DNA from: Oscillospiraceae bacterium
GTDB taxonomy: Bacteria > Bacillota > Clostridia > Oscillospirales > CAG-272
Reading direction: 5' to 3'
DNA: 36,987 nt
NCBI GenBank assembly: GCA_015064065.1
Contig: SVSY01000006.1
Span: 1 to 36,987 of the forward strand
Below the pieces are notes generated by a model. It saw only the letters and a program-made list of their open reading frames with translations, had not been told where the DNA came from and ran no database searches. Below are positions 1 through 36,987 of the stretch, piece by piece (the stretch's first letter is position 1; each line of letters opens with the position of its first letter). Made by a program: the position numbers and the translations under genes.

Positions 1-389
1 GAAATCTAATAAAGAGTAGGAGCATAATGCTTTTATGCCAAAGGCTCCCTGCGGAGGGAGCTCCCGCGCGAGCGGGTGAGGGAGAGTGCGAGCAGTAAGA
101 AAATTTATGTTCAATGCGTCTGTTATGTTTTTGAATAAGATACTCTATCCCAAAAAACGAAGAAATCAATATGCACGCAGGCTCCTTTCGTCATTTGCCT
201 CGTAAAATACTCCGCAAATGCCACCTTCCTCTCGGAGGAAGGCTTTGGTTGAACCTCGTTTACGAGTAGCAAGTAATGATTGCATGGCTGGCAGGCCAAT
301 CTAAAAGCGCGCTTGTGCGCAGCCAGTAGTATTAGGGCTATGCCCGAAACTGAAATACCACCCGCTACTGCGGGTGGATATTTATTGTA
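1..389. repeat. Hairpin-rich non-coding mosaic, candidate interspersed repeat(s)
   Basis: Series of short perfect hairpins: GCTCCCT/AGGGAGC (44-50/55-61), CCCGC/GCGGG (63-67/72-76), CATTTGC/GCAAATG (192-198/214-220), CCTTCCTC/GAGGAAGG (224-231/235-242), CTCG/CGAG (255-266), GGGC/GCCC (335-345), CCACCCGC/GCGGGTGG (358-365/370-377). No convincing CDS. Confidence 0.5.
358..377. terminator. Putative terminator hairpin 3' of the minus-strand AraC gene
   Basis: CCACCCGC-TACT-GCGGGTGG, 8-bp stem with A/T-rich flanks; lies just past the stop of the 390..1196 gene. Confidence 0.45.
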
Positions 390-1196
390 TCACAGAGAGC
401 TTACTTTAAAGCTCGAAGGCAGGCAGTTCATATATTTTTTAAAGGTTCTGGTGAAAAAAGACATATTTTCAAATCCGCAGGCGCGCGCCGCCTCGGCAAC
501 CGTGTTTCCCTGAGATATAAGGTTTGCCGCCATCTGAACGCGATAGGAGTTGATATATTCGGTCACGGTCTGCCCCGTGGCTTTTTTGAACTCTCTGCAA
601 AGCGAGTATTTGTCGACGTAAATGCTTTTTGCGATAAGGTCGAGCGACAGATGCTCCCCGTATCTATCGTGTATCATAGCAATAGCGCTTCGCACGCTGT
701 TGAGCTTTTGGTCAATTCTCTTACTGACGTCACGCGGAGAGGAGTGCTCCTTTTGTATTCTGAGCAGTATCTGCAAAAGCAGAGAACAGCGCTCGAGCGT
801 AGAAGCGTTCTCAAGGCTTGTCAAATTACGAATAAGCTTGCTGAGCTCGGGGTCGCTGATGCGCGGCTCGAGCTTTACTTGCATCGGGTCAAAGCCTACC
901 GCTCGGCAGAGCTCTGCTTGTGGGATAAGACAGGTGTAGACCAATCGGCTCGCACTTCCCGTGTGGTGCATAACGTTTGAATTTATGAGGATAACGTCGC
1001 CGCACTCAAAGGGATAGCGCTTTCCGTCAAGCAATACTTCTCCTTCACCCTCGGTGCACAGCTCTATCTCGATCTCGTCGTGCCAATTTTGCTCGCTGCT
1101 TATTTTATTCGCGCCGCGCTCTATGTCGGCATGCAAAAAGAAGGGCTCGTTTCCGCCGAGAGCGGCGTATTCCTCTCGCCTTGCTGAATTTATCAT
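390..1196 (-). CDS. AraC family transcriptional regulator (cupin sensor + HTH_18)
   Basis: 268 aa; N-terminal cupin-like (GEGEVLLDGKRYPFECGDVILINSNVMHH), C-terminal AraC HTH (LDLIAKSIYVDKYSLCREFKKATGQTVTEYINSYRVQMAANLI...ARACGFENMSFFTRTFKKYMNCLPSSFK). Confidence 0.93.
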   Translation of the reverse strand: MINSARREEYAALGGNEPFFLHADIERGANKISSEQNWHDEIEIELCTEGEGEVLLDGKRYPFECGDVILINSNVMHHTGSASRLVYTCLIPQAELCRAVGFDPMQVKLEPRISDPELSKLIRNLTSLENASTLERCSLLLQILLRIQKEHSSPRDVSKRIDQKLNSVRSAIAMIHDRYGEHLSLDLIAKSIYVDKYSLCREFKKATGQTVTEYINSYRVQMAANLISQGNTVAEAARACGFENMSFFTRTFKKYMNCLPSSFKVSSL

Positions 1197-1221
1197 CTTT
1201 TCTCCAAAATAGTGTTATTTT

Positions 1222-1262
1222 TTTGCAATATTATCTATTGAAAATGATATGTATTTGCAATA
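1222..1262. promoter_or_regulatory. Direct repeat TTTGCAATA x2, candidate AraC operator
   Basis: TTTGCAATA at 1222-1230 and 1254-1262, 32 bp start-to-start, in the divergent AraC/YgjV intergenic region. Confidence 0.45.
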
Positions 1263-1306
1263 AAATTATATCATAAGATATCTTTTGTGTCAAGGAGTAT
1301 GCGAAA

Positions 1307-1840
1307 ATGGATATTTTAGCTTGGATATTCGGGGCGGGGGCTATGGCGTCGCTCGTCGTGATGAATCAAGTTAAAAAGCGAGAGGGAATGCTCGCCGCCA
1401 AGCTGTCGGCAGATGTGTTCTGGGGAGCGCATTATCTGTGCCTCGGCGCGATAGGCGGTATGATACCCAATATCGTCGGAATATTCCGCGAGTTAGTCTA
1501 TATGAACCGAAAAAAGCACAAGTGGGCATCGAGCCCGCTGTGGCCCGCGCTTTTTGTGACGATAATATTCTTGCTTGGACTTAGAAGCTTCAAGTCGGCG
1601 ATAAATATACTTCCGATAACGGGCTCGTGCTGTGCAACGCTCGTGCTTTGGTTTCAGCGTCCGCGCCTTACCAAGTTCGTTCTGATATTCGTTTCGGCGG
1701 CGTTTTTGGTATACGATATATTCGTCGGATCGTACATTGGCATTATCAACGAGATATTCGGAATATCGTCGGCGATCATATATTTTGGCAGAGAAGCAAT
1801 AGAAAAAAGGAGAAATAAAAATGAAAAAGGTATTCAGTGA
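1307..1840 (+). CDS. YgjV-family inner membrane protein (paralogue 1)
   Basis: 177 aa, multiple hydrophobic segments, YgjV/Imp-like organisation; similar layout to the ORF at 15211. Confidence 0.75.
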   Translation: MDILAWIFGAGAMASLVVMNQVKKREGMLAAKLSADVFWGAHYLCLGAIGGMIPNIVGIFRELVYMNRKKHKWASSPLWPALFVTIIFLLGLRSFKSAINILPITGSCCATLVLWFQRPRLTKFVLIFVSAAFLVYDIFVGSYIGIINEIFGISSAIIYFGREAIEKRRNKNEKGIQ

Positions 1841-2999
1841 AGATAACGTTACCACAAAAGAGCTTGTTTTTTCCGCGGGTGCGCCTATAGCGAACGTCTC
1901 TAAGACCATAAGAGCCGCAGAGGTCTCTGACGAGGCTCGCGCAAAGGGTGACGCGTTTGCAAACGAGATAAGAGATCGATTTGTTGCCGATTTCCAAAAG
2001 GAAGGCGACAAGATGGCGCACGTATCTACCTTCGTGGTCGTTGACGGATACGTTTATACTACCTACTACGCAAATACAAAAGAACCCTCGGAAGACCCTA
2101 AAAATCAGACCGCGCGCCTTGCGTACGCGCCGCTTTACGATATGTCGAAGATGGTCTATCTCGATATACAAACGACGGGTAACGAGGTAGGCGGCAGAGT
2201 GGTAGATATGGTCTACGACACCATACTTATGCAAAAGGACGAGGATACTCTTTACGTTCTTTGGACGGCGAGAGTAGACGAGAATTATTACCGCTTCTAC
2301 CGCCCGTTCAGCATATCAAAAAAACAGCTCGGCGAGATAGGCGTAAATCGCTTTAAGGTAGGCGAGATAACCAACGATTTCTCGGCAAGCGGTATCCGCG
2401 CCGCACTTGCGGAGAACGGTGTGCCCTGCAAGAAGATGTATTCCGATATCGGAATTATGCAGAAGCTTTCGAGCAGAATAGAAAACGGCGTGCGTTATTA
2501 CTATTCGGGCACGTACAGCGGAGATTTTACTGCAGTTATAAAGAGCCGCGACCTTATCACTTGGGAATACGTTTCACAGCCCGATTATATCAACGACTCA
2601 AAGTGGGAGAACGCGACCTACGTCGTCGGCGACAAGCTTTTCTACTTCGTTCGTCAGCAGGATACGAATAAGTGCGGATTTTTGACCGTGCTTGACCTTA
2701 ACAGTGGAAAATGGGGCAAGGTCGTCGAGATAGAGGACTGCCAGTCGCGCGGCGACTTTATCGAGTACGGCGGAAGGCTCTTCTTGTTCCACGCGCCGAT
2801 CGACCGCGAGCATATCGGTATCGTCGAGATAGATACCGAGGATATCGAGAACAGCCGCGTCGTGCTTCAGGCGAAGATGCATACGAGCTGCTTCTATCCC
2901 TTCGTGCAGTATTACCGCGGCGGAGAGCTCGCGATGTCCTATACCAGCGCGAGAAGGCATATCCGTATGGGAGAGTTTACGCTGAGTAAGTATATCTGA
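1821..2999 (+). CDS. Uncharacterised beta-propeller (GH43/sialidase-like) protein
   Basis: 392 aa; repeated blade-like segments (YYYSGTYSGDFTAVIKSRDLITWEYVSQP..., LFYFVRQQDT..., GGRLFLFHAPIDR). RBS AAGGAGA just upstream, inside the 3' end of the YgjV gene. Confidence 0.6.
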   Translation: MKKVFSEDNVTTKELVFSAGAPIANVSKTIRAAEVSDEARAKGDAFANEIRDRFVADFQKEGDKMAHVSTFVVVDGYVYTTYYANTKEPSEDPKNQTARLAYAPLYDMSKMVYLDIQTTGNEVGGRVVDMVYDTILMQKDEDTLYVLWTARVDENYYRFYRPFSISKKQLGEIGVNRFKVGEITNDFSASGIRAALAENGVPCKKMYSDIGIMQKLSSRIENGVRYYYSGTYSGDFTAVIKSRDLITWEYVSQPDYINDSKWENATYVVGDKLFYFVRQQDTNKCGFLTVLDLNSGKWGKVVEIEDCQSRGDFIEYGGRLFLFHAPIDREHIGIVEIDTEDIENSRVVLQAKMHTSCFYPFVQYYRGGELAMSYTSARRHIRMGEFTLSKYI

Positions 3000-3024
3000 T
3001 CATAATAAAGCGCGAGGTTACCGT

Positions 3025-4419
3025 ATGATATTCGACCCTAAAATGACAGAAAAAAAGCAGGGAAGATTTATTCTCCCTCAAAACGCAAACGCGGTTTTAC
3101 ATCCCTGCCTTGATAAAAGTGTAGTACACGAATTTTGGCACAATTTCACTTTTAATGCCTCAAGCCTTTCGATTACGCACAGCGACGAGCTTATTTTCAG
3201 AATAGGAAATACGCCAAAGGCGGAGCTTGAAGAATTCGATTACAGTATAAATATCGACCCCGACGGCGTTTGCGTGCACGCAAAGAGCGAAAAGGATCTG
3301 ATCTGTGGCTTTATGACTCTTCTTGACCGCATCGAAGCCGACGATGTAAACGAGGCAACCGTCGCAACACTCGATTGTGCTGTGATAAAAGACTTCCCGT
3401 CAATAAAAAACAGAATGGTGCATTTCTGCATCTTTCCCGAAACGGAGATCTGGGAAATACAGCGCTTTATCCGCTTTTGCGGTGCTCTGAAGTATACACA
3501 CGTGGTTCTTGAATTTTGGGGAATGCTCAAATACGATTGTATGCGCGAGCTTTCGTGGCAGAGCGCGTTTACAAAAGAGCAGATAAGGCCGATAATTAAA
3601 GAAGCGAACGACCTCGGACTTGAGATAATTCCGATGTTCAACCATTGGGGACACGCCGCAGCATCGCGCGTAAGGCACGGAAAGCACGTTGTTCTTGACC
3701 AAGATCCCTCGCTGCAGACCTATTTCAGCCCTGACGGTTGGTGCTGGGATATCAAAAAACAAAAGGTAAGGGATCTGCTGCGCCGTATCAGAAACGAGCT
3801 TATCGAGCTTTGCGGAAAGGCAAGCTATTTCCATATAGGCTGTGACGAAGCGTATAATTTTGAATTCACAAAAGAAAATATGGATACGATCTGCTTGTTT
3901 TTAAACGAGATCGAAGAAGATCTGAGAGCGCAGGGCAGAAGAATGATCGCGTGGGGAGATATGTTCTTGTGCAGACATCAGAATTACAATCCCAATAACA
4001 GATATACCTGTAACGCACCTAACGAGGAAGCGGCGCAGTATATGCTCTCGCGCCTCGACCGTAATATTATTATTGCGGATTGGCAATACGATGCTACCGA
4101 AGCACCGGTTGAAACTGCGGCGGTTTTTGCAAACGCAGGATTTGATTGCCTTTTGTGCCCGTGGGATAGAGGAAATAAAAATATGAGAGCTATTATCTCT
4201 ACCGCCGTGGACCAAGCTCTTATGGGAATTATGCATACCACTTGGCATACCCTGTCGACAGGAATGCCCTTCGTTACCGGTGCTGCTGTCGGTAGCTTTG
4301 ACACCTTCAAGGACCTCGGCGGTACGTACACAGCCGCTCTTTATCGCAAGGTAATGTTTGTTGACGGCGATTATACAAGGGCAGGCTGGAGTAAAAAACA
4401 GATAGACAGTATCTGTTGA
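3025..4419 (+). CDS. Glycoside hydrolase family 20-like (beta-N-acetylhexosaminidase-type)
   Basis: 464 aa; TIM-barrel with HIGCDEAY (GH20 H-x-G-x-D-E motif) and FNHWGHAAASR segment; no signal peptide. Confidence 0.75.
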   Translation: MIFDPKMTEKKQGRFILPQNANAVLHPCLDKSVVHEFWHNFTFNASSLSITHSDELIFRIGNTPKAELEEFDYSINIDPDGVCVHAKSEKDLICGFMTLLDRIEADDVNEATVATLDCAVIKDFPSIKNRMVHFCIFPETEIWEIQRFIRFCGALKYTHVVLEFWGMLKYDCMRELSWQSAFTKEQIRPIIKEANDLGLEIIPMFNHWGHAAASRVRHGKHVVLDQDPSLQTYFSPDGWCWDIKKQKVRDLLRRIRNELIELCGKASYFHIGCDEAYNFEFTKENMDTICLFLNEIEEDLRAQGRRMIAWGDMFLCRHQNYNPNNRYTCNAPNEEAAQYMLSRLDRNIIIADWQYDATEAPVETAAVFANAGFDCLLCPWDRGNKNMRAIISTAVDQALMGIMHTTWHTLSTGMPFVTGAAVGSFDTFKDLGGTYTAALYRKVMFVDGDYTRAGWSKKQIDSIC

Positions 4420-4450
4420 TAACGGGCGTGTTGCGAACTTGAACAAAATG

Positions 4451-4485
4451 AAAAGAGATATGAGCGATCATATCTCTTTTTTATA
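4451..4485 (+). terminator. Rho-independent terminator
   Basis: Perfect 13-bp stem AAAAGAGATATGA-gcga-TCATATCTCTTTT followed by TTATAT. Confidence 0.85.
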
Positions 4486-4494
4486 TAAAATTAC

Positions 4495-4523
4495 TTGACA
4501 AAGTGAGCTTTGCGTGATATATT
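4495..4523 (+). promoter_or_regulatory. Sigma-A type promoter for the 4561 gene
   Basis: TTGACA (4495-4500), 17-bp spacer, TATATT (4518-4523), followed by GGAGAG RBS and ATG 4561. Confidence 0.75.
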
Positions 4524-4560
4524 GAAGCTGTGAAAATACGAAAACGGCAGGAGAGAGAAG

Positions 4561-6159
4561 ATGAAGAACGTCGTTAATATAATAAATTTCATACGCGCTA
4601 TAGAGCCGCGTCCGAACAGAAACATCGATATGCAGTTGCCTATGCGTGAGCAGATAAGGCTGATGAAGGAAAACTGTCTTACGGGAACTTTTTTGCTCCA
4701 ATACGATGCAATGATATCTCCCGACTTTGCAAGCCTTATAGACGAGGCGGCAGAGTTTTGCGAGATCGGCCTGTGGCTTGAGGTCGTACAGCCGCAGGTA
4801 GAGGCTGTCGGTCTTGAGTGGAGAGGAAGATACCCTTGGGATTGGCACAACGACGTCGGATTTCTCATAGGCTACGAGCCGCACGAGCGTAGGTTGCTTA
4901 TCGACGAGGCTATGGAGCGTTTTAAGGAAAGGTTTGGCAGATATCCCGACTCGGTGGGCTCGTGGCATATAGACGCCGTGTCCTTGAAGTATCTCGAGGA
5001 CAAATACGGTATAGTCGCTTCCTGCAACTGTCGTGATCAGGTTGGAACTGACGGATATACTATGCAGGGAGGATACTACAATCAAGCCTACTATCCGAGT
5101 GTGAACAATATGTTCTGTCCCGCATCAACACAGGAGAAGCAGATAAATATACCCGTGTTCAGAATGCTTGGTTCAGACCCGTTTTTAGCCTATGATTACG
5201 GGGTGTTCGATTACGGCTTCAGAAGCGTTCCCTCACTTGAAGCCGTGCATTTGGGCGGAAGAGAGGATTGGGTGGAATGGTTCACAGATACACTCTTCGG
5301 CGAGCCTAACGGACTTTGCTTTCAGTATACTCAGGCGGGGCAGGAGAATAGCTTCGGTTGGCAGAGAATGGGTAAGGGAATCGAATATCAGTTTCCTTAC
5401 ATAGCAAAACTCAAGGCAGAGGGCAAAATAGAGGTAATGACTCTTGGCGAGAGCGGAAGGTGGTTCAGGAAAAATTACAAGACTACGCCTGCCGCTGCCC
5501 TGAGAACTATGAGTGCTTGGAATCGTCCGCATATAAGCTCCGTGTGGTATTACAGCCGATCTTACAGAATCAATATCGTGGTAGACAGCGGTGTGGCAAG
5601 GATACGGGATATGTATCTTTTCGACGACGAATACCCCGAGCACTATCTTTCTAAAAGATGCTCAAGCACCGCCTGCGAGTTCAGAAATCTGCCTATAATG
5701 GACGGTTCGCTCTACTCAAACGCCGAGGATAACGTCGTTGCGGGAATATATTTTTGCGTCGGTGGCAAGAACGTGGTGTGGAAGGATACGAAATACAGTG
5801 AGATCTCAGAGAGGACCGCAGTTTTGACCTTGCACTCCGACGTAGGTGATGCAACTGTCAGCTTCGACGAGTGCGGATTTGAGATATTTACCGACGTAGA
5901 CGGTCTTGCGCTCGTTCCACAATACGATACCGATCGCGTGCTGGGAAGGTCTTTTGAAGAGAATAAATTCACCAACAACAATAACCGACAGTTAGCTCTG
6001 AGCTTCATAGAGGCGGCAGAGGTAAGGGGCAGTCGGATAAACTTCAGGATAAACCGATTTGATTACGGAATAGAGATACTTGAAGGAAAAGTCGATAGGG
6101 ATATGACCGTGTCGGCGGATAACGGCAGAATAAGAGTTGGTATTGCCAAAAAAGAATAA
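4561..6159 (+). CDS. Hypothetical protein, possibly polysaccharide deacetylase/NodB-like or GH57-like TIM barrel
   Basis: 532 aa single ORF with own promoter; deacetylase-like layout (NFIRAIEPRPNRNIDMQLPMREQIRLMKENCLTGTFLLQYDAM...GRYPDSVGSWHIDAVSLKYLEDKYGI). Family not certain. Confidence 0.5.
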   Translation: MKNVVNIINFIRAIEPRPNRNIDMQLPMREQIRLMKENCLTGTFLLQYDAMISPDFASLIDEAAEFCEIGLWLEVVQPQVEAVGLEWRGRYPWDWHNDVGFLIGYEPHERRLLIDEAMERFKERFGRYPDSVGSWHIDAVSLKYLEDKYGIVASCNCRDQVGTDGYTMQGGYYNQAYYPSVNNMFCPASTQEKQINIPVFRMLGSDPFLAYDYGVFDYGFRSVPSLEAVHLGGREDWVEWFTDTLFGEPNGLCFQYTQAGQENSFGWQRMGKGIEYQFPYIAKLKAEGKIEVMTLGESGRWFRKNYKTTPAAALRTMSAWNRPHISSVWYYSRSYRINIVVDSGVARIRDMYLFDDEYPEHYLSKRCSSTACEFRNLPIMDGSLYSNAEDNVVAGIYFCVGGKNVVWKDTKYSEISERTAVLTLHSDVGDATVSFDECGFEIFTDVDGLALVPQYDTDRVLGRSFEENKFTNNNNRQLALSFIEAAEVRGSRINFRINRFDYGIEILEGKVDRDMTVSADNGRIRVGIAKKE

Positions 6160-6161
6160 AT

Positions 6162-6204
6162 AAAGATCCCCGCAAGCCGATTGATACGGTCTGTGGGGAT
6201 CTTT
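6162..6204. terminator. Bidirectional terminator between convergent genes
   Basis: AAAGATCCCC (6162-6171) / GGGGATCTTT (6195-6204), between convergent CDSs ending at 6159 and 6217. Confidence 0.75.
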
Positions 6205-6216
6205 GGTTTTGAAGGC

Positions 6217-7320
6217 TCAAAGCTTTCCGTGCGGAAGTGTGGGATCCATAGGAGCGAGACGCTCGAATTTCGTGGTCATAACGTAGGGAAGACCGCTCTC
6301 GGCGCTCTTCATCGCACCCGTCATTACCTCAAGAACGTGGAGAGTCTGCTTATAAGATGCGCGAGGATCTCTGCCGTTCTCGATCGCCGATGCAAAATCG
6401 GCAAGACCAAGGCAACGGGAGTTTACTGAGTAATCAAATTCAAGCGGGATCTCGAGTGTCTCGTTCTTTGCGCCGTCGAGGTATTTCATACCGCACTCAG
6501 AACCGAAGCAGTTGGGGTCGGGAACGTAAAGATTGCCTTTTGTTCCGTAGAGCTGGATATTTGCCTGATTGGTATTGTAAAGGTCAAAGCTCATAAGCAT
6601 AGAGATCGTGGGACCTGATACGAAATTGAGAAGTATCTCATAGTGAGTCGGCACGTTTACGGTTATGATCTCACCAACGTGAGGTGCGGCTGTTATAAGT
6701 CTTTCGCTAAAGGTCGTGCGTGACTTTGCGTAAACGCTCTCAACTCCGCCAATGAGGTTGATAAGAGCGGTGATATAATAAGGACCCATATCGAGAAGAG
6801 GACCGCCGCCTCGCTGATAATAGAAGTCGGGATCGGGATGCCAGCTCTCCACTCCGCGACCTGCCATAACGCAACGACCGCCGATAACGTCGCCGATAAG
6901 TCCCTCTTCGATCTTCTTGCGGCAGGTCTGAATACCCGCGCCCATAAAGGTGTCGGGAGCGCCGCCTATCCAAAGACCCTTTTCATTTGCGATGCGGACA
7001 AGCTCCACACCTTCCTCCCAATCCGCACCAAGCGGCTTTTCGGAGTATACGTGCTTGCCTGCCTCAAGTGCGGCACGTGATACCTCATAGTGCTGATAGG
7101 GACGTGTGAGATTGAGAACTATGTCGATCTCGGGATCGGCAAAGAGCTCGTGCATTGTGTCGTATATCTTGGGTATTCCGTATTCCTTTTGCGCTTTTTC
7201 TGCGCGTTCACGTATGAGGTCGCATACGGCGACAAGCTCAACGTCGCAAAAAGTTTCCTTGAAATTTTTGAGATAGATGCCGGAAATACAACCGACACCG
7301 ACCATTCCTACCTTCATCAT
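6217..7320 (-). CDS. Gfo/Idh/MocA family oxidoreductase
   Basis: 367 aa; Rossmann MMKVGMVGVGCISGIYLKNF, EKPLG motif (HVYSEKPLGADWEEG), C-terminal Gfo/Idh domain. Start may be 7317. Confidence 0.92.
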   Translation of the reverse strand: MMKVGMVGVGCISGIYLKNFKETFCDVELVAVCDLIRERAEKAQKEYGIPKIYDTMHELFADPEIDIVLNLTRPYQHYEVSRAALEAGKHVYSEKPLGADWEEGVELVRIANEKGLWIGGAPDTFMGAGIQTCRKKIEEGLIGDVIGGRCVMAGRGVESWHPDPDFYYQRGGGPLLDMGPYYITALINLIGGVESVYAKSRTTFSERLITAAPHVGEIITVNVPTHYEILLNFVSGPTISMLMSFDLYNTNQANIQLYGTKGNLYVPDPNCFGSECGMKYLDGAKNETLEIPLEFDYSVNSRCLGLADFASAIENGRDPRASYKQTLHVLEVMTGAMKSAESGLPYVMTTKFERLAPMDPTLPHGKL

Positions 7321-7355
7321 AGTTGTTTTTTCCTTTCATAAAAATTTAGTGATAT

Positions 7356-8078
7356 TTAATACATTTTTGCCGAGTTGTCATATCTTGTCGGGTCCAGACC
7401 GTGCTCTTTTGCATAGGTCTTACCCTCAGCCGCCCAAAGCATTCCGCGCTCCATTAGGAGCTGTGCAGAGGGAGAATTGTCAAACACGTCGTCGTGATGA
7501 CCGAGCGAACAATAGAATACTCTGCCGTCGCCCCAATATTTAGTCCATACGACAGGCATATCGACAGGCTTATTTGCTGAATGATAGAAATTTACGACGG
7601 GGAAACGTGTGGTAGCGAGTACCTCAATAGATGGGTCTACGTGCAGATAATATTGCTCTGACGTTACCTCAAAATCTTCAATGCCCTCGATTATCGGACT
7701 CGAGCCGCGGCGTACGTTTACCGTATAAGTTACACCGTCACCGCCCGGATGGCTTACCCACTGACCGCCTGTGATGAACTGCCATTCGGTAGAGTTACGA
7801 AATGAATCGCACATACCGCCGTGACAACCTGCCATTCCAACTCCGCGGCTGACCGCATAGGAGACGTTTTGTTCGTATTCTCTTGGAAGAACGCTTCCTG
7901 TCACGCAGGGAACTAACAGATCGTATTCAAGAAGCTTTTCCGCTTTTGCAAGGCATTCGACCCCATCACAAACATCGACTTCAAATCCGTTATTTTTGAG
8001 CAGAGCGGCAAATCTTGCCGAGACCTTTTGCGGCTCGTGACCGTCCCAGCCGCCGAAAAATATAAGTGCTTTTTTCAT
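7356..8078 (-). CDS. ThuA-like domain protein (trehalose utilisation family, glutamine amidotransferase-like fold)
   Basis: 240 aa; MKKALIFFGGWDGHEPQ..., GCHGGMCDSF, WTKYWGDGRVFYCSLGHHDDVF typical of ThuA domains. Confidence 0.88.
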   Translation of the reverse strand: MKKALIFFGGWDGHEPQKVSARFAALLKNNGFEVDVCDGVECLAKAEKLLEYDLLVPCVTGSVLPREYEQNVSYAVSRGVGMAGCHGGMCDSFRNSTEWQFITGGQWVSHPGGDGVTYTVNVRRGSSPIIEGIEDFEVTSEQYYLHVDPSIEVLATTRFPVVNFYHSANKPVDMPVVWTKYWGDGRVFYCSLGHHDDVFDNSPSAQLLMERGMLWAAEGKTYAKEHGLDPTRYDNSAKMY

Positions 8079-8103
8079 ATTATCCCCTCATTATAAATAT
8101 TTT

Positions 8104-9420
8104 TTATCCAAACAGAATTCTGTTTACTATACTCTCAAGATACTCTTGTCTGCCGCTATCGGGAGTTTTGCAACTGCCGAGCTCCTCTGCGTGCGCGGCA
8201 AGCTCGGACAGTGTTGCAGTGCCGCTTCGTATTTTTTGACCGAGCTCGCCCTTGAAGCTTTCATACCTTTTTTCAACAAACTCATCAAGCTCGCCGTCTT
8301 CGATCAGCTCTGCGGCTTTGATGAGACCGAGAGCGAAGGTGTCCATTCCGAGAATATATGCGTGGAACATATCCTCGGGGGTGTTACTCGGTCTGCGGTT
8401 CTTTGCATCGAAATTAAATCCGCCCGTAAGACCGCCTGCCTTGAGCACCTCGTACATACACAGTGTGCTCTCGTAAACGTTGTAGGGGAATTCATCGGTA
8501 TCCCAGCCGAGCAGATAGTCTCCCTGATTTGCATCTATTGAGCCGAGCATTCCGTTGATAGCCGAGATGCGAAGCTCATGTCGGAAGGTGTGACCCGCGA
8601 GAGTTGCGTGGTTTGCCTCAATGTTCATTTTGAAATCCTTGTCAAGCCCATACTGACGCAAAAATCCGATAGCCGTTGCTGCATCGAAATCGTACTGATG
8701 CTTCATAGGCTCCTTTGGCTTTGGTTCGATATAAAAGTCGCCCGTAAAGCCAATACTTCTGCCGTATTCGACTGCCATTTTCATAAGCGCGGCGATGTTT
8801 TCCTGCTCAAATCTTACGTCTGTATTGAGCAGAGTTTCGTATCCCTCGCGTCCGCCCCAAAAAACGTAGCCCTTGCCGCCGAGCTTGACCGTAAGCTCGA
8901 TAGCCTTTTTTATCTGTGCCGCCGCAAAGCAGTATACGTCGACCGAATTTGTACTTCCCGCACCGTTCATAAAGCGGGGATTTGAGAACATATTTGCCGT
9001 TCCCCAAAGACACTTGATGCCCGTTTCCTCCATCTTTTTTAGCAGATAGTCTGTTATTTCATCGAGGCGGCGGTTTGTTTCGTTTATATCCTCAGCCTCC
9101 GGAACTATATCGACGTCGTGAAAGCAAAAATACTTAATGCCGAGCTTCTGCATAAATTCAAAACCCGCATCTACCTTTGCCTTTGCGTGCTCCATAGTAC
9201 CCTTTTGTGCGCCAAAGCTCTTATCGGCAGTATCTCTTCCGAACATATCCGTACCTGCCGCGCAAAGATTGTGCCACCAAGCCATAGCGAAGGGAAGGTG
9301 ATCACTCATTTTCTTGCCGAGTATGATCCTGTCAGCGTCGTAATATCTGAACGCAAGAGGGTTTTTAGAGGCTTTGCCTTCGTATTTTATTTTTGGTATG
9401 TCAGCAAAATATTCTTTCAT
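8104..9420 (-). CDS. xylA: Xylose isomerase
   Basis: 438 aa; canonical XylA motifs ([70 protein letters not shown]). Confidence 0.97.
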
Positions 9421-9448
9421 TAGCTTATCTCCTTTTAGTTTATGAGTT

Positions 9449-10927
9449 TTACTTTATGTCTTTATAGAGCTTTTTGAGCGCAGGATATATTTTTCTGTAT
9501 CTTTCGTATCTTTCGTTGTAGAGAGATACGAGCTCGGGATCGGGGCGGATCACTTCATTGACCTTGAAAAGCTTTTCGGCAAGCTCCACAACGCTCTCGC
9601 TCTCTCCCGCACCTACCATGGCTAAGATCGCAGAGCCATATCCCGGACCCTGCTCGGTGAGCGGCAGATGAAGCTCTAAGTTGAGAACGTTTGCGATTAT
9701 TTTGCACCAAAGCTTTGATCTTGTACCGCCTCCGCAGATACAGCTGCTCTTGATATCAATGCCGAAATTTCTTATTATTTCAAGATTGTCGCGAAAAGCA
9801 AAGGCGACACCCTCAAGAACGGCTTGATAAACGTCGGCACGTGAGCTGCTGCCGCGGAGTCCCACAAAAGTGCCGGTTGCATCAGTGTCGTTGATAGGAC
9901 TGCGCTCTCCCATAATGTAAGGTAGGAAGAATACGTCGTTTTTACCTAAAGCACGATCTTTTACAGAGCGCTCCTCCGCGTCGTAATCCGATGTAGTGAG
10001 TATATCGTTGCACAACCACTTGTTGCAGTATGCGGCGGACATTACCACGCCCATAAGATGATAGCCCCCGTCGGCGTGGCAGAATGAGTGTATCGCTTGG
10101 CGATAGTCGCCAAAAAAGCTTTTGCACGGAACGAATATAGTTCCCGACGTACCGACCGAGATGTTACAGCGACCCTCGCCCACAGTTCCCGTGCCGAGTG
10201 CCGCGGCGGCATTATCACCCGCTCCGGCTACGACTATGGCATCCTTGCTTATGCCGAATTTTTTTGCGAGCTCGCCTTTTATCTTTCCGACGACATCAAA
10301 GCTTTCGTAGAGTCGAGGCATTTGTTCTTCGTTGACTCCGCAAATATCAAGCATCTCGGCTGACCAGCGTTTGTTTTTTACGTCGAGCATCAAAAATCCC
10401 GATGCGTCCGAGAGATCGGTGCAGTGAACTCCTGTGAGAATATAGTTTATATAGTCTTTCGGGAGCATTATTTTGCTTATTTTTGCAAAGCTCTCGGGCT
10501 CGTTTTTTCGCATCCACATAAGCTTGGGAGCGGTAAATCCCGCAAAGGCGATATTTCCGGTATATTCGAACAGCTTTTCCTTGCCGAGTGTGAAATTAAG
10601 ATAATCTGTTTCTTTGTCTGCTCTGCCGTCATTCCAGAGTATCGCGGGGCGAATAACTCTGTCGTTTTTATCAAGCACGACAAGTCCGTGCATCTGACCC
10701 GCAATGCCGATGCCTGCGACTGCCTGACCGTCGTATCCGCTAAGAAGCTCGAAAAGTGCATCGCTTATCGCATTCCACCAATCCTTAGGATCCTGTTCGC
10801 TCCAATTTACGTGCGGATAAGAGACGGGGTAGTCGCGCGACACCACTCTTTTTATCTGACCGTCAGCATCGACGAGCATAAGCTTGACGGCGGACGTACC
10901 GAGGTCTATTCCTATATAATACTTCAT
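9449..10927 (-). CDS. xylB: Xylulokinase
   Basis: FGGY kinase: [53 protein letters not shown] at 10927 chosen over the track's 10948 start because AGGAGGA lies upstream of it. Confidence 0.95.
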
Positions 10928-10995
10928 TTTTCCTCCTATTGAGATCAAGAGTAGAGATTTGAAGCTTCACCTAAGACAATTATAGCACATAGTAG

Positions 10996-11024
10996 TTGAC
11001 ATTTCTCGCAAAAAAAGATATAAT
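10996..11024 (+). promoter_or_regulatory. Sigma-A promoter for AraC regulator 2
   Basis: TTGACA (10996-11001), 17 bp, TATAAT (11019-11024). Confidence 0.85.
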
Positions 11025-11055
11025 AGTAGACAGAATTTTACTTTTGGAGTGTTAT

Positions 11056-11817
11056 ATGTTTTATCAAAGCCAGCACTTCGGTGTTTCGGAATATTTTTGT
11101 AAAGAGACGGGAAAGGATTTTTCTTTTCCTATGCATATGCATCATTCGTTCGAGCTTATAACCGTGCTTGACGGCGAGATGACCGTGAATATCGGCGAGC
11201 AAAAATATTTGCTTTGCCGAGGAGAAGCGGTGCTTATTTTCCCTGAGCAGATACACTCGCTGTCAAGCCAAAAAAGCGAACACTTGTTGGTGATCTTTTC
11301 GCCCGATATCGTAAGCGCGTATTATTCGCGACATTCGGGAGAGTATCCCGAGAGTAATCGGATCTCTCTGTCTGAGTATATATACTCGCAGATAGTATCG
11401 CTCGAAGATGAACTGTCCACGGTAAAGCTCAAGGCTATATTCTACTCGGTCTGCTCGGAATTTGACGAGGGGGCTGCATACGTAAAAAGAAAAAACGCGG
11501 AGAAGGGGCTTCTCCGCGAGATGTTTGAATTTGTTGAAAATAATTTTGATAAGAGCTGTACGCTCGAAGAGTTGGGGACGGCGATCGGATATAATAGCTC
11601 TTACCTTTCAAGATATTTTTCGGAAAGTACGAAAATGTCTTTCGTTGCGTTCGTAAATCGCTATAGAGTAAGCCGCGCGTGTCATATCCTTAAAAACAGC
11701 GACAAGTCGGTGATGGAATGTGCATACGAGTGCGGATATATGTCCCTGAGAAGCTTTAACCGAAATTTTAAGCTCTACGCAGGACGTTCGCCGAAGGAGT
11801 ACAGAAGAACTGTGTGA
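11056..11817 (+). CDS. AraC family transcriptional regulator, divergent from xylBA operon
   Basis: Cupin (MHMHHSFELITVLDGEMTVNIGEQKYLLCRGEAVLIFPEQIHS) plus HTH_18 (CTLEELGTAIGYNSSYLSRYFSEST...YECGYMSLRSFNRNFKLYAGRSPKEYRRT). ATG 11056 lies downstream of the -10, unlike the track's 10996 start. Confidence 0.93.
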   Translation: MFYQSQHFGVSEYFCKETGKDFSFPMHMHHSFELITVLDGEMTVNIGEQKYLLCRGEAVLIFPEQIHSLSSQKSEHLLVIFSPDIVSAYYSRHSGEYPESNRISLSEYIYSQIVSLEDELSTVKLKAIFYSVCSEFDEGAAYVKRKNAEKGLLREMFEFVENNFDKSCTLEELGTAIGYNSSYLSRYFSESTKMSFVAFVNRYRVSRACHILKNSDKSVMECAYECGYMSLRSFNRNFKLYAGRSPKEYRRTV

Positions 11818-11825
11818 GATAAAAT

Positions 11826-13070
11826 TTATAAATATATTTCGGGTATCGGGTGCTTTTGTGCGAGCAACAAGACCTCTTTGCGCGCATTCTCTATAACGCT
11901 CTCGTCGTCAGGTGACTTTACCAGTTCGAGCCAGATATCAGCTATCGCCTCAAGATCCTCGCGATCAAAGCCTCGCTGTGTCAGAACTGTCGTTCCTGCG
12001 CGCAGACCTCGCGGCACGGGCGAGTCGTCAAAGGGAATAGCTTTGGTGTTGACGGTTATGCCTACGCGCTCGAAAAGGTCGGCTATCTTCTCGCAATCGG
12101 CGTCGAACGGGCGCAGATCGGCTACGAACATATGGCAATCGGTGCCGCCCGTGACGATATCAAATCCGCGCGCCTTGAGTGCCTTGCAGAAATACTGCGC
12201 GTTCTCGACCACCTTTTTCATCAGCGCCTTGAACTGTGGTGTTTGCGAATTGTACAGAGAGTATGCCATCGAGGCTATAGTTTGCAGATGCAGAGATGCG
12301 ACGTTTTTGGGATATACGCTCTTGTCTACCGCGTCGCGAAGGCTCTCGCGGCACATAATAAATCCGCTGTGCGCGCCGCACATAGTCTTTGTTGTCGAGG
12401 CGGTCACGATATCGGCATAGGGAATTGGGTTTGGCGATATTCCCGCCGCGATAAGACCCGTGAAATGCGCTATATCTGCCATAAGCAGCGCGCCGTTTGT
12501 GTGCGCGATATCGGCAAGGCGAGCGTAATCTATGTTTCTCGAATAGGAGGCAGAGCCAACGACTATGAGCTTCGGGCGAAATTCGCGCGCCTTGCGCTCG
12601 GCTTCTGCGTAATCGATAAGAAGCGTGTCGCGCTCAAGCCCGAAATAATCAAAGCTATACATTTTAGACGCTATGTTTGCCGCCGCGCCGTGTGTCTGGT
12701 GCGCTCCCGCGTTGGGCGCGAGGGCGAGGACTCTGTCGCCGAGATCAAGCAGAGCGCTGTAAGCGCAGTAGTTTGCCACAGACCCCGAATATGTCAGCAT
12801 ATTCGCGTGATCCGCACCGAATATCTCGCAGGCGCGCTTCGCGGCGAGCCTTTCGAGCTTTGAGGCATACTCCGAGCCTTTAAGGCGTTGCTTGTAGGGA
12901 AGTCCGACGGCGGTCTTGTTGTTAAAAATGCTTCCTGCGAAGGCTCTTGCGGCACTCGGCTGAATGCTTTCCGAGGCTATCATTTCAAGACCGTTCTCCT
13001 GACGCTCGCGTTCAAGCAAAAGACAACCGTAAAGCTCGGCGTCACACGCCATTATATCGTATTCGTTCAT
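11826..13070 (-). CDS. Divergent serine hydroxymethyltransferase-family (GlyA-like) PLP enzyme
   Basis: About 414 aa from ATG 13070 (AAGGAGTG upstream). SHMT fold motifs: QENGLEMIASES, FGADHANMLTYSGSVAN, THGAAANIASKMY, MADIAHFTGLIAAGISPNPIPYADIVTASTTKTMCG, GLRAGTTVLTQRGF. Several canonical active-site residues differ (see findings). Confidence 0.85.
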   Translation of the reverse strand: MNEYDIMACDAELYGCLLLERERQENGLEMIASESIQPSAARAFAGSIFNNKTAVGLPYKQRLKGSEYASKLERLAAKRACEIFGADHANMLTYSGSVANYCAYSALLDLGDRVLALAPNAGAHQTHGAAANIASKMYSFDYFGLERDTLLIDYAEAERKAREFRPKLIVVGSASYSRNIDYARLADIAHTNGALLMADIAHFTGLIAAGISPNPIPYADIVTASTTKTMCGAHSGFIMCRESLRDAVDKSVYPKNVASLHLQTIASMAYSLYNSQTPQFKALMKKVVENAQYFCKALKARGFDIVTGGTDCHMFVADLRPFDADCEKIADLFERVGITVNTKAIPFDDSPVPRGLRAGTTVLTQRGFDREDLEAIADIWLELVKSPDDESVIENARKEVLLLAQKHPIPEIYL

Positions 13071-13115
13071 TTGCACACTCCTTAGTTCTTTGTTTTACCT
13101 AAATGTTTATATCTA

Positions 13116-13138
13116 CCCTCTCACCCACTCGCGCGGGA
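13116..13138 (-). repeat. Partial copy of the hairpin repeat seen at 62-85
   Basis: Reverse complement tcccgcgcgagTgggtgag matches 62-80 (tcccgcgcgagCgggtgag) at 18/19. Confidence 0.45.
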
Positions 13139-13223
13139 TCAGCATCATTTATTTAATTATACAGTAGAGAGCTAAAAAAAGCAAGAAGCTTTTGATAATC
13201 AAAAATAAAATTTTTAAAGTCTG

Positions 13224-13252
13224 TTGAAAAAGCTTTGCTTGTGTGTTATAAT
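13224..13252 (+). promoter_or_regulatory. Sigma-A promoter for the GH32 operon
   Basis: TTGAAA (13224-13229), 17 bp, TATAAT (13247-13252). Confidence 0.75.
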
Positions 13253-13280
13253 GAACGTACAGTTAAAAAAGGAGTGCCGT

Positions 13281-14384
13281 ATGGATTATTTAACACCTTT
13301 AAAATATCATTTTAAAACAAAACAAGGCTGGGTCAACGATCCCAACGGACTTGTTTATTATAAAGACTATTATCACGTTTTTTATCAGCACGCTCCGCAT
13401 TTCGAAAAGCCGTGGTGTGAGCCTATGCATTGGGGACACGCGCGAACGAAGGATTTTATCAATTGGGAGGAGCTTCCCGTAGCTCTCTATCCCGACGCGC
13501 CCTACGACAATAGGGGCTGTTGGTCGGGAACGGCTATCGTCAAGGACGGCAGACTCTATCTTTTCTATGCCTCGATATACAGACCCGAGGGCGAAGAGCA
13601 GGACGCGCAGACTGTCAGCGTTGCATATTCCGACGACGGAATAAATTTCACAAAATACGAGGGCAATCCCGTTATCGACCACTATCCCATAGGTGACGGC
13701 TCGCGTGATTTTCGCGACCCCGCGGTATGCTTTATCGACGGAAAATATTATTGCGTTATGGCTTCGGGCAATCGCGAGAAGGATACGGCAAATCTTTTGC
13801 TTTACGAGAGTGACGATCTTCTCAATTGGAAATACAGAGGCGTTATGTGCGAGTGGGAGAACGGAATTTATGCCGAATGTCCGTCGTTTATGCGCGCGGG
13901 CGACAAGTATCTGCTGACAGCGTCGGTGTGCTTGCATACGCATCACTATTTCTCTGCGATGTACGGAAGCTTTAAGAACGGAAAATTTAGCATAGAGCAC
14001 GTAGGCGAGGTCGACAAGGGACCGGATCAGTACGCAGGTCAGGTATTTCGCGATCACAAGGGCAGAAATATACTTATCTCGTGGTTCCCGGGGTGGAAAT
14101 ATTCGGGATATGCCGAGCGCGACGTCGGCTGTATGACCTGTCCGCGCGAAATGATACTGAGCGACGGCAGGGTCTACGGATATCCCGTGGAGGAGATACG
14201 CCATCTGCTGACAGACAGCGATCCGTCGGTAAAGATGACCGACAACGGATTTATAATTGAGAGAACGGGAAGAGATCCCGTCGTATACGAGGGCGAGATA
14301 AAGGATATAAAGATACTCCGCGACGAGTACATACTTGAAGTATTCGTAAACGGCGGAGAAGAGATATATACGGTCTTGCTGTAA
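13281..14384 (+). CDS. Glycoside hydrolase family 32 (sucrose-6-phosphate hydrolase / fructosidase type)
   Basis: WVNDPNGLVYYKDYYHVFYQH (nucleophile), DFRDPAV, YAECPSF (acid/base); ATG 13281 with GGAG RBS. Confidence 0.92.
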   Translation: MDYLTPLKYHFKTKQGWVNDPNGLVYYKDYYHVFYQHAPHFEKPWCEPMHWGHARTKDFINWEELPVALYPDAPYDNRGCWSGTAIVKDGRLYLFYASIYRPEGEEQDAQTVSVAYSDDGINFTKYEGNPVIDHYPIGDGSRDFRDPAVCFIDGKYYCVMASGNREKDTANLLLYESDDLLNWKYRGVMCEWENGIYAECPSFMRAGDKYLLTASVCLHTHHYFSAMYGSFKNGKFSIEHVGEVDKGPDQYAGQVFRDHKGRNILISWFPGWKYSGYAERDVGCMTCPREMILSDGRVYGYPVEEIRHLLTDSDPSVKMTDNGFIIERTGRDPVVYEGEIKDIKILRDEYILEVFVNGGEEIYTVLL

Positions 14385-14393
14385 GGAGAGCTT

Positions 14394-15209
14394 ATGGAAA
14401 TAAAATATCTTGGAACGGCTGCGGCGGAGGCTATGCCCGCGACCTTTTGCAATTGCAAATACTGCGTCGAAGCAAGACGTCTTGGAGGAAAGAATATCCG
14501 TACGCGTTCGCAATCGATCGTCGACGGAAAGCTTCTTATCGATCTGCCTGCAGATACCTATTATCACTTTTTGCAGAACGGTATTGAGGGAGATAAAATA
14601 GAGGATCTGCTCATCACTCATTCGCACGGCGACCATTTTTATCCCACGGAGCTTTATTTGCGCGTACCGCCCTTTGCACACGGTATGCGAGCAAAGGAGC
14701 TAAGACTTCACGCAAACGATAAGGTCTGCAAAACGCTTGAGGACGGAGGCGCGCCGAAGAACGTCAGGCTCTGTCCTATGTCGCCCTTTGAGACGCGCGA
14801 GATCGGTGAGTACAGCGTGACCGCTCTTCCCGCAAGGCACGCGTTTGGAGAGGGAGCGCTCTTTTATATCATAAAGGGTGAAAAGACTCTTCTTTACGCA
14901 CACGATACGGGATATTTTTATGACGAGGTGTTTGATTTTATAGCGCAAAAGGGATTTAAGTTCGATCTTGCAAGCTTTGACTGCACCAACGTTGATATCA
15001 CGATATCCGACGAGGGCAGCCATATGGGAATTGAGAATATCGAGCGGGTTATTGCCCGTCTTGAAGCTATAGGAGCGATAGACGGCGGCACAGTCAAGGT
15101 CATAAACCACTTTTCGCACAACGCAAATCCGCTTTACCACGTGCTTGAGGAGAGAGTTGCCGATAAGGGCTGGCTCGTTTCCTACGACGGAATGAGCGTG
15201 GAGTTCTGA
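14394..15209 (+). CDS. MBL-fold metallo-hydrolase (PhnP-like)
   Basis: HSHGDH motif, CNCKYC cysteine pair, N-terminal MEIKYLGTAAAEAMPATFCNCKYC. Confidence 0.85.
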   Translation: MEIKYLGTAAAEAMPATFCNCKYCVEARRLGGKNIRTRSQSIVDGKLLIDLPADTYYHFLQNGIEGDKIEDLLITHSHGDHFYPTELYLRVPPFAHGMRAKELRLHANDKVCKTLEDGGAPKNVRLCPMSPFETREIGEYSVTALPARHAFGEGALFYIIKGEKTLLYAHDTGYFYDEVFDFIAQKGFKFDLASFDCTNVDITISDEGSHMGIENIERVIARLEAIGAIDGGTVKVINHFSHNANPLYHVLEERVADKGWLVSYDGMSVEF

Positions 15210-15210
15210 T

Positions 15211-15750
15211 ATGGATATCTCGGCATTTATAATAGGACTTTTAGCGGTTGCCTGCTTTTTGCTGTCCTATCAGCAGAAGAGGCGGAAGGGAATAATACTT
15301 CTCAACGCGACCTCGCGCGCGCTGTACATAATTCAGTATATACTGCTCGGCGCGTTTGACGGAGCGGCGCTTGATATCGCGGGTATCGTCGCATCTCTGC
15401 TCGCAGAGAAAAAGGACGCACCCATTATCAAGAAGCATCTCAAGCTCTTTATTATAGGTATAGACGCGATAATAGTCGCGTCGGGACTTGTATTTTATCA
15501 GAACGTGTTCAGTCTTTTCCCGATCATAGGCGTGCTCTTGCATACGTCTGCGTTCTGGCTTGAGAAGGAAAAGCATATCCGACTCGTGTCTTTGCTCGGC
15601 TCGCCCTTCTGGTTGGTATTCAATATCACCAGCGGAGCGTACGGCTCGGCAATAGGCGACACGCTGTCGATAGTTTCTATACTCGTGGCTATTTTCAGAT
15701 ACGATATATTAAAACAAACCCAAAAAGAAAAGGAGATCTCAGATGAATAA
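15211..15750 (+). CDS. YgjV-family inner membrane protein (paralogue 2)
   Basis: 179 aa, hydrophobic, similar topology and size to 1307..1840 (FLLSYQQKRRKGIILLNATSRALYIIQYILLGAFDGAALDIAGIVASLLAEKK). Confidence 0.75.
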   Translation: MDISAFIIGLLAVACFLLSYQQKRRKGIILLNATSRALYIIQYILLGAFDGAALDIAGIVASLLAEKKDAPIIKKHLKLFIIGIDAIIVASGLVFYQNVFSLFPIIGVLLHTSAFWLEKEKHIRLVSLLGSPFWLVFNITSGAYGSAIGDTLSIVSILVAIFRYDILKQTQKEKEISDE

Positions 15751-17089
15751 CGTTAAGATCAATTGCTCCAATGCGTGCGGCAAGGTAAAGCCTATGCACG
15801 CAGTAAACAACGGCCCGGTATATAAGTTTGCCGTTGACCAAAGAATTACCAATATCGAGCCATGGCAGGAGGCGGGTATCCCCTACGCGCGCACACACGA
15901 CGCGGCATTTTGCGCTACCTACGGCGGCGAGCATACCGTTGACGTAAACAATATCTTCACCAATTTCGACGCTGACCCGTACGATCCCGCGTCCTACGAT
16001 TTCGTGCTGACCGATGAGTATATGAAGGTGATAGAGCACGGCGGATCTGAGCCCTTTTTCCGCCTCGGTTCTAAGATAGAGCACTGGTCGAAAAAGTACA
16101 ATACGCTTCCGCCTAAGGATTTTCACAAGTGGGCAGTTATCTGCGAGCATATAATCCGCCACTACACTGAGGGCTGGGCAGACGGACTTAAAATGAAGGT
16201 CGAATATTGGGAGATATGGAACGAGCCCGACCTTGATCCTGACGACAGCACGCATAAGCGTACCTGGGGCGGTACAAAGGTACAGTTCTTCGATCTGTAC
16301 GAGATCGCCGCAAAGCATCTGAAGTCCTGCTTCCCGCACCTCAAGATAGGAGGCCCCGCGCTTGCACACAGAGAGGATTGGGCGCGCGATTTCCTTTCTG
16401 AAATGAAGAGAAGAGAGGTTCCGATAGACTTTTTCTCCTGGCATATCTATTCTGCCGATCCTAAAAAGGTTGCAGAAAAGTGCCACTTCTTCCGCGCACT
16501 TATGGACGAGTTCGGCTATACCGATGCAGAGAGCATCAACAACGAGTGGAACTATGTTCGTGACTGGGAGGGAGATACCTGGATATACTCACTCAAGCAG
16601 GAGAAGAGCATCAAGGGTGCGGCATTTATTGCTTCTACGATGAGCGCTTGTCAGTATGCGCCTCTCGATATGCTTATGTATTACGATGCTCGTCCGGGGG
16701 GAATGAACGGACTTTTCTCGACCGACCGTATCTGCGATATACTCAAGGGCTACTATCCCTTTAGAATGTTCAACGAGCTCTATAAGCTCGGCGAATGCCT
16801 TGAGGTAAAGATTGCGGGTGAGAATATTTATGCCAGCGCGGCAAAGGGAGAGAGCGGCGCGGCTGTAATGCTGACGCATTTCTCTGACGACGACGCTACG
16901 CCCACGACCGAGGTAGAGCTTGATATTTCTGATATCGCACTCGACGGCGCTTACACGCTCAAGTGCTATCTGCTTGATAAGGATAACGATATGAAGAAGA
17001 CTGTCGATATAAAGACGTCGGGCAAGGAGCTTACCGTCAAGCTCGAGATGCCGCTCTTCGCGACTTATCTTGTGACAATAGAAAAGTAA
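15743..17089 (+). CDS. Glycoside hydrolase, clan GH-A (GH39-like, beta-xylosidase type)
   Basis: 448 aa; VEYWEIWNEPDL (acid/base NEP), DAESINNEWNYV (nucleophile), FFSWHIYSADP. Confidence 0.8.
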   Translation: MNNVKINCSNACGKVKPMHAVNNGPVYKFAVDQRITNIEPWQEAGIPYARTHDAAFCATYGGEHTVDVNNIFTNFDADPYDPASYDFVLTDEYMKVIEHGGSEPFFRLGSKIEHWSKKYNTLPPKDFHKWAVICEHIIRHYTEGWADGLKMKVEYWEIWNEPDLDPDDSTHKRTWGGTKVQFFDLYEIAAKHLKSCFPHLKIGGPALAHREDWARDFLSEMKRREVPIDFFSWHIYSADPKKVAEKCHFFRALMDEFGYTDAESINNEWNYVRDWEGDTWIYSLKQEKSIKGAAFIASTMSACQYAPLDMLMYYDARPGGMNGLFSTDRICDILKGYYPFRMFNELYKLGECLEVKIAGENIYASAAKGESGAAVMLTHFSDDDATPTTEVELDISDIALDGAYTLKCYLLDKDNDMKKTVDIKTSGKELTVKLEMPLFATYLVTIEK

Positions 17090-17093
17090 AGAT

Positions 17094-17128
17094 AAAAACG
17101 GCTTGATGCAGCGCATCAAGCCGTTTTT
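17094..17128 (+). terminator. Rho-independent terminator (copy 1)
   Basis: Perfect 16-bp stem AAAAACGGCTTGATGC-agc-GCATCAAGCCGTTTTT. Confidence 0.85.
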
Positions 17129-17329
17129 AGTCAGAGAGAAAGAAAGTTTTGGTCAAGCTTTTTCAAAAGCTTGCGCGGTGGAGGGCGCGGAGCTCTCCTC
17201 GATGTCCGCAGACATCGAAATTTCTTTTTGGCGTTTCTTTTTGCGAGCTTTTTCTTTTCGCCTTTTGCTTGAAAAGAAAAAGCGGAGGGGCGGATTTTGT
17301 TATTTGAGGAACTGTTTTGTAAATATTCA
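17129..17329. repeat. Multi-hairpin intergenic element between two near-identical terminators
   Basis: Hairpins CAAGCTTTT/AAAAGCTTG (17154-17173), TCGATGTC/GACATCGA (17199-17218), GCTTTTTCTTTTC/GAAAAGAAAAAGC (17247-17259/17271-17283). Confidence 0.5.
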
Positions 17330-17359
17330 AAACGGCTTGATGCACGCATCAAGCCGTTT
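17330..17359 (-). terminator. Terminator (copy 2, facing the minus-strand operon)
   Basis: AAACGGCTTGATGC-ac-GCATCAAGCCGTTT; arms identical to copy 1. Confidence 0.8.
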
Positions 17360-17363
17360 ATCT

Positions 17364-18023
17364 TTAAAGAGTCTTTATAAATCCTGCAAGGCGGGAGGCG
17401 ATGATCGCGTGGCCTGCATCGTTGGGGTGGAGACCGTCGGGGCAGTATTTCTGCTTGATGATCTCGACCTTGGGCTGAAGAGAGCTTACCGACCACAAAT
17501 CAAGCAGAGGAAGCGAGTAGTAAGCCGCTATCTCCTTGATGATGTTGACGTAGGTCAGAAGGTCTGCAACCTCGCTCTCCTTGTATCCGTCGCCGCGGAG
17601 GTTGTCCTCGTTGCAACGGTGAAGGGGAGTCATTATTACGATAGTAGCGTCGGGATATTTATTGATGAGTCCCTCGAAGAGCGTGTGGCAAGCGCCGTAA
17701 AAGGTATCAACGGTACGATCCGACATCTGTCCGAGAGGAGCATCGCCGTGACCGAAATCGTTTGTTCCGCCGAACACTACTACTACGTCGGCATCGTCGT
17801 CCATCTCTCCAAATCTTGAGCAGAAATCACGATCCCAACGGGGCTCTGCCGAAGGCTTTTTCTGGCGGGCAATTCTTGTGCCGCCGATACCGTATCCGCG
17901 AACTACCTCTGCACCGTAGGTGGTCTTGATACGGTTCCAATAAATATTTTCGGGTGTGCTTACGCCTGCGCCCTCGGTTATGCTGTCACCGAGAAAGTTT
18001 ATCTTAAGTCCTTTGAGCTCCAT
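17364..18023 (-). CDS. SGNH/GDSL-type hydrolase (esterase)
   Basis: INFLGDSITEGAG (block I), VVVFGGTNDFGHG, DGLHPNDAGH (block V). Confidence 0.92.
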   Translation of the reverse strand: MELKGLKINFLGDSITEGAGVSTPENIYWNRIKTTYGAEVVRGYGIGGTRIARQKKPSAEPRWDRDFCSRFGEMDDDADVVVVFGGTNDFGHGDAPLGQMSDRTVDTFYGACHTLFEGLINKYPDATIVIMTPLHRCNEDNLRGDGYKESEVADLLTYVNIIKEIAAYYSLPLLDLWSVSSLQPKVEIIKQKYCPDGLHPNDAGHAIIASRLAGFIKTL

Positions 18024-18031
18024 CGTGTACC

Positions 18032-18883
18032 TCAGAAAAGAAGTTTCTTGATGGTATCTCTTGCGAGGATTATATCAGCCTCGGGATCAGCACCCGTCTC
18101 GCGCTCGATGGTGAGATATCCGTCGTAGCCGATCTCCTTAAGTGCCGCGAGGTAAGCGGGGAAGTCGACGTCACCTGTTCCGACGGGTACTTCCTTGAAG
18201 AAGTCCGCAACGTTGAGTGCCTCGATACCGCCCGTAGCGAAGTGATCGTATATGATCTTGGGATCGGTCTTCTTGAGCATAACGCCGTCCTTGAGGTGAG
18301 TGTGAACGATGTACTTGCCGAGAAGCTTAACAGCCGCAACGGGATCCTGACCCGTTACCATAACGAAGTTAGCGGGGTCAAGGTTGACGCCAACGCCGCC
18401 CTCTGTATCCTCAAGAAATCCGTAGAGAACGTCGGCAGTTTCGGGACCCGTTTCGATAGCGAGTGTAACGCCGTGTGCCTTTGCGTACTTACCGCACTCC
18501 GTGAGTGCGTCGAGCATTACCTTATAGGTCGGGTCGTTCTTATCCGAGGGGATAACGCCGATATGCGTGGTAACGACCGAAGTGCCGAGATCGCACGCAA
18601 GGTCTACGATGCGGTTGGTCATTTTGATCCTTTCGGGGTTGTCTGCGGCTATCTGGAAGCCGTGGCCGCCCATGTCTCCGCAGAGGGCGCTGACCTCAAG
18701 ACCTTTAGAGTCAAGGAGCGCCTTGTAGCTCTTTCTTGCCTCTGCGTCAAGCGCGTCGGGAGAGAACGAGCCGGTAGTTGCGTATATCTGTACGCCGTTA
18801 AATCCAAGAGCTGCCGCGCGCTCGATAGCGTGGTCTACGGGAAGACCAAAGCCGAAGCAGTCTGTAATAACACCTATTTTCAT
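18032..18883 (-). CDS. Sugar phosphate isomerase/epimerase (AP endonuclease family 2, TIM barrel)
   Basis: MKIGVITDCFGFGLPVDHAIERAAALGFNGVQIYA, GVNLDPANFVMVTGQDPVAAVKLLGKYIVHTHLKD, PVGTGDVDFPAYLAALKEIGYDGYLTIERE. Confidence 0.92.
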   Translation of the reverse strand: MKIGVITDCFGFGLPVDHAIERAAALGFNGVQIYATTGSFSPDALDAEARKSYKALLDSKGLEVSALCGDMGGHGFQIAADNPERIKMTNRIVDLACDLGTSVVTTHIGVIPSDKNDPTYKVMLDALTECGKYAKAHGVTLAIETGPETADVLYGFLEDTEGGVGVNLDPANFVMVTGQDPVAAVKLLGKYIVHTHLKDGVMLKKTDPKIIYDHFATGGIEALNVADFFKEVPVGTGDVDFPAYLAALKEIGYDGYLTIERETGADPEADIILARDTIKKLLF

Positions 18884-18910
18884 AACTTAAACCTCTTTAG
18901 TAGTTTTTTC

Positions 18911-19762
18911 TCAGAAGGAGATCCATTCGCCGCACTTGCCGCAGGACGAGAGTACTGCGTCGCGGATCTTCATAGCCTCAAGTGTCTGTGCCGTGTCGAA
19001 GCTTACGTTGCCATCCTCGAAGAAGCGGAGAATATCGGCAATAAGCTCGTTGAATATCGCGCTTCTCGATTTGACCGTCTTGCCCTCGGTCGCAGACTCC
19101 ATAATGGTATCTCCGGGGAGACCGAAGGGAGCGTAGACGAGGCAGGCTGAGCGGTCGTCGGCATATCCAAGATGGAAGAACATCTGCTTGCCGTTCTTTA
19201 CACACATTACCTTGTCAGCACCGATTCCGAGCTTCTTTACGACCATCTCAACGTCGTGGATTATGTATTCGTCTACCGTCTTACCCGAAATAAACACCGT
19301 GATATTGCGGCAGTCTGCAACGTCGTCGAGTGCTTTTTCGTAGCGGAGAGCCGAGGAAGAGAAGAAGGGGGTGCCGTACTTCTCTGAAAGTGCGAATATC
19401 TCCTTTGCCTCGCACAGAGTCTGCGCGAAGGTCTTGTCTACGTAGGTGGGCTTTCCGAAGGGGAATACAGCCTTTGCGTAGGGAAGATGCTTTTCGGGGT
19501 TTGTGGGAGCGAGAATGAATATAACGTCGGACTTTTCGCAAAGCTCCTCTATGGTAGCACACTGCTCTGCGCCAAACTCCTTACACCACTCTGCAGTGCT
19601 TCTGCCGTCTACGGGCGAGATATCCTGCTCAGCCCAGACGTAAGCAAGCTCGAAATCGAGCGAATTTTCGCCGCATACCTCTTTGATCCACGCCGGATAG
19701 TTATTTGCGTGCCATTCGCTTATATAAAAGTCAACAAAGCCTATTTTTTTCATTTTCTTCAC
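18911..19762 (-). CDS. Gfo/Idh/MocA-like oxidoreductase (divergent)
   Basis: 283 aa; Rossmann-like N-terminus, CEKSDVIFILAPTNPEKHLPYAKAVFPFGKPTYVDKTFAQTLCEAKEIFALSEKYGTPFFSSSALRYEKAL. Confidence 0.75.
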   Translation of the reverse strand: MKKMKKIGFVDFYISEWHANNYPAWIKEVCGENSLDFELAYVWAEQDISPVDGRSTAEWCKEFGAEQCATIEELCEKSDVIFILAPTNPEKHLPYAKAVFPFGKPTYVDKTFAQTLCEAKEIFALSEKYGTPFFSSSALRYEKALDDVADCRNITVFISGKTVDEYIIHDVEMVVKKLGIGADKVMCVKNGKQMFFHLGYADDRSACLVYAPFGLPGDTIMESATEGKTVKSRSAIFNELIADILRFFEDGNVSFDTAQTLEAMKIRDAVLSSCGKCGEWISF

Positions 19763-19764
19763 CG

Positions 19765-20832
19765 TTAAAGCTCGATCTCTTTGCCGATCTCTGCAGACTT
19801 GTAGAGGTAGTCGAGAAGCTTCATGCTTTCAAGGATATTGTCGATGTTGTTCTTGTTCTTTACACCCGAGTAGATAGACTTGATGAAGTCCTCATCCTCG
19901 CGAAGATACATATTGGGGATCTCGTGAGAGGTCTCAACAGTTTCAAGAGTATCGCCGTCGGTGATCTTGAACTGACCGCCGTAAGCAAGTCTTGCGCCCT
20001 TCTTGTCGCCGAGGAAGTCAACGAACATCTCGCCGGGCTCAACGTCAATATTCTGTGCCCATGCGCCGTTGAAGGAGATGGATGCCTTGTTGGTTCTGAT
20101 GTAGCCGGTGATGAAATCGTCAACGTCGTTAACGCCGTTTTCAATGTCCTTGGTATCCTCAGCCCACATGCTCTTGTACTTGTAGGACTTCATATCCTTT
20201 GCCATCTCGGAGTATGCGTCGCAAGTAACGTTCTTAAGCTTTGCGTCGCCGAGAATGTAAAGAATGAGGTCGAGGAAGTGGATACCCCAGTCGATGAGCG
20301 CACCGCCGCCCGACTGAGACTTATCGGTGAACGCGCCGCCAAGACCGGGAATTGAACGGAATGCGCGGAAGGAGCAGTAGATGTGGTAGATATTACCGAA
20401 CTCGCCGTTTCTGTTAAGCTCCTCGAGAAGCTCTACAGACTTGTGGTAACGGTTGCAAACGCCGATATTGAGTATCTTACCCTGCTTGTCTGCTTCCTCT
20501 GCCATCTCGCAAGAAAGTGCATAGCTTACGGTAACGGGCTTTTCACACATAACGTGCTTGCCTGCGCGGAGAGCATCCATGGTAACGGTGTAGTGTGCGA
20601 AGTTAGGGGTGAGAACGAATACAGCCTCTACCTCGGGGTCTGCAAGTGCTATCTTATAGTCCTCAATGACCTCTTCGATCTTGGGGAAATCTTCCTTAAG
20701 CTTTGCAGCCTTTTCGGGAAGGATATCGCAAGCGTACTTGATCCTTACGTTATCAAGCTTGGAAAGAGCGGGAAGATGAGCGTTTCTTGCAATTCTTCCG
20801 CATCCGATTATAGCAACAACAGTCGTTTTCAT
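19765..20832 (-). CDS. Gfo/Idh/MocA family oxidoreductase
   Basis: 355 aa; VVAIIGCGRIARNAHLPAL, VMCEKPVTVSY, GGALIDWGIHFLDLILYILGD. Confidence 0.95.
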   Translation of the reverse strand: MKTTVVAIIGCGRIARNAHLPALSKLDNVRIKYACDILPEKAAKLKEDFPKIEEVIEDYKIALADPEVEAVFVLTPNFAHYTVTMDALRAGKHVMCEKPVTVSYALSCEMAEEADKQGKILNIGVCNRYHKSVELLEELNRNGEFGNIYHIYCSFRAFRSIPGLGGAFTDKSQSGGGALIDWGIHFLDLILYILGDAKLKNVTCDAYSEMAKDMKSYKYKSMWAEDTKDIENGVNDVDDFITGYIRTNKASISFNGAWAQNIDVEPGEMFVDFLGDKKGARLAYGGQFKITDGDTLETVETSHEIPNMYLREDEDFIKSIYSGVKNKNNIDNILESMKLLDYLYKSAEIGKEIEL

Positions 20833-20898
20833 AGTGATCTACCTACCTTTTCTTTAATAATTATCAGGTTTTCAGTGCATGATCGCACATTCAAGATT

Positions 20899-20927
20899 AT
20901 TATATAATTCTTTTGTCCGATAGTAAA
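20899..20927 (-). promoter_or_regulatory. Candidate promoter of the minus-strand operon 20832->17364
   Basis: On the minus strand: TTTACT (20927-20922), 17 bp, TATAAT (20904-20899). Confidence 0.5.
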
Positions 20928-21012
20928 TAGCATAATTTTATATTTAATTTATCATTATTTTGGTTCTTTTACAATAAAAGTTGAAAATAACTGAAAAAAT
21001 TTGTTATTTTTA

Positions 21013-21041
21013 TTGACATCGGCGCAAAGAGGTGCTATAAT
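21013..21041 (+). promoter_or_regulatory. Sigma-A promoter for AraC regulator 3
   Basis: TTGACA (21013-21018), 17 bp, TATAAT (21036-21041), followed by AAAGGAGGTG RBS. Confidence 0.88.
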
Positions 21042-21062
21042 CGTATCAAAGGAGGTGAGTGT

Positions 21063-21929
21063 ATGGGCGCTTTTGCAGTAAGGTATATGATAGACAAAAA
21101 TTATATAGAAAATCCGCGCAGATTTGGAGAGAATATTCTTTTTCAGATAGGTAAGATAAAGAGCGCTCCGTCCAATGAGATAAGCCTGCACGCTCACCTT
21201 AATTGGTACGAGCTCACCGTCGTCACGGGTGGAAAAGGGCAGATCTTCGCTAACGGAGAGGGAGTTGACGTATCCAAGGGAGATATATACCTTTCCTTCC
21301 CGAGCGAATTTCATATGATACGCTCAAGCGAGGACGAGCCGCTCGATTTTTGCTTTTTTGCGTTTCGCAGTGAAAACGAGTATATATCGCGCGAGCTTGA
21401 CGATATCATCGAGCGATCGATGCTTGCCGACCGCCGCGTTTTTTGCGACCGAAGGGTAGAATTCCTTATAGAAAATCTTATAGACGAGCTTTCCGAGCCC
21501 GATATATACGTTGAATCTCAGGCGCGCTCTATCATTGAGCAGGTGATATGCTACGTTATACGGAATTTCAGAAACGTAGGCGAGGGAGCTAAAGGCGCAA
21601 ACGTCAGCAAGCCCGAGGAATTTTGCTACAGGATGATGAATTATATAGATACGCATATCTACACTATGGGAAGCCTTTCAGACCTCGCAGATGCTATGCA
21701 CTACAATTACAGCTATATGTCCGACCTTTTTAAAAAGACGATGTCCGAGACGCTCAATTCCTATTACCGCCGCCGCAGACTCGAAACGGCAAGACTGTTG
21801 CTTTCCGACGGAAAGCTTAGCGTCACGCAGATATCCGAGCTGTTGAATTTTTCGTCTATATACACCTTCAGCCGCTCGTACAAGGATTATTTCGGCGCGT
21901 CTCCCAACGAGACCAGAAAAAGCAGATGA
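21063..21929 (+). CDS. AraC family transcriptional regulator
   Basis: N-terminal cupin (HAHLNWYELTVVTGGKGQIFANGEGVDVSKGDIYLSFPSEFHMI), C-terminal HTH (LSDLADAMHYNYSYMSDLFKKTMSETLNSYYRRRRLETARLLLSD...YTFSRSYKDYFGASPNETRK). Confidence 0.95.
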   Translation: MGAFAVRYMIDKNYIENPRRFGENILFQIGKIKSAPSNEISLHAHLNWYELTVVTGGKGQIFANGEGVDVSKGDIYLSFPSEFHMIRSSEDEPLDFCFFAFRSENEYISRELDDIIERSMLADRRVFCDRRVEFLIENLIDELSEPDIYVESQARSIIEQVICYVIRNFRNVGEGAKGANVSKPEEFCYRMMNYIDTHIYTMGSLSDLADAMHYNYSYMSDLFKKTMSETLNSYYRRRRLETARLLLSDGKLSVTQISELLNFSSIYTFSRSYKDYFGASPNETRKSR

Positions 21930-21951
21930 TCTTACATTTCGGAGAGTGAAT

Positions 21952-23307
21952 ATGAATAATATACCAAGACCCGATTATGAAAAAATGCATACCTGGGAAT
22001 TTTATGCCGACAGCGCGATGATAGAATATCAGCAGTCTATAGAAGAGGGGCTCGATATTGAAAAATACCGCGAGCTTTTCGAGCTTACGGACAAAATGCC
22101 TCGCGGAGAAGTGAAAAAACAGCTTGGCGATATTCTTTACGGAATAGTAATAAACGCACCGCAAAAAGACGGATACGCGTATAACGAACCGTCGGAGCTT
22201 TGTGCGATACGCGCGCTTCGCAAGGAGCATAAAGCGGAGCTTCGTATGCCCGAGAGCAATGAGCTTGAGGACAGAATACACGGTGCGTGGCTTGGAAGGA
22301 TATGCGGTTGTATGCTTGGCAAAACAGTAGAGGGAATACACACCGACGAACTTATCCCCTTACTTCGCGAAAGCAATAACTACCCTATGCACAGATACAT
22401 TTTACGAAGTGATCTTCCCACCGACGTTGATACGAGATATAAATACCGTTTGAGCGAACGCCCTTATGCCGACGAGATAAACGGTATGCCGCCCGACGAC
22501 GATACCAACTACGTCGTGCTCGCGCAGGAGCTTGTAGCGCGCTACGGACGTGATTTTACAGCTTGTGACGTTGCTAAGATATGGATAGATAAACAGCCGA
22601 AATATGCATACTGCACGGCAGAGCGAGTCGCCTTTTGCAATTTTGTCGACGGATACCGTCCGCCCGACTCAGCAATATATAAGAACGCTTACCGCGAATG
22701 GATAGGCGCGCAGATAAGAGGAGACTATTTCGGATACATAAATCCGTGTAATACCGAGCTTGCCGCCGAGATGGCGTTCCGCGACGCTTCGATATCACAC
22801 GTAAAGAACGGAATTTACGGTGAGATGTTTGCCTCGGCGATGATAGCCGCGGCGGCAGGCACTGACAGCATAGAGGATGTTATACTCTGCGGACTTGCAC
22901 AGATACCGCATACCTCGCGTCTCTACGAGAGCGTTATGGGTATCGTCGACGGCTACAAAAATGGAGCTCATGAGGGCGAATGCTTCGAGAACATCCATAA
23001 GGCATACGACGAGTACAGTGCACACGGTTGGTGCCACACTATCTCAAATGCTATGATAGTAGCGGCGGCTCTGCTCTATGGAAAGGGCGATTTCGGCCGC
23101 TCGATATGTATGGCTGTCGAGACGGGATTTGACACCGACTGCAACGGCGCGACCGTCGGCTCGGTGCTCGGAATGATGAAGGGAACGGGCGCGATAGGCG
23201 AAGAATGGTCTGCTCCGATAGCAGACAGACTTGAAACGGCTATATTCGGCGTAGGAACTGTCAGCGTGTCCGAGCGTGCTAAAATGACGCTTGATCATCT
23301 GAGGTGA
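21952..23307 (+). CDS. ADP-ribosylglycohydrolase family protein
   Basis: RIHGAWLGRICGCMLGKTVEG, PPDDDTNYVVLAQEL, GFDTDCNGATVGSVLGMMKG; ATG 21952 preferred (GGAG upstream). Confidence 0.92.
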   Translation: MNNIPRPDYEKMHTWEFYADSAMIEYQQSIEEGLDIEKYRELFELTDKMPRGEVKKQLGDILYGIVINAPQKDGYAYNEPSELCAIRALRKEHKAELRMPESNELEDRIHGAWLGRICGCMLGKTVEGIHTDELIPLLRESNNYPMHRYILRSDLPTDVDTRYKYRLSERPYADEINGMPPDDDTNYVVLAQELVARYGRDFTACDVAKIWIDKQPKYAYCTAERVAFCNFVDGYRPPDSAIYKNAYREWIGAQIRGDYFGYINPCNTELAAEMAFRDASISHVKNGIYGEMFASAMIAAAAGTDSIEDVILCGLAQIPHTSRLYESVMGIVDGYKNGAHEGECFENIHKAYDEYSAHGWCHTISNAMIVAAALLYGKGDFGRSICMAVETGFDTDCNGATVGSVLGMMKGTGAIGEEWSAPIADRLETAIFGVGTVSVSERAKMTLDHLR

Positions 23308-23309
23308 TT

Positions 23310-24209
23310 ATGAAAAAGATACTTGTTATAGGAAGCGCTAACGCAGATCTCGTTATCCACTCGCCCAAGGTTCCTGCTCTCGGTGAGACGGTAATAGGCT
23401 CGGGCTCATCCGTGGGCGCGGGCGGAAAGGGGCTCAATCAGGCGGTCGCAGCAAAGAAGCTTGGCGGCGAGGTGCACTTTATCGGTTCGCTCGGTAACGA
23501 CGCTAACGGAAAGATGCTCCGCGGCACGCTTGAGCGTTACGGTATTCGGTCGACCTGCATTGAGGTGGATGCCTGCGCCACGGGCTGTGCGATGATAGTC
23601 GTGGTAGAGGGAAATAATTTTATCGTGGTAGACGAGGGTGCGAACGCTTGTCTTACGCCCGACGTCATAGACGGAGAGGCGAGCTATATAGAAGAAGCGG
23701 ATATCGTGCTGATACAGTACGAGATACCGATAGAGAGTGTGATGAGGATAGCCGAGATAACTAAAAACAGCAAAGCTATGCTTGTGGTAAATCCCGCGCC
23801 CTTCAAAGATATTCCGAGTGAATTTTACGCTATGGTCGATATATTAGTGCCGAACGAGCACGAAGCGCACGCGCTGACGGGGATATATCCCGCCGACGAG
23901 CAAAGCACGGCCGCCGCTCTTGAGGCGCTGCTGCAAACGGGAGTTAAAAAGGCTATCGTCACACTCGGAGAACGGGGCTGTGCCTACGGAGACGGCGAAG
24001 GGATACGCTTTTATCCCGCGATAAAGACCAAGGCGGTAGACACTACGTCTGCAGGTGACAGCTTTATAGGCGCGCTTTGCGTAAGACTCTCGATGGGCGA
24101 TGAGACCGAGCGCGCGATAGAATACGCGACACGCGTATCATCAATAACGGTAAGCAGAGCGGGAGCGAGTGATTCGATACCCTACGCTTATGAGATAGAA
24201 AAGGAGTAA
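23310..24209 (+). CDS. PfkB family carbohydrate kinase (ribokinase-like)
   Basis: MKKILVIGSANADLVIHSPKVPALGETVIGSG..GAGGKGLNQAVAAKKLGG, DTTSAGDSFIGAL (PfkB signature). Confidence 0.94.
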   Translation: MKKILVIGSANADLVIHSPKVPALGETVIGSGSSVGAGGKGLNQAVAAKKLGGEVHFIGSLGNDANGKMLRGTLERYGIRSTCIEVDACATGCAMIVVVEGNNFIVVDEGANACLTPDVIDGEASYIEEADIVLIQYEIPIESVMRIAEITKNSKAMLVVNPAPFKDIPSEFYAMVDILVPNEHEAHALTGIYPADEQSTAAALEALLQTGVKKAIVTLGERGCAYGDGEGIRFYPAIKTKAVDTTSAGDSFIGALCVRLSMGDETERAIEYATRVSSITVSRAGASDSIPYAYEIEKE

Positions 24210-24213
24210 TGCT

Positions 24214-25065
24214 ATGAAAATAAGATTGAGTGCGTTCTCTGACGAGGCGGGAAGCAGCCTTGCAGAACAGATAGACGCTTTGAGGGCAAATAAGATACCT
24301 ATGACCGAGCTTCGTTCTGTCGGCGGTAAAAACGTAGCCGAGCTTTCTATAGCTGAGGCAAAGGAGATATACGCTTCGCTCTCGGGCGAGGGAATATCGC
24401 TCTCTGCCGTCGGATCGCCTATGGGCAAGGTGAACATATCCGTGGATATGAACGAATATCTTGACACGGTCAAGCATATCTGCGAGCTTGCAAAGGTATT
24501 TAATACCGACAAGATAAGAATGTTCAGCTTTTTTGAGGCTCATAACGAGAGAAGCAAGGTCATCGAAAATCTCTGCCGAATGGTCGAGGTAGCAGATTCC
24601 TACGGAGTCGGACTTTACCACGAGAACGAAAAGGGAATATACGGAGACACGGCACAGAGAGTGCTCGACCTTCACGATAACGTCAAGGGTCTGCATTTCG
24701 TATACGACCCCGCAAATTTCTTGCAGGTAGGCGAAAATTCCGATAAGACTCTGCCGTTGCTCGTTCCGATAACCGACTATTTCCATATCAAAGACGTTAT
24801 TTTGGAGGGCGGCGAGTTGGTTCCCGCAGGTGAAGGCGACGGTCAGATACCGCGTATGGTATCTATGATAGAAAAGGATACCTTTATGACGCTCGAACCG
24901 CACCTTAAGATATTCGGCGGCTATGACAAGATAGACGGCGAGGTAATGAAGCATAAATTCCACTTTGAAAGCAACCGTGAGGCATTCGACTACGCAGTCG
25001 GCGCACTCAAGGGAATACTTATAAATAACGGTTATACCGAAAAAGACGGAGGATTTGTAAAATGA
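24214..25065 (+). CDS. Sugar phosphate isomerase/epimerase (TIM barrel)
   Basis: LSAFSDEAGSSLAEQIDAL, LYHENEKGIYGDTAQRVLDLHD, HFVYDPANFLQVGE, DYFHIKDVILEGGELVPAGEGDGQI. Confidence 0.92.
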   Translation: MKIRLSAFSDEAGSSLAEQIDALRANKIPMTELRSVGGKNVAELSIAEAKEIYASLSGEGISLSAVGSPMGKVNISVDMNEYLDTVKHICELAKVFNTDKIRMFSFFEAHNERSKVIENLCRMVEVADSYGVGLYHENEKGIYGDTAQRVLDLHDNVKGLHFVYDPANFLQVGENSDKTLPLLVPITDYFHIKDVILEGGELVPAGEGDGQIPRMVSMIEKDTFMTLEPHLKIFGGYDKIDGEVMKHKFHFESNREAFDYAVGALKGILINNGYTEKDGGFVK

Positions 25066-25838
25066 TCAGAGAAGGACTTGGATTGAATCTTTTCTCAATA
25101 AGAAACTATCTTGACAGCGAGGAGCACTTTGAGCAGGCTCTCGTTGACCTCAAGGCGATGGGATATTCCTACGTGCAGTTCTCGGGCGCGCCCTTTAACG
25201 CTCCGATGATAAAGCGCGTAAGCGAAAAGGTGGGAATGCCCGTAGTTCTCACGCACGTTCCTATGGACAGAATACTTAATGATACCGAGGCTCTTATGGA
25301 CGAGCACGAGAGCTTTGGCTGTAAGAATATCGGTCTTGGAATGATGCCGCTTGAGGCTATGCAGGATGAGCAGAAGTGCCGCGACACTATTGCCGCTCTC
25401 AACGAGGCGGGCAAGAAAATGGCTGCGCGCGGATTTAAGTTCTTCTATCATCACCATCATTTTGAGTTCTTTAAGTTCGGCGACAAGTCGGTATTCGATA
25501 TGCTTATGGAGGCAGAGTACATCAACTTTACGCTCGATACTTATTGGATACAGTACGGCGGTAACGACGTGGTAGACACCATAAAGAAGCTCAAGGGCAG
25601 AATAGAGTGCGTTCACTTCAAGGATTATATGATAGCTATCAATGCCGAGGGCAAGGGCTTTGAACCGAGATTTGCTCCCGTTGGCGACGGTAACATCAAC
25701 TTTGCGGCGGCACTTGAGGCGGCTCGTGAGGCAGGTGCTAAGTATTTCCTCGTTGAGCAGGACAATGCGGCAGTTCTTCCCGACACTCTCGCTCAGGTAG
25801 AGAGAAGCGTAAGATACGTTGACAAAAATTTGAAATAA
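25062..25838 (+). CDS. Sugar phosphate isomerase/epimerase (TIM barrel)
   Basis: 258 aa; FFYHHHHFEFFKFGDKSVFDMLMEAEYINFTLDTYWIQYGG, VHFKDYMIA, PVGDGNINFAAALEAAREAG; overlaps upstream stop by 4 nt (ATGA). Confidence 0.92.
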   Translation: MIREGLGLNLFSIRNYLDSEEHFEQALVDLKAMGYSYVQFSGAPFNAPMIKRVSEKVGMPVVLTHVPMDRILNDTEALMDEHESFGCKNIGLGMMPLEAMQDEQKCRDTIAALNEAGKKMAARGFKFFYHHHHFEFFKFGDKSVFDMLMEAEYINFTLDTYWIQYGGNDVVDTIKKLKGRIECVHFKDYMIAINAEGKGFEPRFAPVGDGNINFAAALEAAREAGAKYFLVEQDNAAVLPDTLAQVERSVRYVDKNLK

Positions 25839-25861
25839 TAAAATTCACGGAGGATACAAAA

Positions 25862-27037
25862 ATGAGCGTAAGATACGGAATAATCGGACTTGGAAATCAG
25901 GGCTCGTCCTATTACTACAATATTTTCGCAAACGGAAAGGCTACCGATGCAACTGTAAGTGCAGTATGCGACATAAACCCTGCTAAGCTTGACAACATAA
26001 AGAACAACGAGAAGATCGAGAACGTAGCGTATTTCGATAACTACATAGAGATGCTTGACAGCGGACTTTGCGACGCGGTGCTTGTTGAAGTTCCTCACTA
26101 TCTGCATCCCGAGATGGTAATGGAGTGCCTTAAGAGAGACATCAACGTTATCTGCGAGAAGCCCGCAGGCGTATACACAAAGCAGGTACGCGAGATGAAC
26201 GAGGCTGCAAAGGATAGCAAGGCTCTCTTTGGTATGATGTTCAACCAGCGTACCAACTGCCTCTACCGCAAGATGCGCGAGATAATCGCTGAGGGTGGAA
26301 TTGGCGAGCTTCAGAGAGTTACTTGGATAATCACCGACTGGTTCCGTACGCAGCAGTACTACGACAGCGGAAGCTGGAGAGCTACTTGGGAAGGCGAAGG
26401 CGGCGGCGTGCTTATCAATCAGTGCCCGCACCAGATAGACCTCGTTCAGTGGGTAGTAGGCGAGATGCCTGTTGAGGTAAACGGCTTCTGTCAGTACGGC
26501 AAGTGGCACGATATCGAGGTAGAGGACGAGGTTACCGCGTACTTCCGTTATAAGAACGGTGCTACGGGCGTGTTCATCACCACGACAGGCGAGACTCCCG
26601 GTACGAACAGATTTGAGGTATCGGGCAGCCGCGGAAAGCTTCTTTGCGAGAACGGCAAGCTCTGGTGGTATAAGAACGAGATCGACGGCTTCGAGTGGTC
26701 AAAGACCGCTACTACCGGATTTGATAAGCCTAAGTGCGAGAAGGTAGAGGTAGAGACCGACGGAAACAATCTTCAGCACGTTGGTATCATCAACAACTTT
26801 ACTGCGGCAATACTCGGCAAGGAAGAGCTCTTTGTTGGCGGAAGCGACGGTATCCGCGGCGTTGAGCTTATGAACGCTATGGAGCTTTCGGGTTGGAACA
26901 ACGGTGAGACTATAGCTCTTCCTGTAGACGAGGAGAGATATCTGCGCGAGCTCAACGCACATCGCGCGACCTCCAGACTCAAGGTCGTAGACGACAGCAA
27001 GGTTTCTAACACCGCAGGAACCTACGGAGGAAAATAA
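25862..27037 (+). CDS. Gfo/Idh/MocA family oxidoreductase
   Basis: 391 aa; VRYGIIGLGNQGSSYYYNIF, NVICEKPAGVYTKQVREMNEAAKDS, EGGGVLINQCPHQIDLVQWVVGEMP. Confidence 0.95.
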   Translation: MSVRYGIIGLGNQGSSYYYNIFANGKATDATVSAVCDINPAKLDNIKNNEKIENVAYFDNYIEMLDSGLCDAVLVEVPHYLHPEMVMECLKRDINVICEKPAGVYTKQVREMNEAAKDSKALFGMMFNQRTNCLYRKMREIIAEGGIGELQRVTWIITDWFRTQQYYDSGSWRATWEGEGGGVLINQCPHQIDLVQWVVGEMPVEVNGFCQYGKWHDIEVEDEVTAYFRYKNGATGVFITTTGETPGTNRFEVSGSRGKLLCENGKLWWYKNEIDGFEWSKTATTGFDKPKCEKVEVETDGNNLQHVGIINNFTAAILGKEELFVGGSDGIRGVELMNAMELSGWNNGETIALPVDEERYLRELNAHRATSRLKVVDDSKVSNTAGTYGGK

Positions 27038-27041
27038 GATA

Positions 27042-28004
27042 ATGTTACGTACAGCTATCGTTGGCTACGGTACTATAGGCAAGGTACACGTTCGCATAGC
27101 CCGTAAATACAGCGAGCTTTGCGCCGTGTGCGACGTGGATACCGATAGGCTTACGGAGTTTGATCCTTCTATCTGCTACTCTGATTATGAGACGATGCTT
27201 GAGAGTGTAAGACCCGACGTCGTACACATCTGCACGCCTCATTATCTGCACGCAGATATGGTGGTAGCGGCACTGGGGAGAGGAATAAACGTGCTCTGCG
27301 AAAAGCCGCTCTGCATAGATCTTAAGGATATCGACCGTATCCTTGAAGCAGAGAAGCGCTCCGGTGCGATTCTCGGCGTATGTATGCAGAACCGATATAA
27401 CGCGGCGAACCTTTATGCAAAGAAGTTTGCCGAGGAGAATAAGCTTAAGAGCGCACACGGACTCGTTGCGTGGCACAGAGATGCCGCATATTACGCTTCG
27501 GGCGATTGGCGCGGACGCTGGGAGACAGAGGGTGGCGGAGTGCTTATCAATCAAGCGCTCCATACGCTCGATCTGCTTATATGGATATGCGGAGAGCCGA
27601 CCGAGCTTGTCGCGAGCGTTTCAAATCTCACGCTTAGTGAATGCATCGAGGTCGAGGACACCGCAACTCTGCTCTGCAGCGGTGAGCACGGATTTGTGTT
27701 CAACGCCACAAACGGAAGCAGTACCGATTGCCCCGTAGAGCTTACGCTGTTTACCGAGGGGGGAACCGTTAAGGTAATGCCCCGTCAGGTGCTCGCGGGC
27801 GGCGAGCTTCACAGCTTCGAGGAGTCCTACTCGGCACTCGGAAAGGCGTGCTACGGAAGCGGCCACGAGGCGCTCATAACCGATTTTTACGATTGCGTTA
27901 CGGAAAAGCGTAAATTTGCGATCGACGGTGCAGAGGGCTCTAAGGTCGTCAAGGTGATACTCGCGGCATATGCAAGCAAGGGTAAAAAGGTAAAAATAGG
28001 GTGA
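27042..28004 (+). CDS. Gfo/Idh/MocA family oxidoreductase
   Basis: 320 aa; TAIVGYGTIGKVHVRIARKY, NVLCEKPLCIDLKDIDRIL, EGGGVLINQALHTLDLLIWICGEP. Confidence 0.95.
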   Translation: MLRTAIVGYGTIGKVHVRIARKYSELCAVCDVDTDRLTEFDPSICYSDYETMLESVRPDVVHICTPHYLHADMVVAALGRGINVLCEKPLCIDLKDIDRILEAEKRSGAILGVCMQNRYNAANLYAKKFAEENKLKSAHGLVAWHRDAAYYASGDWRGRWETEGGGVLINQALHTLDLLIWICGEPTELVASVSNLTLSECIEVEDTATLLCSGEHGFVFNATNGSSTDCPVELTLFTEGGTVKVMPRQVLAGGELHSFEESYSALGKACYGSGHEALITDFYDCVTEKRKFAIDGAEGSKVVKVILAAYASKGKKVKIG

Positions 28005-28012
28005 GGTAATTT

Positions 28013-28921
28013 ATGAAGAACGGAGTTATCTGGCAGGATATAGACGGCAACGATATTCAGGCTCACGGAGGTTGTATTATCGAGCACGGAGGAACTTATT
28101 ATTGGTACGGTGAGCACAAGGGTGCAGATAATTGCTCCGGTACGACCAGAGTTGACGTTATCGGCGTTTCTTGCTACTCTTCAAAGGATCTTTTAAATTG
28201 GAAGTACGAGGGACTTGTGCTCGAGAGCAACAAGGATGACCCGCAGAGCCCGCTTTATTACAAGAAGGTGCTCGAGCGCCCGAAGGTGATATACAACGAA
28301 AAGAATAACAATTTCGTGCTCTGGGCGCACGCCGACAGCGCGGATTACGTCTTTGGCGGTATCGCGGTCGCCGTGTCCGACAGTCCGACGGGGCCCTTCA
28401 AGTTCCTTTATGCCAAGCAGCCTAACAAGCAGGATTCGCGCGATATGACTATCTTTAAGGATATCGACGGAACGGTATATCTCGTTCATTCTAAGGACTG
28501 GAATAAGACTATGAATATCTCCCGCCTTAACGACGATTATACCGATACCGACGGCTTTTATGCATCTGTCCTCATCGATCAGGAAAGAGAAGCGCCCGCG
28601 CTCTTTTTCAAGGACGGAATGTACTATATGATAAGCTCGGGCTGTACCGGTTGGAATCCCAATCAGGCACTCTTTGCAAGATGTCCTCATATAATCGGAA
28701 AATGGAAGCTTATCGACAATCCCTGCCGAGGAGCAAAGATGGATACCACCTTTGACGGACAGAGCACGTATATATTCGAGGCAAACGGTGAGTTTTATCT
28801 TATGCTCGACCATTGGCACCCGAACGATCTTAAGACCTCAGGCTACAGCATACTCAAGATAGATATACTTGAGGACAATAATATCCGAGTCAATTGGCAG
28901 GACGAGTGGAAGGGAATATAA
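28013..28921 (+). CDS. Glycoside hydrolase family 43-like (beta-propeller; exo-galactanase-type resemblance)
   Basis: IQAHGGCIIEHGGTYYWYGEHKGADNCSG..VDVIGVSCYSSKDLLNWKYEGLVL, ERPKVIYNEKNNNFVLWAHADS, DSRDMTIFKDIDGTVYLVHS. Confidence 0.88.
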   Translation: MKNGVIWQDIDGNDIQAHGGCIIEHGGTYYWYGEHKGADNCSGTTRVDVIGVSCYSSKDLLNWKYEGLVLESNKDDPQSPLYYKKVLERPKVIYNEKNNNFVLWAHADSADYVFGGIAVAVSDSPTGPFKFLYAKQPNKQDSRDMTIFKDIDGTVYLVHSKDWNKTMNISRLNDDYTDTDGFYASVLIDQEREAPALFFKDGMYYMISSGCTGWNPNQALFARCPHIIGKWKLIDNPCRGAKMDTTFDGQSTYIFEANGEFYLMLDHWHPNDLKTSGYSILKIDILEDNNIRVNWQDEWKGI

Positions 28922-28922
28922 T

Positions 28923-29327
28923 ATGGCAAACGATATCATCAGTGGTATGGGATTTCACCATATCGCGCTTAAATGCAAGGATATAGAAAAGAGCCTTACG
29001 ATGTACAAGGCTCTCGGAATGAAGGAGATAGTCCGCTGGGGCGAAGGTGAGGGTCTTATAGTGATGCTCGACGTTGGTGACGGCGGCAGAATAGAGCTTT
29101 TTGCGAACGGCTCGGACGAATACAGCGTAAATGGCAAGTGGCAGCACTTCGCGCTTTGCGTTGACGACGTCGACGCGGCATACGCCATCGCGCGTGCGGC
29201 AGGCTTTGGCGAGCACACAGCTCCCAAGGTAGTTCCTCTCAAGGCATCTCCTGCGGATATGTCAATAAATATCGCTTTCGTTATAGGACCTGACGGAGAA
29301 GAAGTTGAGTTTTTTAAGGAGATATAA
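28923..29327 (+). CDS. VOC family (glyoxalase/bleomycin resistance-like) protein
   Basis: GMGFHHIALKCKDIEKSLTMYKALGMKEIVRWGEGEGLIVMLDVGDGGRIELFANG..DGEEVEFFKEI; ATG 28923 chosen. Confidence 0.9.
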   Translation: MANDIISGMGFHHIALKCKDIEKSLTMYKALGMKEIVRWGEGEGLIVMLDVGDGGRIELFANGSDEYSVNGKWQHFALCVDDVDAAYAIARAAGFGEHTAPKVVPLKASPADMSINIAFVIGPDGEEVEFFKEI

Positions 29328-29328
29328 T

Positions 29329-30117
29329 ATGGATTGGAAAAAGGAATTTTACCGCGCTGACGAAAAGCCGCTTGATCGACTTGTTGAGAGCTATAGCTAT
29401 ACGTCTGTATTCAGAACTATGGCGTTCGTAGGAGACAGTCTTTCATCGGGTGAATTTCAGATACTCGGATCTGACGGGAAGAACAGATATTACGATATGT
29501 TTGAGTATTCCTGGGGTCAGTATATCGCGCGCGCAAACGGACTTACGGCATACAATTTTTCAAGAGGCGGAATGACCGCACATGAGTACATAGATACCTT
29601 CGCAAACGAACGCGGCTATTGGGATCGCGACAAGGCGGCTCAGGCGTACGTTATCGCGCTCGGTGTGAACGATATCTACAATCAACACGGAGAAATAGGT
29701 ACGCTTGATGACGTACATCCCGAGGATTATACCAAGAACGCAAAGAATTTCATTGGTTACTACGCGCAGATCGTTAGCAGATATAAGGAAATAAGTCCCG
29801 ATGCCAAGTTTTTCTTTGTGACCTTCCCGAACGAGACTCGCAGAGGTGAGAACGAGGACGGTAAAAAGGTCATCGAGCTTCTTTATGGGCTTTGTGATCT
29901 TTTCGAAAACTGCTACGTTATTGACCTTTATAAGTACGGTCCCGTATACGACGAAGAGTTTGGAGAAAATCTTTGGATGTTTGGCCATCTTAATCCTATG
30001 GGTTATATCGTTACAGCAAGACTTATCGATTCTTACATCGACTATATCGTGCGCCATAACCCGAAGGATTTCGAGACTATTGGCTTTGTCACGAAGGATA
30101 TTGAGTATAAGTTCTGA
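29329..30117 (+). CDS. SGNH/GDSL-type hydrolase
   Basis: MAFVGDSLSSGEFQ, VIALGVNDIYNQHGE, MFGHLNPMGYIVTARLIDSYIDY; ATG 29329 with AAGGAG upstream. Confidence 0.88.
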   Translation: MDWKKEFYRADEKPLDRLVESYSYTSVFRTMAFVGDSLSSGEFQILGSDGKNRYYDMFEYSWGQYIARANGLTAYNFSRGGMTAHEYIDTFANERGYWDRDKAAQAYVIALGVNDIYNQHGEIGTLDDVHPEDYTKNAKNFIGYYAQIVSRYKEISPDAKFFFVTFPNETRRGENEDGKKVIELLYGLCDLFENCYVIDLYKYGPVYDEEFGENLWMFGHLNPMGYIVTARLIDSYIDYIVRHNPKDFETIGFVTKDIEYKF

Positions 30118-30147
30118 AAAAGAGAGATGTTTCATAAATACAATCGC

Positions 30148-30183
30148 AAAATCGGCGGAAAGACTTTCCTTTCTGCCGATTTT
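30148..30183 (+). terminator. Rho-independent terminator
   Basis: AAAATCGGCGGAAAG-actttc-CTTTCTGCCGATTTT followed by T-rich sequence. Confidence 0.85.
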
Positions 30184-30209
30184 GTGTTATAATGTAAAGG
30201 GTGATAGTT

Positions 30210-30722
30210 ATGGAAGAATTTGCAAAGAGAAAAACGCCAAGATTACAAGGTTTTGATTATAATAGCACCGGAGCATACTTTATAACAATTTGCACGCAAA
30301 ACAGACGGTGTATTCTCTCCCATATTGTAGGGACAGGCGTCCCCGACTGTCCGCAAATTGAATTAACAAGATACGGTGAGATCGCAGATAAATATATCAA
30401 ACAGTTAAATTCTTTTTATGATCACATATCTATCGAAAGTTATGTTATAATGCCAAATCATATTCACATTTTATTGTTTATTAAGCAGAGCGGACAGTCG
30501 AGGACGCCTGTCCCTACAAATGCAGATAGAGCAAATAGTGCTTTTTCGCAATTTATATCCACATTTAAGCGGTTTTGTAACAAAGAATATGGAAAAAATA
30601 TCTGGCAGACTCGTGTAAATGATCACATTATTCGCGGTAGAGAAGATTATGAGGAGCATTTGAGATATATTTACGAAAATCCCAAACGATGGCTTTATGA
30701 TGAGTTATATACCGAAGAGTAG
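30210..30722 (+). CDS. REP-associated tyrosine transposase (RAYT; Y1_Tnp / IS200-like HUH family)
   Basis: RLQGFDYNSTGAYFITICTQNRR, HUH motif MPNHIHILLF (30459-30467 HIH), C-terminal VNDHIIRGREDYEEHLRYIYENPKRW typical of RAYTs; ATG 30210. Confidence 0.92.
   Translation: MEEFAKRKTPRLQGFDYNSTGAYFITICTQNRRCILSHIVGTGVPDCPQIELTRYGEIADKYIKQLNSFYDHISIESYVIMPNHIHILLFIKQSGQSRTPVPTNADRANSAFSQFISTFKRFCNKEYGKNIWQTRVNDHIIRGREDYEEHLRYIYENPKRWLYDELYTEE
30326..30354 (+). repeat. REP-like element, arm 1, inside the RAYT CDS
   Basis: TGTAGGGACAGGCGTCCCCGACTGTCCGC: GTAG head followed by GGACAG...CTGTCC hairpin; inverted partner at 30490-30518. Confidence 0.8.
30490..30518 (-). repeat. REP-like element, arm 2 (inverted), inside the RAYT CDS
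   Basis: GCGGACAGTCGAGGACGCCTGTCCCTACA, reverse complement of arm 1 with 1 mismatch in 29. Confidence 0.8.
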
Positions 30723-30752
30723 ATAATGCTATTGCAAAAAGATATAAATAGA

Positions 30753-30783
30753 GGGACTGCTTCATTTTTAGTGAAGCAGTCCC
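30753..30783. terminator. Bidirectional terminator between RAYT and GDPD genes
   Basis: GGGACTGCTTCA-tttttag-TGAAGCAGTCCC, perfect 12-bp stem. Confidence 0.8.
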
Positions 30784-30798
30784 ATTTATCTATTTTGA

Positions 30799-31533
30799 TC
30801 AAAGTCTTCCAAGATATTTCATCAGCGGAACGGGGTCGTTTGCGGTGATGAGTGAAGCGCCGCGCTCGATGCAGAGCTTGACGTCTTCTTCGGTATCCGC
30901 ACAGAACATATGCGCAGGCATACCCTTTTTCATATAGAACTCGCAAAGCTCGGACTTAACGAAGGTCATAGACAGACCGATCTCCTCGTAGTAATCGTAC
31001 GTATCAGGTTCGAATTCTCCCATCTGAATGTCGGGATATCCCATCGTGCGACCGTTGTACTTTTCCTTGATGTATTTGATGATCCTACCGTTGAAGGCGT
31101 AGAACCAGCAACGGTCAAATACACCGTATTTCTTGAGAAGAGCAACCGTGAGGTCAACGTTCTCCTCGGTGTATTCCTTTATCTCAACGCCAAAAAGGAT
31201 ATCGGGGCGAAGAGAGAGAGCAAGCTCAAGCGTCTCTTCGAGCGTAGGAACGGTAACGCCCTGACCCTTGTATGTGTCGCCAAATTTTGCACTGTAGCAC
31301 GCGTCAAGCTCTTTGACCTCGGCGAGCGTCATATCGCGCACGTGCTTGTCGACTCCGCAGGTGCGGAGCGCGTTGCCGTCGTGCATAATTACGGGAACTT
31401 TATCTGACGTGAGCCAAACGTCAAACTCGAATGCGTCAACGCCGAGCTCAAGCGCTGCTTTGAACGAGATAAGTGTATTTTCGGGATACTTTGCACAGTA
31501 TCCGCGATGTCCTTCAACTATAATATTTTTCAT
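30799..31533 (-). CDS. Glycerophosphodiester phosphodiesterase
   Basis: VEGHRGYCAKYPENTLISFKAALELGVDAFEFDVWLTSDKVPVIMHD; GDPD family. Confidence 0.95.
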   Translation of the reverse strand: MKNIIVEGHRGYCAKYPENTLISFKAALELGVDAFEFDVWLTSDKVPVIMHDGNALRTCGVDKHVRDMTLAEVKELDACYSAKFGDTYKGQGVTVPTLEETLELALSLRPDILFGVEIKEYTEENVDLTVALLKKYGVFDRCWFYAFNGRIIKYIKEKYNGRTMGYPDIQMGEFEPDTYDYYEEIGLSMTFVKSELCEFYMKKGMPAHMFCADTEEDVKLCIERGASLITANDPVPLMKYLGRL

Positions 31534-31679
31534 TGGAAATACCCCCCAAAAAAGAATTTATTTCATTATATCACATACAACAGATAGAGTCAAGCAATTT
31601 TTGTCTGCGCGATCAAATTTTTGCTGTAGTATCTTTTTGAAAAAAACAGGACAAATGTTGCTTATTTCGCCCTGTATTC

Positions 31680-31708
31680 TTGACATATTGGTCAAAAAAT
31701 GGCATAAT
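31680..31708 (+). promoter_or_regulatory. Promoter of the secreted phosphoesterase gene
   Basis: TTGACA (31680-31685), 17 bp, CATAAT (31703-31708), GGAGGG RBS before ATG 31745. Confidence 0.7.
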
Positions 31709-31744
31709 AGGTACAACAACGTATTAAATTTTTGGAGGGATCTT

Positions 31745-33475
31745 ATGAAAAAGAATTTTAAAAAGATAATTTCTATGATCTGCGTTGCATCGACTCTGCT
31801 CGTTGTCGGGGCGGCGGTAGTTCCCGCGTCGGCAGCTGAGCCCAAATGCTATCCCGCAAAAGCGTGGTACGAGCTTGACGTGGATAACGACGGATTTGCA
31901 TCGGGCATTCTTACCGTAAAGTCAAACGGTTGGTGGGACAGCTCGACCTATCCGATAGATGCCGTAGCTTATTGGGCAAACGAGGACGGCTTGCTTGAGG
32001 GATATTCCTCGCTTGCAAGATTTTCTCTCACTACTATATCCTCAAGCTACAGATTTCCCGCACTTCAGATAATTCCCGAGGGTGCAGATAGAATTCGCGT
32101 ATATACCGCAAGCAAGAACGACAGCACTCTCTCGACGCAGTATGCCGAGGCTATGCTTCCTTCCAATGCGGATTTCGTAATAAACGAAGAGCCTAAGCAC
32201 ACCTTTGCAGTTGTCAGCGATACGCACGTCGTCAACGACGATAATCACGAATGGACGAAAAAGTTTAAGAATATGCTCAAGGACGTCAGCGAAAATATTG
32301 GTGTTGAGGGTGTGTTCATCAACGGAGATATGGTCAATACGGCGAGCGGTGCGGCTACAACACCCGACAAGGCAAGTGGAGAATACGCTAAGCTTCAGTC
32401 GATTAAGGGCGAGGTCTGCCCCGATATGCCTATCTATATGGCAATAGGTAATCACGATCTTTGGCCCGTAGGATTTAATGACACTTCGCTTCAGACTATG
32501 GAGCAGATGTTCTGTCAGAATGCTATGCTTCCCGACGGAAGCCGTCCGTCCTCTTTCTTCTATGATTTCTGGATAGACAATAACCATTTCGTATTCGTAG
32601 GTGACAGCGGACGTGATCCCAATTACATATGGTTGAATGATAATGCGCTCAATTGGCTCGATACTACTATAGCTTCGGGTTATGGCGAGGGAAAGAACAC
32701 CTTTATCTTTATGCATCAGGCTATGCCTAATACCGTTTCGGGCTCGCTTACCGATCTTGCGCAGGGCGATGCAACAGTTGACAACGCTTACGAGATACGT
32801 CAGGTGCTCAAAAAATATCCCGACGCGATGATGTTCAGTAGCCACAGCCACTATGAGCTTGACTCTGTCGGCAACGCATATAATGCAGATGCTAAGTATC
32901 CTACGGTATTCAACACCTCGTCGGTAGCAAACCCCTACAGCGCAAGAAAGGGTGCTATTACGGGTGGAAGCGAAGGATATATTATGGAGATATACGACGA
33001 TTTCATTCTGCTCAAGGGAAGAGACTTTACTAACGGTCTTTGGAAAGCTTCTTCGCAGTACGTAGTGATGCTTGCTGACGAGAATACCAACGATAGCGAG
33101 AACAACGATACGAACAACGATACGAACAACGATACGAACAACGATACAAACAATAACACAAACAATAACACAAACGATAACACAAACAACAACACAAACA
33201 ACGATACAAACAACAACACGAACAATAACACAAACAACAACACAAACAACGATACAAACAATAACACCAACAATAACACCAACGATAACACAAACAACAA
33301 GGACGATAACAAGCCGACCGAAAAGGTTACGGAAAAGCCTACCGAAGCGGCTACGAATAACACCGCTACCGAGCCGATAGTGAATGTCGGTTGCGGCTCT
33401 GTGATCGGATCTGTGGGCGCAGCACTTGCTTCGCTTGTCGGTGCTGTTTGCGTACTTAAAAAGAAAAAGGACTGA
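31745..33475 (+). CDS. Secreted calcineurin-like metallophosphoesterase with Asn/Thr-rich stalk and C-terminal membrane anchor
   Basis: Signal peptide MKKNFKKIISMICVASTLLVVGAAVVPASAA; FAVVSDTHVV, VFINGDMVN, YMAIGNHDLWP, FSSHSHYELDS; C-term NVGCGSVIGSVGAALASLVGAVCVLKKKKD. Track start 31313 is antisense to GDPD and upstream of the promoter. Confidence 0.9.
   Translation: MKKNFKKIISMICVASTLLVVGAAVVPASAAEPKCYPAKAWYELDVDNDGFASGILTVKSNGWWDSSTYPIDAVAYWANEDGLLEGYSSLARFSLTTISSSYRFPALQIIPEGADRIRVYTASKNDSTLSTQYAEAMLPSNADFVINEEPKHTFAVVSDTHVVNDDNHEWTKKFKNMLKDVSENIGVEGVFINGDMVNTASGAATTPDKASGEYAKLQSIKGEVCPDMPIYMAIGNHDLWPVGFNDTSLQTMEQMFCQNAMLPDGSRPSSFFYDFWIDNNHFVFVGDSGRDPNYIWLNDNALNWLDTTIASGYGEGKNTFIFMHQAMPNTVSGSLTDLAQGDATVDNAYEIRQVLKKYPDAMMFSSHSHYELDSVGNAYNADAKYPTVFNTSSVANPYSARKGAITGGSEGYIMEIYDDFILLKGRDFTNGLWKASSQYVVMLADENTNDSENNDTNNDTNNDTNNDTNNNTNNNTNDNTNNNTNNDTNNNTNNNTNNNTNNDTNNNTNNNTNDNTNNKDDNKPTEKVTEKPTEAATNNTATEPIVNVGCGSVIGSVGAALASLVGAVCVLKKKKD
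33101..33292 (+). repeat. 12-bp tandem repeat, 16 units (NNDT/NNNT/NDNT)
   Basis: Consecutive AACAACGATACG-type units encoding (N-N/D-D/N-T)x16. Confidence 0.93.
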
Positions 33476-33489
33476 TAAATAGTCACTAA

Positions 33490-33530
33490 GGGCTGTCTCA
33501 AATTTGCATTTGAGGCAGCCCCTATTTTTT
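33490..33530 (+). terminator. Rho-independent terminator
   Basis: GGGCTGTCTCAAAT-ttgc-ATTTGAGGCAGCCC followed by TATTTTTT. Confidence 0.88.
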
Positions 33531-33623
33531 TGTTAAAAAATACAACTTATTTTATATAACTATTGTAAAATAGGTAAAAATGTGATAAAATAACTATGTA
33601 TGAAAATGAGAGGGGGAGAGGCT

Positions 33624-35171
33624 ATGCTATCCACCGTTTATAGCGCGGGTCTGTTCGGTATCGACGGATATATAGTTACGGTTGAGTGTAACGCGCGCTC
33701 AAGAATACCCGAATTTCAGCTCGTAGGGCTACCCGACCTCGCGGTCAAGGAGGCAAAGGAGCGAGTACGCACAGCGTGCGAGAACAGCGGATTTCATTTT
33801 CCGTCTATCGAGCTGATGCTCAACCTCGCACCCGCCGACCGAAAGAAAGAGGGCTCGGGATTTGATACCGCTATACTTATGGGAATAATGCGTTGCGGAG
33901 GTATTCTGCGTCAGGAGGTCGATTTCTCGGACAAGTGTTTTGTCGGTGAGCTTTCGCTCTCGGGTGAGCTTCGCGGAGTACGAGGAGTGCTTTGTATGTG
34001 CGTTGCGGCGCGCGATGCGGGCTTTAATGAGTTTTACGCACCTGCAGAAAACGCAGGCGAGGCTGCGGCAGTTGAGGGAATAAAGGTATATTCTGTCGCC
34101 TCGGTCCGAGAGCTCGTTATGCATCTGAACGGCGAGAAGCTGCTCGAGCCTATAGAGTGCGACCGCTCAGCTTTTGAAAATGCGGTGCGAAACAGCGCGC
34201 TCGATTTTGCCGACGTAAAGGGTCAGGCTATGGCAAAGCGCGCTATCGAGATAGCCGCGGCAGGCGGACATAACATATTGCTCATAGGTCCTCCCGGAAC
34301 GGGAAAATCTATGCTTGCAAAGCGTATTCCGGGAATTATGCCGCCGCTTGATTTTGAAGAGGCTGTGGAATGTACCAAGGTGCATTCGGTTGCAGGAGTT
34401 CTTAAGGGAGGAGTTTCGCTCGTCTCGCAAAGACCTTTCCGATCGCCGCACCATACGATGAGCTCGGTCAGCCTTGTCGGCGGAGGAATAAATCCGCTTC
34501 CGGGTGAGGTCTCGCTTGCGCACAACGGAGTACTCTTTTTAGACGAGCTTCCGGAGTTTCCCAAGCACGTGACAGACGCTCTGCGTCAGCCGCTCGAGGA
34601 CAGAAGCGTTACTATAACGAGAGCCAACGGAAGAGTCACGTATCCTTGCTCGTTTATGCTCGTCGGTGCGATGAACCCGTGCAGATGCGGCTTTTTCGGA
34701 CACCCGACAAAGCCTTGCTCGTGCCACCCGAACGACGTCAAACGCTACATATCCAAGATAAGCGGGCCGTTGCTTGACAGAATAGATATACAGATAGAGC
34801 TCCCGTCGCTCAGCTACGATGAGCTGTCCGACAACACGCCGCCCGCCGAGAGCTCGGCGGCTATACGCGAAAGGGTAACGAGAGCGCGCAGATTTGCGCT
34901 TGAGAGAATGAGCGAGCAGAGCGAGAGAAAGATATGGTGCAACGCTCAGCTCGACTCGGCACTTATACGTAAATATTGCGTTATGGAGCCGTCGGCAAGC
35001 GCGATACTCAAGGCGGCTTACGACAGAATGGGAATGTCGGCAAGAGGCTACGACCGCATAATGCGTGTCGCACGTACTATTGCGGATATGGACGCGTCGG
35101 AGACGATAAAGGCAAATCATATAGCAGAGGCTATACAGTACAGAAGCCTCGATAAAAAATATTGGGGTTAG
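33624..35171 (+). CDS. comM: YifB/ComM family Mg-chelatase-like AAA+ ATPase
   Basis: [51 protein letters not shown], Walker [44 protein letters not shown] 33624 preferred (AGGGGGAG upstream). Confidence 0.94.
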
Positions 35172-35189
35172 GAGGTCACGCGGATAACG

Positions 35190-36341
35190 ATGATTGAAAA
35201 GAATATTAATAACACAGGGTCCGCCGAAGAGGTCAAGGAAGAAAAGGAAGAAAAAGCAGTAAAGACCTACGCTTCGGCAGAACAGCTCAAAGAAGATATT
35301 ATTAAGCTCTGTTCGGTCCCTTCGCTTTCGGGCTTTGAATACAGAGCGTCAGAGAGAGTAAAGGAGATATACGGCAAGGATTTCGACGAGATAAAGACCG
35401 ACCTCGTCGGAAACCAGATACTTCTCCGCAGATGCGGCAGAGAGAATGCGCCAAAAATACTCGTAGATGCACACTTCGACGAGGTCGGAATGATAGTTTG
35501 TGACGTGCTTGAGGGCGGATTTTTGAGAATGGCGCGAGTTGGCGGCATCGACCCCGCTATAATGCAGGCGGCTGACGTTATAGTCTGCGGCAACGAAACA
35601 CTCAGAGGCGTAGTAATATCGACACCGCCTCATCTGCGCGCAGGAAAGGACGCAAAGCTTCCTCCCGTTGAGGAGCTGCTCGTTGACGTCGGTCTCGGAT
35701 ATACGCTTGACGAGCTTCGCGAGCTTATCCCGATAGGCAGCCCGATAGTTTACGCGGCGGCATATTCAGATCTCGGTGATAAATACATTGCGGGCAAGAG
35801 CTTCGACGACAAGGCTTGTGGCGCAATAGCAGCAAGAGCTATAATAGACACTCCGCAAAAGGAGCTTGCAGGCGACATTTATCTCTGCTTCTCGGCGAGA
35901 GAAGAGACTTCGATGTACGGCGGCGCTCTTTCGGCTACTTATAAGACCGAGCCCGATTACGCTATGGTAATCGACGTAAATCTCGGCAACGCACCCGATA
36001 TCCCCTCGAACGAGACGGTAAAGATAGGTGACGGGATTTCGGTATCCTACTCTGCGGCAACGCACAGAGAGCTTACTAAAATGACTATCGAGCTCTGCAA
36101 GCAAAAGGAGCTCCCCGTAATACCTACGGCGTCGCCCTCATCAACGGGTACTAACGCGCCGACCGTAAATCTCGTAAGAGACGGAGTGCCGACGGTTGAC
36201 GTTGGACTTCCGCTTAGAAATATGCATACCTATAACGAGGTCATCCACCTTGGAGATTGCAACGTGCTTTGCGGTGCGGTCAGAGAATTTATCTGCTCTA
36301 AGGAGATCGCAGAGCGTTTCGGAAGGGAGGAGATACTGTGA
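35190..36341 (+). CDS. M42 family metallopeptidase
   Basis: CSVPSLSGFEYRASERVKEIYG, VDAHFDEVGMIV, KSFDDKACGAIAARAII, CFSAREETSMYGGALSATY. Confidence 0.92.
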   Translation: MIEKNINNTGSAEEVKEEKEEKAVKTYASAEQLKEDIIKLCSVPSLSGFEYRASERVKEIYGKDFDEIKTDLVGNQILLRRCGRENAPKILVDAHFDEVGMIVCDVLEGGFLRMARVGGIDPAIMQAADVIVCGNETLRGVVISTPPHLRAGKDAKLPPVEELLVDVGLGYTLDELRELIPIGSPIVYAAAYSDLGDKYIAGKSFDDKACGAIAARAIIDTPQKELAGDIYLCFSAREETSMYGGALSATYKTEPDYAMVIDVNLGNAPDIPSNETVKIGDGISVSYSAATHRELTKMTIELCKQKELPVIPTASPSSTGTNAPTVNLVRDGVPTVDVGLPLRNMHTYNEVIHLGDCNVLCGAVREFICSKEIAERFGREEIL

Positions 36342-36987
36342 GTGACATTATGAATAAAAACGGCACAGAGCTTTTACGCGAGCTTTGCCTTGCCTTTGGT
36401 CCGTCGGGATTTGAAGGGGCTGTCCGCGAGCTCATACGTCCCCGCGCAGAAGCAGTAGCCGATAAGGTAACTGTCGACAAAATGGGCGACCTTATCGCGC
36501 TTATGCAGTTCGGTGACCTGACGGCAGAGAACAGAAAAAAGATAATGATATCGGCGCATATGGACGAGGTCGGATTTATGATAGCCGACGTGCGTGACGA
36601 CGGAATGCTGACCTTTGGCTGTGTCGGCGGAATAGACCCGTCGGTGCTTGCGGGAAGAAAGGTGACTGTCGGTAACGAAAACGGCTTTATGAACGGAGTC
36701 ATCTGCTCGAAGGCTATACACCACAAGAGTCCCGAGGAGCGCGAAACGCCGATAAAGGCCCGCAAGATGTATATTGACGTCGGAGCAGATAAGAAAGAAG
36801 ATATTGAAGATAAGATAGCCGTCGGCGACTTCGGCACGTTTGATTCCGAGTTTTACACCTTCGGCAAGGGCGACCGCACGATCAAGGCAAAGGCGCTCGA
36901 CGATAGAATGGGTTGCGCCGCGATGCTTGAGATAATGGATTCGCTCAAGGCTGACGCACCCAATCAGGACATCGACGTTTACTTCTG
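36338..36987 (+). CDS. M42 family metallopeptidase (second copy, truncated by window end)
   Basis: Read directly: GTG start overlapping the previous stop (GTGA); LCLAFGPSGFEGAVRELIRP, ISAHMDEVGFMIADV, ALDDRMGCAAMLEIMD. Not in the ORF track because it has no stop in the window. ATG 36350 is an alternative start. Confidence 0.85.
   Translation, partial: MSDIMNKNGTELLRELCLAFGPSGFEGAVRELIRPRAEAVADKVTVDKMGDLIALMQFGDLTAENRKKIMISAHMDEVGFMIADVRDDGMLTFGCVGGIDPSVLAGRKVTVGNENGFMNGVICSKAIHHKSPEERETPIKARKMYIDVGADKKEDIEDKIAVGDFGTFDSEFYTFGKGDRTIKAKALDDRMGCAAMLEIMDSLKADAPNQDIDVYF

Follow-up and report, generated by a model that had tools for sequence, protein, structure and literature searches.

The gene at 11826..13070 (minus strand) raises the question of whether a protein that carries the label glyA in databases can act as an SHMT. 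It lies in the window, namely, the whole stretch of 36,987 nucleotides from an Oscillospiraceae bacterium analyzed here. The reading frame is intact and encodes 414 aa, with the ATG at 13070-13068 and a Shine-Dalgarno-like AAGGAG 5′ of it (13078..13083, minus strand). The protein belongs to the SHMT superfamily (PF00464, fold type I) in its family model, its fold and its Lys/Asp/Arg residues: it scored 339 bits against PF00464 (cut-off 27) and 382 bits against NCBIfam PRK00011 (cut-off 335), and when its AlphaFold2 model (pLDDT 93) was used for a Foldseek search, only SHMTs were found among the matches listed (top TM 0.95). The glyA label arises since the curated SHMT cut-off is passed, despite the loss of the folate site described below. 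The same genome also has a second, canonical glyA (G000:C15:40858-41985; 573 bits versus 339 for the gene in question, hereafter the paralogue), located among housekeeping genes such as threonyl-tRNA synthetase-like and asparaginyl-tRNA synthetase-like genes (named by eye). No Rfam family, riboswitches included, was found across the window at the gathering thresholds.

The active-site residues were compared in the numbering of E. coli GlyA, the sequence used for which agrees with the B. stearothermophilus SHMT chain and with 34 fetched GlyA-like sequences. Some residues are retained: Ser35, His126, Asp200, His203, Lys229 and Arg363 are invariant in all eight distinct members of the subfamily formed by the paralogue and its closest relatives. 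In the paralogue's own numbering, the PLP lysine is K228, the aspartate is D199, the substrate-carboxylate arginine is R357 (12000..12002, minus strand), and the PLP-stacking histidine, H124, lies within 12696..12716 (minus strand). Judging from these residues, the PLP chemistry and the carboxylate clamp appear to be intact in the clade. Other residues are changed, namely, Y55T, E57V, Y64R, Y65L, H96Y, H228T and R235H; Thr226 is also a Ser in the clade. Since the alignment is nearly free of gaps in these regions, the residues are replaced and not shifted, and since the substitutions are fixed in 8/8 members, they are not the product of chance or sequencing error. The preliminary description had reported the loss of Tyr55, Glu57 and Tyr64/65 and the change of His228 to Thr, among others, together with the retention of the Schiff-base lysine and of the PLP and carboxylate features; both parts agree with the alignment.

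The replaced residues can be assigned to particular loops. The loop NKTAVGLPYKQRLKGS (residues 50-66; 12873..12923, minus strand) has T53, V55, R62 and L63, identical in the eight members, at the positions of E. coli Tyr55, Glu57, Tyr64 and Tyr65, all of which are contributed to the active site of the partner subunit. In the PLP-lysine loop TASTTKTMCGAHSGF (residues 223-237; 12360..12404, minus strand), K228 is kept, while T227, C231 and H234 stand for His228, Ala232 and Arg235, again in 8/8. The partner-subunit phosphate loop VASLHLQT (residues 257-264; 12279..12302, minus strand) has S259, H261 and Q263 for Gly263, Leu265 and His267.

The E. coli folate site is composed of Leu121, Gly125, Leu127 and Asn347, with Glu57 and Tyr64 from the other subunit, and the partner-subunit share of the PLP site is composed of Tyr55, Glu57, Tyr65 and Gly263 (PMC7916883). 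When the alignment was read against this list, P119, A123 and Q125 (12696..12716, minus strand) were found to replace Leu121, Gly125 and Leu127, and K343 (12042..12044, minus strand) to replace Asn347. Across the members, the six folate positions (in the order Leu121, Gly125, Leu127, Asn347, Glu57, Tyr64) read P, A/S, Q/A, K, V and R, and the four partner-subunit positions read T, V, L and S; none of the original residues is kept in any of the eight. Therefore, folate binding should be lost. The paralogue and canonical GlyA (EC 2.1.2.1) are thus alike in fold, PLP lysine and carboxylate clamp, but the partner-subunit and folate residues are all replaced in the former. Furthermore, in seven of the eight carrier genomes, the paralogue coexists with a canonical GlyA (~510-580 bits versus ~335 for the paralogue), the eighth genome being 66% complete. 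On these two grounds, THF-dependent serine/glycine exchange is very unlikely for the paralogue, as the preliminary description had proposed.

A protein search and a scan for the motif TKTMCG-H yielded the members. The eight distinct ones (the paralogue, L033, L034, L035, L036, L037, L039 and L060) are all from Clostridia MAGs, and the five whose records carry names are from gut MAGs of sheep, goat, yak and water buffalo. The motif was matched in 2 of 394 genomes at the level of the order, in 1 of 391 at that of the class and in 5 of 395 at that of the family, with the own genome counted; the genome samples overlap, so that the counts are lower bounds for a strict motif. The identity to canonical GlyA is 36-40%. 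For the closest pair of members, pS was 0.42, pN was 0.02 and dN/dS was 0.035; the protein is therefore under strong constraint (purifying selection). A 944-aa frame in L036, considered as a possible fusion, turned out to overlap a MATE gene in antiparallel orientation. The paralogue is thus a real, constrained and rare relative of SHMT, which should not carry the SHMT annotation; no description of an SHMT paralogue of this kind was found in the open literature searched.

The preliminary description, although correct about the losses, missed that the clade's T55, T228, S263 and H265 are together the combination found in the alpha-methylserine hydroxymethyltransferase (MSHMT) type (EC 2.1.2.7); Y55T and H228T thus seem to be more than mere losses. 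The specificity residue of MSHMT, Thr60, corresponds to SHMT position 55 and is paired with His70 at position 65 (PMC6411801), and an SHMT with Tyr55 changed to Thr accepts D-Ala and D-Ser as donors (PMC6411801; also PMC4761611, PMC6546723). The plasmid "glyA" genes of Paracoccus aminophilus and Ensifer encode exactly T60 and H70 by number, as well as T228, S263 and H265. The MSHMT-type gene is accompanied by folD and purU in Ensifer and Pseudomonas, and in Pseudomonas by a D-serine ammonia-lyase gene too. From the signature and the gene context, we infer that these plasmid genes of Paracoccus, Ensifer and Pseudomonas encode MSHMT. The paralogue shares Thr55 (its T53) with MSHMT in 8/8 members but has Leu in place of His70 in 8/8; moreover, the MSHMT-type proteins (L063 and L078-L080) retain Glu57 and the folate site (with Tyr64 as Phe), whereas the paralogue clade has V57 and R64 and lacks that site. 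The same Tyr55Thr change is found in the engineered S. thermophilus SHMT variants Y55T/Y55S (PDB 6tgh, 6ti4), which were among the Foldseek matches; unlike the paralogue, these carry a single change and are otherwise canonical.

Closer relatives were found among clostridia. In a tree of 55 proteins, the eight members form one clade (support 100/100), and its sister group consists of three clostridial T55 SHMTs (L069 of Acetoanaerobium noterae, G701 and G666), with a joint support of 100/99 that was still 96 after removal of 29 trait columns. The two groups have in common S37, F51, T55, Y96, S226, T228, C232, S263, H265 and mostly S236; however, the sisters retain Glu57, F64, Leu121, Gly125, Leu127, Asn347 and Arg235. 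The folate site was thus lost later, on the paralogue branch, after the T55-type residues were gained. When the Paracoccus MSHMT-type protein was forced into the clade of the paralogue and the T55 sisters, the tree was worse by 35 log-likelihood units (p-AU 0.003). A common origin with the Proteobacterial MSHMT type is thus rejected, and T55, T228, S263 and H265 therefore arose at least twice. That the paralogue arose by a recent duplication of the host glyA is also rejected: the clade lies outside all GlyA of Clostridia and Proteobacteria (support 100). Within the clade, the branching departs from the genome genus, the window protein being grouped with members of other genera and not with those of the same genus (G015 and G021), a pattern suggestive of horizontal transfer. 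The GlyA of G030 (L052; G030:C42:8326-9453) is unusually divergent, with an end branch of 1.72, and is grouped with E. coli and Actinomycetota; it may come from a contaminating contig in the MAG.

Several further observations concern T55-type and other SHMT genes. A phylum-wide scan of 389 genomes for the T55/E57 motif gave no match. In two clostridial genomes, a T55-type SHMT gene with Glu57 kept is followed by a gene of the tryptophanase/tyrosine phenol-lyase family (L076:12209-15141 and L077:1771-4571), and in Acetoanaerobium (L075), the T55 gene comes after a leuACDB-like cluster. On a plasmid of Pseudomonas juntendi (L079:3001-7269), the MSHMT-type gene, annotated as glyA, forms a single row with the D-serine ammonia-lyase gene, folD and purU, an arrangement resembling the catabolism of alpha-hydroxymethylserine or alpha-methylserine with one-carbon oxidation. 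The plasmid glyA of Aminobacter was considered as an MSHMT gene and discarded: its sequence is canonical, and it adjoins a PEP carboxylase gene. On the Pseudonocardia plasmid pFRP1-1, the gene of an SHMT that has T55, T263 and a Tyr at 228 (L070:160-1605) overlaps a non-ribosomal peptide synthetase gene at the start of the latter and is a candidate for unusual amino acid synthesis. A highly divergent SHMT (N55, C64, V65, A263) on a Rhizobium leguminosarum plasmid (L065:292-1548) lies directly 3′ of a PGM1-related peptide ligase gene.

What, then, might the paralogue do? The preliminary description suggested an aldolase, transaldolase or racemase-like role. Because T55, T228, S263 and H265 recur in the MSHMT type and in the clostridial sisters, the aldolase/transaldolase suggestion can be narrowed to an alpha-substituted donor. 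We put at close to even chances the reading that the paralogue descends from the clostridial Thr55 SHMT lineage and is an aldolase or transaldolase that needs PLP but no folate and acts on such a donor. In the mechanism envisaged, Lys228 would carry PLP, and Ser33, His202 and Arg357, pointed out by their conservation, would hold an alpha-amino acid by its carboxylate. With Thr53 in place of Tyr55, a methyl or hydroxymethyl substituent would fit next to the alpha carbon, as in MSHMT and the engineered Y55T SHMT; given this room, the carbanion partner would probably resemble D-Ala or D-Ser, and an alpha,alpha-disubstituted beta-hydroxy-amino acid would be formed or consumed. The old folate pocket would now be less acidic and more cationic (E57V, Y64R, N347K, H235), so that the aldehyde would enter or leave free and may bear a phosphate or carboxylate. 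A THF-independent precedent is provided by alpha-methylserine aldolase of Variovorax/Ralstonia, which uses D-Ala as the donor (PMC7918591); the paralogue would match it in its THF independence and D-Ala-type donor. The cleavage that defines this aldolase yields alanine and formaldehyde without THF.

The main objection to the aldolase/transaldolase reading is the loss of Glu57. It has been argued that this residue (Glu53/57) acts as the general base whether or not the cleavage depends on THF, and that the active-site histidines cannot do so (PMC10397204). With Val at this position, either another group acts as the base or the reaction is not an aldol cleavage; speculatively, His261, His234 or the substrate's own anion might take this role. 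Also against the reading are the Leu at the His70 position, the formate-THF ligase gene near L034/L035, and neighborhoods that name no substrate. A more specific version, in which the enzyme couples a D-Ala/D-Ser-type carbanion with an anionic, sugar-phosphate-like aldehyde by means of a base other than Glu57, and so makes or breaks alpha-quaternary amino acids in herbivore-gut Clostridia by a reaction so far undescribed, seems rather unlikely.

With the retro-aldol residues gone (Glu57, Tyr64 and Tyr65 are all lost), the kept Lys/Asp/Arg machinery, with K228, H124 and R357 intact, might serve a non-aldol PLP enzyme on D- or L-amino acids, such as a racemase, half-transaminase or eliminase. 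SHMT, threonine aldolase and fungal alanine racemase have common active-site residues and racemase/transaminase side activities (PMC6411801, a review), which fits this idea; however, the T55 sisters and the convergent MSHMT type retain the aldol residues and differ mainly in the donor pocket, and the racemase and transaminase family models all score far from their cut-offs on the paralogue. We give this reading a minor, though appreciable, chance. A protein that binds PLP but catalyzes nothing, and serves in regulation or as a structural component, might be imagined from the replacement of most partner-subunit catalytic contributions and from a gene that is often solitary, in carbohydrate-utilization surroundings with AraC or DeoR regulators near. 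Nevertheless, the PLP and substrate-carboxylate residues are invariant, T53, R62, L63, C231, H234 and H261 are fixed without drift, and purifying selection is strong; such a role is rather improbable.

The two remaining readings keep the paralogue within known SHMT-like activities. THF-independent SHMT relatives with threonine transaldolase activity exist (ObiH, LipK, FTase), using Thr as a glycyl donor and an aldehyde as an acceptor, and an FTase-like protein (L067) also carries S263 and H265. The known ones, however, retain Tyr55 (ObiH features: PMC8072733, PMC10495429), where the clade has Thr in 8/8, and have loop motifs of their own; against the FTase model TIGR04506, the paralogue scored 102 bits (cut-off 650). 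Membership in this group is thus rejected on Tyr55, and only a slim chance is left for the activity. That the paralogue has kept THF-dependent SHMT or MSHMT activity despite its unusual residues is scarcely credible: the PRK00011 score above the cut-off and the formate-THF ligase near L034/L035 speak for it, but the complete replacement of the folate site and the canonical GlyA of the carrier genomes speak against it. If the folate-free aldolase/transaldolase reading is true, the paralogue would be a natural counterpart of the engineered donor-pocket change Y55T, reached at least twice and here uncoupled from folate. It would offer a testable case of an SHMT turning into a folate-free C-C bond enzyme and might be of use as a biocatalyst for alpha-quaternary amino acids; it also calls for caution in annotating such paralogues as SHMT.

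As for the surroundings, the gene was said to sit alone among sugar genes, and indeed a GH32 gene lies divergently upstream and an AraC regulator gene convergently downstream. The flanks vary from member to member, and no conserved neighborhood that names a substrate was found among them: xylose-isomerase-like and GH36 genes in L039, a phosphodiesterase-like gene overlapping upstream in L060, ThrE and AraC in L033, fhs, VanZ and MatE in L034 (fhs in L035 too), and MatE and GH2 in L036. In the L034/L035 pair, the formate-THF ligase gene is ~1 kb from the paralogue. The carbohydrate genes (GH32, GH36, GH2, xylose-isomerase-like) fit, though weakly, with a partner that is an aldehyde or comes from a sugar, but such genes are common in these genomes.

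Other features were seen around the members. In L060 (3277-5353), it is a type I phosphodiesterase-like gene (PF01663) that overlaps the paralogue start, and L033 has a second PF01663 gene ~4 kb upstream; the ThrE of L033 is a threonine/serine exporter-like two-gene pair (5576-6816) close to the paralogue. In the window, 8104-10948 (minus strand) holds what appears from the translations, by eye, to be a same-strand sugar-use operon (xylose isomerase-like, xylulokinase-like, Gfo/Idh-like oxidoreductase and ThuA-like genes). A lone REP-associated transposase-like ORF is located at 30201-30722 (plus strand), with a similar ORF near the paralogue at L036:3587-4273 (by eye). The gene at 31313-33475 (plus strand) encodes a metallophosphoesterase-like secreted protein, probably a surface protein, in which a long tract of Asn/Thr/Asp repeats and a hydrophobic segment at the C-terminal end are seen. 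Finally, two small membrane proteins alike in length and look (YgjV-like by eye) are encoded at 1307-1840 and 15211-15750 (both plus strand).
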